A DNA stretch of 64,000 nt from Morococcus cerebrosus (lineage in GTDB: Bacteria > Pseudomonadota > Gammaproteobacteria > Burkholderiales > Neisseriaceae), in contig NZ_CP094242.1 of NCBI RefSeq assembly GCF_022749515.1, positions 2,232,001 to 2,296,000 on the forward strand, given 5' to 3'. The notes beneath the pieces are model-generated. The model had not been told where the DNA came from. It ran no database searches and saw only the letters and a program-made list of their open reading frames with translations. Below, piece after piece: positions 1 to 64,000 of the stretch (position 1 is the stretch's first letter; the number at the start of each line of letters is the position of its first letter). Made by a program: the position numbers and the translations under genes.

Positions 1-1974
1 GAGGTTTTCGGCTTCCGCGGCGGCGTTGCGCTCGTTTTGGCGGTTGCGGCTGCGGCGGTTGTCTTTGGCGTTGCGGGTTTCGTTTTCCGCTGCCTGATTG
101 TCCGCTGCTTTGTCTTTGAAGTCCGCCACTTCGCGCACTTCTACCTTGCTGCCGTCGTGCCTATTGTTGCGGCGCGGGTTTTGGCGGCGGTTGTTTGCGC
201 GGCGGTTGCCGGAATTACCGTTGCGGTTGTTGCCGTTTGAAGTGCGTTTTTCCGCCACTTCGGCAACAGGCGCGGTTTCGGTTGCGGTATTGCCGCCGAA
301 AATGCGTTTGAGCCATGCTTTGAAGGTATCCCACCATGAACCGCTTTTCTGCTCGGATACGGTCGGGGCAGGCTGGGTATGGCGCACGCCTTTGACGGCG
401 GGTTCGGGACGGGCGGCTTTGGCTCTTTCGCTGCCGAAAGGTTTGGCGGATTCGTCTTCTTCCGGCTCGACAACGCGTTTGTAGCTCGGTTCGCCGTCTT
501 CTTCTACGTCGTCGATGCGGATGCGGTTGATTTCGTAGTGCGGGTTTTCCAAGTGGATATTCGGAATCAGGACGACGTTGACGTCCAAACGCTCTTCCAT
601 CGCAAACAGCTCGGCGCGTTTTTCGTTCAGCAGGAAGGTGGCGACATCGACGGGCACTTGCGCATGCACTTCGCCGGTGTTGTCTTTCATCGCTTCTTCT
701 TGAATGATGCGCAAAACGTGCAGGGCGGTCGATTCGATGCCTCGGATCACACCGGTACCGGCGCAGCGCGGGCAGGCGACATGGCTGCTTTCGCCCAAGG
801 CGGGTTTCAGGCGTTGGCGGCTCAATTCCAAGAGGCCGAAGCGGGAAAGTTTGCCCATTTGCACACGGGCGCGGTCTTTTTTGAGCGCGTCGCGCAGGAC
901 GTTTTCAACATCGCGCTGGTGCTTGGGGTTTTCCATGTCGATGAAGTCGATGACGACCAAACCGCCCAAGTCGCGCAAACGCATTTGGCGGGCGACTTCT
1001 TCGGCGGCTTCCATATTGGTTTTGAAGGCGGTGTCTTCAATGTCCGCGCCGCGTGTCGCGCGGGCGGAGTTGACATCGATGGAAACGAGGGCTTCGGTGT
1101 GGTCGATCACAATCGCGCCGCCGGAAGGCAGGCTGACGCTGCGGGCAAACGCGCTTTCGATTTGGTGTTCGATTTGGAAGCGGGAGAACAGCGGCGTGTG
1201 GTCTTCATAGAGTTTCAGACGACCTACGTTGCTCGGCATGACGTAGCTCATAAACTCGGCAACTTGGTCATAAACCTCTTGATTGTCCACCAGAATTTCG
1301 CCGATGTCGGGGCGGAAATAGTCGCGGATGGCGCGGATGAGCAGCGAGCTTTCCATGAAGAGGAGGTAGGGTTCGTGGTGCGCCTTGCCGGCTTCTTCGA
1401 TGGCCTGCCAAAGCTGTTTGAGGTAGTTCAAATCCCATTCCAACTCTTCCGCGCTGCGGCCGATGCCGGCGGTGCGGGCGATGATGCTCATGCCGTTCGG
1501 AATGTCGAGTTCTGCCATAGCGGCTTTGAGTTCTTGACGCTCTTCACCTTCGATACGGCGGGATACGCCGCCGCCGCGCGGGTTGTTGGGCATCAATACC
1601 AAATAGCGTCCGGCAAGGCTGATGAAGGTGGTCAGCGCCGCGCCTTTGTTGCCGCGTTCGTCTTTTTCGACTTGGACGATGACTTCCATGCCTTCTTTGA
1701 GCACGTCTTGAATGCGCGCCCTGCCGCCTTCGTAATCTTGGAAATACGAACGCGATACTTCCTTAAACGGCAAAAAGCCGTGGCGGTCGGTTCCGTAATC
1801 TACGAAACACGCTTCCAGCGACGGCTCGATGCGGGTGATGATACCCTTATAAATATTACCTTTGCGCTGCTCTTTACCCAGCGTTTCGATGTCCAAATCC
1901 AAAAGGTTTTGCCCATCGACAATGGCAACGCGCAGCTCTTCGGCCTGCGTTGCATTGAACAACATTCTTTTCAT
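1..1974 (-). CDS. rne: Ribonuclease E, N-terminal part (gene runs off the window)
   Basis: Endoribonuclease of mRNA decay and rRNA/tRNA maturation, core of the RNA degradosome. The 658 codons present begin [10 protein letters not shown], followed by the S1 RNA-binding region (about residues 35-125) and the DNase I-like catalytic domain. The zinc-link CPxC motif is at C401/C404, close to the E. coli positions. After about residue 560 the protein becomes an Asn/Arg-rich low-complexity linker ([13 protein letters not shown] and similar), as expected for the degradosome/RNA-binding arm. It is still open at base 1, so the C-terminus is missing. The start at 1974 is preferred to an in-frame ATG at 1980 because GAGGT lies about 8 bases upstream of the former. 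Divergent from rluC, as in enterobacteria. Confidence 0.96.
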
Positions 1975-2541
1975 AATCATTACCTCGCACAGGCGGGCAG
2001 CCTTTTCAGACGACCTGCCTGCTCTTTGTCAGACACTCTGCGAGGCGGGCGGGATTGGGCATAGCCCGCGCCCCTTTTCGGCGCGGAATGCAGAAACCCG
2101 GATGAGCAATCAGTTTTTGAATTGAAGTCCGCAAGGTTGCACGCCGCCCAAAACAATGCGGCCGTGTGCGGAAGGATACGGATAAAGAAGGCAATAAAGA
2201 ACAATGCGGCGGAACGCTCCGTCCGCCGCCGAAGTCCGGACGGTACAGGTCCGGCTTGGAAAACAGGTAGCCGACATCTTCTTATTATCGTTATGCCGGA
2301 AGTTTCGAACGGTGCGGCGCGGCAGGTTTGTCAAACACCCGCCCCTCGTCTTATGCCCGGTCAAATCGGCAAAATCAAATCAAACTTAATCACGTTCCTG
2401 CGTTTACGGGCTTTGGCATAAACGCAGGGAAAATGCTTTGCAGAGTGCGTTTTTAATATAAAATCTCGTTTTAACAATACCATCCGTCCCATACGGCCTG
2501 TTTGTACAGGTTTCTGCCGAAACGGATGTTCGGGATTATAG
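1975..2541. promoter_or_regulatory. rne-rluC divergent intergenic region
   Basis: This 567-base stretch has no credible gene. It holds one reverse uptake sequence (about 2005-2016) close to rne and an 8-bp inverted repeat TGCGTTTA/TAAACGCA at 2399-2406 and 2419-2426 with a 12-base loop. An AT-rich block near 2450-2465 could carry the rluC -10 region. In E. coli rne has a long autoregulatory leader; the length here is compatible with that, but no specific conserved structure can be recognised by eye. Confidence 0.5.
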
Positions 2542-3540
2542 ATGAAAACGCACGCAATAAGCAAAGATTCAGTCAGCCTGATTACCGTCGCCGAACACGA
2601 AGCCGGACAACGCCTTGATAACTATCTGATAAAAATCCTCAAAGGCGTACCCAAAAGCCATATCCACCGCATTATCCGCGCCGGAGAAGTGCGCCTGAAC
2701 AAAAAACGCTGCAAGCCCGACAGCCGCATCCAGACAGGCGACCTGCTCCGCATCCCGCCCGTGCGCACCGCCGAAAAACAAAGGTCGTCTGAAAACCGCG
2801 CCCAAGCCGTACCCGCGCGCGAATTTACCATCATCTACGAAGACGACGCATTGCTCGTCATCGACAAACCCGCAGGCACCGCCGTCCACGGCGGCAGCGG
2901 CGTGAGCTTCGGCGTCATCGAACAAATCCGCCGCGCCCGACCCGAAGCCCGCTATCTCGAACTCGTCCACCGCCTCGACAAAGACACCAGCGGTCTCCTG
3001 ATGATCGCCAAAAAACGCAGCGCGCTCGTCAAACTGCACGAAGCCATCCGCAACGACCACCCCAAAAAAATCTACCTCGCACTGGGCGTAGGCAAACTGC
3101 CGAACGACAGCTTCCACGTCAAACTGCCCCTGTTCAAATACACTGGCGCACAAGGCGAAAAAATGGTGCGCGTCAGCGAAGACGGACAATCTGCACACAC
3201 CATCTTCCGCGTGCTCAACCGTTTTTCAGACGACCTCCTGCACCAAGTCGGCCTCTCGCACCTGACCTTGGTCGAAGCTACCCTGAAAACGGGGCGCACC
3301 CACCAAATCCGCGTCCACCTCCAGTCGCAGCACTGCCCCATCGCCGGCGACGAACGCTACGGCGACTACCAAGCCAACAAACGCCTTCAGAAGCTCGGTT
3401 TGAAACGGATGTTCCTGCACGCCGCCGAGCTGCACCTCGACCACCCGCTGACAGGCGAAAAACTCATCTTAAAAGCCCCGCTGCCACAAGATTTGGCACA
3501 ATTCGTCCTGATGCTGGAAAACGCAGGAAAGGTCGTCTGA
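2542..3540 (+). CDS. rluC: 23S rRNA pseudouridine synthase RluC
   Basis: Converts specific uridines of 23S rRNA (955/2504/2580 in E. coli) to pseudouridine. The 332-residue protein has an N-terminal S4 RNA-binding domain (about 18-80) and a RluA-type catalytic domain containing HRLDKDTSGLL, with catalytic Asp146. RluC rather than RluD is favoured by overall architecture and by the divergent rne neighbour. Two uptake sequences lie within the frame (near 2782 and 3225, encoding SSEN and SDDL). A third forms the 3' end, so the gene terminates KVV-stop with the stop codon supplied by the uptake sequence. Confidence 0.95.
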   Translation: MKTHAISKDSVSLITVAEHEAGQRLDNYLIKILKGVPKSHIHRIIRAGEVRLNKKRCKPDSRIQTGDLLRIPPVRTAEKQRSSENRAQAVPAREFTIIYEDDALLVIDKPAGTAVHGGSGVSFGVIEQIRRARPEARYLELVHRLDKDTSGLLMIAKKRSALVKLHEAIRNDHPKKIYLALGVGKLPNDSFHVKLPLFKYTGAQGEKMVRVSEDGQSAHTIFRVLNRFSDDLLHQVGLSHLTLVEATLKTGRTHQIRVHLQSQHCPIAGDERYGDYQANKRLQKLGLKRMFLHAAELHLDHPLTGEKLILKAPLPQDLAQFVLMLENAGKVV

Positions 3541-3545
3541 AACCC

Positions 3546-3637
3546 GTAGCGTGGGCTCTGCCCGCGACATGAGTGTAAAAACGACGGACAAATTCGAATC
3601 ATCAGGCAGCAAGTTTCGTGGGTGTAGCCCACGTTAC
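3546..3637. repeat. Short inverted-repeat element, unit A
   Basis: A 92-bp unit bounded by imperfect 22-bp terminal inverted repeats, GTAGCGTGGGC... on the left and ...GCCCACGTTAC on the right. With the preceding uptake sequence it is repeated again about 155 bp downstream. Related termini occur near 17352, 45151-45328 and 58344-58566. No coding potential. I cannot name the family. Confidence 0.75.
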
Positions 3638-3700
3638 AACTCGCTCAAAAAATTAAATACCAACCGCTCCTCGAAAACACCCAAAGGTCGTCTGAAACCC

Positions 3701-3791
3701 GTAGCGTGGGCTTTGCCCGCGACATGAGTGCAAAGACACGGATGGATTCAGATTATCAGGCGGCAAGTTTCGCGGGCGTAGCCCACGCTAC
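3701..3791. repeat. Short inverted-repeat element, unit B
   Basis: Second copy of the element at 3546-3637. Its termini are the best matched in the window: GTAGCGTGGGC at the left and GCCCACGCTAC at the right are exact reverse complements over their outer bases, enclosing about 47 bp. The interior is similar to unit A but diverged (ATGAGTG and ATCAGGC are shared), so the duplication is not recent. Confidence 0.75.
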
Positions 3792-3890
3792 AACTCCCCA
3801 TTCCGACAACCTTATCCCCGCCCGCCCACGCCTTTCAGACGACCTTTTTTTCCGCTACCATAACGCCCGACACAAACACGGACAAACACC

Positions 3891-4514
3891 ATGACCCCGA
3901 CACAGCAACTCCAATTAGGCATACAGGCATTAGGTTTGGACCTATCCGCAGAACAGCAAACCCTGCTGCTCGCCTATACCGGCTTGCTCAAAAAGTGGAA
4001 CAAGACCTACAACCTCACCGCCCTACGCGACGAAGCGCAAATGGTCAGCCACCACCTGCTCGACAGCCTGACCCTGCTCCCCTACCTCCAAGGCGCGCAC
4101 ACTATGCTGGATGTCGGCTCCGGCGGCGGACAGCCCGGCATTCCCGCCGCCATCTGCCGTCCCGACCTCAACATCACCCTTCTGGACGCCAACACCAAAA
4201 AAACCGCCTTCCTGCAACAAGCCATCATCGAACTCGGACTAAGTAACGTCCGCGTCGTCAGCGGCCGCGTCGAAGCCGTTCAAGACTTCCAAGCCGACAT
4301 CATCACCAGCCGCGCCTTCGCCGAACTCGCCGACTTCGTCAACTGGACGGCACACCTGCTGAAAGACGGCGGCCGCTGGGTCGCCATGAAAGGCGTGTAC
4401 CCCGAAGAAGAAATCGCCAAACTCCCCGACACCGTCGCCGTCGAACGCGTCGAAGCCCTCCACGTCCCCTGCTTGGATGCAGAACGGCATATGGTGGTTT
4501 TGAAGAAGGTTTGA
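3891..4514 (+). CDS. rsmG: 16S rRNA (guanine-N7)-methyltransferase RsmG
   Basis: SAM-dependent methyltransferase (old name GidB) that makes m7G in the 530 loop of 16S rRNA; loss gives low-level streptomycin resistance in other bacteria. The 207 residues match the family's usual length. The N-terminal helical part contains WNKTYNLTA, then the SAM-binding loop LDVGSGGGQPGIP at about residues 71-83, then the typical TSRAFA strand near 144. An uptake-sequence hairpin follows as terminator. The next element is an IS rather than parA, so any ancestral linkage is not visible here. Confidence 0.95.
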   Translation: MTPTQQLQLGIQALGLDLSAEQQTLLLAYTGLLKKWNKTYNLTALRDEAQMVSHHLLDSLTLLPYLQGAHTMLDVGSGGGQPGIPAAICRPDLNITLLDANTKKTAFLQQAIIELGLSNVRVVSGRVEAVQDFQADIITSRAFAELADFVNWTAHLLKDGGRWVAMKGVYPEEEIAKLPDTVAVERVEALHVPCLDAERHMVVLKKV

Positions 4515-4543
4515 GCCTTCCGAACGTTGAGTCTGAATATTGC

Positions 4544-4587
4544 AAAGGTCGTCTGAAAACCCGAAACAGGGCTTTTCAGACGACCTT
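4544..4587 (+). terminator. Uptake-sequence hairpin terminator after rsmG
   Basis: AAAGGTCGTCTGAAAAC and its reverse complement flank a short loop, giving a long stem whose arms are uptake sequences in opposite orientation. The left end of the IS30 element begins at once after it. Confidence 0.7.
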
Positions 4588-5661
4588 GGATTCGGATTTC
4601 AAGTGCAACACTAGGGTACCAGTGGTTGGAACAGATTTAAGAATAAAACACTTGGCGTTTCGTAGCCAAGTGTTTTTCTCGGCCGGTGGTTCAACTCATC
4701 TTGAACCCTGCGTATCTCCCGATCGCTGATGTTTCGGAAATCGGTTTGTTTGGGGAAATATTGCCGGATGAGTCCATTGGTGTTCTCATTCAGCCCTTTT
4801 TCCCAAGAATGGTAAGGGCGGCAAAAATAGGTTTCCGCCTTCAATGCTTTGGCTATTTTGGTGTGTTGGTAGAACTCTTTGCCGTTATCCATGGTGATGG
4901 TGTGGACTCTGGCTTTATATGCCTTTAATACCCTAATGGCCGCCCGGGCAGTGTCTTCGGCTTTTAAGTTCTTTAATTTGCAGATGATGGTGTAGCGGGT
5001 AGTGCGTTCGACCAAGGTCAATAACGCGCTTTTCTGATTTTTGCCGACGATGGTGTCGGCCTCCCAATCGCCGATGCGGGTTTTCCGGTCGACGATAGCA
5101 GGTCGGTTCTCTATGCCGACGCGGTCGGGCACTTTGCCTCTGGTCCATGTGCTGCCGTAGCGTTTGCGGTAGGGTTTGCTGCATATTCTGAGGTGTTGCC
5201 ACAAAGTGCCGCCGTTGTTTTTGTCTTGGCGAAGGTAGCGGTAAACGGTGCTGTGATGGAGTGTGATCCCGTGGTGTTTATGCAGGTAGGCACATACTTG
5301 TTCGGGACTGAGTTTGCGGCGGATAAGGGTGTCGATGTGTTGAATCAGCTGCGAATCGAGTTTATAGGGTTTTCGCCGGTGCTGTTTGGTCAGCCGGCTT
5401 TGCCGTTGGGCTTTATCGGCGCTGTATTGCTGCCCTTGGATGCAGTACCGCTTGATTTCTCGGCTGATGGTGCTTTTGTGGCGGTTGAGCTGTTTGGCGA
5501 TTTCGGCGATGGTGCAGTGGCGGGACAGGTATTGGATATGGTATCGTTCGTCTTGGGTCAGTTGTGTGTAGCTCATGGCAATCTTTCTTGCAGGAAAGGC
5601 CGTATGCTACCGCATACTGGCCTTTTTCTGTTATGGAAAGTTGCACTTCAAATGCGAATCC
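4588..5661 (-). mobile_element. IS30-family insertion sequence (IS1655-like)
   Basis: About 1.07 kb, bounded by near-perfect 22-bp inverted repeats. The left end reads GGATTCGGATTTCAAGTG and the right end, reverse complemented, GGATTCGCATTTGAAGTG. It contains one transposase gene. The element looks intact. I could not resolve a target duplication; the left end abuts the rsmG terminator. Confidence 0.85.
4611..5576 (-). CDS. IS30-family transposase
   Basis: This 321-residue DDE transposase starts MSYTQLTQDERYHIQ. The N-terminal helix-turn-helix includes TIAEIAKQLNRHKSTISREI (about 22-41), followed by an rve/DDE core from about residue 155: GDWEADTIVG carries the first Asp, TMDNGKEF the second, and the Glu lies in the KGLNENTNGLIRQYFPK region. 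The length and ends agree with meningococcal IS1655. No frameshift or stop, so it is probably functional. Confidence 0.93.
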   Translation of the reverse strand: MSYTQLTQDERYHIQYLSRHCTIAEIAKQLNRHKSTISREIKRYCIQGQQYSADKAQRQSRLTKQHRRKPYKLDSQLIQHIDTLIRRKLSPEQVCAYLHKHHGITLHHSTVYRYLRQDKNNGGTLWQHLRICSKPYRKRYGSTWTRGKVPDRVGIENRPAIVDRKTRIGDWEADTIVGKNQKSALLTLVERTTRYTIICKLKNLKAEDTARAAIRVLKAYKARVHTITMDNGKEFYQHTKIAKALKAETYFCRPYHSWEKGLNENTNGLIRQYFPKQTDFRNISDREIRRVQDELNHRPRKTLGYETPSVLFLNLFQPLVP

Positions 5662-5722
5662 GCCGACCTTTTTATGTGTTCGAAAGCATAAGCACAGGCG
5701 TTTTGCCATTTCAGTCCGCTAT

Positions 5723-5753
5723 AAAAAACCGCCCCATTACAGGGCGGTTTTTT
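5723..5753 (-). terminator. Rho-independent terminator of alsT
   Basis: AAAAAACCGCCC and GGGCGGTTTTTT form a 12-bp stem around a short loop, with a T tract on either strand. It lies 4 bp beyond the alsT stop, and being symmetric could also stop transcription leaving the IS side. Confidence 0.85.
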
Positions 5754-5756
5754 GAT

Positions 5757-7181
5757 TTACCAAATATCGGATTTGATTTTGCGTTTCAAACCCGGATGTT
5801 CGGAAAGTTTGAAGACGGGGTCTTTGCCCATTTTCAGTTTCGACGTGTAGTCCCTCAACAGCAGGAAGGCAAGCGGAGAGAGGAGCAGGATGGCGACCAG
5901 GTTAATCCATGCCATCGTACCCATCGCCATATCCGCCATATCCCAAACCAGCGGCACGTTGGCGACTGCGCCGAAATATACCCAGCCCAATACCATCATA
6001 CGGAACAAGGCGGTCAGCAGCCAATGGCTTTTGATGAACTGCACGTTTGATTCGGCATAGGCATAGTTGCCGATGACGGTAGAGAAGGCAAACATAAACA
6101 GGATGATTGCCAAGAAGTCTGCGCCCCATGCGCCGACTTGGCTGATAATCGCTGCTTGGGTGAGCTCTGCGCCGCTCAAATCGCCATAAGGTTGTTGATA
6201 AACCAAAACGATAAACGCCGTGCAGGAACATACGATAATCGTATCGACGAATACGCCCAGCATTTGAATCATGCCTTGGGAAACAGGGTGTTTGACTTCG
6301 GCTGCCGCAGCGGCGTTAGGTGCAGAACCTTGACCTGCTTCATTGGAATACAGGCCGCGTTTGATACCGATCATCATGGTTTGCGAAATCAAGCCGCCGA
6401 GCAGGCCGCCGCCGGCTGCTTCAAAGTTGAACGCGCTGTCAAAAATCTGACCGAAGACGTGGGGAATCAGGCTGATGTTTGTGATGATGATGTAGAGCGC
6501 CATCAGCAGATATAAAGTCGCCATCAGCGGAACAAGCATTTCGGCAAAGCGGGAAACGCGGCGGATACCGCCGAAAATAATCGGCGCAGTCATGATGACC
6601 AATGCGACGCCGACCGCATGTTCGTCCCAGCCCCACGCGGCTTTGGCGGTTACGGCGATGGTGTTGGTTTGAACGGCTTCATAAACGAATCCGAAGCAGA
6701 AAATCAGGCTCAATGCAAATACGATGCCCAACCATTTTTGACCCAAACCTTGGGTAATATAGTAAGCAGGACCGCCGCGGAAATGATGGTTGTCGTAATC
6801 GCGGATTTTGAACAACTGCGCCAGCGAAGATTCGACAAACGCCGAACTCATACCGATCAATGCGGTGATCCACATCCAAAATACCGCGCCCGGCCCGCCG
6901 CTACTGATGGCAATCGCCACGCCCGCGATGTTGCCCACGCCTACGCGACTGGCAAGTCCGGTAACGAAAGCCTGAAACGGCGTAATACCGTGCGGATCAT
7001 CGCCTTGTTTGCGGCCGCCGAGCATTTCTTTGATACTGCGTCCGAGCAGACGGAATTGTACGAAACCGGTGGCAAGTGTGAAGAACAGACCTGCACCCAA
7101 CAATACATACACCAGCCCTGCCCACATCGGATCGTTGATTTTCTGAACCCATTGGTGCAGTGATTCGGTAAAATTATCCAT
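5757..7181 (-). CDS. alsT: Sodium:alanine symporter, AGCS family
   Basis: Predicted inner-membrane Na+-coupled importer of alanine/glycine. The 474 residues form a polytopic protein of about 10-11 hydrophobic segments. Family signatures are visible: the GLASRVGVGNIAGVA stretch near residue 80, FRGGPAYYITQGLG near 135, and YSNEAGQGSAPNAAAAA near 280. Monocistronic between a terminator and a 330-base leader. The exact substrate (alanine, glycine or both) cannot be read from sequence. Confidence 0.92.
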   Translation of the reverse strand: MDNFTESLHQWVQKINDPMWAGLVYVLLGAGLFFTLATGFVQFRLLGRSIKEMLGGRKQGDDPHGITPFQAFVTGLASRVGVGNIAGVAIAISSGGPGAVFWMWITALIGMSSAFVESSLAQLFKIRDYDNHHFRGGPAYYITQGLGQKWLGIVFALSLIFCFGFVYEAVQTNTIAVTAKAAWGWDEHAVGVALVIMTAPIIFGGIRRVSRFAEMLVPLMATLYLLMALYIIITNISLIPHVFGQIFDSAFNFEAAGGGLLGGLISQTMMIGIKRGLYSNEAGQGSAPNAAAAAEVKHPVSQGMIQMLGVFVDTIIVCSCTAFIVLVYQQPYGDLSGAELTQAAIISQVGAWGADFLAIILFMFAFSTVIGNYAYAESNVQFIKSHWLLTALFRMMVLGWVYFGAVANVPLVWDMADMAMGTMAWINLVAILLLSPLAFLLLRDYTSKLKMGKDPVFKLSEHPGLKRKIKSDIW

Positions 7182-7512
7182 AAAAAGCCTTTCTAGATAC
7201 GGCTCTCCGAAGGGATAATCCTGTCAAAGTGCCGCAAAGCTGTTTTCAGACGACATCGGGACAACACCCAACGCCAAAACGCGCTATTCTAGCAGACTGT
7301 TGACAAACTGAAAAAACTTTACAGTTTCAGCATTGGCATAATCTTGATAAATATCATAGAGTTTCTTTGCATTACACTACACAGGCTCCGATTTGGGCAA
7401 GCAAAAAAGGTCGTCTGAAAGCATATTGCAGCTTTCAGACGACCTTGCTGTTTTACGGTCCATAAAAAACGGCATGGCAAAAGCCATACCGTTGTAGGGA
7501 ATATATTGTCGA
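7182..7512. other. alsT upstream region
   Basis: No gene seen in these 331 bases. A reverse uptake sequence lies near 7246, an AT-rich stretch at about 7290-7380 probably carries the alsT promoter, and an inverted uptake-sequence pair at 7405-7448 ends the transcript coming from the NlpC side. Confidence 0.5.
7405..7448 (-). terminator. Uptake-sequence hairpin terminator
   Basis: AAGGTCGTCTGAAAGC pairs with GCTTTCAGACGACCTT around an 8-base loop. It lies downstream of the small minus-strand gene ending at 7513. Confidence 0.7.
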
Positions 7513-7731
7513 CTAAGCTTTCCGATATGGGTTTTCCACACCTTCAATCAAGGCTTGCAGGTATTCGCGCAACTGTTTTTCACTGCAGCCCATCAGAAGC
7601 GCGTCTTCAAATGCGTCTTGTGCTGCTTGATAAAGCTCGGTCATGTTTTCCGTCATGACTTTCACTTTTTCAGTGCAGGATACGATTTGCCCGTCGTCGT
7701 CGTACCATTTTGGCATTTCAGGCATACTCAC
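7513..7731 (-). CDS. Conserved small protein of unknown function
   Basis: A 72-residue acidic, mostly helical protein reading GTG-AGT-ATG at the 5' end; the ATG at 7725 is an equally possible start (MPEMPKWYDDDGQ). It has two Cys (C19, C49) and no signal peptide or membrane segment. It begins 18 bases after the NlpC/P60 gene stops, so the two are likely cotranscribed. I do not recognise a functional family. The compact helical form and lack of low complexity argue that it is a real gene. Confidence 0.7.
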   Translation of the reverse strand: MSMPEMPKWYDDDGQIVSCTEKVKVMTENMTELYQAAQDAFEDALLMGCSEKQLREYLQALIEGVENPYRKA

Positions 7732-7749
7732 GTTGTTGCTTTCCTAGAC

Positions 7750-8409
7750 TTAATTGAGAAAACGGGACGGATCGTTTTTCTTCACGCGGCGTGCAAAGGC
7801 GTATTTAGCGTTCCAGTATTTGTTGCTGAGGCTGGTGATTTCAATGCGTTTGCCGGTACGCGGAGCGTGGATGAAACGATCGTTGCCGATGTAGAGTCCG
7901 ACATGGGAAATCCTGCCGCGTCCCATCGTGCGGAAAAATACCATATCGCCCGGCTGTAATTCACCGCGGGATACGCCGACGCCCATTTTTGCCTGTTCGG
8001 CGGAGGTGCGGGGGAGATTCAACCCCATTGAGCGTCTGAAGATATGCTGCATGAAGCCGCTGCAATCGAAACCGGTAGATGCTGATGTGCCGCCGTAACG
8101 GTAGGCAACACCTAAAAGCCCCATTGCGCTACCGATGAGTTCGTCGGCACTGTCTGAACTTCTCGATGCACGGACGGGTGCTGCCGAAGCTGAAGGAATG
8201 GAATGTACAACGGGAGTTGCCGCGCGCGCGGGTTGGAAATTTATCTGCGGAGCCTGTGCGGGGGCAGGCTGTTTTGCATCTTCAAATTGGTTTAAAACCT
8301 GCTGCCTGTTTTTAACGAACACGTCCAGTTCGTCGGCGTTTGCAAAATGAATGCCGGACAGCATACAGGCCGAAACCAATAGTGCCGCCAGCCTGGATAA
8401 GGCTTTCAT
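7750..8409 (-). CDS. NlpC/P60-family cell-wall endopeptidase
   Basis: Secreted peptidoglycan hydrolase, predicted to cut stem peptides in the periplasm. The 219 residues start with a signal peptide (cleavage near FANA-DE at about residue 26). A Pro/Ala-rich linker to about 85 precedes the catalytic domain with Cys116 (GFDCSGF), His169 (SHVGLY) and His181 (FIHAPR), the expected Cys-His-His set. It has no lipobox despite a Cys in the signal (SACMLSG is not LxxC-like at the right place), so it is probably soluble. Cotranscribed with the 72-residue protein downstream. Confidence 0.9.
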   Translation of the reverse strand: MKALSRLAALLVSACMLSGIHFANADELDVFVKNRQQVLNQFEDAKQPAPAQAPQINFQPARAATPVVHSIPSASAAPVRASRSSDSADELIGSAMGLLGVAYRYGGTSASTGFDCSGFMQHIFRRSMGLNLPRTSAEQAKMGVGVSRGELQPGDMVFFRTMGRGRISHVGLYIGNDRFIHAPRTGKRIEITSLSNKYWNAKYAFARRVKKNDPSRFLN

Positions 8410-8579
8410 GTTTGACTGATTCCATTTTCAGACGACCTGTCTGCCGCCTGCTATTATGTTATTCTGTATCTGGGATATGCAGGCGATTGTATATAAAAAA
8501 CAGGATGTTTGGCAAAAAAGCGTCTGTTATATTGCGTTAAAGCGTTGTTTATAAAAAAATTTGCGAAGACACTCAACCG

Positions 8580-10223
8580 ATGATGATACCCACTCTGCTC
8601 GCTATGCGCGACTTTTCCAGAATGCGCGAAATTATTACCGTACTGACGAAATACGGCTTGGGCGGCTTTGTTCAGCGTATCCGTTTGAGCGCGGCGGGCG
8701 GGGACGAAGTGCATCCCGACAGCCGTTATATGAGTACGCCGCGACGCTTTCGCAAAGCGTTTGAAGAGCTGGGGCCGACCTTCGTCAAACTCGGTCAGGT
8801 ATTGTCCACGCGGGTCGATATTTTCGGGGCGGAGTGGATTGAAGAGTTTGAACAACTGCAAAGCAACGTCGCGCCGATACCGTCGTCTGAAATCTATACT
8901 TTGGTCGAAGCCTATCTGGGCAAACCCGTTTCCGAAGTGTTCCGCAGCATAGACCCGAAACCCGCAGGCAGCGCGTCGGTAGCGCAGGTACACCGTGCCG
9001 AACTTTTAGACGGAACCGCCGTCGCCGTCAAAGTCAAACGTCCCGACATCGAGCCGGTCATTCAGGCGGATTTGCGGATTTTGAACCATCTTGCCAGACT
9101 GATGGAATCCGAAATCCCCGAAGTGCGCCGTTACCAGCCGGTATTGATGGTCGCCTATTTTGCCAAAAGTCTGGCGAAGGAAACCGATTTATCAGTAGAG
9201 CTGCGCTATATGCAGCGCTTCGGTCAGACCTTTTCAGACGACCCCTTGGTCCGCATTCCCGCCGTCTATCCCGACATTTCCAACCGGCACATCCTCGTAC
9301 AAGACTACATCGGCGGCACGCTCCTGAAAGACGCCGACCTCGAAACCATGCCCCACACCTTGCGCAGCGCTCTTGCCGGACGGATTACCGACACCCTCTT
9401 CACCATGATGCTGCGGCAAGGCTTTTTTCATGCCGACCCCCATCCGGGCAACATCTTCATCAACGACAACGGCGGCATCACCTTCATCGACTTCGGGCTG
9501 GTCGGACACCTCGGCAACACCCGCCGCCGCGAAATCCTCAACCTCATTAACGCCCTGACCAACAACGACGCACTGCTCATCCAATACGTCCTCAGCGACT
9601 GGGCGCAGGGCGATTTGCCCGATGAAAACCTGCTCGGCGCAGACGTTTTGGAAATGCTGCTCAACTACGAACACACCGCCGTCCGCGACCTGCGCGTCAG
9701 CCAAGTCATCAACGACATCACCTCCATCATGCGCCGTCACGGACTGACCCTGCCCGGCGACCTCGTGATGCTTTTCAAAACCCTCATCACCCTCGAAGGC
9801 GTCGTCAAACGGCTAGACGGCAGTGTCGAACTGCTCGAACGCGCCAAGCCCATCACCGAAGCCGCCGTCAAAGAACAAGCCTCCGCCGCCCACATCGCCC
9901 GCAATGCCAAAACGCAACTGCGCACCCTGTTGCAAATGGCAGGGGCGCTGCCGCAAGACTTCTTCAGACTGACCAGAATGCTGCAAAAAGGCAAGCTCGG
10001 CGTTACCCTGGACCTCAAGCACTCAGACCGCATCAGCCATCAAATCGACAGCGCCGCCAACCGCCTGACCATGGGCATCGTAACCGCCGCCTTGATTATC
10101 GGCTCGTCCATCGTCATGAGCATAGAAACCGGCCCCAAGTTTATCGGCTTCGTCGGCTACCTGATCGCCTTCGCCAACAGTCTGTGGATTATCTGGTCGG
10201 TGTGGCGGTCGGGGAAACACTAG
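8580..10223 (+). CDS. ubiB: UbiB/ABC1 atypical kinase-like protein
   Basis: ATPase-type protein-kinase-like factor needed for aerobic ubiquinone biosynthesis, membrane anchored. The 547 residues carry the ABC1 hallmark KxGQ (K70-L-G-Q73 in FVKLGQVLSTR), the Ala-rich nucleotide loop PAGSASVAQVHRA, HADPHPGNIF as catalytic loop and ITFIDFGLVG as the Mg-binding DFG equivalent. Two hydrophobic helices at the C-terminus (about 500-545) fit the family. ATG-ATG tandem starts at 8580 leave the first residue uncertain. An uptake sequence near 9233 encodes SDDP. Confidence 0.93.
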   Translation: MMIPTLLAMRDFSRMREIITVLTKYGLGGFVQRIRLSAAGGDEVHPDSRYMSTPRRFRKAFEELGPTFVKLGQVLSTRVDIFGAEWIEEFEQLQSNVAPIPSSEIYTLVEAYLGKPVSEVFRSIDPKPAGSASVAQVHRAELLDGTAVAVKVKRPDIEPVIQADLRILNHLARLMESEIPEVRRYQPVLMVAYFAKSLAKETDLSVELRYMQRFGQTFSDDPLVRIPAVYPDISNRHILVQDYIGGTLLKDADLETMPHTLRSALAGRITDTLFTMMLRQGFFHADPHPGNIFINDNGGITFIDFGLVGHLGNTRRREILNLINALTNNDALLIQYVLSDWAQGDLPDENLLGADVLEMLLNYEHTAVRDLRVSQVINDITSIMRRHGLTLPGDLVMLFKTLITLEGVVKRLDGSVELLERAKPITEAAVKEQASAAHIARNAKTQLRTLLQMAGALPQDFFRLTRMLQKGKLGVTLDLKHSDRISHQIDSAANRLTMGIVTAALIIGSSIVMSIETGPKFIGFVGYLIAFANSLWIIWSVWRSGKH

Positions 10224-10260
10224 CCTCACGTTTTCTCAAATCATCAATCAGCTCAAGAAC

Positions 10261-10319
10261 AAAAAGGTCGTCTGAAAACCAAGGGCGCAGGTTTCGCCAA
10301 AACGTTTTCAGACGACCTT
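10261..10319 (+). terminator. Uptake-sequence hairpin terminator after ubiB
   Basis: AAAAAGGTCGTCTGAAAAC and GTTTTCAGACGACCTT form an inverted pair around a roughly 25-base loop, between ubiB and hslO. Confidence 0.6.
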
Positions 10320-10382
10320 GATTTCCCTGCGGACGCAACCATATAGCCGTCAACCCGTCATCCAGATATAACAGAGGAATTT

Positions 10383-11288
10383 ATGCCGCAAACCCAGATC
10401 AACCACGCAGACATCCGCACCCGCTTCATCTTCGACGATATGCCCGTTCGCGGCCTGCACGTCCGCCTTGAAAACGTATGGACACACATCGTCGGACAAA
10501 AACACTATCCCGCCGCCATCCGCCGCGCCTTAGGCGAACTCCTTGCCGCAGGCGCGCTTCTGTCCGGCAACCTCAAAACCGACGGCACGCTCATCGTTCA
10601 AGTTCAAGGACAAGGTCGTCTGAAAATGCTCGTCGTCGAGGCTACTTCCGACCAAACTGTCCGCGCCACCGCACGCTGGGACGAAACCGCCGACATCAAC
10701 GACGACGAAAGCCTGACCGACCTTCTCGGCAGCAACAGCGTCTTCGTCCTCACCCTTCAGCCCAAAGACGCAGAACCTTGGCAGGGTGTCGTCCCGCTCG
10801 AAGGCAGCAGCATCGCCCAAATGCTTATCAACTACACCAAACGCTCCGAACAGCTCGATACCCAAATCGTCCTTGCCTCATCGGACGATGCCTGCGGCGG
10901 ACTTTTGGTGCAACGCCTGCCTGAGACAGAACCTGACGCGGCATCATGGGAACACGTCAGCACACTGGTTCAAACCCTGACTCCCGAAGAACTGACCGGA
11001 CTGGACGCACAACACGTCCTCTACCGTCTCTTCCACGAAACCCCTCCGCGCGTCTTCGATCCCGAAAATATCGAATTCGCCTGCACCTGTTCGCGCGGAA
11101 AAGTCAGCGATATGCTGCTTATGCTGGGCGGCGAAGAAGTCGGCGGCGTGGTCGCCGAACAAGGCAGCATCCAAATCGACTGCGACTTCTGCCATGCCAA
11201 ATACGTCTTTGACGAAACCGATGTCAACGCCCTCTTCGGTGCCGATGTCGTCAACGCCGTCCTAGACGAAGCCAAGCGTCTGCAATAA
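10383..11288 (+). CDS. hslO: Redox-regulated chaperone Hsp33
   Basis: Holdase activated by oxidation (hypochlorite, peroxide plus heat) in the cytoplasm. The 301 residues have the Hsp33 N-terminal fold and the four zinc-binding cysteines in the order CxC...CxxC: C234, C236, C267 and C270. All switch residues are present. It starts at an ATG with AGAGGAATTT just upstream. An in-frame uptake sequence near 10613 encodes GRLK. Confidence 0.95.
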   Translation: MPQTQINHADIRTRFIFDDMPVRGLHVRLENVWTHIVGQKHYPAAIRRALGELLAAGALLSGNLKTDGTLIVQVQGQGRLKMLVVEATSDQTVRATARWDETADINDDESLTDLLGSNSVFVLTLQPKDAEPWQGVVPLEGSSIAQMLINYTKRSEQLDTQIVLASSDDACGGLLVQRLPETEPDAASWEHVSTLVQTLTPEELTGLDAQHVLYRLFHETPPRVFDPENIEFACTCSRGKVSDMLLMLGGEEVGGVVAEQGSIQIDCDFCHAKYVFDETDVNALFGADVVNAVLDEAKRLQ

Positions 11289-11314
11289 ACATCAACACTT
11301 AATATTAATTAAGC

Positions 11315-11356
11315 AAAGGTCGTCTGAAACCGATTTTAGGTTTCAGACGACCTTTT
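11315..11356. terminator. Bidirectional uptake-sequence terminator (hslO / mscL)
   Basis: AAAGGTCGTCTGAAACC pairs with GGTTTCAGACGACCTTT between the convergent hslO and mscL genes, with T-rich flank on the plus side and A-rich on the other, so it can serve both. Confidence 0.75.
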
Positions 11357-11375
11357 ATTTCAAATCTTCAAAAGA

Positions 11376-11825
11376 TTATTTTTTGTTCAGAGAGTCGCGG
11401 ATTTCGCGCAACAGCAATACTTCTTCGCTAGGCTCTGCAGGTGCTTCTTCTGCTGCAGCAGTAGCTTCGGCTTTTTTCATAGCGTTCAGTGCTTTGATAA
11501 CGGTGAAAATCGCAGCAGCAATGATCAGGAAGCTGATGATGGCGTTGATGAACAGACCGATGTTCAGAGTAACGGCACCGGCTGCTTGAGCGGCTGCCAA
11601 GCTGGCATAGCCGCCTTCCGGAGCGGCTTGTGCGCCGTCTTTCAGGGTGATGAACAGGTTGGAGAAGTCAACGCCGCCGATCAACAGACCGATAGGGGGC
11701 ATGATTACGTCGTCAACCAAAGATTTAACGATGCCGCTAAACGCAGTACCGACGACCATACCGACTGCCAAGTCGATAACGTTGCCGCGCATAATAAATT
11801 GTTTGAATTCTGAAGCAATAGACAT
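11376..11825 (-). CDS. mscL: Large-conductance mechanosensitive channel MscL
   Basis: Osmotic safety valve of the inner membrane. The 149 residues start [26 protein letters not shown], which is the N-terminal helix and first pore-lining membrane segment. The second membrane segment is about residues 75-100 ([19 protein letters not shown]), and the C-terminal [13 protein letters not shown] helix bundle is also typical. The start at 11825 is set by a strong AGGAGG 6 bases upstream; the frame is open further but has no supporting site. The C-terminal region carries an Ala/Glu-rich insert ([14 protein letters not shown]). Confidence 0.95.
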
Positions 11826-12026
11826 AAATGTCCTCCTGTATGTTTGTGGATAATTTTGTGGATAATAGAGTGAAATTTTTAAAAAAGCGCATCCGAAGCG
11901 ACGGACGGGCTTTTCCAAACCGGCAGGCATGGTATCGTGTTATTTGTTAAACAAATGTTATAAAAGTTAAAATTTGTTTTTATGACAAAATTCCCGAAAT
12001 ATGCCGCCTTTTATATGAAAAAAGAA

Positions 12027-12073
12027 CCGTCTGAAATCAGAGTGTAACTTTTTTACACCACTTATTCAGACGG
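12027..12073 (-). terminator. Terminator of fabI built from a variant uptake-sequence core
   Basis: CCGTCTGAA and TTCAGACGG form the outer stem and GTGTAA/TTACAC a nested inner stem. The core has CCGTCTGAA instead of the local TCGTCTGAA, that is, it lacks the C-to-T change typical of this genome. Confidence 0.6.
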
Positions 12074-12119
12074 ATTTTTGCGTAATAAGTTGTCGTTTTC
12101 TACGAAATATTACAAATAA

Positions 12120-12908
12120 TTACGCCTCTTCATCGTTCAGGGCGTTGATGCTGTAACCGCCGTCAACATAAGTGATTTCGCCGGTAATGCCTGAAGAGAG
12201 TTCGGAGAGCAGGAAGGCGGCGGTGTTGCCGACTTCGTCGATGGTTACATTGCGACCGAGCGGGTTGTGGGAAGCGACGTGTCCCAAAAGTTTGCTGAAA
12301 TCGGCAATGCCGGAGGCAGCGAGGGTTTTGATCGGACCGGCGGAAATGCCGTTGCAACGGATGCCTTCTTTGCCCAAGCAGGCGGCGGTAAAGCGGATGC
12401 CTGCTTCGAGGCTGGCTTTTGCCATGCCCATGACGTTGTAGTTGGGAATCGCACGAACCGCGCCCAAGTAGCTCAGGGCGACGATGGCGGAGTTTCTGCC
12501 GCGCATCATCGGACGGGCGGCTTTTGCCAATGCGGGCAGGCTGTATGCGGAAATTTCGTGTGCGGTGTTAAACGCTTCGCGGCTGATGCTGTCGAGGAAG
12601 TCGCCGCTCAAGGCTTCTTTCGGTGCGAAGCCGATGGAGTGGACGAGGCCGTCCAAGCCGTCCCAATGTTTGCCCAAATCGGCGAAAACTTGGTTGATTT
12701 CGTCGTCGCTGGCGACATCGCAGCGGAACACGAGTTCGGAACCCAATTCGGCGGCCATTTTGCGGACGCGCTCTTCCAGTTTGTCAACAACGTAAGTAAA
12801 CGCCAAATCCGCGCCTTGTTCGCGGCAGGCTTTGGCAATGCCGTAAGCGATGGAACGCTCGGAAATCATGCCGGTGATCAGGATTTTTTTACCTTGCAGA
12901 AAACCCAT
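12120..12908 (-). CDS. fabI: Enoyl-[acyl-carrier-protein] reductase (NADH)
   Basis: Last step of the type II fatty-acid elongation cycle; the triclosan target. The 262 residues of this short-chain dehydrogenase start [25 protein letters not shown]. Catalytic residues Tyr147, Tyr157 and Lys164 are visible in [19 protein letters not shown]. The start at 12908 has AAAGGAC upstream and matches the family N-terminus. The reading frame is open to 13307, but that extension resembles nothing and overlaps orn on the other strand. Confidence 0.96.
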
Positions 12909-13020
12909 TTTTTGTCCTTTAAAGTGTGGTATTGCGGTTTGATGAAACTGGGCATTATAGCAAACTGGGGCGGTTTCGGTATAGAAAACAAGAGATAACC
13001 TGTCGTCCTGACGGAAAACG

Positions 13021-13053
13021 AAGGTCGTCTGAAACTTTTTCAGACGACCTTTG
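13021..13053. repeat. Inverted uptake-sequence pair between fabI and orn
   Basis: AAGGTCGTCTGAAA and TTTCAGACGACCTT sit 5 bases apart between divergent genes, where no terminator is needed. It is therefore more likely uptake sequence than a transcription signal. Confidence 0.6.
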
Positions 13054-13097
13054 CACGTCAAATCCCTTATAATGCCGCCCATTGTTTTCAACGAAAA

Positions 13098-13109
13098 AGG
13101 TCGTCTGAA
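13098..13109 (+). promoter_or_regulatory. Uptake sequence doubling as the orn ribosome-binding region
   Basis: AGGTCGTCTGAA ends exactly one base before the ATG of orn. Its AAGG start lies 9-12 bases upstream of the start codon, in place of a separate Shine-Dalgarno sequence, so one 12-mer appears to serve two functions. Confidence 0.55.
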
Positions 13110-13658
13110 ATGACTCAAAACGCAAGCAACCTCTGCTGGCTCGATATGGAAATGACCGGGCTTGACCCCGAACGCGAACGCATTATCGAAGTCGCCATGA
13201 TTATCACCGACTCCGATTTGAACGTCTTGGCGCAGTCCGAAGTTTATGTCGTCCACCAAAGCGACGAACTGCTCGACGGCATGGACGAATGGAACACCGC
13301 CACCCACGGTCGTACAGGATTAACCCGGCGCGTGCGCGAATCGCAACTCACCGAAGCGGAAGTGGAGCAGAAACTGCTGGACTTTATCGCGCAATGGATT
13401 CCCGAAAAAGCCACGCCTATGTGCGGCAATTCCATCCATCAAGACCGCCGCTTCATGGTCAAATACATGCCGCGCCTCGAAGCGTATTTCCACTACCGCA
13501 ATCTGGACGTATCCACCCTGAAAGAACTCGCCAAACGTTGGAATCCGCCCGTTGCCAAAGGCGTGATAAAACGCGGTTCGCATCAGGCTTTGGACGACAT
13601 TCTCGAAAGCATCGAGGAAATGCGCTACTACCGCGAAACCTTCTTGAAACTGCCTTAA
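13110..13658 (+). CDS. orn: Oligoribonuclease
   Basis: 3'-5' exoribonuclease that degrades 2-5-mers at the end of RNA decay and also pGpG. The 182 residues belong to the DEDDh family: [10 protein letters not shown] supplies Asp and Glu, [10 protein letters not shown] the second Asp, and the terminal [11 protein letters not shown] the His and last Asp. Length is normal. The leader is an uptake sequence abutting the ATG, and another uptake-sequence hairpin terminates the gene. Essential in several proteobacteria. Confidence 0.96.
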
Positions 13659-13684
13659 ATCCTTGCCAATACAAGCAACAATAC

Positions 13685-13734
13685 AAAAAGGTCGTCTGAA
13701 AGCCTTAAACCCATTCTTTCAGACGACCTTTTTA
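13685..13734 (+). terminator. Uptake-sequence hairpin terminator after orn
   Basis: AAAAAGGTCGTCTGAAAG pairs with CTTTCAGACGACCTTTTT and ends in a T run, as an intrinsic terminator should. Confidence 0.75.
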
Positions 13735-13932
13735 CATTTTGAAAGTCTGTGTAGCGCGCTTACGTCAGTCATACACCCTCCCGAAATCTACGCATCTCCT
13801 GCCAAATGCTACCGTATCAATGCGGCAAACCGACAAAAATACCGGTTCCAAATTTCAAGATTCTGAACAAACGCTGACACACAATTACAGAAAACAGTAT
13901 AATACACTACTCAAAATGCCTATTCCGATGCC

Positions 13933-15315
13933 ATGACCATCATTCCCAAACGATTATCGCTGCAAGATATCGTCCCGACAGAACCCCCTTTCGAGGGCAA
14001 TCTTCGGGACTTTTTGCCTTTGCAGCAAATCATGAAAGACGGGAACGAAGAAGCGGTATACCGTATGTGCGGCATGCTGCTTGGCGGCAAGGAAAACCGC
14101 AGGGCATTATCAGGCGTAGAATACATCGCATCCAGAGAGTTTCCGGATACGGCATACAGGTTGCTGCACTGGAGCGACCGTTTCGGACTGTCTGCCGACA
14201 AACTGCTGGATGCTTACGCAGATTTCGGTGAACGCGGGTTCTTAGCGGCGCAAACCGCGCTGATGCGTTATTACGCAGAACGCAACGACCTGCAATTTCT
14301 CTATTGGGCACAATGCGCCGCCCCGCAATCCCCTGAAGCGCAATACCTTATCGCGCGGCAGTATGCCCTGGCGGATAATTGGGAAAAGGCGCTAAATTGG
14401 TACAACCAGGCAGCCTCCCAGGGCTGGTCGCAGGCATGCCTGCAATTAGGGAAATCCTTCCTTTACGGCTGCGGCGTTTCTGCCGATTCTGCGCAGGCAG
14501 AAGTCTATTTGGAATATGCCGCCGAACACGGCTGGGTCGAAGCACAAATCCTGCTGGCAGATTTATTGGCTGCAAAAGGAAACCAAGACGCCCTGTCTTG
14601 GTACAGGCTTGCCGCCGTTCAGGGCAATGCGGCGGCACAAACCGCCCTGGCACGGCAATATCTGACCGGCAAGCTGACCGACCGCGACCCGTTACAGGCA
14701 TTCAAATACGCCAGAACCGCCGCAGACAGGCAGTTTCCGGACGCGTTATGCCTGATGGGCGACCTCTGCCGCTACGGACTGGGCATACGCCCCGACTTAT
14801 CCGCCGCGCAACAATACTACCGCCACGCCGCCGCATTGGGCAGCATGGCCGCCGTACAGAAGCTGCTCAGCGAGGCCGCCCTGCACCAACCCGAACATTA
14901 CGAAAAACTCAAATCCGAAGCCTTGCAGCGTCAGGAAACCGAGCAGCTTTGCCGCTCTGCCGCCGCCTGCCTTGACGGCATCGGACAAAAAAAAGACTAC
15001 GCGCGCGCACGACAGCTTTATCTGGAAGCCGCCGTCTGCAATCATGCCGATGCAGCAGCCGGTTTGGGCAAAATCTATTATCACGGTCTGGGCATTCCTG
15101 CCGATGCTGGTTCGGCGGCGTACTGGTTCGGCATAGCGGCGGAACAAAACCATCCTGAAGCGCAATATTATTCTGCATTCCTCCTCTACCACGGACAAGG
15201 TACCGCCATGAATGTTCCCGCCGCCTACGATTACCTTCAGGCGGCAGCAGACAACGGATATGGCAACCCGCAGGAACTCAGGGCAATATTGGAGCAATGG
15301 CAGTGCGAACGTTGA
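13933..15315 (+). CDS. Sel1-like repeat (TPR-type) protein
   Basis: A 460-residue protein with at least eight Sel1-type helical repeats from about residue 105 to the end, recognisable as A...G...A...L...Y..G.GV..D...A..Y...AA..G (for example LQLGKSFLYGCGVSADSAQAEVYLEYAAEHG, LCLMGDLCRYGLGIRPD, AGLGKIYYHGLGIPADAGSAAYWF). There is no signal peptide or membrane segment, so it is predicted cytoplasmic. The first 100 residues are less repetitive. Sel1 proteins are scaffolds for protein interaction; no partner is implied by the neighbours. Monocistronic. Confidence 0.85.
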   Translation: MTIIPKRLSLQDIVPTEPPFEGNLRDFLPLQQIMKDGNEEAVYRMCGMLLGGKENRRALSGVEYIASREFPDTAYRLLHWSDRFGLSADKLLDAYADFGERGFLAAQTALMRYYAERNDLQFLYWAQCAAPQSPEAQYLIARQYALADNWEKALNWYNQAASQGWSQACLQLGKSFLYGCGVSADSAQAEVYLEYAAEHGWVEAQILLADLLAAKGNQDALSWYRLAAVQGNAAAQTALARQYLTGKLTDRDPLQAFKYARTAADRQFPDALCLMGDLCRYGLGIRPDLSAAQQYYRHAAALGSMAAVQKLLSEAALHQPEHYEKLKSEALQRQETEQLCRSAAACLDGIGQKKDYARARQLYLEAAVCNHADAAAGLGKIYYHGLGIPADAGSAAYWFGIAAEQNHPEAQYYSAFLLYHGQGTAMNVPAAYDYLQAAADNGYGNPQELRAILEQWQCER

Positions 15316-15350
15316 AGATAAGCCGCCGTTGATTTCCATCCGGGAATAAT

Positions 15351-15386
15351 AAAAGGTCGTCTGAAAAAGTTTTCAGACGACCTTTT
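15351..15386. terminator. Bidirectional uptake-sequence terminator
   Basis: AAAAGGTCGTCTGAAAA and its complement lie between the convergent Sel1-repeat and symporter genes, with only a few bases of loop. Confidence 0.75.
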
Positions 15387-15404
15387 GTCTTTTGCCGAAC
15401 TCTT

Positions 15405-16364
15405 TTAATCGGATAATTCCGCTTTCGATTCTTTATCTGCTTTCGCCGACCAATAAGATGCAAGCAGCGAGCCGGAAATGTTGTGCCACACGCTGAACAG
15501 CGCGCTAGGTACGGCGACGACAGGGGCAGCGGCAAAATGCGCGGCCGCCAATGCCGCACCCAAACCGGAATTCTGCATACCGACTTCGATAGCGAGCGTT
15601 TTTTGCGCATCGTACGGCAGCTTGCAGATTTTGGCTGCAAAGAAGCCGAGCAGGTAGCCGATGCCGTTGTGCAATACCACGACACCGAAAATCAACAGCC
15701 CGCTCTCAATAATTTTACCTTTGCTCGCGCCGACGACCGCACCGATAATCAACACAATGGCAACCACAGAAACCAAAGGCAAGGCAGCGGCAGCGCGTTC
15801 GGTCTGTTTGCGGAACACAGTATGTGCAACCACGCCGAGCGCGATGGGCAACAACACCATTTGAACAATGGAAACAAACATCGCCTGCGCATTGATGTCG
15901 AGCATTTTACCTGCCAAAAGCAGGAAAATAGCAGGCGTCAGCAGCGGAGCCAGCAAGGTGGAAGCCGATGTAACTGCGACGGACAAGGCAACGTTGCCGC
16001 GCGCCAAAAAAGTCATCACATTGGAGGCCGTACCACCCGGACAGCAGCCGACCAAAATCACGCCCACGGCAACTTCAGCAGGCAAATTTAACAACTTGAC
16101 CAAAAAATAGGCAGTCAGCGGCATAATGATAAACTGCGCTGCCACGCCGATAAGGACGGCTTTTGGATGACTGGCGACAATTTTAAAATCTGACGGCGTC
16201 AGCGTCAGCCCCATGCCGAACATAATGATGCCCAAAAGCCAAGTGATGTAAGGCAGTACCCACTTGAACAATTCGGGATCGAAGAAAGCAACGGCGGCGC
16301 ACAATGCCGCCCAAAATGAGAAGGTTTTGCCGACAAAGTGGCTGATTCGTGCAATAGTGTTCAT
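15405..16364 (-). CDS. Bile acid:sodium symporter family transporter (ASBT_NM type)
   Basis: A 319-residue inner-membrane protein of about 10 segments, strikingly close to the crystallised meningococcal ASBT homologue. It shares [30 protein letters not shown], the [24 protein letters not shown] block and [10 protein letters not shown], which in that protein line the two Na+ sites. Physiological substrate in Neisseria is unsettled (pantoate or another organic anion is plausible). The start at 16364 ([16 protein letters not shown]) matches that homologue; upstream in-frame codons to 16469 are not conserved. Confidence 0.9.
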
Positions 16365-16516
16365 AAATAGTATGTGCGGTACGGTTGATAAGATTATTGA
16401 TAAGGAGAACAGTGAAATAAAGCAACACACAAACATCAAAATCTGTTTGGCCGTTGATATTTGTTTCACATCCGTCTAAACGCGAAGCATACACGGCTTT
16501 GTAACGGGATGTAAAG

Positions 16517-16549
16517 AAAAGGTCGTCTGAAACGTTTCAGACGACCTTT
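16517..16549 (-). terminator. Uptake-sequence hairpin terminator after rnhB
   Basis: AAAGGTCGTCTGAAACG pairs with CGTTTCAGACGACCTTT with almost no loop, just past the rnhB stop. Confidence 0.7.
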
Positions 16550-16562
16550 AATCCATTCTGCC

Positions 16563-17153
16563 TCACTCAAACAACCTGCCCTGCGCCAGCAACGCCTTCA
16601 CGGGTGCGAAATCGCGTCGGTGTTCAGGCAATACGCCGTATCGCTGCAAGGCTTCGAGGTGTTGCGCCGTGCCGTAGCCTTTGTGTTTGTCGAAACCGTA
16701 TTGCGGATAACGTTCCGCCAACGCATACATCTCGGCATCGCGCGCGGTTTTGGCGAGGACGGAGGCGGCGGAGATTTCGATGATTTTGCTGTCGCCCTTG
16801 ACGACGGCTTCGGCGGAAATGCCCAAATCTTTCGGAACGCGGTTGCCGTCTATCAATACCTTATCCGGCACGACCGCCAACCCGTGTACGGCACGGCTCA
16901 TTGCCAGCATGGTGGCGTGCAGGATATTGAGTTCGGCGATTTCTTCGGGCGACGCGGAGGCGACGCTCCACGAAACGGCTTGTTCTTTGATCAACACCGC
17001 CAAAGCATCGCGCTTTTTCTCGCTGAGTTTTTTCGAATCGGTCAGGCCGGGCAAGTCGTAACGTTCGGGCAGGATGACGGCGGCGGCGAACACGCTGCCG
17101 ACCAGCGGTCCGCGCCCTGCTTCGTCCACGCCCGCAAGGAGGATGGGAGACAT
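16563..17153 (-). CDS. rnhB: Ribonuclease HII
   Basis: Cleaves RNA in RNA/DNA hybrids and single ribonucleotides in duplex DNA. The 196 residues contain the type 2 signature [12 protein letters not shown] with catalytic Asp10-Glu11, [10 protein letters not shown], and [10 protein letters not shown] for the third Asp. Length is normal. Located downstream of lpxB on the same strand but separated by about 550 bp of repeats, so probably separately transcribed. Confidence 0.95.
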
Positions 17154-17351
17154 ATAGTTTCAGTGATACGGTTCGGTTAACGGGAGAGGTCGTCTGAAAA
17201 GGTTTTCAGACGACCTTTTAAATGATATGGCGGGTTCGAATAAAAAATAATGTCGGGTTTACTGCCATTATTTTTATCTGTACGGGAGCAGCGACAGTTT
17301 TGCATGGAACCAAAGCCCGCCCTGCCCTATTTTTATGCGGTGAAACGGTTT

Positions 17352-17373
17352 TCGTGGGCAAAGCCCACGCTAC
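17352..17373 (-). repeat. Solitary terminus of the GTAGCGTGGGC repeat
   Basis: TCGTGGGCAAAGCCCACG continues into CTAC, the reverse-orientation arm of the repeat; no partner arm is found within about 150 bp on either side. The core GTGGGC-AAA-GCCCAC is itself a small palindrome. Confidence 0.6.
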
Positions 17374-17460
17374 AAAAATGGGCCTGTCAGTTTCGGTCGG
17401 ACAGACAAGCCATATAGCCAATTCACTTCATCTTTGATACGGCACCTATCGCCCGCCGTC

Positions 17461-17555
17461 ATTCCCGCACAGGCGGGAATCCAGTCCTCAACTATTCAGA
17501 ACTATTTAAAGATTGTCATCATTTCAAACTTCTAGATTCCCGCCTGTGCGGGAAT
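17461..17555. repeat. dRS3-flanked unit (NIME-type repeat)
   Basis: The 20-bp palindromic repeats ATTCCCGC-N4-GCGGGAAT at 17461-17480 and 17536-17555 bracket a 55-bp interior. This is the arrangement of neisserial intergenic mosaic elements, in which dRS3 copies alternate with RS segments. Confidence 0.8.
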
Positions 17556-17702
17556 GACGGCGCGTGGTTTTCTGATTTGAATTTACTGCAAAACCATCAG
17601 ATTCAGCCCGCAGGTCGGACATGCTCTTTATCAGGCAATAAGTATCAGAGGTCGTCTGAAAGCGTAGCTTCAACGAAGTGAAAACGAGTGCAGCGGGTTT
17701 CG

Positions 17703-18854
17703 CTAAAAGCCTGCTTCGGACAATACGGCTTCTGCCGCCAACGCATCGGTATCCTTGCGCAGCAGCAAATGCAGTTCGCGAAAATCCTGTTTCAGGGCGG
17801 CGGCGGCTTCGGGGTGGTCGTACCAATAGGCAACGGCGGCGGCGAGTTTTTCCGGCTCAGCATCGTGTTGCAAAAGTTCCGGCACGGCGGCTTTGTCCAA
17901 CAGGATATTGGGCAGGCCGACATGCGGCACTTTGACTTTACGTTTCACATAAAAATAGGTCAGCGGCGAAATTTTGTAGCTGATGACCATCGGCCGTTTG
18001 CACAAGGCGACTTCGAGGGTGGCGGTACCGCTGGTTACCAACACGACATCGGCGGCGGTGCAGACGGTATCGGACTGTTTGTCGGTGATGTTAACGGGAA
18101 TGGCGGAAAATTCGGGCTGCGCCAAAATTTCACCGATGCGCCTGCGAGTAGCGGCGGTGGCGGCGGGAAGCAGGAATTGCGCCTGCGGATAGCGTTTGAG
18201 CAGCAATAAGGCCGTCTGAAAAAACAAAGGAGCCATATAGTCGATTTCGCTGACACGGCTGCCCGGCAGCAAGGCGAACACGACAGCTTCGGTTGCAACG
18301 CCCAACTTGGCGCGCGCGGCGGCACGGTCGTCGTCCAGCGGCATGGTTTGCGCCATCGGATGACCGACAAACTCGGCTCTGCCGCCCGCATCAAGGTAAA
18401 GCTGCGGCTCCATTGGGAACAGACACAGCACGCGGTTGACCTGATGCACGATTTTATTTACCCGTTCGCGCCGCCACGCCCACACCGACGGGCTGACATA
18501 ATGGACGGTGGGGATGCCCGCCTTTTTGAGTTTTTCCGCCACGCCCAGATTGAAATCGGGCGCGTCGATGCCGACAAAGACATCAGGTTTGATGCGGATA
18601 AGGTCGTTCACCAGCCCTTTGCGGATTTTCAGGATTTCAGGCAGGCGTTTGACCACTTCGACAAAGCCGCGCACCGCCAGTTTTTCCTGGTCGTACAGGC
18701 TCTCAAATCCTTCCGCCTTCATGCGTTCGCCGCCGATGCCGATGAATTTCGCATCGGGGCGGCGTTGTTTGATAGCGCGGATAAGGTGCGCGCCGAGCAG
18801 GTCGCCGGATGCTTCGCCGACGCTAATGGCGATAAGTGGGGAATGGTTCATCAT
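17703..18854 (-). CDS. lpxB: Lipid-A-disaccharide synthase
   Basis: Glycosyltransferase family 19 enzyme joining UDP-2,3-diacylglucosamine and lipid X to give the disaccharide core of lipid A, at the inner face of the cytoplasmic membrane. The 383 residues carry the family start ISVGEASGDLLGAHL, GIGGERMKAEG, VGIDAPDFN, HYVSPSVWAWR and FPMEPQLY. All main blocks are intact. Start is one of two adjacent ATGs (18854 or 18851). The lpxA/lpxD/fabZ genes are not in the window. Confidence 0.96.
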   Translation of the reverse strand: MMNHSPLIAISVGEASGDLLGAHLIRAIKQRRPDAKFIGIGGERMKAEGFESLYDQEKLAVRGFVEVVKRLPEILKIRKGLVNDLIRIKPDVFVGIDAPDFNLGVAEKLKKAGIPTVHYVSPSVWAWRRERVNKIVHQVNRVLCLFPMEPQLYLDAGGRAEFVGHPMAQTMPLDDDRAAARAKLGVATEAVVFALLPGSRVSEIDYMAPLFFQTALLLLKRYPQAQFLLPAATAATRRRIGEILAQPEFSAIPVNITDKQSDTVCTAADVVLVTSGTATLEVALCKRPMVISYKISPLTYFYVKRKVKVPHVGLPNILLDKAAVPELLQHDAEPEKLAAAVAYWYDHPEAAAALKQDFRELHLLLRKDTDALAAEAVLSEAGF

Positions 18855-18874
18855 CGTTACAGGAAAATAGATTG

Positions 18875-18904
18875 AGGTCGTCTGAAAGGTTTTCAGACGA
18901 CCTT
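18875..18904 (-). terminator. Uptake-sequence hairpin terminator of the mla operon
   Basis: AGGTCGTCTGAAA and TTTCAGACGACCT form a compact hairpin 7 bases beyond the mlaA stop, and just before lpxB. Confidence 0.7.
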
Positions 18905-18911
18905 ATGGAGA

Positions 18912-19712
18912 TTATTCGGCAGGAATCGGCTCAAATTCGGCAGCGGATTGCGGGAACGGTTCGGCAAAATCGGTTGCCGCGGGCGCATCGCTGTCCACCA
19001 GTTCGTCGATGTCGATATTGTCATCTTCGCCTTGCGGTAATGTCCCGCCGGTTTGGCGGCTGCGCACTTTCATGTAGAGGTCGCGGGTGTAGCTGTATTT
19101 GTCGATGGCGGCGTCTTCCAAACCGTCGGTCAGGTCAAGCAGGGCTTCGCGGGTGTTGACGATGTTCAAGCCGGTGGTGCTCCAGCGGCCTGCAGGGGTG
19201 TGGAACACGGCGCTTTTGACGGGATAGACGGTGGTAATGGCGTTGCCTGCGGTGTCGCGGACGGTGGAGGGGTCGAGCAGCGGGACGACGAAGTAGTTGC
19301 TGTTTTTCCAACCCCATGTAGCGAAGGTGTCGCCGAGGGTGTTTTTGTTGTCGGGAACGCCGCCTGCGCCTGCGACGTCAATCAGGCCGCCGAGTCCGAA
19401 GGTGGTGTTGATGCCGACGCGGACGAGGTCTTCGCTGGCGCGTTTGACATCGAGGCGCAAGACGTTGCTGCCGAAGCTGACGACGTCGCGCAGGTTGTTG
19501 AAGAAGTTGCTCACGCCGGTGCGGACGGGCTTGGGCGTTATTTTGCGGTAGCCGCGTGCGACGGGGGCGAGGACGTATTGGTCGGCCTTGTCGTTGAATT
19601 TGAAGACGGCGCGGTTGTAGCCTTCGTAGGGGTCGGCGGGGTTGTTCTCGGCAAATGCGGGGGGTGAGGTCAGGCCGATGAGGAATAGGAGTGAAGCGGT
19701 GGTTTTTTTCAT
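18912..19712 (-). CDS. mlaA: MlaA, outer-membrane component of phospholipid retrograde transport
   Basis: Removes mislocalised phospholipid from the outer leaflet of the outer membrane and passes it to MlaC. The 266 residues contain the VacJ signature NPADPYEGYNRAVFKFND, NNLRDVVSFGSNVLRLD, NTTFGLGGLIDVAG and TLGDTFATWG. The signal peptide ends in PAFA-ENN with no lipobox Cys, unlike E. coli MlaA; anchoring must be through the integral donut-shaped body. The last 40 residues are acidic and variable. Last gene of the mla operon; its ATG overlaps the mlaB stop by 4 bases. Confidence 0.95.
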   Translation of the reverse strand: MKKTTASLLFLIGLTSPPAFAENNPADPYEGYNRAVFKFNDKADQYVLAPVARGYRKITPKPVRTGVSNFFNNLRDVVSFGSNVLRLDVKRASEDLVRVGINTTFGLGGLIDVAGAGGVPDNKNTLGDTFATWGWKNSNYFVVPLLDPSTVRDTAGNAITTVYPVKSAVFHTPAGRWSTTGLNIVNTREALLDLTDGLEDAAIDKYSYTRDLYMKVRSRQTGGTLPQGEDDNIDIDELVDSDAPAATDFAEPFPQSAAEFEPIPAE

Positions 19713-19987
19713 GGGTTCAACCAGTCTTTGATTTCGTAAAGCTCGGACAGGGTGCGCACGGATTCGGGTATGCCTTGCAGGGTGACTTTCCCGTCCGGGC
19801 GGCGAAGTGCGTCAAGCAGCAGGGACACGCAGGCGGAATCGGCGCGTCCGACGCCGCTCAAATCGACCGCGCGGGTGTCTTTCAGACGACATTGCTGTCT
19901 GAAGCGGGTAAAGGCGGCGGCGGTCAGGGTTTTGACGGTTACGTCGCCGCTGATGTGCAGCGTACCGTCGCGGAGTTCGGTTTGCAT
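19709..19987 (-). CDS. mlaB: MlaB, STAS-domain subunit of the Mla ABC complex
   Basis: Cytoplasmic 92-residue STAS-domain protein that stabilises the MlaF ATPase in the MlaFEDB complex. The STAS features ELRDGTLHISGDVTV and the helix-start loop SGVGRADSACVSLLLDAL (the conserved D-S/T of the family) are visible. It overlaps mlaA by 4 bases, so translation is probably coupled. An uptake-sequence variant (TTCAGACGACA, near 19882) lies within the gene. Confidence 0.88.
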   Translation of the reverse strand: MQTELRDGTLHISGDVTVKTLTAAAFTRFRQQCRLKDTRAVDLSGVGRADSACVSLLLDALRRPDGKVTLQGIPESVRTLSELYEIKDWLNP

Positions 19988-20085
19988 GGCTGTCTTGTCA
20001 ACTTAATCTTGGATGATAAAACCTGAAGGTCATGGTGTGCGAAAGCCATGTCGTCTGAAAACGGACGGCATGGCTTGTCTTTGCA

Positions 20086-20676
20086 TTATTTGCTGCCGTT
20101 TTTGGCTTTCAGCTCGGCAATCAGTCCGTCTATGCCTTTGGCTTTGATGGTTTCGCCGAATTGGTTGCGGTACACGGTTACCAGGCTCGCGCCTTCGATG
20201 GCGACGTTGTAGGCACGGTATTTGTTGCCGCTTTGGTAGGTGGTGAAGTCCATGTTGACGGGTTTTTGACCGGGTACGCTAACTTCGGCGCGGACGATGA
20301 TTTCTTTGCCGCCTTTATTGACAACGGGGTTGTCTTTGACGTTGACGCTGGCGTTTTTGAATTTCAACATAGTGCCGGAGTAGGTGCGGATCAGCAGTGT
20401 TTGAAATTCTTTGGTCAACGCTTGTTTTTGCGCGTCAGACGCGATACGCCAAGGGTTGCCGACTGCCAGCGCGGTCATGCGTTGGAAATCGAAATAGGGA
20501 ATCGCGTAGGCTTCGGCTTTGTGGCGGGCGGTGTTGGCATCGCCGCTTTTTAAGATGCTCAATACTTGAGTGGCGTTTTGACGGATTTGGTTCACTGCGT
20601 CGGCAGGGGCGGCAACCGCCATGCTGATGCTCAAGATGCCGATGCTCAGTGCGCTGATGAAAGAGGTTTTTTTCAT
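20086..20676 (-). CDS. mlaC: MlaC, periplasmic phospholipid shuttle
   Basis: Soluble lipid carrier between MlaA at the outer membrane and MlaFEDB at the inner membrane. The 196 residues begin with a signal peptide cleaved after AVAAPA (about residue 22-25). They then follow the family fold: PYFDFQRMTALAVGNPWR, LIRTYSGTML, and VYRNQFGETIKAKGIDGLIAELKAKN at the C-terminus. The start at 20676 (MKKTSFISALS) with AGGA upstream is preferred over an in-frame codon 21 bases earlier. Confidence 0.94.
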   Translation of the reverse strand: MKKTSFISALSIGILSISMAVAAPADAVNQIRQNATQVLSILKSGDANTARHKAEAYAIPYFDFQRMTALAVGNPWRIASDAQKQALTKEFQTLLIRTYSGTMLKFKNASVNVKDNPVVNKGGKEIIVRAEVSVPGQKPVNMDFTTYQSGNKYRAYNVAIEGASLVTVYRNQFGETIKAKGIDGLIAELKAKNGSK

Positions 20677-20712
20677 GATTAAGTGTCCTAGTATCAATAT
20701 GATGGTGTACGT

Positions 20713-21210
20713 TTATTCGGTGGTTTTTGCTGCATCGTTGCCGCCCGCCGCGTTTTTCTCGGCGAAGCTGGTCATGAATTTACCGATCAGGTTTTCCAGA
20801 ACCATGGCGGAGCTGGTAACGGAAATGGTATCGCCTGCGGCGAGGGGTTCAGTATCGCCGCCTTGTTGCAGGCCGATATATTGTTCGCCCAACAGGCCGG
20901 AAGTCAGGATTTGCGCGGAAACGTCGCTGCTGAACTGATATTTGCTGTCCAAATCGAGGCGGACTTTCGCCTGATAGGATTTCGGATCAAGCTCGATGGA
21001 ACCGACGCGTCCGACCAATACGCCCGCGGATTTGATCGGCGCGTCGGCCTTCAAACCGCCGATGTCGCTGAAATCAGCATATACGGTATAAGTCTTGCCG
21101 GAATTGCCGAACGCCGCGCCGCCCGCCACGCGGAAAGCGAGAAAGCCGACCGCTGCCACGCCGAGCAGGACAAACAGTCCGACCCAAAATTCCAATACAT
21201 TCTTTTTCAT
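20713..21210 (-). CDS. mlaD: MlaD, MCE-domain inner-membrane lipid-binding protein
   Basis: Hexameric MCE-ring protein that receives lipid on the periplasmic side of the ABC transporter. The 165 residues have one N-terminal membrane helix (about 6-26, EFWVGLFVLLGVAAVGFLAFRV) and an MCE domain (YTVYADFSDIGGLKADAPIKSAGVLVGRV through LGEQYIGLQQGG). The start at 21210 (MKKNVLEFW) is set by AAGGAAC upstream. Length is within the family range. It sits between mlaE and mlaC in the operon. Confidence 0.95.
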   Translation of the reverse strand: MKKNVLEFWVGLFVLLGVAAVGFLAFRVAGGAAFGNSGKTYTVYADFSDIGGLKADAPIKSAGVLVGRVGSIELDPKSYQAKVRLDLDSKYQFSSDVSAQILTSGLLGEQYIGLQQGGDTEPLAAGDTISVTSSAMVLENLIGKFMTSFAEKNAAGGNDAAKTTE

Positions 21211-21260
21211 TAAAGTTCCTTGAATATCCAATGTTCTTTGTTTCGTTTTCAGACGACCTG

Positions 21261-22037
21261 TCAATCCGTAAACATCAATGCGGTCAACACAAAGTCAATC
21301 GCCAAAATCGTCAGGGCGGACGAAACCACCGTACGCGTGCTGGCGCGCAAAATACCTTCCGAGGTCGGTACGCAGTGGAAGCCCTGATGTACGGCAATCA
21401 GCGTTACCGCCACGCCGAACGCGGCGGATTTGATCAGACCGTTGATTACATCGTAATGGATCGTGATGTTGTTCTGCATTTGCGACCAGAAAATGCCGCT
21501 GTCCAAGCCCAGCCAGGTTACGCCGACCAAATACGCGCCGTAAATCCCCGCCACGTTGAAAATCGAAGCCAAAAGCGGCATGGAAAACACGCCTGCCCAA
21601 AAGCGCGGCGCAACCACGCGGGCGACAGGATTTACCGCCATCACGTTCATCGCTTCGAGCTGTTCGGTCGTTTTCATCAAACCGATTTCGCTGGTCATCG
21701 CACCGCCCGCGCTACTGGCAAACAGAATCGCCGCCAATACCGGACCCAGTTCGCGCAACAGCGAAGCCGCAACCATATAGCCCAAAATATCGGCGGATTT
21801 GAATTTCGACAACTGCGTATAGCCCTGCAAACCCAAAACCATGCCGACGAACAGCCCTGAAACGGCAACAATCAACACCGACAGCACGCCGGCAAAATAC
21901 ACTTGGCGCACGCTCAGGCGCGGACGGACGAAAGCCGTACCGGATTTCGCCAGAATGTTCAGCAGAAACAGCGTAATACTGCCGAGAGATTGAATAAAGC
22001 CGAGGGTTTTCGCCCCGACGGAACGGATAAAATTCAT
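21261..22037 (-). CDS. mlaE: MlaE, permease of the phospholipid ABC transporter
   Basis: Inner-membrane permease of MlaFEDB. The 258 residues form about five membrane segments with the MlaE/YrbE signature LLRELGPVLAAILFASSAGGAMTSEIG, where the coupling helix meets MlaF, and the conserved C-terminal VVSSALTILAIDFVLTALMF. It lies 139 bp after the mlaF stop, an unusually long gap for this operon, and that gap holds four uptake sequences. Confidence 0.95.
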   Translation of the reverse strand: MNFIRSVGAKTLGFIQSLGSITLFLLNILAKSGTAFVRPRLSVRQVYFAGVLSVLIVAVSGLFVGMVLGLQGYTQLSKFKSADILGYMVAASLLRELGPVLAAILFASSAGGAMTSEIGLMKTTEQLEAMNVMAVNPVARVVAPRFWAGVFSMPLLASIFNVAGIYGAYLVGVTWLGLDSGIFWSQMQNNITIHYDVINGLIKSAAFGVAVTLIAVHQGFHCVPTSEGILRASTRTVVSSALTILAIDFVLTALMFTD

Positions 22038-22062
22038 AGGTTTCCATTACGGATTAACGGGT

Positions 22063-22174
22063 TTCAGACGACCTTGTAGGATGATAGTGATGGGTCGTCT
22101 GAAAAATGATTTCGGCTTCAGGCAACAACGGTTCAAACGTTTCAGACGACGTCTGCAAACCGAGGTCGTCTGAA
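22063..22174. repeat. Cluster of four uptake sequences inside the mla operon
   Basis: TTCAGACGACCT at 22063, GGTCGTCTGAA at 22093, TTCAGACGACGT at 22141 and AGGTCGTCTGAA at 22163, alternating in orientation between mlaF and mlaE. Several alternative stem-loops are possible in the transcript, which could attenuate expression of mlaEDCBA relative to mlaF. Confidence 0.7.
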
Positions 22175-22176
22175 AA

Positions 22177-22977
22177 CTACCCAAGCAAATCTTGCTGCAA
22201 CGACGTTTGCGCGGGATAACGGTATGCGACGGGGCCGTCTGCCAAGCCGCCGACAAACTGGCGTACCCAAGGTGAATCCAGTTCGCGCATTTCCTGCGGC
22301 GAGCCGGAGAACATAATTTCGCCGTGTGCCAAGAAAATCACTTGATCGACGATTTCCAAAGATTTTTCAATGTCGTGTGTCACCATAATGCTGGTCGAAC
22401 GCAAAGCCTTATTGACGCGGCTGATCAAGTGGGCAATCACGCCCAAGGAAATCGGATCGAGGCCGGTAAACGGCTCGTCATACAACATGATTTCAGGGTC
22501 GAGCGCAATCGTGCGGGCAAGCGCGACGCGGCGCGACATCCCGCCGGAGAGTTCGGACGGCATCAGGTTTTCCACACCGCGCAGACCGACTGCGTTCAAT
22601 TTCAACAAAACCAAATCGCGGATAACTGCTTCCGGCAGGCGCGTCAGTTCTCGCATCGGAAAAGCGATATTGTCGAATACTGACAAATCGGTAAACAGCG
22701 CGCCATGCTGGAACAACACGCCCATGCGGCGGCGGTGTTCGTACAGTTCGTCAGCCGAAAAGCCCGCCAAATCACGTCCTTCAATCAAAACCCTACCCGA
22801 CTGCGGATGAATCTGACCCGTAATCAGCCGCATCAGCGTGGTTTTGCCGCTGCCCGAACCGCCCATCACGGCGGCGAAGTTTCCTTGGGGAATGCTGAAA
22901 TTGATATTGTTCAGAATCGGACGGTCGCCATACGCGAAGGCAACGTCTTTTATTTCGATGAAGGGTACGGAACTCAT
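22177..22977 (-). CDS. mlaF: MlaF, ATPase of the phospholipid ABC transporter
   Basis: Cytoplasmic ABC ATPase that powers MlaFEDB. The 266 residues show Walker A GGSGSGKTTL (about 36-45), Q-loop LFQHGALF, signature LSGGMSRRVALAR, Walker B IMLYDEPFTGLDP and the switch His in MVTHDIE. First gene of the operon mlaFEDCBA. The C-terminal tail (PAQTSLQQDLLG) corresponds to the MlaF extension that docks to the neighbouring subunit in other species. Confidence 0.95.
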   Translation of the reverse strand: MSSVPFIEIKDVAFAYGDRPILNNINFSIPQGNFAAVMGGSGSGKTTLMRLITGQIHPQSGRVLIEGRDLAGFSADELYEHRRRMGVLFQHGALFTDLSVFDNIAFPMRELTRLPEAVIRDLVLLKLNAVGLRGVENLMPSELSGGMSRRVALARTIALDPEIMLYDEPFTGLDPISLGVIAHLISRVNKALRSTSIMVTHDIEKSLEIVDQVIFLAHGEIMFSGSPQEMRELDSPWVRQFVGGLADGPVAYRYPAQTSLQQDLLG

Positions 22978-23390
22978 GAAAGGGAAGATAAGGCGGGATG
23001 TATTTTAATTACTTGCATTGTAAAGCTTATCAAGGTGTCGGGCAATTTTCAGACGACCTTATCAAGAAAACGTCTGTTAAGAAGCGTGAAAATCATGTGT
23101 TTGGCAGAAATTTTAAGACCATTGGAATGGTTAAGATTGAAGTCTTGCAACCTGTTGTCTTCATTTCAGAACGGGGCGCGTTACAGAACTTAATAATCCT
23201 AAACATACCGTTTTTCGCCAGCGCGTGAAATTTTAAATTTATGGCAAGATTTTGTAGGCAAAGACACAACATTCTACAAACAAAACTTACATTTCAAATA
23301 ATTTTGTGAAAGTCCTCCCATTTAAAACAAACCGGTCTGCCTGCAAAACAAAGTTTGTTTCACAGGCAGACCGATAATTGACTGCGTCAA
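22978..23390. other. Region between mlaF and the copper-storage gene
   Basis: No gene in 413 AT-rich bases. The mla promoter should lie near 22980-23060, where a reverse uptake sequence is also found (about 23049). The far end carries the terminator of the copper-storage gene. Confidence 0.5.
23333..23373 (-). terminator. Terminator of the copper-storage gene
   Basis: CGGTCTGCCTG and CAGGCAGACCG form a perfect 11-bp stem enclosing a further AAACAAA/TTTGTTT pairing. On the minus strand it is followed by GTTTGTTTT. Confidence 0.7.
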
Positions 23391-23846
23391 TTAAGCAGCG
23401 ATTTTTTCGCACTCTTTGATGCAGGCAAGGCAAGACTCATAGCATTGTTTGCATTCTGCGTGGTGGCCTGCGTGTTGTTTGCACGCTGCGGCACATTGTT
23501 TGCACGCCTCAACACAGACTTTTGCCAAAGATGGGGTCAGCGGAGAGTTTTGGGCGGCAAGGTTTTGCAGCGCGCCGCACAATGCCAGCATTTGGTTGAC
23601 ACCTGTTGCGCAATCTTTCATGGAAGTATCGCCTTGGCTCAGCAGTCTGATGCAGTGTGCCAAACAGATTTGACCTGCTTCAACACAGTGGGCAGCCGCT
23701 TTTCTGGCTGCTTCATAGGTTTTGGACGCAGCAGCAGGGGCAGCGTGGGAATGGCCTTTATGGTCATGATGTCCGTGGGCGCGGGCGAATGAAGCGGCGG
23801 CTGCCAAAGAAACGGCTGTACCACCCAAGAATTGACGACGGTTCAT
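23391..23846 (-). CDS. Tat-exported Csp-type copper storage protein
   Basis: A 151-residue four-helix-bundle protein of the Csp/DUF326 class, which stores Cu(I) on cysteines pointing into the bundle. It has a twin-arginine signal (NRRQFLGGTAVSLAAA), a His-rich stretch after cleavage (HGHHDHKGHSHA) and then 14 Cys spaced along the helices (for example CVEAGQICLAHC, CVEACKQCAAAC, CKQCYESCLACIKEC). Methylosinus Csp1 has 13 Cys and is likewise Tat-exported. It is probably folded before export, storing copper in the periplasm. Monocistronic with its own terminator. Family call firm; the copper role is from homologues. Confidence 0.88.
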   Translation of the reverse strand: MNRRQFLGGTAVSLAAAASFARAHGHHDHKGHSHAAPAAASKTYEAARKAAAHCVEAGQICLAHCIRLLSQGDTSMKDCATGVNQMLALCGALQNLAAQNSPLTPSLAKVCVEACKQCAAACKQHAGHHAECKQCYESCLACIKECEKIAA

Positions 23847-24055
23847 ACTGTATTTCCTTATGTAATCATTGATATGAAGTGAAACATAACGAATCGCTAA
23901 AAATTGGATACGGCAGTTTTCTATACATCATTGATGTCGTCTGAAATCAGCCGTTTATGAAATTTTAAGCGATTGCACTACACTTACCGCCGCAATCCTA
24001 TCACTCAACGGTTCGACAGACAATAAATCGAAAGTCGAGAATATACTTAATGAAG

Positions 24056-24110
24056 TATAGTGGATTAACTTTAAACCAGTACGGCGTTGCCTCGCCTTGC
24101 CGTACTATCT
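24056..24110. repeat. Correia element, left part (interrupted by IS)
   Basis: TATAGTGGATTAACTTTAAACC begins a Correia repeat enclosed element. This 55-bp part, joined to 25335-25386, makes the short roughly 107-bp form that lacks the central 50 bp present in the copy at 43816-43972. Confidence 0.85.
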
Positions 24111-25329
24111 GAGACCTTTGCAAAAAAGCCCTTCCCCCCGACAGCCGAAACCCAAACACAGGTTTTCGTCTATTTCCGCCCCTAATTGCTCCTGATTTTA
24201 CCCAAATATCCCCTTAATCCTCCCCGAATACCCGATAATCAGGCATCCGGGCCGCCTTTTAGGCGGCAACAGGCACACTTAGCCTGTTAGCCGCTTTCAA
24301 CAGGTTTAAACACATCGCCTTCAGATGGCTTTGCGCACTCACTTTGAGCAGACCAAAATAGGCTGCCCGGGCGTAGCGGAATTTACGGTGCAGCGTACCA
24401 AAGCTTTGCTCGACCACATAACGGGTCTTCGACAAATATCGGTTGCGTTTGGTTTGCGCTTCCGTCAGCGGACGGTTGCGGTGGGCTTTGCGCATAATGC
24501 CGTCCAGCAACCGATGTTCTTTCAGATGTTGCCGGTTTTCCGCACTGTCGTAGCCTTTATCGGCATAGACGGTCGTACCTTCGGCAATGCCTTCCAGCAA
24601 AGGCGACAGGTGGTTGCACTCATGGGTATTGGCGGGGGTGATGTGCAGTTTCTCGATATAGCCTTCCTCATCGGTACGGGTATGTTGTTTGTAACCGAGT
24701 TTGTAGAGACCGTTTTTCTTTGTCCAGCGGGCATCTTTGTCTTTACTCGGTGTGGTTTGGCCGCTGACTTGTCCTTCTTCATCGACTTCTATGGCCTGAC
24801 GCTGTTTGCTGCCGGCGGTCTGAATAATGGTGGCGTCAATGACGGCGGCGGATGCTTTCTCTACTTTTAGGTTTTTTTCGGTCAGTTGGCGGTTAATCAG
24901 TTCCAGCAATTCGGACAGGGTGTCGTCTTGCGCCAGCCAGTTGCGGTAGCGGCATAAGGTGCTGTAATCGGGGATGCTCAGTTCGTCAAAACGGCAAAAT
25001 AGGTTGAAATCGATGCGGGTGATGAGACTGTGTTCGAGTTCGGGATCGGAGAGGCTGTGCCATTGTCCGAGCAGGACGGCTTTGAACATGGACAACAGTG
25101 GATAGGCGGGACGGCCGCGGTGGTCTCGAAGGTAACGGGCTCTTTGACGATTCAGGTATTGTTCGATCGGTTGCCAATCAATCACCTGATCCAACTTCAA
25201 TAATGGGAAGCGGTCGATGTGTTTGGCGATCATGGCTTGTGCGGTTTGCCGGAAGAAGGTGCTCATGGAAAATCCCCTAAATGTCTTGGTGTGAATTTAG
25301 GGGATTTTGGGGAATTTTGCAAAGGTCTC
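24111..25329 (-). mobile_element. IS5-family insertion sequence (IS1106-like), copy 1
   Basis: A 1219-bp element with ends GAGACCTTTGCAAAA, inserted in a Correia element. TATCT is duplicated on both sides (24106-24110 and 25330-25334). It matches the copy at 60264-61482 in length, ends and transposase sequence, in opposite orientation. Confidence 0.9.
24259..25266 (-). CDS. IS5-family transposase (IS1106-like)
   Basis: A 335-residue DDE transposase beginning MSTFFRQTAQAMIAKHIDRFPLL. The N-terminal DUF772-type region (RGRPAYPLLSMFKAVLLGQWHSLSDPELE) precedes the DDE core, with the first Asp in AAVIDATII, the second in VYADKGYDS and the Glu in TRYVVEQSFGTLHRKFRYARA. Intact, and identical in protein sequence to the copy at 60327-61334. 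Confidence 0.93.
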   Translation of the reverse strand: MSTFFRQTAQAMIAKHIDRFPLLKLDQVIDWQPIEQYLNRQRARYLRDHRGRPAYPLLSMFKAVLLGQWHSLSDPELEHSLITRIDFNLFCRFDELSIPDYSTLCRYRNWLAQDDTLSELLELINRQLTEKNLKVEKASAAVIDATIIQTAGSKQRQAIEVDEEGQVSGQTTPSKDKDARWTKKNGLYKLGYKQHTRTDEEGYIEKLHITPANTHECNHLSPLLEGIAEGTTVYADKGYDSAENRQHLKEHRLLDGIMRKAHRNRPLTEAQTKRNRYLSKTRYVVEQSFGTLHRKFRYARAAYFGLLKVSAQSHLKAMCLNLLKAANRLSVPVAA

Positions 25330-25334
25330 TATCT

Positions 25335-25386
25335 GTACTGTCTGCGGCTTCGTCGCCTTGTCCTGATTTAAATTTAATCCACTATA
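25335..25386. repeat. Correia element, right part
   Basis: This is the continuation of the Correia element split by the IS, ending TTTAATCCACTATA, the reverse complement of the left terminus. Confidence 0.85.
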
Positions 25387-25420
25387 TAAAAATGTGAAGC
25401 CTCCATATATTCCAAACTAT

Positions 25421-25454
25421 AAAAAAACCCGCCAACGATGTGGCAGGCTTTTTT
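25421..25454 (-). terminator. Rho-independent terminator of ftsZ
   Basis: On the minus strand AAAAAAGCCTGCCA pairs with TGGCGGGTTTTTTT around CATCGT, 12 bases beyond the ftsZ stop. It marks the end of the dcw transcripts. Confidence 0.85.
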
Positions 25455-25465
25455 AATAGAATGAA

Positions 25466-26659
25466 TTATTTGTCCGAATTATTTTGACGACGTAAAATAG
25501 CCGGAATTTCAAAATCGTCCAAAACAGATTGATTACTGAAATCTGCGGCAGTCAAATTCATTGAGCGGATGCCTCTGTTGGTACGAACCAAGCCATCCAC
25601 ATTACCAGCTTGCGCAGACTGAACGGCTTCGGTATTTCCGCTAACCAATTTTTGTGTACGGACTGCCGCACGCATTTGGTTTTCGCTGCCGTTTTCTTTC
25701 AAACCGGTCGCAATAATGGTTACGCGGATAGCGTCTTCGCCCATATTGTCGTCTTCGGCAGTACCGTATTTGCATTCTGCTTCAGGATGCGCATTCTCGT
25801 TAACCACTTTCATGATTTCACGATATTCGGACATTTTCAGGCAATCCGGAGCGGTAGTGATGTTCACCAATACGCCGCGCGCGCCATCCAAAGTCACATT
25901 ATCCAGCAATGGGCTGGAAATCGCTTGTTCGGTTGCCAAACGGGCGCGGTCGATGCCTTGAGCAAAACCGGAACCCATCATGGCGATACCTTTGATACCC
26001 ATTACGTTTTTAACGTCGGCGAAGTCAAGGTTGATGAACCCGGGACGGGTAACTACTTCGGAAATACCGGCTACGGCATCGCGCAGGACGTTGTCCGCCG
26101 CACGGAACGCTTCACGCATAGTGACGTCTTCGCCCAATGCAGTCATCAGCTTGTCGTTCGGGATGATGATCAATGAATCGACCTGGCCTTTGAGCTGTTC
26201 CAAACCTTCTTGGGCGATGTGTACGCGTTTGCCTTCGTAGCCGAACGGACGGGTAACGACCGCAACGGTCAGGATACCCATTTCTTTGGCAATCTCGGCA
26301 ACCACAGGAGCCGCACCGGTACCGGTACCGCCACCCATACCGGTGGTGATGAACAACATATTCGCGCCGCGAATAGCATCTTCGATGGCTTCGCGATCTT
26401 CTTGTGCCGCAGCACGGCCGATTTCAGGATTGGCACCCGCGCCCAAACCACGGGTCAGATTAGTACCCAATTGGATGCGTTTGGCCGCATTATTTTTACC
26501 TAAAGATTGCGCATCAGTATTGGCACTAATAAATTCAACACCTTGGATGATGTTGGCAATCATGTTATTGATAGCGTTGCAACCGCCGCCACCCAAGCCG
26601 ATTACTTTAATGACCGCAGGGCTTGCGGCTGATTCAGCTACGTCGTAAACAAATTCCAT
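25466..26659 (-). CDS. ftsZ: Cell division GTPase FtsZ
   Basis: Tubulin homologue that assembles the cytokinetic Z ring. The 397 residues carry the tubulin signature [10 protein letters not shown] (about 108-117), the T7-loop region [11 protein letters not shown] and the conserved C-terminal peptide [12 protein letters not shown] that binds FtsA. Last gene of the dcw cluster, 228 bp after ftsA; that gap probably contains a dedicated promoter, as in other bacteria. Confidence 0.97.
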
Positions 26660-26887
26660 TCAAATGACTCCTGCGCGCCCTGCATCGAGGACGGTCCAAA
26701 AATTAAATATTATCCGTATTATATAAGAAGTCTTCAGACACTGGCAAAATACTTCTTATTCATTCACCATTACCGTTATTTTTTTACTACATTTTTTAAC
26801 GAAAGCATACAGGTTCTTAATTGTTGCAAGTAGTTTCATTCCGACCCAACAGCAACTCATTTTCCCTGTAAGCAAGTAACGGAACAA

Positions 26888-28132
26888 TCAGAAATTGTCT
26901 TTAACGAATTTCATCAATCTTGCCCACAAACTGATTTTTTCAGCCTGGTCATGAACTACGATAGCGCCGGTCACCGGTGCGCCGTCTTCCTCTCCCCTTG
27001 CCGCCTGCAAAAGACCGATGGCGGTTGAGTAGCGCGGATTGCGGATCCGTTCGGATACGCCGCCCATTTCCTGAGGTACGCCGATGCGTGCAGGCAGGCC
27101 GAACACTTCTTCGGCAAGCTCAACAATGCCGGTCAGCATAGATGCGCCGCCAGTCAGAACGATACCTGATGTGAGGACTTCTTCAGGGAAGCCGGAACGG
27201 CGCAATTCGTTAAGGGTCAGCTCTAAGATTTCTTCGACGCGCGGACCGATGACGCTTGCCAAAACACGGCGGGAAATCTGACGGGGCTGGCGGTCGCCGA
27301 CGCTGGGAACTTCAACCATTTCGTCCAAGCCGTCCATATCGGGAATCGCTACGCCGTAGTGGATTTTGATGTATTCGGCAGCGCTGTGCGGGGTGCGCAG
27401 TGCTTGTGCCAAGTCTTTGGTAATCAAATCGCCCGCCACGGGAATCACGGCAGTATGGCGGATGGCGCCGTTGGTATAAACGGCAATATCGGTCGTACCG
27501 CCGCCGATGTCGATGACGCATACGCCCAAATCTTTTTCGTCTTCAGTCAAAACGGCCTGACCGCTCGCTAAAGGCTGAAGCATGATTTGGTCCATTTGCA
27601 AACCGCAACGATGGATACATTTTTGGATGTTTTGCAGGGCGGTATTGGCACCGGTAATAATATGTACGCGGGTATCGAGTCGGACGCCGCTCATACCGAT
27701 AGGTTCTTTGACGCCGGGCTGGTTGTCGATGATGTATTCTTGCACCACGGTATGCAGGATATTGTGATCCGGCGGGATGTTGATGGCTTTGGCGGTTTCG
27801 ATGGCGCGGTCGATGTCGGCTTGCGAAACTTCGCCGTCTTTGATTTTGACAACCCCTTGCGAATTCAAGCTGCGGATATGGTTACCCGCGATACCGGTCG
27901 TAACGTGGCTGATTTTGGTGTCCGCCATCAATTCGGCTTCATTGACTGCCTGCTGAATGGCTTGGGCCGTCGCGTCAATGTTGGTTACCATGCCTGCTTT
28001 AAGGCCGCGAGACGGTGCCTGTCCGAGTCCGACGATGTGGATTTCGTTGTCGTCTTGTACTTCGCCAATCAGGGCGATGACTTTGGATGTGCCGATATCG
28101 AGGGCACTGATATATTTACCTTGTTGTTCCAT
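26888..28132 (-). CDS. ftsA: Cell division actin-like protein FtsA
   Basis: Tethers FtsZ to the membrane and recruits the divisome. The 414 residues show the actin-type ATPase blocks ISALDIGTSKV, VCVIDIGGGTTDIAVYTNG and IVLTGGASMLTG. The C-terminal amphipathic helix SLWARLMKFVKDNF is the membrane-targeting sequence. It follows ftsQ by 80 bp. Confidence 0.97.
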   Translation of the reverse strand: MEQQGKYISALDIGTSKVIALIGEVQDDNEIHIVGLGQAPSRGLKAGMVTNIDATAQAIQQAVNEAELMADTKISHVTTGIAGNHIRSLNSQGVVKIKDGEVSQADIDRAIETAKAINIPPDHNILHTVVQEYIIDNQPGVKEPIGMSGVRLDTRVHIITGANTALQNIQKCIHRCGLQMDQIMLQPLASGQAVLTEDEKDLGVCVIDIGGGTTDIAVYTNGAIRHTAVIPVAGDLITKDLAQALRTPHSAAEYIKIHYGVAIPDMDGLDEMVEVPSVGDRQPRQISRRVLASVIGPRVEEILELTLNELRRSGFPEEVLTSGIVLTGGASMLTGIVELAEEVFGLPARIGVPQEMGGVSERIRNPRYSTAIGLLQAARGEEDGAPVTGAIVVHDQAEKISLWARLMKFVKDNF

Positions 28133-28212
28133 TATATTTGCTCGTTATTTCGCTGGAGTTATAACTATTTGTCTGTATTGGCAATAGTTTGCTTCACGCC
28201 GTTTGCTTGGCT

Positions 28213-28938
28213 TTAGTCGTCTGAAACATTTTCAGATGGCGTCTCTGATGTGTAACGCACGGAAAATCCGTCTTTATACCGCATATCAACGTAGGATAAC
28301 CGATTTTGATTTTTACGCAACAGCGTCGGCCAAATTTCGGCGAAAAGTTGTAAGCGTTTGATTTCGTTTTCCCTTCCCAGTCTGACGGTAATCCCGTTAT
28401 CCAAGACCACCAACCAGGCGGAGCGCGGCGTATAAATCAGTTCTTTAATCGCCAGATTTTGCCGGCGGAGGATGCCGGAAAATTCTTCGTAGTGTTTGAC
28501 CATGTCTTTGCCCGTACCCGGCTGTCCTTCAAAGACGGGCAGCTTGGCTTTGAGCTGGGCGTCAAACACATTGCCTTTGGAATCGACCAAACCGCCGCTG
28601 CGCCAATGGGCAACAGGCACGCGCTCGGTCAAATGGATTTCGACGGTATCGGGGAAGCGGCGGCGCACCATGGCAGAATCCACCCACGGCAGCTTTTGAA
28701 AGGCTGCCTGAATACCGTCCAAATCGGCACGGAAAATATTGCTGTGCGTGTGCTGTTGAGCGGCGCGCTGAAGTTCCTTCCCGTCCGAATAGGTCAGTTT
28801 GCCCTGTATGGACACTTGTTTGACGGGAAAATGATTGGAGTTGTATAGCCAGGCTATGCAGGTGCCGATGAGCAGCAATGCCATCAGCAGCAACAGCCAG
28901 CGGGTCAGCCGACCCAATGCGCTTGCGTCATCCCACAT
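28213..28938 (-). CDS. ftsQ: Cell division protein FtsQ
   Basis: Bitopic divisome protein linking cytoplasmic and periplasmic parts through FtsB/FtsL. The 241 residues have one N-terminal membrane helix (about 13-33), a POTRA domain (VKQVSIQGKLTYSDGKELQRAA... to VRRRFPDTVEIHLTERVPVAHW) and a C-terminal beta domain. The C-terminus runs into uptake-sequence-derived codons (SENVSDD-stop). The start overlaps the end of ddlB by 11 bases. Confidence 0.95.
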   Translation of the reverse strand: MWDDASALGRLTRWLLLLMALLLIGTCIAWLYNSNHFPVKQVSIQGKLTYSDGKELQRAAQQHTHSNIFRADLDGIQAAFQKLPWVDSAMVRRRFPDTVEIHLTERVPVAHWRSGGLVDSKGNVFDAQLKAKLPVFEGQPGTGKDMVKHYEEFSGILRRQNLAIKELIYTPRSAWLVVLDNGITVRLGRENEIKRLQLFAEIWPTLLRKNQNRLSYVDMRYKDGFSVRYTSETPSENVSDD

Positions 28939-29842
28939 GTGCGGTTTTCAGAATTTCAATGCATAAATCGGCAAAATCCACGCCGGTATGGGCGGCGGAT
29001 TTCGGTACTAAACTGTGGCTCGTCATGCCGGGCAGCGTGTTGATTTCCAAGAGGTACAGCTTACCGTCGGTATCTTTGAGGAAATCGACGCGCACACACC
29101 CATCTGCCCCAATTGCCTGCGCCCCGCGGACTGCCAGAAAGCGCATCAGGTTTTCTTCAGCCTCACTCAAGTCTTCGGACGGACATTGATAAACAGTGTC
29201 GTCGCGGTTGTATTTGGCTTCGTAGTCGTAAAACTCGGTCGCGGGGATGATGTGTATGCTGGGCAGGCCTTTGCCGTTCAACACGGGGCAGGAATATTCG
29301 CCGCCACCGATGAATCGCTCGGCAATGATTTCGCCTTGAAGGTGTTTCAATTCTTCGTAAACGCTTTTCAGACGACCTTTTTCTTTCACTTTTACAACAC
29401 CGACGCTGCTGCCCTCCGCTGCCGGTTTGACGAACATGGGCAAGCCGAGTTGCTGTTCGACGGCATCGAAATCGGAATCTTCGTGCAAAACGGTAAACTC
29501 GGGAACGGGCAACCCCAAGGCTTGCCAAATCAGTTTGCAGCGGTATTTGTCCATGCCGATGGCTGAAGCGGCGACACCGCTGCCGGTATAAGGAATGCCC
29601 AACAATTCCAACGCGCCCTGAACGGCACCGTCTTCGCCGTAAGTACCGTGGAGGATATTAAAAGCAGTTTGGAAACCTTGGGTTTTCAATTCCGCCAAGG
29701 GCGTTTCTTTAGGATCGAAGGCGTGTGCGTCTATGCCTTTGCTTTTTAAGGCATTCAAAATGGCAGCACCGCTATCCAGCGAAATTTCGCGTTCGCTGGA
29801 AAAACCGCCCATCAATACGGCTACTTTGCCAAAATTCTGCAT
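28928..29842 (-). CDS. ddlB: D-alanine-D-alanine ligase
   Basis: ATP-grasp enzyme making the D-Ala-D-Ala dipeptide added by MurF. The 304 residues begin KVAVLMGGFSSEREISLDSG. Conserved blocks are LHGTYGEDGAVQGALELLGIPYTGSG, FVKPAAEGSSVGVVKV and VRVDFLKDTDGKLYLLEINTLPGMTSHSLVP. One in-frame uptake sequence encodes GRLKSV near residue 155. It sits between murC and ftsQ. Confidence 0.97.
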   Translation of the reverse strand: MQNFGKVAVLMGGFSSEREISLDSGAAILNALKSKGIDAHAFDPKETPLAELKTQGFQTAFNILHGTYGEDGAVQGALELLGIPYTGSGVAASAIGMDKYRCKLIWQALGLPVPEFTVLHEDSDFDAVEQQLGLPMFVKPAAEGSSVGVVKVKEKGRLKSVYEELKHLQGEIIAERFIGGGEYSCPVLNGKGLPSIHIIPATEFYDYEAKYNRDDTVYQCPSEDLSEAEENLMRFLAVRGAQAIGADGCVRVDFLKDTDGKLYLLEINTLPGMTSHSLVPKSAAHTGVDFADLCIEILKTAHVG

Positions 29843-29880
29843 TGTTTTTGTGCTTTCTTGATTACTTCATTTTTTGATAC

Positions 29881-29918
29881 AGGTCGTCTGAAAACGAATC
29901 GGGTTTTCAGACGACCTT
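29881..29918 (-). terminator. Uptake-sequence hairpin between murC and ddlB
   Basis: AGGTCGTCTGAAAAC and GTTTTCAGACGACCT are separated by a short loop. Because ddlB must still be expressed, it may act as a partial terminator, or ddlB may have its own promoter. Confidence 0.6.
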
Positions 29919-29991
29919 AATCTTGCTTGCCCACCCGATGGGACATCGCTTCATCGGGCAGCTATCGCGGCATCACGATAAAATTTCCGCC

Positions 29992-31401
29992 TCAGGCTTT
30001 TTTCGACAACTCCAGCATCGCGGCAGGAACGCGGTTGATGCTGCCTGCGCCCATATTCAACACGATGTCGCCGTCCTGTAAAACGTTCAACAGCATTTCA
30101 GGCAAGTCGGCGACGTTTTCGCAGTAAATCGGCTCGAGTTTGCCCAATACGCGGATAGCGCGGGCAAGGGCGCGGGAGTCGGCGGCGGCAATCGGCTCTT
30201 CGCCGGCGGCATAAACTTCGGTCAACACCAGCGCGTCAACAGTATTGAGGACTTTGGTGAAGTCTTCGAACAAATCGCGCGTGCGGGTATATCGGTGCGG
30301 CTGGAAGGCGAGCACCAAACGTTTTTCCGGATACGCGCCGCGTGCGGCGGAGAGGGTCGCCGCCATTTCGACAGGATGGTGTCCGTAGTCGTCCACCAAC
30401 AGCGCGGTTCCGCCGTTGGGCAGCTTGATGTCGCCGTATTTTTGGAAGCGGCGACCGACACCTTCAAAACCGAGCAAGCCGCGCTGAATCGCTTCGACGG
30501 ATGCGCCGACTTCCAGCGCCACACCGATGGCTGCCAAGGCATTAAGGACGTTGTGTCTGCCGGGCATGTTCAACACGACTTCAAACGGCGCCTGCTCATG
30601 TCCTTTCATTTGGACATGAACGGTAAACTTCATTTGCGCGCCGACGCTTTCGATGTCGGTCGCGTAAATATCGGCGGCATCGTCCAAGCCGTAAGTCGCG
30701 TAGGGTTTGCTCACTTTGGGCAAAATCGCGCGGACGTGTTCGCTGTCGATACACAAAAACGCTTTGCCGTAGAACGGCATACGGTGGATAAAATCGACAA
30801 ACGCCTGATGCAGTTTTTCGACGCTGTGTCCGTAAGTATCCATGTGGTCTTCGTCGATATTGGTGACGACGGACATAATCGGGGTCAAATGTAGGAAGGA
30901 CGCATCGGACTCGTCGGCTTCGGCGACGATGTATTCGCCTTTGCCCAAGCGGGCGTTGGTACCTGCGGCATTGAGTTTGCCGCCGATAACGAAAGTGGGG
31001 TCTAGACCTGCCGCGCCGAGGATAGAGGCGGTCAGACTGGTGGTCGTGGTTTTGCCGTGCGTACCGGCAATGGCGATGCCGTCACGGAAGCGCATTAGTT
31101 CCGCCAGCATCAGGGCGCGCGGAATGACGGGGATTTGCTGCTCCAGCGCAGCGACGACTTCGGGATTGTCTTTTTTGACGGCGGTAGAGGTAACGACGAC
31201 ATCCGCGCCGTTGACGTGTTCGGCGGTATGGCCGGGATAAACTTGAATACCCAAGCTGCTCAAATGCTCGGTAACCGCATTTCGTGCCTGATCCGAACCG
31301 GAAACTTTAAAGCCCAAATTGTGTAAGACTTCGGCGATACCGCTCATGCCGACGCCGCCGATACCGACAAAATGGATGTTGGTAACTCGATTTTTCATCA
31401 T
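29992..31401 (-). CDS. murC: UDP-N-acetylmuramate-L-alanine ligase
   Basis: Cytoplasmic Mur ligase adding L-Ala to UDP-MurNAc. The 469 residues comprise the N-terminal Rossmann-like domain ([18 protein letters not shown]), ATP-binding loop [12 protein letters not shown] (about 115-126), central [12 protein letters not shown] and C-terminal domain with DDYGHHPVE and [10 protein letters not shown]. Normal length. ATG-ATG tandem start. Confidence 0.97.
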
Positions 31402-31615
31402 GATGTTGCGTTCCGGTGGATTTTCGATGCGTAAAGGCGTTATTTTAAAGGGCTATCCGCTTCTGCGCCATAGTTTTCTTGTAAATTAAAGATGTTTCGG
31501 CATACAGGATTTCACATTGGTGGCAATACGGGTGAAAAAGAGGTTTCGTTCAGCGGCGAATTACCCATTTTTAAACTCGACTTCAGCTACCAAAATACCA
31601 GCAAAAACATAATAT

Positions 31616-31649
31616 AAGGTCGTCTGAAAACCGTTTTCAGACGACCTCT
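31616..31649 (-). terminator. Uptake-sequence hairpin terminator after the methyltransferase gene
   Basis: AAGGTCGTCTGAAAAC and its complement form a tight hairpin 7 bases beyond the stop codon. Confidence 0.7.
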
Positions 31650-31655
31650 CGTTTA

Positions 31656-32483
31656 TCAACTTGACGGCACTTGTATCCTCATCAAGCGCATATCCAATTT
31701 GCACCGTCCCCACGCGGTCGCATATACAAGGCGCAAGAGCCACGGATAACGCGGTTTGCAGACGCTGCTCAAGCCCGCTTCTTCAATGATTTCCACACCC
31801 GATATCAGGCGTCGGATGTCGTCCGTTCCGCTTATCGCCCAGCGGAACTCGGGCGGCTTGTCCATTTTGCCGAGCGCGTCGTGGCGTTTGCTTTGTCCGA
31901 TGTAGACTTTGGGAATGGTGTCGAAGGCAAGTTGGACGTTCGGCAGACGGCGGGCAACCTGTTTGAAAAAGTCCTGCACCTGCGCTTCTTCAAAATACAT
32001 CAACACGCCTTCGATCACGAGCAACACGGGTTTGCCGTGCGCGGCAACGGTGTTCATCCACGCTTCGTCGAACATGGACGCGCCCAGATAATGATTGTTC
32101 GACTCGGGCAGCAGCATACGCCGCACTTCAATCACTTCCGGCAAATCCAAATCATACCAAGCGGTAATGCGCGGCTTGCCCAAGCGTTCGTAACGCGCAT
32201 CCAGCCCCGCGCCGATTTGCACGACGACGGCATCGGGATGTTCGGCGATAAAGTGCCGGGTCATATCGTCCAACAGCTTCGCCCGCCCGCAACAGCCGAC
32301 CTGCGATGCTTTGGCTTTGGCAAACTTGCCGAAGTCGTAGTCAATCTTGTCCAACATCCGCACGGCTTCGTCATCGCGCAAAAGCGGCTGCGCCCTACTC
32401 TGCTCCACCGCCTTCGCCCACAGGGGAATCAGCATGGTACTGGACAAGACGGAAACGGTTTCGGGAGAGATTTTTTCGGACAT
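31656..32483 (-). CDS. Class I SAM-dependent methyltransferase, LCM/Tcmp-like
   Basis: A 275-residue methyltransferase of the leucine-carboxyl-methyltransferase-like family. Seen: VVVQIGAGLDARYERLG as SAM-binding loop (about 87-103), AWYDLDLPEVIEVRRMLLPES, LLVIEGVLMYFEEAQVQDFF and the acidic/aromatic motif following. Homologues act on small molecules or protein carboxylates; the substrate is unknown. The start at 32483 has GGAGG 5 bases upstream, better than the upstream ATG at 32495. It lies between murG and murC with its own hairpins on both sides, so it is an insertion in the dcw cluster rather than a cell-wall gene. Confidence 0.8.
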   Translation of the reverse strand: MSEKISPETVSVLSSTMLIPLWAKAVEQSRAQPLLRDDEAVRMLDKIDYDFGKFAKAKASQVGCCGRAKLLDDMTRHFIAEHPDAVVVQIGAGLDARYERLGKPRITAWYDLDLPEVIEVRRMLLPESNNHYLGASMFDEAWMNTVAAHGKPVLLVIEGVLMYFEEAQVQDFFKQVARRLPNVQLAFDTIPKVYIGQSKRHDALGKMDKPPEFRWAISGTDDIRRLISGVEIIEEAGLSSVCKPRYPWLLRLVYATAWGRCKLDMRLMRIQVPSS

Positions 32484-32550
32484 GGCAGCCTCCATTGAGA
32501 GAGATTCCTATTTACATCATACTCCCGCACAATACGGCTGCCAAGTTGCA

Positions 32551-32592
32551 AAAAGGTCGTCTGAAACCTGTTTCTTGGTTTTCAGACGACCT
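32551..32592 (-). terminator. Uptake-sequence hairpin after murG
   Basis: AAAAGGTCGTCTGAAACC and GGTTTTCAGACGACCT around a short loop, 26 bases past the murG stop. Confidence 0.65.
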
Positions 32593-32617
32593 CTGTTTCA
32601 TTCATCACATCATGTCA

Positions 32618-33685
32618 TCATGCCGTACACGCAATGGCGGCTTCTGCCACATCGTCCGCGCTGTGCGGCAGTGCCAATGTGCGGGCGTTTTCCGCCCATT
32701 TGAGGCATTTTTCGCGGTTTAAGCCGCCGAGGATTTCGGCGAGCTTTTCCGCTGTCAACTGGGTTTGCGGCAACAGCAGCCCTGCCTCCGCCTGCACCAT
32801 AAAACGCGCGTTGGCAGTTTGGTGGTCATCGACGGCGTAAGGATACGGCACCAGCAGCGCGCCCAGCCCCGCTGCCGTCAACTCGGCAATTGTCAGCGCG
32901 CCGGCACGGCAAATCACCAAGTCGGCATCGCGGTAAGCGGACACCATGTCGGTAATAAATTCCACGCATTCGGCTTTCACGCCCAGCGCGTCGTAATCCG
33001 CCTGCAAGCTGCCCAGCTTGCCCCGACCCGATTGGTGATACATCTGCGGGCGCGTATCGTCAGGCAGCAAAGCCAATGCCTGCGGAACGGTTTTGTTCAA
33101 TACGTCCGCCCCCAAACTGCCGCCGACCACCAAGATTTTCAGATGGCCTTCGCGCTCTGCAAAACGTTCGGCAGGCGCGGGCAGGTTGGCAATATCGGCG
33201 CGGACGGGGTTGCCGACCAAACCGCCTTCGTGGCTGAACGCTTTCGGAAAAGCGTACAACACCCGCTTCGCCCAGCGCGACAGTTGGCGGTTGGACAAAC
33301 CAGCCACGGCGTTTTGTTCGTGAATCACAATCGGCACGCCCAAGAGCTTCGCCGCCAAGCCGCCGGGGAAGGTAACGAAGCCGCCGAAACCGATGACACA
33401 CTCGACGCGGTGTTTCCGGATAATCCGCTGCGCTTCGCGGACGGTTTTATACAAAGTAAACGGCAGCATCAGCTTGCGTTTGATACCGTTGCCGCGCACG
33501 CCTTTAATCGCCAGCGTTTCGAGCAGGATGTCGTATTGCGGCACGATGCGTTCTTCCATCGAGCCTTCGCTGCCCAGCCAAATCACATGATGGCCGCGCG
33601 CGCGCAATGAGTCCGCCACCGCCAGCGCAGGGAAAATATGGCCGCCGGTACCGCCCGCCATCAACATGAAAGTTTTACCGCCCAT
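32618..33685 (-). CDS. murG: MurG, lipid II-forming N-acetylglucosaminyltransferase
   Basis: Transfers GlcNAc to lipid I at the cytoplasmic face of the inner membrane. The 355 residues show the GT28 features MLMAGGTGGHIFPALAVAD, IGFGGFVTFPGGLAAKLLGVPIVIHEQNAVAGLSN and ICRAGALTIAELTAAGLGALLVPYPYAVDDHQ. The start is 4 bases after the ftsW stop, so the two are translationally close. Confidence 0.97.
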   Translation of the reverse strand: MGGKTFMLMAGGTGGHIFPALAVADSLRARGHHVIWLGSEGSMEERIVPQYDILLETLAIKGVRGNGIKRKLMLPFTLYKTVREAQRIIRKHRVECVIGFGGFVTFPGGLAAKLLGVPIVIHEQNAVAGLSNRQLSRWAKRVLYAFPKAFSHEGGLVGNPVRADIANLPAPAERFAEREGHLKILVVGGSLGADVLNKTVPQALALLPDDTRPQMYHQSGRGKLGSLQADYDALGVKAECVEFITDMVSAYRDADLVICRAGALTIAELTAAGLGALLVPYPYAVDDHQTANARFMVQAEAGLLLPQTQLTAEKLAEILGGLNREKCLKWAENARTLALPHSADDVAEAAIACTA

Positions 33686-33688
33686 GAT

Positions 33689-34846
33689 TTACTCCACTTG
33701 GTAACCGCGCATTTTTTTGCGGTTTTCATAATCGACGCGCAACAACAAAGTAATGCACACCAGCATGACCACAACCGCCGAACCGCCGTAAGACATCAAC
33801 GGCAACGGCAGCCCCTTGGTCGGCAAAATACCGATGTTGACGCCGATATTGAAGAAACTTTGAATACCTATCCAAACACCGATGCCGTTGGCGACATACG
33901 CGCCGAACGTCAAATCCAAATCGCGCGCCTGCCGTCCGATGGAAAAGGCGCGGACGACCAGCCAAACATAGCACGCAACCAAAATACACATACCCAAAAA
34001 ACCGAATTCCTCGCCGATGACGGCAAAGATAAAGTCGGTATGCGCCTCGGGCAGGTAGAAGCGTTTTTCCAAACTCGCGCCCAAACCCTGACCGAACCAT
34101 TCGCCGCGCGCAATCGCCATCAACGAATGCGTCAACTGGTAGCCTTTGCCCAAAGGGTCCGCCCACGGATTCAAAAACGCCGACACGCGCGCCATGCGGT
34201 AAGGCGCGAGCATAATCGCCGCCGTCATGAATGAAGCCAGAATCATCCCCATCATGATGAAATACTTGGCAGGGAAACCCGCCAAAAACACCATAGCCAT
34301 CGTAACGCCGACAATGACGACGAACGAACCGAAGTCAGGCTGGAACATAATCAACACCAAACCCGCGGCAATCAGCCCGCCCGGGAACATAATCTTCTTC
34401 ACGCTCTGCAACACTTCCGCCTTGCGCGTGAACAGGCTGGACAAATACAAAACGACGGCAAGCTTGAACAACTCCGTCGGCTGGATATTGACCGGTCCCG
34501 CGTGAATCCAGCGGGTTGCCCCGTTAATCTCCCGCCCCAAAAACAAAACCAGCAGCAGCAAAAGCCCCGAGAAGCCGAAATACCAGGGCATAAGCTTTTT
34601 CCAAGTGTTCATACTGATAAAAGACAGGCCGATGCACACAGAAACGCCGACCGCGACAAACAAAGCCTGCTTGCCGACAAAAGAAAACTGCGTACCGCCC
34701 TCCGCCGCCGCGTACGCAATCGAAGCGGAATAAATCATCACCAGGCTGAACACGGTCATCAACACCGTCATCCACAAAAGCGATGTATCGAATTTCTGAC
34801 CGCTGCGGGAAATCGGGCGGTCGAGAATCTTGGAAAGACTAATCAT
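33689..34846 (-). CDS. ftsW: FtsW, SEDS peptidoglycan polymerase of division
   Basis: Septal peptidoglycan glycosyltransferase working with FtsI/PBP2. The 385 residues form about ten membrane segments, with the SEDS blocks FLGREINGATRWIHAGPVNIQPTELFK, LPEAHTDFIFAVIGEEFGFLG and PTKGLPLPLMSYGGSA. The ATG at 34846 (MISLSKILDRP) is preferred; the frame extends to a TTG at 34870 without a good ribosome site. Confidence 0.95.
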   Translation of the reverse strand: MISLSKILDRPISRSGQKFDTSLLWMTVLMTVFSLVMIYSASIAYAAAEGGTQFSFVGKQALFVAVGVSVCIGLSFISMNTWKKLMPWYFGFSGLLLLLVLFLGREINGATRWIHAGPVNIQPTELFKLAVVLYLSSLFTRKAEVLQSVKKIMFPGGLIAAGLVLIMFQPDFGSFVVIVGVTMAMVFLAGFPAKYFIMMGMILASFMTAAIMLAPYRMARVSAFLNPWADPLGKGYQLTHSLMAIARGEWFGQGLGASLEKRFYLPEAHTDFIFAVIGEEFGFLGMCILVACYVWLVVRAFSIGRQARDLDLTFGAYVANGIGVWIGIQSFFNIGVNIGILPTKGLPLPLMSYGGSAVVVMLVCITLLLRVDYENRKKMRGYQVE

Positions 34847-35029
34847 GAACAAACATCCGTTACGGAACAAACGTTTCAGACGACCTTTTGGATATACGGG
34901 TCGTCTGAAAATATCGAAAATCAGAAAAACGTCATTCTAAAGGTTTCTTGGCAAAGCAACAATTCAGATTCTTTAAAGACAGTCGGATTCCGGCGTTCTT
35001 TGCGCCCTCCCCTACCCATCACACACGCA

Positions 35030-35071
35030 AAAAAGGTCGTCTGAAACGTTTTGATGTTTTCAGACGACCTT
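35030..35071 (-). terminator. Uptake-sequence hairpin after the amidase gene
   Basis: AAAGGTCGTCTGAAACG and a reverse uptake sequence enclose a short loop between the amidase stop and ftsW. Confidence 0.65.
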
Positions 35072-35122
35072 ATCTCAATCTTTTCTTCGGGCAAACAGAC
35101 CGCTTCTTATCCAATGCAAACC

Positions 35123-36619
35123 CTAAGCCAACTGCGGTATTTCCGCCCACGGCTGTATCTGTTCCAACTGCGCGGCGAGGCGGAGCAGCGTGTCTTCGCG
35201 CCCGTGTGCGGCGGCGAACTGGGTGCCGACAGGCAGCCCGTGATGCCGGTAAAGCGGCACACTCATGGCGGGGTTGCCGCTCATGTTCAGCGGCGACGTA
35301 TAGCCGACATATTGCAGCGCGGCAACGGCTTCTTTTTCCAAAAACGGGTTGTTTTTCAACAGGAAACCCAAGCGCAGCGTGCCGCACAGCAGGCGCATGG
35401 CTTTTTGTGCGGCGGGTGGCGGCATCATCTCGCCGATTTTCGGCGTGGTGCGCGGGCAGACGGGCGTCATCAGCACATCGTAGCGCGTAAAAAATGCTTT
35501 GGCGGCACGTTCCTGCGCCAGCATCACGTCGCGCGCCCAAGCCATTTCACCCGCGCTGATTTGCCGCCCCTGCACAATCATTGCCCACGTTGTCGGCTCA
35601 AGCAGGCGGTGCGGCAGTTTTTGTCCGGTTTCGTATTGATATTGGTAGAACAGTTTTGCCGTTTCGCCCATAACGATGACGCGGGCGGCGCGTTTGAGCT
35701 GTTCGGGCGGTGCAAAATCGGGCGTGGCTTCTTCCAATTCGTGTCCCGCGTCTTGCATCAGTTTCAAACTATGGGCGAACGCGCCTTCCGTGCCTTCGTC
35801 GTTGCCGCCGCCAAACCATGTCTGTTTCCAAAAAGCGATTTTCAGACGACCTGTTTCTTGTTTCAGGCTGTCTGCAAAACCGTTTTCGGGCGGCGGCGGG
35901 CAGGCATACAGGGCGCGCTCTTGGGTTTGGGCGGCGATGTCCAGCAAAACCGCGCTGTCGCGTACGCTGCGGGTCAACACATGATCGCATACCAAGCCTT
36001 GCCACGCTTCCGATGCGTTCGGCGCGTAACTGCTGCGGCCGCGCGTGGGTTTCAGCCCGAACACGCCGCAGTTGTGCGCGGGTAAGCGGATAGAGCCGCC
36101 GCCGTCGCTGCCGTGCGCTGCGGGGACGACGCCCGAAGCCACTGCCGCCGCCGCACCTCCGCTGCTGCCGCCTGCGGTGTAATCCAAATGCCACGGATTG
36201 CGCGTGATGCCGTAAATTTCGGTTTCGGTAACGGCATACGCGCCCCATTCGGGCGTGGTGGTTTTGCCGAATACGCGCAGCCCCGCATCGAGATAGGCTT
36301 GAGTCAAATCGCTGTTTTGCTTGGCAATGTAATGCTGCATCATGCGCGAACCCGACCATGTCGGCGCGCCTTCCCAATCCGCCAGCAGGTCTTTGAGCAA
36401 AAACGGCACGCCCGCCAGCGGCGTATCGGCATTTTCAGACGACCCCTGCCACGCCGCCGCACATTCGCGCAAATCGTGCGCCAACAGATTGAGCTTGGGG
36501 TTGACTTCGTCCAAGCGGTTTAAAGCAGCCTGCAACACTTCATCGGCGGAGACTTCTTTTTTGCGGATCAACTCTGCCAAACCGACGGCATCGTAACGGA
36601 TGTAGTCTTGAAAATTCAT
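35123..36619 (-). CDS. Amidase of the amidase-signature family
   Basis: Cytoplasmic hydrolase of 498 residues with the Ser-cisSer-Lys triad of the family: Lys76 (PFLLKDLL), the GGSSGG motif at 150-155, and nucleophile Ser176 in [10 protein letters not shown]. Members hydrolyse carboxamides, including nylon oligomers and aryl-acylamides; no substrate is evident. It is not GatA, since no gatC/gatB flank it. The start at 36619 ([10 protein letters not shown]) has AAAGGAAAA upstream. It is inserted between murD and ftsW, flanked by uptake-sequence hairpins on both sides. Confidence 0.88.
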
Positions 36620-36764
36620 GGGTTTTCCTTTCGGATTGATGAACACACGTTTTTTCGGTCAGGCATGGCTGCCCGCGCCCGCCGCCTCGCCGTTTGCCCG
36701 CATAGGCAAATTTTAAGAAACAGTCACACCGGATAAAGGCAAAGAACAAGTTTGCCGCTGCTGC

Positions 36765-36808
36765 AAAAAGGTCGTCTGAAACCGCCTTGACGTTTTCAGA
36801 CGACCTTT
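36765..36808 (-). terminator. Uptake-sequence hairpin between murD and the amidase gene
   Basis: AAAAAGGTCGTCTGAAAC pairs with GTTTTCAGACGACCTTT. It lies 60 bases past the murD stop and isolates the amidase gene transcriptionally. Confidence 0.65.
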
Positions 36809-36868
36809 GAGGCGATGGCGCACAAGGCTTACGGCAAAAACAACCCTCTTTTCATGTTTCAGACGACC

Positions 36869-38206
36869 TCACAAAGCCTTAAACGCTTCGATAAATACTT
36901 CCGAACGGTGCGCATAGCCTTTGAACATGTCGAAGCTCGCGCAGGCGGGGCTGAGCAGTATGATATCGCCCGCTTCGGCTTGGGCGTATGCCGTCTGAAC
37001 CGCTTCTTCCAAAGTGGCGCAGTCGGTCATATTCAGACCGCAGCCGTCCAAATCGCGGCGGATTTGCGGCGCATCGACGCCGATCAGGAACACGCCTTTT
37101 GCCTTGCCGGCAAGCGCGTCGCGCAGGGGCGTGAAGTCCTGCCCTTTGCCCATGCCGCCCAAAATCACGAAGAGCGGATTTTGCAAACCGGCAATTGCGG
37201 CGGCGGTCGCGCCGACGTTCGTGCCTTTGCTGTCGTCGATAAACACCACGCCGTTTTTCTCGCCGATTTTTTCCACGCGGTGCGGCAGGCCTTGGAAGGT
37301 TTTGACGTGTTCGAGCAATGCTTCGCGCGGCAAACCGACGGCTTCGCATAAGGCGACAGCAGCCATGACGTTGGCGGCGTTGTGCAGGCCTTGCAGCGGG
37401 ATGTCTTGAGTGGCAATCAAATCTTCATTGCCTTGTTTCAGACGACCCGTCTCGCGTTCCAACCAAAAATCGGCCTCGTGTTCCAACGAAAACCATTTCA
37501 CCTCGCGCCCGGCCCGTTTCATGGCGCGGCAGAACACGTCGTCTGAATTCAAAACCTGCACGCCATCGCCACGGAAAATCTTGGCTTTGGTATGCGCATA
37601 GTCGAGCAAATCGTCGTAGCGGTCGAGATGGTCTTCGGAAATGTTCAGCACCGTCGCCGCAGTCGGGCGCAGGCTTTCGGTGTTTTCCAGTTGGAAGCTG
37701 GAAAGCTCCAACACCCACACATCTGCCTTCTTGCCTTCACGCTGCAATTCCGCCTCCAAAACCGGCGTGCCGATATTGCCCGCGATAACGGTATCCAGCC
37801 CGCACTTGATGCAGAGATAGCCGACTAGGCTCGTTACCGTGGTTTTACCGTTGCTGCCGGTAATCGCAATCACCTTGTCGCCGCGGCGGTTCACAATGTC
37901 CGCCAGCAATTCGATGTCGCCCAACACGCATCCGCCGTTTTGCTTGAACGCCTCGATATCCGGCTGCCGCTCGCTGATGCCGGGACTGAGCGCCAAAATA
38001 TCGAAACCGTTGTCCAGCGCATCTTTCAGACGACCCGTGTAAAACACCAGCCCGTCAAACATCTTACCGATTTGCGACACGCGCTCCGGTTTCAGCTCCG
38101 CATCATAAGCGGCCACCTCCGCGCCGTTTTTGCGCAGATAGGCAATCATGGAAATACCCGTGCCGCCGAGTCCGGCGACGAGGATTTTTTTGTTTTGGAA
38201 AGTCAT
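36869..38206 (-). CDS. murD: UDP-N-acetylmuramoylalanine-D-glutamate ligase
   Basis: Cytoplasmic Mur ligase adding D-Glu. The 445 residues include the N-terminal [24 protein letters not shown] loop [25 protein letters not shown], and C-terminal [19 protein letters not shown] and [22 protein letters not shown]. Two in-frame uptake sequences encode TGRLK (near 37440 and 38030). It is the most upstream dcw gene here; the expected mraY is replaced by the accessory cassette. Confidence 0.97.
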
Positions 38207-38240
38207 TTTGGTTTTGTCCTAAGTTTTTTCAGACGACGTT

Positions 38241-38765
38241 TTATTTCTTTCTCGGTTTTGCCTGACGATAGCCGTTACCGACATTTTTACCCGCATTGAT
38301 ACAAATGCGCCCTTCACATATGTAGGCATCCGACTCAGCAAATGCTTTGGCAGTTTCAATGGCATGTTCATAACTCTCCAATTCCTCACGCCTATCAGCC
38401 AAATCAACAACCGTATATCGCACCACCACAAACAATATAATGGCAGCAATAGCTAATACTACACCAATGCCGATATACCAGCTTTTGATGATTTTATTGA
38501 ATTTCCCCACTTCACGATTTAATTCATCAACCGCCCTTCTATACCCCTCGCTTGCCGAATCCAGCGACTGTACGGTTTCTTGGCGGATGGTTTTCCCTGC
38601 ATTGTCAACTATATTGCCGACCTGTCGTCTGAACCGTTCTGACTCCTCCGACAAAGCACGCTGTTGCTCGTTGATTCGGTCATCGATTTTTCGCCCGTGT
38701 TCAATAACGTCCGCCCGCAACATTATCAACACCTTTATAGCCTCATCAAATTTCTTATCGTCCAT
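38241..38765 (-). CDS. Membrane-anchored coiled-coil protein of unknown function
   Basis: A 174-residue protein. Residues 1-90 are charged and helical (HGRKIDDRINEQQRALSEESERFRRQ...), probably coiled coil. One membrane helix follows (about 94-116, WYIGIGVVLAIAAIILFVVVRY), then a helical tail with a Cys pair (ICEGRIC) and a basic end (KPRKK). I do not recognise a family; a resemblance to plasmid mobilisation proteins of the MbeB/MobB type is only architectural. Third gene of the AT-rich operon, starting 25 bases after the metallopeptidase stop. An immunity or anchoring role is speculation from context. Confidence 0.65.
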   Translation of the reverse strand: MDDKKFDEAIKVLIMLRADVIEHGRKIDDRINEQQRALSEESERFRRQVGNIVDNAGKTIRQETVQSLDSASEGYRRAVDELNREVGKFNKIIKSWYIGIGVVLAIAAIILFVVVRYTVVDLADRREELESYEHAIETAKAFAESDAYICEGRICINAGKNVGNGYRQAKPRKK

Positions 38766-38790
38766 TTAAACCTTCCCGAATATACGGATT

Positions 38791-39873
38791 TCAAAGCGTT
38801 CTGACCATTGCACGGCTTGAATGTGCCAACTCCTGTTGCCGCTCCAATTCCTGCTGCTCTTTATATTCAGTATATTCAGTCAACAGGTTTTCTCCCTGCC
38901 TCAGGATACGCTGACCTTCTTCCGACTGCGCCAGACTTTTACCCAACGCATCCAACTGACTGCTGTCCGCAGACAAAACTGCAGCGTATAAATCACTGCT
39001 GTTCAAATTGTTCCAGTCAGGCAAATTATAGTTGAAAGAGGACTTATCTTGAATTTGTTTGACAGGCTCTCCATTTATATCAGTGACCGTCTCACTTTCC
39101 ACTGGCAAACCACGCTCATCTTGACGCAAATAATCAGTATTTACCGTCTTGATAGTTTCAGTTTTTTCATCGTAAGTTTTGACAGTTTTACCTATAAGGT
39201 TGCCAGCTTTGTCGTAATGATTGGTTTGAGAATTGATAGGATTGGGTACAGAAACATCACCTGGTGTGGTAATGTAATCAGGTCTTATTGGTTCATTATG
39301 AAACTTACTGACCATTTCGTTGGACATTGTTACAGCCAAATGTTCGGGAGCATTATAAAATTTATATTTCAAGTCATTTAATGCAAAAAGCTTGCTATAA
39401 CTGTCTATTTCAATATCAGATTTTGCCAAATTAGGATCAGTCGCATGAACCAACTCATGAAACAGAACATTAGCAGCAGATTGGATACCCAATGAAACTT
39501 TTTTCCCATTAATTTCAGAAAAAATCTCTGCCGATTGATTAGGGTTCCAAAAGATAATCCCATCAGTATTATTGGGTCTTAGTGGATGAAAAGAGTTATC
39601 TCCCTCTTTAAGGATTACGATATGAATACCCATAGCAGAAGCCTTTTGAAGCAGGGAATCAGCTTTTGTATTTTGCTGCAAATATTGCAAAGCCAAGTCT
39701 AATTTTTTAACATCATCCGAATCCGCAGGCATTAAAGCATTGACTTTTATTTTATCAAACTCTTTCAATTCATTACTGTAAGCGCTATTTGCTATTAAAA
39801 CTCTCCCAAAAGTTTCCTTATTTTGCACACTGGCAACAAAACCTTTTTTATTAAAATCCACACTGCTTGTCAT
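38791..39873 (-). CDS. M91/NleD-like HExxH metallopeptidase-domain protein
   Basis: A 360-residue protein with no signal peptide. Residues 80-200 resemble the M91 (NleD-type effector) peptidase: GIIFWNPN, then the zinc motif HELVH at 139-143 (VLFHELVHATDPN), then PEHLAV (Glu177), SNEM and a terminal R-x-x-Y (197-200) as in that family. Residues about 215-285 contain a YD-repeat-like stretch (YDKAGNLIGKTVKTYD). The C-terminus is Gln/Glu-rich helix. The start at 39873 has GGAG upstream. Strongly AT-rich compared with murD and without internal uptake sequences, so likely acquired. Could be an effector or toxin; domain call moderate, role inferred. Confidence 0.7.
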   Translation of the reverse strand: MTSSVDFNKKGFVASVQNKETFGRVLIANSAYSNELKEFDKIKVNALMPADSDDVKKLDLALQYLQQNTKADSLLQKASAMGIHIVILKEGDNSFHPLRPNNTDGIIFWNPNQSAEIFSEINGKKVSLGIQSAANVLFHELVHATDPNLAKSDIEIDSYSKLFALNDLKYKFYNAPEHLAVTMSNEMVSKFHNEPIRPDYITTPGDVSVPNPINSQTNHYDKAGNLIGKTVKTYDEKTETIKTVNTDYLRQDERGLPVESETVTDINGEPVKQIQDKSSFNYNLPDWNNLNSSDLYAAVLSADSSQLDALGKSLAQSEEGQRILRQGENLLTEYTEYKEQQELERQQELAHSSRAMVRTL

Positions 39874-39895
39874 AAATAGCTCCAACCTAAATTAA

Positions 39896-40495
39896 TCATT
39901 TCAGGATATTTTGATTTGGATCGATCGTATCAAATAACTCTTTTAATTCTTTTGAATCCAATAAAATCAAAAAACTCTCATTATTTTTAATAATTTTACT
40001 GAATAAAAAAGCTTCTCCCTCTGCTGCCTCTCGAGTAAGTATTTGAACAGAATGGGTGTTATACTTAACTTCAATCAATATCAAATACACTGAATTAACT
40101 TTATCATTAGGATTTAATGTACTTTTAATTCTATTAAAATTAGAGAAAAAACGAGAAAAGTCTTTTGGCTCTAAACGATAATGAACAGATTTCGTACCAA
40201 ATAAGTCTTTATGACCCAAACTTTCCCCTACTCTTTGTTTAATTTGTTCAGCAGTAGAAATTGGCGAAAATGACTCAACAAATCCATAAAGGGCATATAC
40301 ATCAATGGATTTAATGCCTTCACTAGGAATCTGTATTACCTCATTTAATTTTTTTGCATTTTCAGCAAAATAAGTATTCATATTCATATTATGTAGCTCC
40401 TGTTTTTTCGAAATATTCACATCTTTTACCAAAGTTTCTGTTTGGCAGGCTGATAATGTTATACAAAAACTAATTCCAAGTAGGAATCTCAACAT
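39896..40495 (-). CDS. Predicted lipoprotein of unknown function
   Basis: A 199-residue protein with a short signal peptide and lipobox LSAC (Cys17), hence lipidated. The mature part is mixed alpha/beta, Lys/Asn-rich, with no recognised domain (KDFSRFFSNFNRIKSTLNPNDKVNSVYLILIEVKYNTHSVQI). Residue after Cys is Gln, so outer-membrane sorting is expected if Lol rules apply. First gene of the AT-rich operon, ending 22 bases before the metallopeptidase start. AAAGGA lies just upstream of the ATG. Confidence 0.75.
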   Translation of the reverse strand: MLRFLLGISFCITLSACQTETLVKDVNISKKQELHNMNMNTYFAENAKKLNEVIQIPSEGIKSIDVYALYGFVESFSPISTAEQIKQRVGESLGHKDLFGTKSVHYRLEPKDFSRFFSNFNRIKSTLNPNDKVNSVYLILIEVKYNTHSVQILTREAAEGEAFLFSKIIKNNESFLILLDSKELKELFDTIDPNQNILK

Positions 40496-40757
40496 AACTA
40501 TCCTTTCTCATATCTTTTCCAAAATCTTAAAAATATAAATAACTGTAGCTTTAAAAATTTACCATTTTACCTACTAAAAATTCTTAGACAACAATGATTT
40601 CACTTTCATTTTCACAGTATTAATAACGATATTAATAAAGAATAATTTCACCTTTATACAAAGTAGGTATTGAAAGAATAGAAAGTCTGAAATATTAGAT
40701 ATTTATTTAATTGAATGCAAATATTCAGACTACATCGCAGATACTTTCCAGACGACC
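40496..40757. other. AT-rich leader of the accessory operon
   Basis: Very AT-rich noncoding stretch between the lipoprotein gene and the haemoglobin gene. A degenerate uptake sequence (CCAGACGACCT, about 40743-40753) marks the boundary with GC-normal DNA. Confidence 0.55.
40564..40591 (-). promoter_or_regulatory. Candidate sigma-70 promoter of the accessory operon
   Basis: On the minus strand TTGTCT and TAAAAT are separated by 16 bases, about 70 bases before the lipoprotein ATG. Sequence similarity only; AT-rich DNA gives chance matches. Confidence 0.35.
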
Positions 40758-41237
40758 TCAAGCTTCAAAATACCCGTCCACACCATATTGCTTCAAGACG
40801 TTTTTCAGCTCGGGAATTCGGATTGCGGGATCGACTGCCATCGGCGGCATGGGCGGGTCTACGCCTTCTTCGTTTTGGTTGCGCATCCAGTCCGCCATCG
40901 CAAAAATGCGGATAAGGACGGGCTCGGCAAGGTCTTTGCCGATTTCCAATTCGTTCATGGCTTGGGCGAAGCAGGCGACCCATTCGTCGCGCACCTGCAT
41001 ATTCACGGCAAAGGGCATGTGCCGCGCGCGCAGCATGGGATGGCCGTATTTCTGCTCGAACAAGGGCGGGCCGCCGAGCCAGCCGCTGAAAAATTCGTAG
41101 AGTTTTTCGCGAATCAGCGTCATGTCTTCGCCGTGCATCTGGCGCAGGGCGCGGTATGGCGGCTCGAGTTCCATCAAGTCGTAAAAGCGGTCGGTCAGGT
41201 TGCGTACGCCTGCCGCGCCGCCGAATGCGTGATACAT
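40758..41237 (-). CDS. Group II truncated haemoglobin
   Basis: A 159-residue haem protein of the trHbO/YjbI class, about 30 residues longer at the C-terminus than a minimal 2/2 globin. Expected residues are present: Tyr19 at B10 (RFYDLM), Phe49/50 around CD1, proximal His73 (RARHMPF) and Trp86 at G8 (RDEWVACF), the group II hallmark. Possible roles are NO or peroxide detoxification or O2 chemistry. Monocistronic, divergent from lrgA with uptake sequences in the gap. The C-terminal tail has a Pro-rich PPMPPMAVDP stretch. Confidence 0.9.
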   Translation of the reverse strand: MYHAFGGAAGVRNLTDRFYDLMELEPPYRALRQMHGEDMTLIREKLYEFFSGWLGGPPLFEQKYGHPMLRARHMPFAVNMQVRDEWVACFAQAMNELEIGKDLAEPVLIRIFAMADWMRNQNEEGVDPPMPPMAVDPAIRIPELKNVLKQYGVDGYFEA

Positions 41238-41457
41238 GTAATTCTTTCTTTAAAGGTCGTCTGAAACGAGGATTTTAATATACTGCGCCGATTGTGTCAT
41301 ACAGGATAAAGAGAGGTCGTCTGAAAACGCGGCTTGGGTAAAATCAAACCGGCGGACGGGTTTTCAGACGACCCCAAGGGCGTTATGATTCAATTATTAA
41401 CAAAGATTCATAAACCGCCCGTCTACAAAGCGGCAAACCATAGAGGAAACCCGACCC

Positions 41458-41802
41458 ATGCACACCATCCGCGCCTTGCTCGTCCTGCTCGGCTGCCTTG
41501 CGCTCGGCGAAACCGCCGCCTACCTTACGGGCATCAAATTGCCCGGCAGCATCATCGGCATGGGCATTCTGTTTGCCCTGCTTCAGGCGGGGTGGGTGAA
41601 AGCCGAGTGGTTGCAGCAGCTTACCGACGCACTGATGGCAAACCTGACGCTTTTCCTCGTGCCGCCTTGCGTCGCCGTCATCAGTTATTTGGATTTGATT
41701 GCCGACAGTTGGCTGTCGATACTCGTCTCCGCCGCCGCCAGCACTGTGTGCGTCCTGTTGGTTACGGGTAAGGTGCACCAATGGATACGGGAGAAAATCT
41801 GA
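41458..41802 (+). CDS. lrgA: LrgA/CidA-family holin-like membrane protein
   Basis: A 114-residue inner-membrane protein with four hydrophobic segments; GIKLPGSIIGMGILFALL and LFLVPPCVAVISYLDLI match the LrgA/CidA family. In Gram-positives the family modulates murein hydrolase export or pyruvate uptake; the neisserial role is not established. Its stop codon shares one base with the lrgB start, so the two are a translationally coupled pair. Confidence 0.88.
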   Translation: MHTIRALLVLLGCLALGETAAYLTGIKLPGSIIGMGILFALLQAGWVKAEWLQQLTDALMANLTLFLVPPCVAVISYLDLIADSWLSILVSAAASTVCVLLVTGKVHQWIREKI

Positions 41803-42503
41803 TGGACGGCATCCTTTCCCTGTGGCAGCAGCCCAGCGTCCTGCTTTTCCTGACGCTGGCGGTTTACGCACTGGCACTCATCCTCCGCGCGCGGACGGGC
41901 TATCTGCTGCTCAACCCCGTCTTAATCAGCACCGTTACCCTGATTGCCTACCTCAAAATCCTCGACATCGATTATTCCGTGTACCACGATGCCGCGCAGT
42001 TTATCGACTTCTGGCTCAAGCCCGCCGTCGTCGCACTTGCCGTCCCACTCTATCAAAACCGTCAAAAAATCTTCAGCCAGTGGCTGCCCGTCATCGTCTC
42101 GCAGCTCGCCGGCAGCGTGACCGGCATCATCACAGGCATGTATTTCGCCAAATGGCTGGGCGCGGAACGCGAAGTCGTCCTCTCGCTCGCCGCCAAATCC
42201 GTGACCAACCCCATTGCCATCGAAATCACCCGCACCATAGGCGGCATCCCCGCCATCACCGCCGCCACCGTCATCGTTGCCGGACTGGTCGGGCAGATAG
42301 CCGGTTATACCGTGCTTAAAAACACCGTCGGCATGCCCTCGTCAGTCGGCATGTCGCTCGGCACCGCCTCACACGCCATGGGCATCGCCGCCTCACTCGA
42401 GCGCAGCCGGCGCATGGCGGCATACGCAGGGCTGGGACTGACCCTCAACGGCGTACTGACCGCCGCCATCGCCCCGATTATCATCCCCGTATTAGGATTC
42501 TGA
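41802..42503 (+). CDS. lrgB: LrgB/CidB-family membrane protein
   Basis: A 233-residue polytopic protein, partner of LrgA. Family blocks seen: ARTGYLLLNPVLISTVTLI, FWLKPAVVALAVPLYQNR, LAAKSVTNPIAIEI and GTASHAMGIAASLERS. The start at 41802 follows GGGAG by 8 bases and overlaps the lrgA stop; an earlier in-frame ATG at 41781 lies inside lrgA. Confidence 0.9.
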   Translation: MDGILSLWQQPSVLLFLTLAVYALALILRARTGYLLLNPVLISTVTLIAYLKILDIDYSVYHDAAQFIDFWLKPAVVALAVPLYQNRQKIFSQWLPVIVSQLAGSVTGIITGMYFAKWLGAEREVVLSLAAKSVTNPIAIEITRTIGGIPAITAATVIVAGLVGQIAGYTVLKNTVGMPSSVGMSLGTASHAMGIAASLERSRRMAAYAGLGLTLNGVLTAAIAPIIIPVLGF

Positions 42504-42584
42504 ACACTTTTCAGACGACCCCGATGAACCAAAAGGTCGTCTGAAAACCAAATCAACAACAACCCCAAACAAAGGAGCAGCAAA

Positions 42585-43805
42585 ATGGCAGTCAACCTCA
42601 CAGAAAAAACCGCAGACCAACTGCTGAACATCGACGGCATCCAACTCTTCACCGCCCGCGCAGGCATCAAACAAACCGACCGCGCCGACCTCACCCTGAT
42701 GGTACTTTCCGGCGGCAACACCGTCGGTGCCGTGTTTACCACCAACCGCTTCTGCGCCGCCCCCGTCCACATCGCCAAATCACACCTCTTCGACGAAGAC
42801 GGCGTGCGCGCCATCATCATCAACACTGGCAACGCCAACGCCGGCACAGGCGCGCAAGGCAGAATCGACGCCATCGAAACCTGCGCCGCCACCGCCGAAC
42901 AAACCGGCTGCAAACCCTCCCAAGTCCTCCCGTTCTCCACAGGTGTCATCCTCGAGCCCCTGCCCGTCGGCAAAATCGTCGCCGCCCTGCCAAAAATGCA
43001 GCCCGCCGACTGGGCGGATGCCGCACGCGCCATCATGACCACCGACACCGTGCCCAAATCCGCCTCGCGCGAAGGCAGCGTCGGCGAAAAACACACCGTC
43101 CGCGCCACCGGCATCGCCAAAGGCTCCGGCATGATCCATCCCAACATGGCGACCATGCTCTCCTTCATCGCCACCGATGCCAAAGTTTCCCAACCCGTCC
43201 TCCAACTGATGACCCAAGAAATCGCCGACGAAACCTTCAACACCATCACCGTTGACGGCGACACCAGCACCAACGACAGCTTCGTCATCATCGCCACCGG
43301 CAAAAACAGCCAAAGCGAAATCGACAACATCGCCGACCCGCGCTACAAACAGCTCAAAGACCTGCTCGGCAGCCTCGCCCTCGAACTCGCCCAAGCCATC
43401 GTCCGCGACGGCGAAGGCGCGACCAAATTCATCACCGTCCGCGTCGAAAACGCCAAAACCCGCGACGAAGCCCGCCAAGTCGCCTACGCCGTCGCCCACT
43501 CGCCCCTTGTTAAAACCGCCTTCTTCGCCTCCGACCCCAACCTCGGCAGACTGCTCGCCGCCATCGGCTACGCCGGCATCGCCGATTTGGACGCCGACAT
43601 CCTCGAAATGTATCTGGACGACGTATTGGTTGCCGAAAACGGCGGCCGCGCCGCAAGCTACACCGAAGAACAAGGACAGGCAGTGATGGCGAAAGACGAA
43701 ATCACCGTCCGCATCAAACTCCACCGCGGACAAGCCGCCGCCACCGTCTATACCTGCGACCTGTCGCACGACTACGTCTCCATCAACGCAGACTACCGCT
43801 CGTAA
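42585..43805 (+). CDS. argJ: Bifunctional glutamate N-acetyltransferase/ornithine acetyltransferase
   Basis: Arginine biosynthesis enzyme recycling the acetyl group between N-acetylornithine and glutamate. The 406-residue precursor self-cleaves before Thr190 in [16 protein letters not shown], which becomes the nucleophile of the beta chain. Other conserved parts are [27 protein letters not shown] and [17 protein letters not shown]. Preceded by AAAGGAG. Whether it uses acetyl-CoA (true bifunctionality) cannot be told from sequence. Confidence 0.96.
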
Positions 43806-43815
43806 GGACAGATTG

Positions 43816-43972
43816 TATAGTGGATTAAATTTAAATCAGGACAAGGCGACGAAGCCGCAGACAGTACAGATAGTACGGAACCGATTCACTTGGTGCTTCA
43901 GCACCTTAGAGAATCGTTCTCTTTGAGCTAAGGCGAGGCAACGCCGTACTGGTTTAAAGTTAATCCACTATA
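43816..43972. repeat. Correia repeat enclosed element (full-length form)
   Basis: 157 bp bounded by inverted termini TATAGTGGATTAAATTTAAA and its near-complement TTTAAAGTTAATCCACTATA. It includes the central segment GGTGCTTCAGCACC... absent from the short form at 24056/25386. Correia elements can carry promoters and IHF sites and form hairpins cut by RNase III. It lies 11 bases after argJ and may affect argJ mRNA 3' processing. Confidence 0.9.
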
Positions 43973-44173
43973 AGTTTTGGGTTTTCAGACGACGTCTGAG
44001 GTCGTCTGAAAGTTTGAAACAATGGTTTGAGAACGGCAAAAAACGCGTGCGCGCATACTGCATACACCCTACACCTCGGTTTTAAAGTTTGTGCCGTCCG
44101 CAGGTAGGGTGAGTGGCGTAGCCATGCACGCGGTTAGTAGAGATTCAGGCTACGGCTTACTCCCCATGCCGTC

Positions 44174-44193
44174 ATTCCCGCGCAGGCGGAAAT
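44174..44193. repeat. dRS3 repeat
   Basis: ATTCCCGCGCAGGCGGAAAT, one mismatch from the palindromic dRS3 consensus. Isolated copy upstream of the IS630-family element. Confidence 0.7.
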
Positions 44194-44293
44194 CCATTTT
44201 TGAATCTCGGCAACCGTTTTGCAAACATTTGATCTCAGACTTATAGTCAATTAAAAATAAAATAGTACAATACTCAACTTTGAAGGTCTAACC

Positions 44294-44644
44294 ATGGCAT
44301 ACTCTGCGGACTTGAGAAACAAAGCTTTAAACTTTTACGAACAATGCAAAAACATCAGCCAAACCGCAGCAACATTTAACTTGTCAAGAAACACGCTTTA
44401 CCTGTGGATTCACCTTAAAAAACAAACAGGCAGCCTAAAACATCAAGTTACCGGTCTAAATGCCGTCAAATTGGATAGGCAAAAACTGGCTCAATATGTT
44501 GGGCAACACCCGGATGCCTATCTGCATGAAATCGCCAAACATTTTGATTGTACGGCCGCCGCCGTTTGCTATGCACTCAAACAGATGGGAATGACGCGCA
44601 AAAAAAGACCACCACTTACAAAGAACAAGATCCGGCCAAAGTAA
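44294..44644 (+). CDS. IS630-family transposase, OrfA (DNA-binding part)
   Basis: A 116-residue protein with two helix-turn-helix units: SQTAATFNLSRNTLYLWIH (about 20-38) and YLHEIAKHFDCTAAAVCYALKQMG (about 75-98). At the end a CGCAAAAAAAG tract (about 44598-44608) would allow a -1 shift into orfB, the usual way these elements make the full transposase. Confidence 0.85.
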   Translation: MAYSADLRNKALNFYEQCKNISQTAATFNLSRNTLYLWIHLKKQTGSLKHQVTGLNAVKLDRQKLAQYVGQHPDAYLHEIAKHFDCTAAAVCYALKQMGMTRKKRPPLTKNKIRPK

Positions 44645-45141
44645 CGCATTATTTGACACAGCTGGCCGAATTTTCCGACTACCAACGCGTTTATTTGGAT
44701 GAAACAGGATTTGACCGCTACCTGTTCCGTCCCTATGCCCGCAGCCCGAAAGGGCAAATAGTGAAAGCGCAGATAAGTGGAAAAAGATACCGACGCTTAT
44801 CTCTGGTGTCCGCATAAGTCGGCAACCGGCTGATTGCTCCGATGGTTTATCAAAATACGATGACCGGAGTCTTTTTTGAAGCGTGGTTTCAGCAATGCCT
44901 ACTGCCTGCATTGACTCAAAAATCGGTGATTATTTTAGATAATGCACGATTTCACCGTATGGGTGTCTTACGGGAAATGGCGGAAAAATGGGGACATAAG
45001 GTATTGCCTCTTGCACCTTATTCACCTGAGCTCAACCCGATTGAGAAGGTTTGGGCGAATATTAAGCGGTATCTGCGAACCGTATTGTCTGATTACGCCC
45101 GATTTGACGATGCGCTACTGTCCTATTTTGATTTTAATTGA
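44548..45141 (+). pseudogene. IS630-family transposase, OrfB with internal stop
   Basis: DDE catalytic half, entered by -1 frameshift from orfA. VYLDETGFDRYLFRPYARSPKGQ carries the first Asp, VIILDNARFHRM the second, and APYSPELNPIEKVWANIKR the Glu. The frame is broken by TAA at 44815-44817, in place of what is probably a CAA Gln codon (context LVSA-stop-VGNRLIAPMVY). The element is therefore probably dead unless complemented in trans. Confidence 0.85.
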
Positions 45142-45150
45142 CTATACAAC

Positions 45151-45328
45151 GTAGCGTGGGCTTTGCCCGCGGATGAAGATAGCGAAAAAACACCCTTTAG
45201 AGCAGGCTCTATGTTTCACTACCGCCCGTAAAAACAAGGTTTTCAGACGACCTTTGTGATGCAAATAAAGCGGTTATTTTTACACCGGCGTGTCGTCAAA
45301 CCCTGTTCGTGGGCAAAGCCCACGCTAC
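45151..45328. repeat. Inverted-repeat element with GTAGCGTGGGC termini
   Basis: Left terminus GTAGCGTGGGCTTTGCCCGC at 45151 and right terminus GGGCAAAGCCCACGCTAC ending 45328 are near-perfect reverse complements. The interior is 134 bp or so and differs from the copies near 3.6 kb, containing a reverse uptake sequence. It begins 5 bases after the IS630 end. Confidence 0.7.
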
Positions 45329-45372
45329 GGCCGGCTGTTTTGCAAACACCCGTTGCATAGGGTTTCCAGTGG

Positions 45373-45392
45373 ATTCCCGCCTGCGCGGGAAT
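45373..45392. repeat. dRS3 repeat
   Basis: ATTCCCGCCTGCGCGGGAAT, a perfect palindromic dRS3 copy. Confidence 0.8.
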
Positions 45393-45462
45393 GACGGAAT
45401 TGTAATCTTTACCATCATCTCGGCGCGTGTGTTGTCCGCAAACGCCTTCGCTGAAAAAATGC

Positions 45463-45507
45463 AAAAAGGTCGTCTGAAACTCTATTTGCAAGTTTCAGAC
45501 GACCTTT
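45463..45507 (-). terminator. Uptake-sequence hairpin terminator after the UDG-like gene
   Basis: AAAAAGGTCGTCTGAAAC pairs with GTTTCAGACGACCTTT around a 12-base loop, 14 bases after the stop codon. Confidence 0.7.
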
Positions 45508-45520
45508 GTTCCAATCAACC

Positions 45521-46360
45521 CTACAACACAGCCGCCGCTTTCTTCAACACCTGCCAGGCATATGCCTTCAGGCGCGGTTGGCGCAGCAGGCGGGCGGGGT
45601 GCGGGATAGTGAAATACGGTATGCCGCCGCACAATTCTTCCATGACCGCCATCATTTCTTTCTGTTCGAAAACCTGCCCTAAAAACAATACCGCACGGGC
45701 TTGGGACGATTCCAATTCATGCTTCAGTGCAGGCAATTCGGCGTGGATTTGCGCTTCCGAAGGATGCGGGCTGAACACGGGGGCGGCTTTCACCCAACTG
45801 GTTTTGTGCGCCTGCTGCGGGCTGAGGCGGATGGCGGCGAGCATATTGTCCAGCAGGATGCCGGTTTCGCCGTGGAACAATTCGCCATGCAGCGTATCTT
45901 CGGTCGACGGGCAGATGCTGACCACCATCAGGCGCGCGGTTTTGACTGTGGCGAACAGGCGCGGGAGGTCGTCTGAAAGGTGCGTGGCGGCAGGCAAATC
46001 TGCCGTGTTTCGGATGCTGCGGGCTTGTTTGTCCGCAGGCGTTTCCTGTTTGGGTTTCGCCTCGGGCTGACGGGCCGCTTCGACAGCCGCGGTTTGCAGG
46101 GATAGCATTTCGCGCTCGGGTACGTCCTGTCGGTTTCCGCCGTGTACAGCTGCCATTGCCGACAGACGCGCCTGATGCGCCCCTGCCGACAGGGTGCGTT
46201 CCTGACGGGGGATGGTCGTCTGAACCGGCGCTGCCGCGGGTTTGGGCATACCGGCTTTGGGAGCGGCCAAAGCAGCGGGAACGGTTTTTGCCCCGCGCTT
46301 GAGCCACATCGGCCCCAGTCCCAAGGCTTCGTGCAAATGGAGGTAACGGCTGCTTAACAT
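45521..46360 (-). CDS. Uracil-DNA glycosylase superfamily protein, divergent
   Basis: A 279-residue protein. The first 120 residues are a Pro/Ala/Gln-rich linker (PKAGMPKPAAAPVQTT). From about 135 there is a family 4-like UDG fold: VVSICPSTEDTLHGELFHGETGILLDNMLAAI aligns with motif A and its downstream G-x-x-G-x-x-LD, and IPHPARLLRQPRLKAYAWQVLK with motif B. The canonical GEAPG is replaced by SICPS, and only two Cys remain, not the four iron-sulphur ligands of family 4. Activity is uncertain. Operon tsaB-rimI-this gene, overlapping rimI by 7 bases. Confidence 0.75.
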   Translation of the reverse strand: MLSSRYLHLHEALGLGPMWLKRGAKTVPAALAAPKAGMPKPAAAPVQTTIPRQERTLSAGAHQARLSAMAAVHGGNRQDVPEREMLSLQTAAVEAARQPEAKPKQETPADKQARSIRNTADLPAATHLSDDLPRLFATVKTARLMVVSICPSTEDTLHGELFHGETGILLDNMLAAIRLSPQQAHKTSWVKAAPVFSPHPSEAQIHAELPALKHELESSQARAVLFLGQVFEQKEMMAVMEELCGGIPYFTIPHPARLLRQPRLKAYAWQVLKKAAAVL

Positions 46361-46797
46361 GGTTTTTCCATCAAAATTGCGTCTTCATATCCGCCCTCGG
46401 GCAGGGGGTAATAATTTTTCCGCCGGCCTGTTTCGATAAAACCGTATTTGCGGTAGAGGCCGATGGCGGCGGCATTGCCTGCGCGGACTTCCAACAACAG
46501 GCGAGATACGCCTTGGCTTGAGGTCGTCTGAAACCAATATGCCAAAAGTTTTGAAGCGATGCCTTGTCGGCGGTACTCGGGAATAGTGGCAATCAGGTGC
46601 AACTCGGACTCTCCGCAGATTTCACGCCAGACGGCAAAACCGCAGATTTCGCCTCCACATTCGCAGACGCAAACGGTATCTGCAGGATTTGCCACCGCTT
46701 CGAGAAACTGCCGTTCCGACCAAGGCGAGGGATTGCCCGCCGCATCGATTGCGGTCAGTGCGGCACAGTCATCAGAGCTTGCACGGCGGATGTTCAT
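46354..46797 (-). CDS. rimI: Ribosomal-protein-alanine N-acetyltransferase RimI
   Basis: GNAT acetyltransferase for the N-terminus of ribosomal protein S18. The 147 residues include the acetyl-CoA pyrophosphate loop in ATIPEYRRQGIASKLL (R/Q-x-x-G-x-A), then RLLLEVRAGNAAAIGLYRKYGF and the ending ENxR-like GRRKNYYP. It overlaps tsaB by 4 bases (ATGA) and the UDG-like gene by 7, a tight operon conserved in many proteobacteria. An in-frame uptake sequence encodes FQTTSS. Confidence 0.93.
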   Translation of the reverse strand: MNIRRASSDDCAALTAIDAAGNPSPWSERQFLEAVANPADTVCVCECGGEICGFAVWREICGESELHLIATIPEYRRQGIASKLLAYWFQTTSSQGVSRLLLEVRAGNAAAIGLYRKYGFIETGRRKNYYPLPEGGYEDAILMEKPC

Positions 46798-47471
46798 GGT
46801 TTCGCCTTCCTTTCCGCCTGCTCTTTCGCCGTCAGGGCGATCTTGTCGCGGACGTATAACAATTCGGCATGCGCGGCGTCTGCCGCCGGATAACGCCCGC
46901 TCAGTGCCAGCTCGAGAAAATAGGCAGCAGTCGGCATGGACGGTATGCCGTCGAAAGGCGGCTTGTCAGCCAAAGCAAAGGCGTTGCCCACACCCGCTCC
47001 GAAGGTTTGCCCTTGCGGCAAAACGATTTCCGAAGCCTTGCCGACATGATAATCGCCCAAACGCGTATGGGATTGCGTATCAAACCACGCATAAAACACT
47101 TCGCCCATACGCGCATCGGTCGCCGCCAATACGCAAGGGCAGTCGGGAACCAGATAAGCCGCCGCGTCCAGACTCGGCACGCCGATAACGGGCGTGTCGA
47201 AAGGGGTTGCCAAACCCTGCACGACACCCGCCCCGATACGCAATCCGGTGAACGCGCCCGGCCCTTGCGCATAAACGATGCCGCCCAAATCCGACGCTCC
47301 TATGCCCGCCTGTTCGAACAACACGCGAATCTGCGGCAGGATGAGTTCTGACTGGCGCGTACCGACGTTTTCATGATACAGGCGCACCTCTCCGTCCGCA
47401 CGCAAAGCGAGTGAAAGAAAAGACGTACCGGTATCGACGGCAAGGATGGGACGTGAAGTATCAATGAGCAT
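46794..47471 (-). CDS. tsaB: TsaB, tRNA t6A biosynthesis scaffold
   Basis: Non-catalytic ASKHA-fold partner of TsaD in making threonylcarbamoyladenosine at tRNA position 37. The 225 residues include ILAVDTGTSFLSLAL, HSELILPQI-like SELILPQIRVLFEQAG, and YAQGPGAFTGLRIGAGVVQGLA, the best TsaB signature. First gene of the tsaB-rimI-UDG operon. Divergent from gluQ. Confidence 0.95.
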   Translation of the reverse strand: MLIDTSRPILAVDTGTSFLSLALRADGEVRLYHENVGTRQSELILPQIRVLFEQAGIGASDLGGIVYAQGPGAFTGLRIGAGVVQGLATPFDTPVIGVPSLDAAAYLVPDCPCVLAATDARMGEVFYAWFDTQSHTRLGDYHVGKASEIVLPQGQTFGAGVGNAFALADKPPFDGIPSMPTAAYFLELALSGRYPAADAAHAELLYVRDKIALTAKEQAERKAKP

Positions 47472-47546
47472 GGAATCTGTCCGTAATGTGTTGAAACGGC
47501 ATTATAACATTGCCCGCAGAAGCAGTTGCTTGATATAGTTTGCCCG

Positions 47547-47582
47547 TTTTCAGACGACCTTTCCCCAAAGGTCGTCTGAAAA
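47547..47582. repeat. Outward-facing uptake-sequence pair
   Basis: TTTTCAGACGACCTTT then AAAGGTCGTCTGAAAA around CCCC, so arms are in the reverse order to the usual hairpin but still fully complementary. It lies between divergent tsaB and gluQ, in neither case a terminator position. Confidence 0.7.
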
Positions 47583-47662
47583 CCCTGCCGCAACGCAGTT
47601 AAAACGGACACGAAAAGTCCCGCCCAAACCGATTTCCATCAACCCGCTCCAATCCCAAAACC

Positions 47663-48568
47663 ATGACGGCAACCCTACCAACAGACTACATCGGACGCTT
47701 CGCCCCCAGCCCCACCGGCCTGCTCCACATCGGCTCGCTGCTGACCGCGCTTGCATCCTACGCCGATGCACGCGCAAACCGGGGCAAATGGCTGGTCCGC
47801 ATGGAAGATCTCGACCCGCCACGCGAAATGCCCGGTGCCGCCGCGCATATCCTGCACACGCTCGAAGCCTTCGGTTTCGAATGGGACGGCGAAGTCGTTT
47901 GGCAGAGCCGCCGCCATTCGCTGTACAGGGACGCCTTGGGTCGTCTGAAAGAAAAAGGCCTGCTCTATCCCTGCTATTGCAGCCGCAAAGACTGGCAGGC
48001 GGCAGCCGCCCAAGGTGCCGACGGATTCGTTTACAACGGACGCTGCCTCCGACCCGAAGACCGCCCGCACACCGACAAACCGCCCGCATGGCGCATCCGC
48101 GTCAACGACGAAACCATCGGTTTTGACGACGGTATCGTCGGGCATTACGCCCAAAACCTCGCCCGCGACATCGGCGACTTCGTCCTCTTGCGTGCCGACG
48201 GATTTTGGGCGTACCAGCTTGCCGTCGTCGCCGACGATGCCGACCAAGGCATCACACACATCGTACGCGGGCAAGACCTGCTCGTTTCCACCCCGCGCCA
48301 AATCTACCTGCAACGCTGCCTCGGCTTCGCTACCCCGCATTACGCCCACCTCCCGCTTTTAGTCAACAAACACGGGCAGAAATGGTCAAAGCAGACGCTT
48401 GCCCCCGCCTTGGACGAAAACCATAAAGAACAATTACTCCGCCAAGTCCTGCAATACCTCAACCTTCCGCCCGCACCCGAAGTTTCCCGCCCGCAGGCAC
48501 TTTTATCTTGGGCGATAGAACACTGGCAGCCGCATAAAATACCGATACGTGATATAGTTACGGAGTAG
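47663..48568 (+). CDS. gluQ: Glutamyl-Q tRNA(Asp) synthetase
   Basis: GltX paralogue lacking the anticodon domain; it attaches glutamate to the queuosine of tRNA(Asp). The 301 residues begin [20 protein letters not shown] (HIGS replaces HIGH), with the zinc site near CYCSRKDW and the later C of GRC, and KWSKQTLAP for KMSKS. Length is that of the YadB/GluQ family rather than full GltX. An uptake sequence encodes GRLKEK near residue 95. Confidence 0.94.
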
Positions 48569-48753
48569 ATTGGCGAGATTGCAACAAATTACTCGAGATA
48601 TTATTCGAATGTAATTATTTTTTACATAACCCGCACATTAATACTTCATATTTACTATAATCGCCGTAACCAAATACATAACGGGAAGACGGCTATCCGT
48701 GCCGACTTTTCACCCGACTGTCAAAAACTTAAAAATAACAAAAGTAAATCATT

Positions 48754-49482
48754 ATGTTAAGTGTCATTATTGTTGAAGACGAAGTGCTCGCCGCAGAACG
48801 CCTGCGCATCTTGCTGGAAGAGTGCAACGTCGTGATTCTCAACGTATTCCACCACGCACAACCCGCTTTGGACTGGTTGAGTATGCACGAAGTCGATATC
48901 GTATTTGCCGACATCGGGCTGCCCGAAATTACCGGACTCGAGCTGGTCGAACGCATCAAACGCGTCGCCAAACGCCAACCTGAAATCATCTTCACCACCG
49001 CCTACGAAGAACATGCCTTGCGCGCCTTCGAACTGGCGGCAGCCGACTATCTGCTCAAACCCATCCGCTCAACCCGCCTACAGGCGGCATTGGACCGGGT
49101 CAGCGAAAAATACCGCGAAAAAGCCGACGACTTTACCCATTTCCAAGTCTTCAGCCGCGACCGCATGATCGAAATCCCGTGGCAGCAGGCGCGTTATCTG
49201 ATGGCGGAACACAAAACCGTCTTTCTGGTTACCGGCGACAGACAAAGCTACGAACTGCCCAAAACCCTAGTCTATTGGGAAGAATTGTTGGGCGAAAAAA
49301 TCATCCGCCTCCACCGCAACGCCCTTGCCTTCCGCCACACATTAGACTACCTGATACGGTTGGACGACGACGATGACAGCGATTCCGCCTGGGGCGCGCA
49401 GATATTGGACATCCCCAAACCCCTGCCCGTCAGCCGCCGCCAGCTTTCCGCCATCCGCAAAATCCTCAAAAGCAAGGTGTAG
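48754..49482 (+). CDS. LytTR-type (AlgR-like) response regulator, orphan
   Basis: A 242-residue DNA-binding response regulator. The receiver domain occupies 1-120 with the acidic cluster VEDE, phosphoacceptor Asp in IVFADIGLPEITG (about residue 54), and TTAY plus Lys in YLLKP. The LytTR domain is about 135-240 (VFSRDRMIEIPWQQARYLMAEHKTVFL, KIIRLHRNALAFRHTLDYL). No sensor kinase lies next to it, and the neighbours (gluQ upstream, an IS downstream) do not suggest targets. Confidence 0.9.
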   Translation: MLSVIIVEDEVLAAERLRILLEECNVVILNVFHHAQPALDWLSMHEVDIVFADIGLPEITGLELVERIKRVAKRQPEIIFTTAYEEHALRAFELAAADYLLKPIRSTRLQAALDRVSEKYREKADDFTHFQVFSRDRMIEIPWQQARYLMAEHKTVFLVTGDRQSYELPKTLVYWEELLGEKIIRLHRNALAFRHTLDYLIRLDDDDDSDSAWGAQILDIPKPLPVSRRQLSAIRKILKSKV

Positions 49483-49669
49483 ATTTGCCGATAAAGCCCG
49501 AACCCTGCCTTTCATACGCAGGGTTTTGTTTTTCGGGTTCAACCTGCTGTTCATCAGGTGCATTAAAGTAAAAAAAATCGCAAGCCAAAATGAAAACAGG
49601 ACATTTGTCAGCCACCTTTGCCGACTGCGCAGGAATGACGGCATTATCAGATCATCCTTTAGAGCGTGT

Positions 49670-50119
49670 TCATAGTCTTCGTAGCAGGACTCCCAAGAAA
49701 GCCAAAGCTACCATTTGCAGACTGGTACTCAACTTACGCTCGCAGTTTTTCCAAAGCCGCCTGTTCTTTTCCAACCAGGAAAAGCTGCGCTCTACTACCC
49801 ATCGCTTCGGCAATACTGCAAAACGGTGAAATTCGTTTCGTTTGGCAATCTCTACCTCCGCACCAATCAACTCCTGTACCGACGAAGCAAATGCCTTACC
49901 CGTGTAACCACCGTCAGCAAGGATTTTTTGTATCGCACCAAGATTATCCCGCCCACGTTCCAATGCCACCAGGCAGCCTTTTCTATCCGTAACATCCGCC
50001 GTCGTTACCGCAAGGGCATGCGGCAAACCTTGCGTGTCAACCGCTATATGTCGCTTGATACCGCTAACCTTCTTGCCCGCATCGTAGCCTTTTTCCATGG
50101 CGGTATCCGTGTTCTTCAC
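49670..50119 (-). CDS. IS427-group transposase, OrfB (catalytic part)
   Basis: The 149 residues counted from an internal Met are only part of the product: the frame is open upstream to the A7 tract, adding the first catalytic Asp in FLIIDAQSVKNT. The remaining motifs are ILADGGYTG (second Asp) and RWVVERSFSWLEKNRRLWKN (Glu plus KR). The catalytic triad is complete, so the protein could be active if the frames are joined. Confidence 0.85.
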   Translation of the reverse strand: MKNTDTAMEKGYDAGKKVSGIKRHIAVDTQGLPHALAVTTADVTDRKGCLVALERGRDNLGAIQKILADGGYTGKAFASSVQELIGAEVEIAKRNEFHRFAVLPKRWVVERSFSWLEKNRRLWKNCERKLSTSLQMVALAFLGVLLRRL

Positions 50120-50153
50120 ACTCTGCGCATCAATAATCAGGAAAGTAGTTGCT

Positions 50154-50462
50154 TCATGGCGCCCCTGCTTGCGGTGCTCCGCAACTACCTGATTTTTTTA
50201 ATGCTTCCTCAAGGATGCTGATGCCACTCTCGCGTGGTTCGGTCCATCTCTGGAAGTAGGAATGCACGGTGCGCCATTTGGGGAAGTCGCCCGGCAAAGC
50301 GCGCCAGGAGCAGCCAGTGCGTTGCAGGTAGAGAATGGCACAAAAGACATCGTACAAGTCCACCTGGCGTGGCGCTGTGCGTTTACGGGCACTTTCCAGC
50401 AGGGGAAGGAGAGGCGCAAATTGCTCGCGACTGATATCGCTTGGGTAGGTTTTTCTGTTCAT
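50154..50462 (-). CDS. IS427-group transposase, OrfA
   Basis: A 102-residue N-terminal part, MNRKTYPSDISREQFAPLLPLLE, with the family DUF4096-like block DLYDVFCAILYLQRTGCSWRALPGDFPKWRTVHSYFQRW. Near the end, TTAAAAAAATC lets the ribosome or polymerase slip into the OrfB frame. One A fewer would fuse the frames, so this is either programmed slippage or a one-base insertion. Confidence 0.85.
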   Translation of the reverse strand: MNRKTYPSDISREQFAPLLPLLESARKRTAPRQVDLYDVFCAILYLQRTGCSWRALPGDFPKWRTVHSYFQRWTEPRESGISILEEALKKSGSCGAPQAGAP

Positions 50463-50589
50463 GCCGATAGTTTACAGCAGAGGCTGAGACAATGAACACG
50501 TTCTTAGGACTTGGCGACAAATAATCGCCGCCCGTCATCGAATCCCACGCTAGTCAGGGAATAGGAAAAGTTCGCCTCTTCGGCAAACA

Positions 50590-50654
50590 AGGTCGTCTGA
50601 AAACAAACGCCGCAGGTTGTGTTCAACCTGAAGCCGTTTTCAGACGACCTTTTG
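50590..50654. repeat. Inverted uptake-sequence pair
   Basis: AAGGTCGTCTGAAAAC and GTTTTCAGACGACCTTTT with about 30 bases between, 135 bases beyond the fba stop. It could be a distant fba terminator; the rest of the gap up to 50788 shows no gene. Confidence 0.55.
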
Positions 50655-50788
50655 TCTGGTTTGGAAAGTCGGCGGGTTGAATTTAAATCAGGACTGGCAG
50701 TGCCGTGCCGTATGGATTTGAACTTAACCCATACCCTTCAAAACAAAACAGGCGGCTTGGATGGCCGCCCGTTGGATTGTCCCGTTGT

Positions 50789-51853
50789 TTATTTGATGAT
50801 TTGGTTCAGCTCGCCTTTGGCGTAGCGGTTTGCCATTTTTTCAAGGGAAACGGGTTTGATTTTGCCTGCCTGCCCTTCGCAGCCGAATGCGAGGTAACGG
50901 TCGAGACAGATTTGTTTCATGGCTTCGACGGTTTTGCTCAGGTATTTGCGCGGGTCGAATTCGGACGGGTTTTCTGCCATGAAGCGGCGGATGGCGCCGG
51001 TGGAGGCGAGGCGCAGGTCGGTGTCGATATTGACTTTGCGCACGCCGTGTTTGATGCCTTCGACGATTTCTTCTACGGGTACGCCGTAGGTTTCGCCGAT
51101 TTTGCCGCCGTATTCGTTGATGACTTTCAGCCATTCTTGCGGAACGGAGCTGGAGCCGTGCATGACGATGTGGGTGTTGGGCAGGGCTTGGTGGATTTCT
51201 TTGATGCGGTCGATGCGCAATACGTCGCCGGTGGGCGGACGGGTGAATTTGTACGCGCCGTGGCTGGTGCCGACGGCGATGGCGAGCGCGTCCACGCCGG
51301 TGTCTTTGACGAAGCGTACGGCATCTTCGACGCTGGTCAGCATTTGATCGTGGGAGAGTTTGCCTGCCGCGCCTACGCCGTCTTCTTCGCCGGCTTCGCC
51401 GGTTTCGAGGTTGCCCAAGACGCCGATTTCGCCTTCGACGGATACGCCGCAGGCGTGGGAGAAGTTAACGACGGTACGGGTGGCGTTGACGTTGTATTCA
51501 TAGGTGGACGGGGTTTTGCCGTCTTCGAGCAGCGAGCCGTCCATCATGACGGAGGAGAAGCCCAGTTGGATGGAGCGTTGGCACACGTCGGGCGATGCGC
51601 CGTGGTCTTGGTGCATGACGACGGGGATGTGCGGGAATTCTTCAACGGCTGCCAAAATCAGGTGGCGTAAAAACGGCGCGCCTGCATATTTACGCGCGCC
51701 GGCGGATGCTTGAACGATAACGGGGGCGTTGACTTGGTCTGCGGCTTCCATGATGGCGCGCATTTGTTCGAGGTTGTTGACGTTGAATGCGGGCAGGCCG
51801 TAGCTGTTTTCGGCGGCATGGTCGAGCAGTTGGCGCATGGATACGAGTGCCAT
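50789..51853 (-). CDS. fba: Fructose-bisphosphate aldolase, class II
   Basis: Zinc-dependent glycolytic/gluconeogenic aldolase. The 354 residues belong to the long class IIB type: [35 protein letters not shown] (catalytic Asp and Zn-binding His), [21 protein letters not shown] and [11 protein letters not shown]. Monocistronic. In Neisseria the enzyme has also been found at the cell surface as an adhesin, which sequence cannot show. Confidence 0.96.
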
Positions 51854-52064
51854 TTAAATCTCCTTGGTGAGGTAGCGGGATGGTGATGTGGGAAATTATA
51901 ATGTTTTTCTTATTAAAAAACTACACAGGGCTACATCAGTTTTATATATTAATGAGATTTTGGGCGGCGGCGGCGGGCAAACGGTGCGGTCGGCATTTAT
52001 CTGACATGGTTTATAATAACGGTTTGTTTTCGGGGTCGTCTGAAACGGCGGTGGGAGGTGTGTG

Positions 52065-52493
52065 ATGGCTAAGTTGGCAGTGGCGGATGTGGATGCGGTG
52101 TTGTTTCAGACGACCTTGCGCGTGCAGGTGGGCGATGTGAATTACGGCGGCCATCTGGCGAACGATGCCGTTTTGCGCTTGTGCCATGAGGTGCGGATGC
52201 GTTGGCTGGCAGGTTTGGGCTGGAGTGAAACGGACGCGGGCGGCGCGGGGCTGATTATGGCGGACGCGGCGGTGCAATATTTGGCACAAGGCTTTTACGG
52301 CGATGAATTGTCGGCGGAAATGGGCGTCGAGGACATCGGCAAGGGCGGGTTCGCGCTGCTGTTCCGCCTGACGCGCATCGCGGACGGCAAGGTGCTGGCG
52401 CGGGCGCGCACGGGCATGGTGTGTTTCGATTATGCGTGCCAAAAGGTTTGCCGGTTGCCGCAGGCTTTGAAAACCGTGTTGGAGGTCGTCTGA
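52065..52493 (+). CDS. Hotdog-fold acyl-CoA thioesterase
   Basis: A 142-residue 4HBT-like protein: [30 protein letters not shown] holds the usual D-x-N-x-x-x-H active-site arrangement, followed by [18 protein letters not shown]. The substrate is unknown. The ATG at 52065 is preferred over GTG at 52062, with GGGAGG upstream. One uptake sequence encodes FQTTLR near residue 14 and another gives the last codons and stop (EVV-stop). xerC begins 3 bases after that stop, so the pair is coupled. Confidence 0.85.
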
Positions 52494-52495
52494 AA

Positions 52496-53395
52496 ATGTT
52501 GGCACGCGATTTCGGACTGTCTTTGGACGGCTATTTGAAAATGTTGGGGCAACAGGGCAAGTCGGCACACACGCTGTCTGCCTACGGGCGCGATTTGACC
52601 GAACTCGTGCGGCTTTTGACGGAAGGGTCGTCTGAAACGGCGCAGGATTTGAAACGGCGCGATTTCGTGGCGGCGTTGAAACGGTTGTCGCAACAAGGCT
52701 TGAGCGAACGGACGCTGGCGCGCAAATTGTCGGCGTGGCGGCAATATTGCGGCTGGCTCGTGCAGTCGGGCATGATGGACAACGATCCGACCTTCAACCT
52801 GAAAGCCCCGCGCCTGCCCGAACGCCTGCCCAAGGCCTTGCCGCAGGAAGAGTTGAACCATATGCTCGACAGCGCGCCTGCCGACGACGGTTTGGCAGTG
52901 CGTGACCACGCCTTGTTTGAACTGATGTACGGCAGCGGCCTGCGCCTGAGCGAGATACACGGCTTGGATTTGGGCGATGTGTTGCTGGACGAAGGCTGGG
53001 TGAGCGTAACCGGCAAAGGCAGGAAAGAGCGGCAAGTCCCGTTGTCGGGCAAAAGCGTCGAAGCCTTGCGCGCCTACCTGTCCGAACGCGTGGCGGCAGA
53101 CGGAGAAACCGCGCTCTTTACCGGCAAAAACGGCACGCGGCTCGGGCAGCGGCAAATCCAAAAACGCCTTCAGGCATGGGCGGTGCAGCAGGGCAGCGGG
53201 CAACACATTTCCCCGCACATGATGCGCCACAGCTACGCCAGCCACCTTTTGCAATCCTCACGCGACATCCGCGCTGTGCAAGAACTGTTGGGACACAGCA
53301 ACCTCTCAACCACGCAGATTTACACCAAGCTGGATTTCGACCATCTGGCCAAGGTTTACGACGAGGGGCATCCGCGGGCGAAACGGAAAAAGTAA
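52496..53395 (+). CDS. xerC: Tyrosine recombinase XerC
   Basis: Site-specific recombinase that with XerD resolves chromosome dimers at dif. The 299 residues consist of a SAM-like core-binding domain (to about 90) and the catalytic domain with Arg in SGLRLSEI, Lys in [12 protein letters not shown], His-x-x-Arg in [12 protein letters not shown], His in LLGHSNLS and nucleophile Tyr in TTQIYTKL. The ending [15 protein letters not shown] is XerC-like rather than XerD-like. Its ribosome site overlaps the uptake sequence that ends the thioesterase gene. Confidence 0.93.
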
Positions 53396-53420
53396 TTCAA
53401 TAAAATCAACGGAAAACATC

Positions 53421-54818
53421 ATGATCAGCATTTTCGACATTTTCAAAATCGGCATCGGCCCTTCCAGCTCCCACACCGTCGGCCCCATGAAAGCCGCCGC
53501 CTTTTCAGACGACCTCAAACAATCGGGGCTGGACGCGCAAACCGAGCGCATCGTCATCGACATTTACGGCTCTCTGGCGCTGACAGGACGCGGACACGGC
53601 ACATTCGACGCCCTTCTGCTTGGCTTGGAAGGCAGCCTGCCGCACGACATCCCCCTCGCCGATATCCCCGACCGCCTCGAACGCATCCGCATGCAACACA
53701 TCCTCCGCCTCAACGGACGCGAAATCAGCTTCAACCCCGACAGCGACCTGAATATACGCGGCGACCAAGTGTTGCCCAAACACCCGAACGGACTGAATTT
53801 CACCGCCTACGGCAAAGACGGCGGCAAACTCAAAGAACAAATTTACTACTCCGTCGGCGGCGGCTTTATCGTTACCGATCAAGAGTTTGACAAACAAGCC
53901 GAACAAACGCGCCCAGTCCCCTACCCTTATACCAGCTGCGCCGAACTGCTCGCCCAATGCCGCATGAACCAGCTCGACATCTCCGAAGCCGTATTGGCAA
54001 ACGAAGCCGCGCTTGCCGGTTGCAGCGAAGCCGAAATCCGCCGCCGCGTCGCCGGCGTTGCCGACGTTATGGAAGGCTGCATCAAACGCGGGCTGGCGGC
54101 AGACGGCGAACTGCCCGGCGGCTTGAACGTCCGCCGCCGCGCCCCGCAGCTCGCCGCCAAACTCAAAGCCCTGCGCGAAACCGAAATCGTCAACACCCAA
54201 CTTTGGCCTATGGTTTACGCCATGGCGGTCAACGAAGAAAACGCCGCCGGCGGACGCGTCGTGACCGCCCCGACCAACGGCGCCGCCGGCATCATCCCCG
54301 CCGTCCTGCACTACTTCCGCAAGTTCAACCCGCACGCCACACAAGGGCGCGTCGAAAACTTCCTGCTCACCGCAGGCGCCATCGGCATCCTCTACAAAAC
54401 CAACGCCTCCATCTCCGGCGCGGACGTCGGCTGCCAAGGCGAAGTCGGCGTCGCCTGCTCCATGGCGGCGGGCGCATACGCCGAAGTCATCGGCGGCACG
54501 CCCAAACAAGTGGAAAACGCCGCCGAAATGGCAATGGAACACCATTTGGGCCTGACCTGCGATCCCGTCGGCGGATTGGTGCAAATCCCCTGCATCGAAC
54601 GCAACGGCATCGCCGCCGAAAAAGCCCTCAAACTCGGCACCCTCGCCCTGCTGGAAGACGGCACGGACAAAAAAGTCTCGCTCGACGAAGTCATCCAAAC
54701 CATGCTGCAAACAGGGCGCGACATGAAGTCCACCTACAAAGAAACCTCGCTTGCCGGACTCGCCATCACCCTCCAGAAAAAAGCCGTCCCCGTATCCGTC
54801 CGCGTTGTGGAATGTTGA
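53421..54818 (+). CDS. sdaA: L-serine ammonia-lyase (iron-sulphur type)
   Basis: Deaminates L-serine to pyruvate with a [4Fe-4S] cluster. The 465 residues contain an N-terminal beta domain beginning [22 protein letters not shown] and an alpha domain with [18 protein letters not shown] and the cluster cysteines in [17 protein letters not shown] and [19 protein letters not shown]. An uptake sequence near residue 31 encodes FSDDLK, about where other members have a variable segment. Confidence 0.95.
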
Positions 54819-54833
54819 AAACGGAAAAATATG

Positions 54834-54880
54834 AAAAAGGTCGTCTGAAACCGAGTACGAACAGGTTTCAGACGACCTTT
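54834..54880 (+). terminator. Uptake-sequence hairpin terminator after sdaA
   Basis: AAAAAGGTCGTCTGAAACC pairs with GGTTTCAGACGACCTTT around about 12 bases, 15 bases past the stop. Confidence 0.7.
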
Positions 54881-54919
54881 CCGCCCACCCGAAACGCTGA
54901 ATTTTCCAGCAAAATCAGG

Positions 54920-54925
54920 TATAAT
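54920..54925 (+). promoter_or_regulatory. Candidate -10 box of gyrB
   Basis: A perfect TATAAT lies about 110 bases before the gyrB ATG in an otherwise GC-rich leader. No convincing -35 partner is seen at 17 bases, so only the -10 is proposed. Confidence 0.35.
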
Positions 54926-55014
54926 AACGGTCTATTTCCGTCCGTCGGACAGCTTGACCGTCCGGGTGGCGCGCCCAACTGTCGTTCAGACGACCTCAGC
55001 AGAAATTCTTTTAA

Positions 55015-57426
<2,412 letters not shown>

Positions 57427-57832
57427 TAGGGGCTGAAACATGAAAAGGTCGTTTGAAAATGGGGATTTCCGGTTTTCAGACGACCTTTTTTGATTGGTGG
57501 GAACCAAGACAGATAAAACAAATACGGCAGATTCATTTATTTTTTGATACGACACCTGCCGTCATTCCCTGTGCGGACAAGAAATGACGACAATAAGCAT
57601 TTCAGACGACCTTCAGACAGGTTTGGCGGCAATACCGTAGGGGCAAATCAAGACCCAACGAATTCTTTTCGCCCCAATGCCTTGTCGGGTTTACCAACCC
57701 GCCCTGCTCCACCCGTAAGCCGAAAATTCCTGCCCGACACCCCCAACAAAAAACAAACCCTGTTGCAATATCATAAATTACGGTAAATTCGCAAAGGAAA
57801 CCCCTTACCTTCCAACCATCAAGGAGTAAGCC
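57427..57832. other. gyrB-isomerase intergenic region
   Basis: No gene in 406 bases. It carries the gyrB terminator, a partial dRS3-like GTCATTCCCTGTGC near 57560 and a reverse uptake sequence near 57601. TAAGGAGTAAGCC-type ribosome site precedes the next ATG. Confidence 0.5.
57442..57490 (+). terminator. Uptake-sequence hairpin terminator after gyrB
   Basis: AAAAGGTCGTTTGAAAA (one substitution in the uptake sequence) pairs with TTTTCAGACGACCTTTTTT and ends in T6. Confidence 0.75.
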
Positions 57833-58276
57833 ATGCGTTTGATTATCGCCGCCCCCGCCAACGGGACAACATTAAAAAACACGCTCAAGGCGCATTTGCA
57901 AAACGATCCGCGAGTTGACAGCCTAACCGATTTATCCTCATCGGATGGCACCTATCCGCAGCTTTCGTTTGCTGCGGCGCAAGAGGTAGCGGCAGGGAGA
58001 GCCGACCGCGCTATTTTAATTTGCGGCACAGGAGTCGGGACGGCGATCGCCGCAAATAAAGTCCGCGGCATACGGGCAGCAACGGCGCATGATTTAATCA
58101 CATTGCGCGGCTCGGTAGAAAACTACGATGCACAGGTATTGTGCATGGGACAAAACGTCATCGCCGCCCCCGCTGCCTGGGCATTGGTGGACATTTGGCT
58201 GAATTTGCGCCACAACACGGCTAGCGGATACGCACCGAAAGTCGGAGAAATCGAAGCCTACGAATGCGGTAAATAG
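57833..58276 (+). CDS. RpiB/LacA/LacB-family sugar-phosphate isomerase, divergent
   Basis: A 147-residue protein. The catalytic-Cys loop ICGTGVGTAIAANKVRGIRAATAHDL and the following NYDAQVLCMGQNVI are typical of RpiB. However, the N-terminal substrate motif (usually SDHAG) reads APANG, so the Asp-His pair that binds the ribose phosphate is missing. It may act on a different aldose/ketose phosphate. Preceded by AAGGAG. Stand-alone gene. Confidence 0.75.
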   Translation: MRLIIAAPANGTTLKNTLKAHLQNDPRVDSLTDLSSSDGTYPQLSFAAAQEVAAGRADRAILICGTGVGTAIAANKVRGIRAATAHDLITLRGSVENYDAQVLCMGQNVIAAPAAWALVDIWLNLRHNTASGYAPKVGEIEAYECGK

Positions 58277-58343
58277 TACGGTTTTTGCAAAAGGTTAGTC
58301 TAGACTCGCCATTCCCGTCCCGCTTGTATGAGGATGGCCCGTC

Positions 58344-58566
58344 GTAGCATGAGCTTTACCCGCAGATTATTTTTGAGGTGAGGTCGCCTGAAATTCCCTC
58401 CTACCGCCGTCATTCCCGCGCAGGCGGGAATCTAGAAATGTGAAGTTGCGGCATCCTTGAAATCTTCCCAAAATACCGAGGCCTGGATTCCCGCCTGCGC
58501 AGGAATGACAAAATTGCAGCCCTATTTTTTTGATCTGCCATATTTCGCGGGCAAAGCCCACGCTAC
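58344..58566. repeat. Inverted-repeat element carrying a NIME-like unit
   Basis: A degenerate left terminus, GTAGCATGAGCTTTACCCGC at 58344, and an intact right terminus ending GCCCACGCTAC at 58566. Inside lie two dRS3 copies (58412-58431 and 58487-58506), so different repeat families are nested. Confidence 0.6.
58412..58506. repeat. dRS3-flanked unit (NIME-type repeat)
   Basis: dRS3 palindromes at 58412-58431 and 58487-58506 (the second with one mismatch) bracket 55 bp. The same spacing as the unit at 17461-17555. Confidence 0.75.
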
Positions 58567-58835
58567 GGTTGCCTGCCTGAAAGTTTGCAGCCTGGGCTTT
58601 TCCCATGGATTAAGTTTTATCCCAAAAACGGTCGTCTGAAAAGCCTGCCTGCGTACACAGGGATTCAGACGACCTTTTATTTAACGGATTAAAATAAACA
58701 GGATATTTTCAACAGCTACTTCCGTGCAGAGAGAAGCAAAAATGGCAGCATGGACGGAGCTTTTTGTCAGACATAAATGAGAACCGGCCTGAAACCAGCA
58801 TACTGACGTATCCTGCATTTTATCCAAACAGACAA

Positions 58836-58866
58836 AAAGAGCCTGCATAAAGCAGGCTCTTTATTT
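58836..58866 (-). terminator. Rho-independent terminator of the porin gene
   Basis: AAAGAGCCTGC and GCAGGCTCTTT form an 11-bp stem with a 5-base loop; T-rich on the minus strand. Confidence 0.85.
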
Positions 58867-58883
58867 AGACTAATCGTATCAGA

Positions 58884-59969
58884 TTAGAATTTGTGACGCA
58901 GACCAACTGTACCAGCAGTTTTCTCGTATTTGTTGTCGCCTTTGCCTTCTCTCAACCAACCGGCAGAAATCAGGGCAGAAGTGCGTTTAGAGAAGTCGTA
59001 ATCAGCACCAACGATAACTTGGTTGTATTGGCTGTTAGCTTGTTTCTCACCGTTTTCTTTAGCTTTGAAGCCGTGAGCATAAGAAACGCGAGGCATTACG
59101 TTACCCATACGGTAGCCACCAGTTACAGCAACTTCAGTACGTTCGTTTTTCTTAGCATTAGCTTTGTCAGCTTTGAAACCTTCGTATTGACCTGCAACAG
59201 AAACCAATACATTGTTTGCATCGTAACCAGCTACCAAACGGTGTACTTGGTGATCTTTATAAGTATCAGCAACCAAAGTAGTATTTCTGTTGAACGAATT
59301 CAAGTAATCTTTGTCCAGAACAGAATGTTTAGCAAAAGAACCAGCATAGCGACCGAAGAAGCCGGCATTCTCATAGTTCAGACCCAAACCGTAAGAGTCA
59401 CGGCTTTTCACATCGTGAGTATACTTGTCATCAGGATTAGCATTGTCACGTGGTTGGTATTGTACGCTTGCGCTGAAACCGGACAATACAGGTGAATCGT
59501 AGCGTGCAGACACTTTACGATCTTCTACACGTTCTAATTTGCCTAATGCCAAAACATCTGAGTTTGCCTCGCTGGCTTCCCAAGGATCGATGCTGTCGCT
59601 GCTGTCTTTCAGAGGAGTATTGAGTTTACCTGCACGGATTTTACCGAAGCCGCCTTCCAAACCGATGAAGGACTCGCGAGTTCCCCAACCTTTGTCAGTA
59701 CCGGCAACAGAAGTATTTTGCTCTACTTGCCAAATAGCGTTCAGGTTATTGCTCAGGTGCTCATGGCCTTTGAAACCGATGCGTGAACCGTAGTCAGCAA
59801 TTTCAGTAGCAGTTTTGGTTGTATCCTTGGTAGTTACACCGTTAACTGTAGTTTTTTCTTTAACTCGGGAAATGTCAACACCGGCTTTAACTTGACCGTA
59901 CAAGGTAACGTCAGCCATAGCTGCAACAGGCAAAGCTGCCAAAGTCAGAGCAATCAGAGATTTTTTCAT
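58884..59969 (-). CDS. Trimeric outer-membrane porin (neisserial PorB-like)
   Basis: A 361-residue precursor with signal peptide MKKSLIALTLAALPVAAMA, then the neisserial porin start DVTLYGQVKAGVDISR. 16-strand beta-barrel features run throughout, with the L3 constriction region EGGFGKIRAGKLNTPLKDSSDSIDPWE and a C-terminal Phe (GTVGLRHKF) for BAM recognition. Loops are Lys/Asp-rich and variable. Carries general small-solute diffusion. Codon choice is more AT-rich than neighbours, as usual for highly expressed porins. It has its own terminator. Confidence 0.95.
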   Translation of the reverse strand: MKKSLIALTLAALPVAAMADVTLYGQVKAGVDISRVKEKTTVNGVTTKDTTKTATEIADYGSRIGFKGHEHLSNNLNAIWQVEQNTSVAGTDKGWGTRESFIGLEGGFGKIRAGKLNTPLKDSSDSIDPWEASEANSDVLALGKLERVEDRKVSARYDSPVLSGFSASVQYQPRDNANPDDKYTHDVKSRDSYGLGLNYENAGFFGRYAGSFAKHSVLDKDYLNSFNRNTTLVADTYKDHQVHRLVAGYDANNVLVSVAGQYEGFKADKANAKKNERTEVAVTGGYRMGNVMPRVSYAHGFKAKENGEKQANSQYNQVIVGADYDFSKRTSALISAGWLREGKGDNKYEKTAGTVGLRHKF

Positions 59970-60263
59970 TGCTGTATTCCTTTTTCTATCGTGAAGAAAT
60001 AACTTAAGCAGACCCGGACAGAGTCCGCTTAGGCTTTACATTATCGCTGGAATCAGCGATTCCATGACTCTCACTATAATTGTTCCTTTCTAAAAAAACA
60101 AACTTTATTCACTTCCCCTTCTTCCCCCCTTACGCCACACCACCCTATCAACAACATAAGATTCTAAATATTTCCTTTATAAATCATATGGTAATACCGA
60201 TTTTCCTATTGTTTGCATTTTTACAACACAGATTTCCCGAACGGTAGTTTTTTAGGACTGGCT
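59970..60263 (-). promoter_or_regulatory. Porin leader region
   Basis: AT-rich upstream region of the porin gene with a 7-bp hairpin ATCGCTG-GAAT-CAGCGAT at 60043-60060. This overlaps an alternative GGAATC/GATTCC pairing (60049-60063). These would lie in the 5' untranslated mRNA if the promoter is further upstream. No gene. Confidence 0.45.
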
Positions 60264-61482
60264 GAGACCTTTGCAAAATTCCCCAAAATCCCCTAAATTC
60301 ACACCAAGACATTTAGGGGATTTTCCATGAGCACCTTCTTCCGGCAAACCGCACAAGCCATGATCGCCAAACACATCGACCGCTTCCCATTATTGAAGTT
60401 GGATCAGGTGATTGATTGGCAACCGATCGAACAATACCTGAATCGTCAAAGAGCCCGTTACCTTCGAGACCACCGCGGCCGTCCCGCCTATCCACTGTTG
60501 TCCATGTTCAAAGCCGTCCTGCTCGGACAATGGCACAGCCTCTCCGATCCCGAACTCGAACACAGTCTCATCACCCGCATCGATTTCAACCTATTTTGCC
60601 GTTTTGACGAACTGAGCATCCCCGATTACAGCACCTTATGCCGCTACCGCAACTGGCTGGCGCAAGACGACACCCTGTCCGAATTGCTGGAACTGATTAA
60701 CCGCCAACTGACCGAAAAAAACCTAAAAGTAGAGAAAGCATCCGCCGCCGTCATTGACGCCACCATTATTCAGACCGCCGGCAGCAAACAGCGTCAGGCC
60801 ATAGAAGTCGATGAAGAAGGACAAGTCAGCGGCCAAACCACACCGAGTAAAGACAAAGATGCCCGCTGGACAAAGAAAAACGGTCTCTACAAACTCGGTT
60901 ACAAACAACATACCCGTACCGATGAGGAAGGCTATATCGAGAAACTGCACATCACCCCCGCCAATACCCATGAGTGCAACCACCTGTCGCCTTTGCTGGA
61001 AGGCATTGCCGAAGGTACGACCGTCTATGCCGATAAAGGCTACGACAGTGCGGAAAACCGGCAACATCTGAAAGAACATCGGTTGCTGGACGGCATTATG
61101 CGCAAAGCCCACCGCAACCGTCCGCTGACGGAAGCGCAAACCAAACGCAACCGATATTTGTCGAAGACCCGTTATGTGGTCGAGCAAAGCTTTGGTACGC
61201 TGCACCGTAAATTCCGCTACGCCCGGGCAGCCTATTTTGGTCTGCTCAAAGTGAGTGCGCAAAGCCATCTGAAGGCGATGTGTTTAAACCTGTTGAAAGC
61301 GGCTAACAGGCTAAGTGTGCCTGTTGCCGCCTAAAAGGCGGCCCGGATGCCTGATTATCGGGTATTCGGGGAGGATTAAGGGGATATTTGGGTAAAATCA
61401 GGAGCAATTAGGGGCGGAAATAGACGAAAACCTGTGTTTGGGTTTCGGCTGTCGGGGGGAAGGGCTTTTTTGCAAAGGTCTC
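60264..61482 (+). mobile_element. IS5-family insertion sequence (IS1106-like), copy 2
   Basis: 1219 bp with GAGACCTTTGCAAAA ends, flanked by direct TGGCT (60259-60263 and 61483-61487). The same element as copy 1, inverted. It sits upstream of the porin gene, about 290 bp from the ATG. Confidence 0.9.
60327..61334 (+). CDS. IS5-family transposase (IS1106-like)
   Basis: The 335-residue transposase is identical in amino acid sequence to the one at 24259-25266, with Asp, Asp and Glu motifs intact (AAVIDATII, VYADKGYDS, VVEQSFGTLHRKFRYARA). Identity of the two copies implies recent transposition or gene conversion. Confidence 0.93.
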   Translation: MSTFFRQTAQAMIAKHIDRFPLLKLDQVIDWQPIEQYLNRQRARYLRDHRGRPAYPLLSMFKAVLLGQWHSLSDPELEHSLITRIDFNLFCRFDELSIPDYSTLCRYRNWLAQDDTLSELLELINRQLTEKNLKVEKASAAVIDATIIQTAGSKQRQAIEVDEEGQVSGQTTPSKDKDARWTKKNGLYKLGYKQHTRTDEEGYIEKLHITPANTHECNHLSPLLEGIAEGTTVYADKGYDSAENRQHLKEHRLLDGIMRKAHRNRPLTEAQTKRNRYLSKTRYVVEQSFGTLHRKFRYARAAYFGLLKVSAQSHLKAMCLNLLKAANRLSVPVAA

Positions 61483-61893
61483 TGGCTGTTGTTTTTTGGC
61501 TAATTCAGGCAAGCGAGGAAACTGGAAACATCGTTCAGGTATTCATGCCTGTTTGACCCTGATAGGGCTTGCCGAGCATAAATATCTCCTGATCTGAGGT
61601 GGCTCTTATTCCAGCTCCGTAGTACAGGCTTTATCTGTGGGTTGGTTTATCGAAAAGAGAAAGGGTCGTCTGAAAAGAATGCGTACAGATTTCAAACAAT
61701 TTTTTATAGTGTATGAAAATAAAAACAGGATATTTCAAATCTTCATTCCTGATTCGAAAGAAATATAAAAGCTTGAGTACGGTAATTTTTGAATATTTCT
61801 AAAAATCAATGCTTGGATTCCTGTTGGCGCGGGAATAGCCAGGCCTTTCTTTATTGAAGGGGAAAATAAGGCTTGACAGTATTTCAGACGACC
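61483..61893. other. Region between IS1106 copy 2 and truA
   Basis: No gene in 411 bases. A forward uptake sequence lies near 61664, a dRS3-like copy at 61816-61835 (ATTCCTGTTGGCGCGGGAAT) and a reverse uptake sequence at about 61884, just past the truA stop. Confidence 0.5.
61816..61835. repeat. Degenerate dRS3 repeat
   Basis: ATTCCTGTTGGCGCGGGAAT keeps the outer ATTCC/GGAAT arms with interior changes. Confidence 0.6.
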
Positions 61894-62706
61894 TCACAGC
61901 CATTCGGGCATTTCGGGACGGATGATGCCAAACTCGGGCGGATAATCCACGCCGGTTAAGTACAATCCGTCAGGCATAAAGGTCGGCGGGGCTTTGAGGC
62001 GGCTGCGTTCTCCAATTAAGGTTTGAAATCCGGAAACACTAAGCCTGCCGCTGCCGACATAAACCAATGCGCCCATAATATTACGCACCATATGGTGCAG
62101 AAAGGCATTGCCGTGCAAATCCAGTTTGAGGAATTGCGGCGTACCGCTGATTTTTGCACTGTATAGGGTTTTGATGGGGGATTTTGCTTGGCATCCGGCA
62201 GCGCGAAAGCTGGAGAAATCATGTTCGCCTTCTAATAATAAGGCCGCCTGCTGCATTTTGTCAGGATCGAGCTTGAGATGCGTCCACCCTACCCTGCCTT
62301 GCAATATCGGGGAACGGACGGGAGATGATTCTAAAAGGTAACGATACCTTCTACCGTATGCGTCAAAGCGGGCGTTAAAATGGGAGGCCACTTGCTGTGC
62401 GAACAATACAGCCACACCTTCGGGAAGATGGGCATTGACGCCCCGCACCCATGCCTGCTCGGGACGGACTACTGTGGTATCGAAATGGACGACTTGTGCA
62501 GTGGCGTGTACGCCTGTGTCGGTACGCCCGGCAACTATGGTTCGGATGTTTTCACTCGCAATTTGACTGAGTGCATATTCTAAGGTCGTCTGAACAGTAG
62601 GCAAGTCGCCGGCTTGTTTTTGCCAGCCGTAAAATCGGCTGCCATCATAAGACAGGATTAATGCCCAACGGCAAACTGCGGGCTGCTTTGAAGAAGGAAA
62701 CATCAT
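61894..62706 (-). CDS. truA: tRNA pseudouridine(38-40) synthase TruA
   Basis: Modifies uridines 38-40 of the tRNA anticodon arm. The 270 residues contain [14 protein letters not shown], catalytic Asp63 in [20 protein letters not shown], and [17 protein letters not shown]. An in-frame uptake sequence encodes VQTTLEY at 38-44. It follows fimV on the same strand, the fimV-truA order also seen in other gammaproteo- and betaproteobacteria, with a terminator between. Confidence 0.96.
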
Positions 62707-62771
62707 AATCGGTGAAGGCTCGATATTCGAACAAAATCATACGAAAATTGCTTATCCGACAGTATAGCAAT

Positions 62772-62810
62772 AAAAAAGATGCCGCTTTTAGAAACGGCAT
62801 CTTTATTTTT
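62772..62810 (-). terminator. Rho-independent terminator between fimV and truA
   Basis: AAAGATGCCG and CGGCATCTTT form a 10-bp stem around a 10-base loop with A/T runs on both sides. truA starts 66 bases later and therefore needs its own promoter or read-through. Confidence 0.8.
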
Positions 62811-62837
62811 CTTTCCCCAAAGGGATTGTCAGATTAA

Positions 62838-64000
62838 TCAGCCTAACTCTGCCAACAAGGCTTTGGTTTTATCCAAGATATCGCCGGTAGCCTCTTCCAT
62901 CAGCTCTTGCAAAGTTTCACGGGCTGCACCGGGGTCTCCAATTTCGACATACATTTTTGCCAATTCGTATTTGGCTTCTAAAGGAGCGGTCATTCCGACG
63001 GATTCGGAAATAAAGCCTGAGTCAAATGCCGACTTGCTTACTTCTTCATCAACTGTTAGGTTTTCCCATTCGATGGTCTCTTCTACTCCGTTACCTTGGG
63101 AATCAGCCAATCCGAAATCTTCGTCGCTTTCTTGGAAGGTAATGCCTTCATCTTGTTTGATTTCAAAAGGCTCTTCGGCTACGGCTTCATCGGCTGAGGT
63201 ATCAACGGAAGCAAACTCTAAAGCCTCGTCCCCATTTAATTTTTCAGACGATGTTTGCTCAGATGTTGTGAACTCAGGCAGCGGCTCGATAGGCTGGGAT
63301 TCGGTTTTTTCCGAGAAGAAGTCCCATCCTTCTTCTACTTCTTCAAAGTCTTTGACATTTTCTGCGCCAACAGTCTGCTCCTGCTGTTGAACCTCAGAAG
63401 CGTCGGAGGCTTCGTAGTCAAACTCCAAATCAGAAACTTCTTCCTCAACGGCGGATTCGGTATAAGAATACTCTTCCTCACCTACTGAGGCATCCGCCTC
63501 TTTGGTTTCTTCACTAGCGTCATGGAAAGACGTGTCAAAGTTTGATTGAACCTCATCAAATTGCTGAATATGAGCTGTATTATCAGGCTCTTCTACTGAT
63601 TCCTCTTGATGTCTGCTTTCTATAACTACTGAAACCGGTTGATACGGATTCTCCGGCTCGGGCTCATAGACACTTTCTGTCGATTCAACAGAGTCCCAAT
63701 CCAAATCACGGCGTTTTTCCGTTTCCTCATCCACGGTAACTGCGCTGGATACGATACCGACGTGCTTATCGTCAATATCATCGATATTGATATTGATCTC
63801 ATCTTCAGCGGCTTCTTTGGCTGCATTGGGCTGTACAAAAAAAGCCTCGTCGTCAAAATCATCCTCGATAGACAGTCCGTCAGGCTCTTCTGTCGGAACA
63901 GCTTTCGCTTGAACAAACTGTTCGGGCTTCGCCTCGTCAGCTATCACGGTTTCTGCAAAGCTAATGTCGTCATCTTCTTCGTCATATCCTGCAGAAGGAA
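62838..64000 (-). CDS. fimV: FimV/TspA-type peptidoglycan-binding hub protein, C-terminal part
   Basis: The frame is open to the window end (residues before an internal Met at 63947 read ...DEEDDDISFAETV), so this is the C-terminal 386 codons of a larger gene. It is a very acidic, low-complexity linker (Asp/Glu-rich throughout) ending in the conserved FimV C-terminal helical domain: APLEAKYELAKMYVEIGDPGAARETLQELMEEATGD. In Neisseria the full protein (TspA) has LysM and membrane parts upstream. It acts in polar/pilus organisation and was first described as a T-cell stimulating antigen. Confidence 0.88.
   Translation of the reverse strand, partial: PSAGYDEEDDDISFAETVIADEAKPEQFVQAKAVPTEEPDGLSIEDDFDDEAFFVQPNAAKEAAEDEININIDDIDDKHVGIVSSAVTVDEETEKRRDLDWDSVESTESVYEPEPENPYQPVSVVIESRHQEESVEEPDNTAHIQQFDEVQSNFDTSFHDASEETKEADASVGEEEYSYTESAVEEEVSDLEFDYEASDASEVQQQEQTVGAENVKDFEEVEEGWDFFSEKTESQPIEPLPEFTTSEQTSSEKLNGDEALEFASVDTSADEAVAEEPFEIKQDEGITFQESDEDFGLADSQGNGVEETIEWENLTVDEEVSKSAFDSGFISESVGMTAPLEAKYELAKMYVEIGDPGAARETLQELMEEATGDILDKTKALLAELG

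What the first reader, a model, noticed from the sequence alone, without database searches (positions are those of the whole stretch)
38241..40495. AT-rich three-gene cassette: lipoprotein + M91-like metallopeptidase + membrane coiled-coil protein
Seen: three same-strand genes with 22- and 25-base gaps, much AT-richer than murD and the haemoglobin gene on either side, with no uptake sequence inside and only degenerate copies at the borders (near 38225 and 40743). Known: genes native to Neisseria carry uptake sequences, and foreign islands often lack them. Inference: a horizontally acquired effector/partner module inserted where the dcw cluster is broken upstream of murD. The combination of an outer-membrane-type lipoprotein, an HExxH protein and an inner-membrane anchored partner does not match any system I can name.
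Basis: partly seen in the sequence, partly recalled or inferred. Interest (0 to 1): 0.78.

Follow-up and report, generated by a model that had tools for sequence, protein, structure and literature searches.

The report
Toxin cassette with dedicated delivery partner
Three neighbouring genes in a Neisseria genome look like an antibacterial toxin (a protein-cutting enzyme), its antidote and a membrane helper, and the toxin's tail together with the helper recurs with other toxins in bacteria most of which carry a bacteria-killing injection machine, which suggests a second, helper-dependent way of loading that machine.

Summary
The three genes are real (lipoprotein 40495-39896, M91-like protein 39873-38791, coiled-coil membrane protein 38765-38241, minus strand). 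They are best read as an effector cassette of the Neisserial bacteria-killing type IV secretion system (X-T4SS); the genome has VirB4/6/8/9/10/11 and an X-type VirD4. The M91-like protein ends in a short helical module with Q-rich tail (residues 282-364). In metagenomic proteins this C-terminus is fused to two other N-terminal domains, and it is not XVIPCD, the known X-T4SS recognition domain. The coiled-coil family sits beside such effectors in Neisseria and, picked by the coiled coil alone, beside effector-like genes in 8 of 8 readable Xanthomonadales loci, which carry the same module (6 clearly, 2 weakly). Of 24 coiled-coil-linked effectors 21 lack XVIPCD; toxin domains of 10 of 24 also occur on XVIPCD effectors. 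Best explanation: immunity lipoprotein, metalloprotease toxin, and a membrane-anchored coiled-coil adaptor that brings an XVIPCD-less effector to VirD4. Adaptor role, toxicity and immunity are inferred, not shown. The T6SS marker VipB was not found in any of the three carrier genomes.

The parts
39896..40495 (-). 199-aa lipoprotein (lipobox LSAC, Cys17 by eye), proposed immunity protein of the M91-like toxin
   Evidence: ORF; no Pfam, NCBIfam or PHROG match of note; 35 relatives, all at 84-100% identity; 90% identical copies in G011 and G063; GC 29%. Immunity role inferred from position and lipobox, as in X-Tfe/X-Tfi pairs (PMC10933484, passages)
38791..39873 (-). M91-like zinc peptidase effector, 360 aa from ATG 39873 (TTG at 39885 would add 4 aa)
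39445..39459 (-). HELVH zinc-binding motif (residues 143-147 in TTG numbering)
   Evidence: sequence; HE[LM][VI]H in the window protein and the 5 M91-type relatives aligned
38863..39042 (-). C-terminal short helical module (type A), residues 282-341
   Evidence: shared alone by 7 of 26 hits (P0020-P0026) that have other N-terminal domains; same module in effectors beside coiled-coil genes of Xanthomonadales
38794..38862 (-). Q/E-rich tail of the effector, residues 342-364
   Evidence: mean Q content of the last 45 aa 17% in 24 coiled-coil-linked and 18% in 18 XVIPCD effectors against 5% in 88 long window frames
38241..38765 (-). 174-aa coiled-coil single-pass membrane protein, proposed adaptor
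   Evidence: family members beside effectors in Neisseria and Xanthomonadales
38406..38468 (-). hydrophobic (transmembrane) segment of the coiled-coil protein, residues 100-120
   Evidence: hydropathy
38301..38318 (-). C-x4-C motif (Cys150, Cys155) in the C-terminal tail, kept in 28 of 28 family members
38624..38633 (+). DNA uptake sequence core GTCGTCTGAA inside the coiled-coil gene
36869..38206 (-). murD, downstream flank
40758..41237 (-). truncated globin gene, upstream flank

Best explanation
The cassette is an antibacterial effector unit of the bacteria-killing type IV secretion system (X-T4SS) of this Neisseria. The M91-like zinc peptidase is the toxin. The lipoprotein guards the cell's own periplasm against it. 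The toxin's short C-terminal helical module with Q-rich tail is its delivery signal; it takes the place of the usual XVIPCD. It works together with the third protein, a coiled-coil protein anchored in the inner membrane, which acts as an adaptor or chaperone: it binds the module and hands the toxin to the coupling protein VirD4. Shown here: gene order, exchange of toxin domains on the same C-terminus, co-occurrence of the coiled-coil family with X-type VirD4 in the genus, pairing of coiled coil and module across two classes of Proteobacteria. Inferred: secretion through VirD4, binding of module and coiled coil, toxicity, immunity.
For: (1) Modularity: 7 of 26 homologues share only the C-terminal ~80 aa and carry two other kinds of N-terminal domain; one kind is homologous (31%, E 4e-29) to that of the effector in the virD4 cluster of this very genome, which bears a weak XVIPCD (PF20410 E 0.094). 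(2) Machine: G000 has VirB4, B6, B8, B9, B10, B11 and VirD4; X-type VirD4 (62% or more identity over most of its length) in 7 of 46 genus genomes, including all 3 carriers (P 0.0023 without correction for kinship). (3) Partner: coiled-coil family in all 7 X-VirD4 genomes and in 2 of the 39 others; in one of these two the effector looks split, in the other the coiled-coil gene is broken. (4) Independent test: Xanthomonadales loci were picked by the coiled coil alone; among 1116 ORFs there, the C-terminal profile made beforehand hit at E<=1 only the 8 ORFs directly upstream of the 8 complete coiled-coil genes (6 at E 4e-9 to 1.4e-3, 2 weak at 0.03 and 0.2). (5) 21 of 24 coiled-coil-linked effectors lack XVIPCD; around the 18 XVIPCD effectors used for training a 28-sequence coiled-coil profile gave only two marginal hits (E 0.01) in 22 loci. 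(6) 10 of 24 coiled-coil-linked toxins, 8 of the 21 without XVIPCD, have an XVIPCD-borne relative (best E per toxin 4e-8 to 3e-74). (7) In the coiled-coil tree the 11 rows next to type-A modules, from Neisseria and Xanthomonadales, with 3 metagenome relatives, lie on one side of a branch (99/100); the window's protein is 27-32% identical to the Xanthomonadales ones but 14% to the second family member of its own genome. [quoted passage not shown] PMC11253643; passages), so an effector with only the Q-rich end would need another way to VirD4.
Against: No interaction, secretion or toxicity is shown. Three coiled-coil-linked effectors (G025, G068, G021) have XVIPCD as well, so the coiled coil is not simply a substitute for it. 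The region ahead of their XVIPCD is not detectably homologous to the window's module. Module types A and B show no sequence similarity to each other. With the Q-rich tail left out, the profile hits 6 and not 8 of the Xanthomonadales ORFs. In the tree type B is not one group: one B row pairs with an XVIPCD-linked one. For Rhodanobacter, X. albilineans and Xanthomonas GPE 39 the best VirD4 is 43-45% identical, no better than other VirD4 proteins in Neisseria, so an X-T4SS there is not established. The M91 match is below Pfam's cut-off.
Confidence: 0.66

Rival explanations
1. Same effector/immunity cassette of the X-T4SS, but the coiled-coil protein is a second immunity protein or an inner-membrane guard, not an adaptor.
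For: It is small, has a hydrophobic segment and is encoded beside the toxin; some antidote candidates of other cassettes also begin with a hydrophobic segment.
Against: It follows the C-terminal module, not the toxin: family members sit beside GH19 and Tle1-like toxins (above Pfam cut-offs), SLT- and lipase-like ones (below) and M91-like ones, and the tree puts members beside type-A modules together although their toxins differ. Immunity proteins follow the toxin.
Confidence: 0.14
2. The coiled-coil protein is a co-effector or passenger injected with the toxin that helps it across a membrane of the target cell.
For: One hydrophobic segment after a long helix; constant pairing with the effector module.
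Against: The XVIPCD and module profiles give only chance-level scores on the coiled-coil ORFs, though I made no wider search for a signal; the C-x4-C tail in 28 of 28 members would suit a resident envelope protein.
Confidence: 0.12
3. A type VI secretion effector/immunity cassette.
For: M91 domains occur in T6SS effectors with reported antibacterial activity (PMC8867033, passages); VipB occurs in 15 of 46 genus genomes.
Against: VipB was not found in the three carriers G000, G011 and G063; no PAAR, Rhs or VgrG family among the matches of the three proteins. With only 3 carriers the absence alone is not significant (p 0.54).
Confidence: 0.03
4. Unrelated genes thrown together in an AT-rich variable islet, with no common function.
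For: The site is variable and holds other things in the other genomes read.
Against: The three genes travel together in 3 of 3 carriers, and module plus coiled coil recur together in 8 of 8 readable Xanthomonadales loci.
Confidence: 0.03

Closest known systems
X-Tfe/X-Tfi effector-immunity pairs of bacteria-killing type IV secretion systems (X. citri, S. maltophilia, L. enzymogenes; X-T4SS loci listed for N. mucosa C102, N. flavescens SK114 and others in PMC6536674, passages and one section read)
   Same: genome with X-type VirD4 and VirB proteins; toxin with variable N-terminal domain and C-terminal part with Q-rich tail; antidote with lipobox next to it; islets scattered in housekeeping loci; toxin domains shared with XVIPCD effectors
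   Different: no XVIPCD; a shorter C-terminal module; an extra membrane coiled-coil gene that pairs with the module
Atypical T4Es lacking XVIPCD (Le1637, XAC2247; PMC10989847, abstract, part 1 of 3 of Results and passages seen)
   Same: homologues of T4SS effector toxins without XVIPCD, with a neighbouring detoxifying gene; the paper reports such homologues in each genome searched, N. mucosa C102 among them
   Different: no replacement module and no coiled-coil partner in what I read; 'coiled', 'adaptor', 'chaperone' and 'transmembrane' do not occur in its main text
M91 metallopeptidases (NleD; VgrG2b and Rhs-M91 of T6SS)
   Same: HExxH and weak Pfam M91 match; antibacterial precedent reported (PMC8867033, passages)
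   Different: below the Pfam cut-off; different delivery part; no VipB in the carriers
Adaptors or chaperones of other secretion systems (recalled: Eag and DUF4123 of T6SS, Lap partners of LXG toxins, MobB-type helpers of relaxases)
   Same: small partner encoded beside the effector and matched to its delivery domain, not to its toxin
   Different: likeness is of role only; I ran no comparison with these families beyond the Pfam, NCBIfam and PHROG scans, which list none of them

Membership tests
X-Tfe (X-T4SS effector) | C-terminal XVIPCD (PF20410) | tested here: not met
   no PF20410 in the M91-like protein at E<=1; XVIPCD profile from 18 Neisserial effectors scores 2.2 bits; hhalign of the C-terminus against Neisserial XVIPCDs probability 1.7%
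X-Tfe (X-T4SS effector) | glutamine-rich C-terminal tail | tested here: met
X-Tfe (X-T4SS effector) | producer genome has an X-T4SS | tested here: met
   VirB4/6/8/9/10/11 by Pfam, X-type VirD4; VirB1, 2, 3, 5 and 7 not identified by me
X-Tfe (X-T4SS effector) | adjacent antidote with signal peptide and lipobox | tested here: met
   by sequence and by eye only: lipobox LSAC, Cys17, gene next to the toxin; protection not tested
X-Tfe (X-T4SS effector) | binding to VirD4 and VirD4-dependent secretion | not testable with these tools
   bench test needed
Peptidase M91 | match above the Pfam cut-off | tested here: not met
   20.7 bits against 25; Kingella oralis relative P0015 24.4
Peptidase M91 | HExxH and zincin fold | tested here: met
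T6SS effector | T6SS in the carrier genome | tested here: not met
   no VipB match in G000, G011, G063
T3SS effector (NleD, XopG) | T3SS in the carrier genome | not tested
   NCBIfam XopG only at E 0.021, 14.8 bits against a cut-off of 150
Coiled-coil partner family defined here | long N-terminal helix, one hydrophobic segment, C-x4-C tail, beside an effector with a C-terminal module | tested here: met
   the coiled coil itself is judged from sequence

The most novel reading that the evidence does not exclude
The bacteria-killing type IV secretion system has a second substrate class that does not use XVIPCD: effectors with a short C-terminal docking module that depend on a dedicated, co-evolving, membrane-anchored coiled-coil adaptor to reach VirD4. 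Toxin domains move between the two classes, so searches built on XVIPCD miss part of the arsenal: 2 of the 4 effector cassettes that I read in the window's genome (window, L139 against L054, L102).
Probability: 0.5. Interest if true: 0.85.

Novelty: new variant of a known kind. Interest (0 to 1): 0.74.

Why it matters
A 2024 paper states that all X-Tfes contain XVIPCD, which binds VirD4 directly (PMC10933484, passages). If the class described here is secreted by the same machine, effector lists built on XVIPCD are incomplete, and the coiled-coil family gives a simple genomic marker for the missing ones. It would also be an adaptor for a minimal VirB/VirD4 system that kills bacteria, open to test by one deletion.

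Tried and rejected
Known-family searches with the three proteins gave only weak hits; the Synaptobrevin (E 2.7e-4), DUF948 and pore-toxin hits of the coiled-coil protein were taken as coiled-coil noise, as were its apolipoprotein hits in the PDB. A SNARE-like hit beside a peptidase whose fold resembles SNARE-cutting light chains suggested a decoy-substrate idea; rejected, because the coiled-coil family also sits beside GH19- and Tle1-like toxins.

Homology of the C-terminal module to XVIPCD was tested and not found. Homology of the module to the region ahead of XVIPCD in the three double effectors was my first idea and did not hold (hhalign probability 8%). Types A and B are not detectably related.

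A scan of genome contigs and one of viral contigs with the C-terminal alignment confirmed nothing. Foldseek of the M91 model found nothing at E<=0.001; its sequence profile found no solved relative at E<=0.1. The lipoprotein model was too poor to use (mean pLDDT 56). An orphan antidote in G011 (203 aa) is only weakly supported. Charges around the hydrophobic segment did not settle the orientation of the coiled-coil protein. The PF20410 search at E<=1 also rang in 5 of 14 control genomes, so most of its weak hits are chance.
Full report
WHAT IS THERE. Three minus-strand genes lie between a truncated globin gene (40758-41237) and murD (36869-38206): a 199-aa lipoprotein (40495-39896), an M91-like protein (ATG 39873 to 38791, 360 aa; a TTG at 39885 would add four residues) and a 174-aa coiled-coil membrane protein (38765-38241). 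The ATG at 39873 has GGAG ahead of it. GC is 29.2% for the lipoprotein gene, 35.3% for the N-terminal part of the M91-like gene, 46.8% for its C-terminal part and 44.8% for the coiled-coil gene, against 57.0% for murD. The composition thus steps inside the M91-like gene, between enzyme and C-terminal module.

DISTRIBUTION AT THE SITE. All three genes occur in 3 of 46 genus genomes (G000, the window's own; G011; G063), 89-93% identical to the window's (G063's M91-like gene by DNA, 92%), always upstream of murD. One search found the M91-like protein in 2 of 60 relatives, which did not include G063, with the C-terminal profile, found it in 3 of 83 family genomes; one search also lists a weak coiled-coil match in G015 (26%, E 9.6e-4) that I take for noise. 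I read the site in 8 genomes. In G009, G027, G029 and G031 it holds two or more genes that look like Sel1 repeats (name recalled, not scanned), and in G025 mraY is followed directly by murD. In G011 and G063 murF and mraY are still beside the globin gene, so the cassette does not depend on the break of the dcw cluster.

THE C-TERMINUS IS A MODULE. A search of 5.8 billion proteins with the M91-like protein gave 26 hits; 7 of them (P0020-P0026) share only the C-terminal ~80 residues. Six carry one other kind of N-terminal domain and one (P0022) carries another HExxH protein. P0021's N-terminal domain is homologous (31% over 274 columns, E 4e-29) to that of a 449-aa protein encoded in the virD4 cluster of the window's own genome, which has a weak XVIPCD (PF20410, E 0.094, below cut-off). 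P0024 and the coiled-coil protein P0067 are each known from one contig of the same length, 6487 bases, which suggests that they are neighbours; the contig itself was not seen.

THE MACHINE. The window's genome encodes VirB4, B6, B8, B9, B10 and B11 and a VirD4 of 565 aa followed by two related proteins with hydrophobic N-termini and the 449-aa effector. X-T4SSs of Neisseria are listed in PMC6536674 (passages and section 13 read). In the genus, 25 of 46 genomes have some VirD4 match; 7 have one at 62% identity or more over most of its length, the three carriers among them; the others are at 37-44% or are fragments. The chance that three carriers fall in the seven is 0.0023 without correction for kinship. 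VirB10-like proteins are present in all three carriers, T6SS VipB in none of them, though in 15 of 46 genomes.

EFFECTORS WITH AND WITHOUT THE COILED COIL. A PF20410 search at E<=1 rang in 23 of 46 genomes, one above the cut-off, and in 5 of 14 control genomes, none above it, so many weak hits are chance. I fetched 20 stretches around hits, not all hits listed, and read the genes. They show the known picture: XVIPCD effectors behind antidote genes, as islets in housekeeping loci. In three of them (G025 and G068 between nuo genes, G021 near pyrH; gene names by eye) a third gene follows that a profile of the window's coiled-coil family recognises (E 1.8e-5 to 1.3e-4 among 2761 ORFs; profile-profile E 1.6e-9 over the hydrophobic segment and tail). 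A wider profile then found the family, at E<=0.05, in 10 of 83 family genomes: 9 of 46 in the genus plus G080, which also has a 62% VirD4. All 7 genus genomes with X-type VirD4 have it, and 2 of the other 39, G006 and G024; in G006 the effector looks split and in G024 the coiled-coil gene is broken. Fisher's p is 7e-7, again without correction for kinship. Each further complete copy in that list lies in a cluster with an effector-like gene that ends in a short module and Q/E-rich tail; L146 is cut by its contig start. The window's genome has a second such cassette next to murF, with an SLT-like toxin (below Pfam's cut-off) (L139).

INDEPENDENT TEST IN XANTHOMONADALES. A scan of the genome-contig collection with the coiled-coil alignment alone gave 9 loci: Rhodanobacter, Luteimonas (4), Pseudoxanthomonas, X. 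albilineans, Xanthomonas sp. GPE 39, Lysobacter pythonis. The last is cut by its contig end and was dropped. In 8 of 8 others an effector-like ORF ends directly upstream of the coiled-coil gene. The C-terminal profile A2, built before these loci were known, hit among 1116 ORFs of the nine loci only those 8 ORFs at E<=1: six at 4e-9 to 1.4e-3, the two Xanthomonas ones weakly (0.03, 0.2). Without the Q-rich tail it hits the six but not the two. None of the 8 has the Neisserial XVIPCD, and none of 7 scanned has PF20410. All nine genomes have a VirD4 match: six at 59-66% (one of them partial), three (Rhodanobacter and the two Xanthomonas) at 43-45%, so for these three the X-type is not established.

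CENSUS. Of 24 coiled-coil-linked effectors 21 lack XVIPCD and 3 have it. Most of the 21 were found through the coiled coil, so 'coiled coil always present' is by construction for them. Less biased views are the XVIPCD side (3 of the 21 XVIPCD effectors that I took up have a coiled coil; one remnant, L096, was left out; around the other 18 a 28-sequence coiled-coil profile gave only two marginal hits, E 0.01, in 22 loci) and the module side (3 of 3 hits have it). Two module types exist: A (3 Neisserial copies of the window's cassette and 8 Xanthomonadales) and B (8 Neisserial effectors), without detectable similarity; two more effectors fit neither. Ten of 24 coiled-coil-linked toxins have a relative among the 18 XVIPCD-borne ones (8 of the 21 without XVIPCD; for G080 only 49 residues align): the same toxin travels on either delivery part.

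CO-EVOLUTION. In a tree of 28 coiled-coil proteins the 11 next to type-A modules, from Neisseria and Xanthomonadales, together with 3 metagenome relatives whose neighbours are unknown, lie on one side of a branch (support 99/100; one change, shuffled mean 8.4, 0 of 500 shuffles as low). Type B needs two changes, because one B row pairs with the G021 row that sits beside an XVIPCD effector. The window's protein is 27-32% identical to the Xanthomonadales ones and 14% to the other family member of its own genome. The Xanthomonadales set was selected by likeness to the coiled-coil alignment, so its clustering with the window is partly by selection; that its neighbours carry the type-A module was not selected for. 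All 28 keep a C-x4-C motif after the hydrophobic segment.

MECHANISM. XVIPCD's N-terminal part binds VirD4 and its Q-rich end is needed for secretion (PMC11253643, passages; PMC10933484, passages). The cassette's toxin has the Q-rich end but not the VirD4-binding part; it has instead a module that goes with a membrane coiled-coil protein. The simplest reading is that this protein supplies the missing link to VirD4. This step is inference. The three effectors that have both XVIPCD and a coiled coil show that the partner can also be an extra, for instance a chaperone.

NOVELTY. In the library of open papers, searches for XVIPCD with Neisseria, for commensal Neisseria with T4SS or T6SS effectors, for XVIPCD with its tail, with chaperone or coiled-coil, for X-Tfe/X-Tfi/X-T4SS since 2020, for bacteria-killing T4SS with adaptor, and for XVIPCD alone since 2021 listed no paper whose title or shown abstract start describes such a partner. 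I saw passages or sections of five of the T4SS papers and of two M91 papers, none in full. XVIPCD-less homologues of T4SS effectors as such are known (PMC10989847). Many subscription papers and all preprints are not held, so prior description cannot be excluded.

Noticed in passing
L139 (G000:C1:185500-191000), 2024-3451: A second cassette of the same design in the window's own genome, next to murF: SLT-like toxin with type-B module followed by a coiled-coil gene. murF (about 0.19 Mb) and murD (2.27 Mb) lie far apart in this 2.57 Mb genome, and each has a cassette beside it.
   Followed up: partly
L040, 8133-8744 (G011): 203-aa protein upstream of the cassette, with a weak match (E 0.0088 among 2761 ORFs) to the antidote family of the virD4 cluster; possibly an orphan antidote of the alternative toxin seen in P0021, which would mark toxin exchange at this site.
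   Followed up: partly
L042, L044, L045, L046 between globin and murD: Two or more genes that look like Sel1 repeats occupy the site that holds the cassette in the window.
   Followed up: partly
L144 (G006), L147 (G024): Coiled-coil cassettes in genomes without X-type VirD4: in G006 the effector looks split in two ORFs, in G024 the coiled-coil gene is broken.
   Followed up: partly
L138, L140: Other gene order: coiled-coil gene first (after glmU, name by eye), then small antidote candidates, then effector.
   Followed up: no
L054 1474-2439 and 232-825; L102 28-261: Transposase-like ORFs (IS30 family by memory) near the virD4 cluster and the record start of the window's genome.
   Followed up: no
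L088 and L106: The same lipoprotein-effector-coiled-coil unit sits between nuo genes in both G025 and G068, and its toxin domain also occurs on an XVIPCD effector of the window's genome (L102, near mutS by eye).
   Followed up: partly
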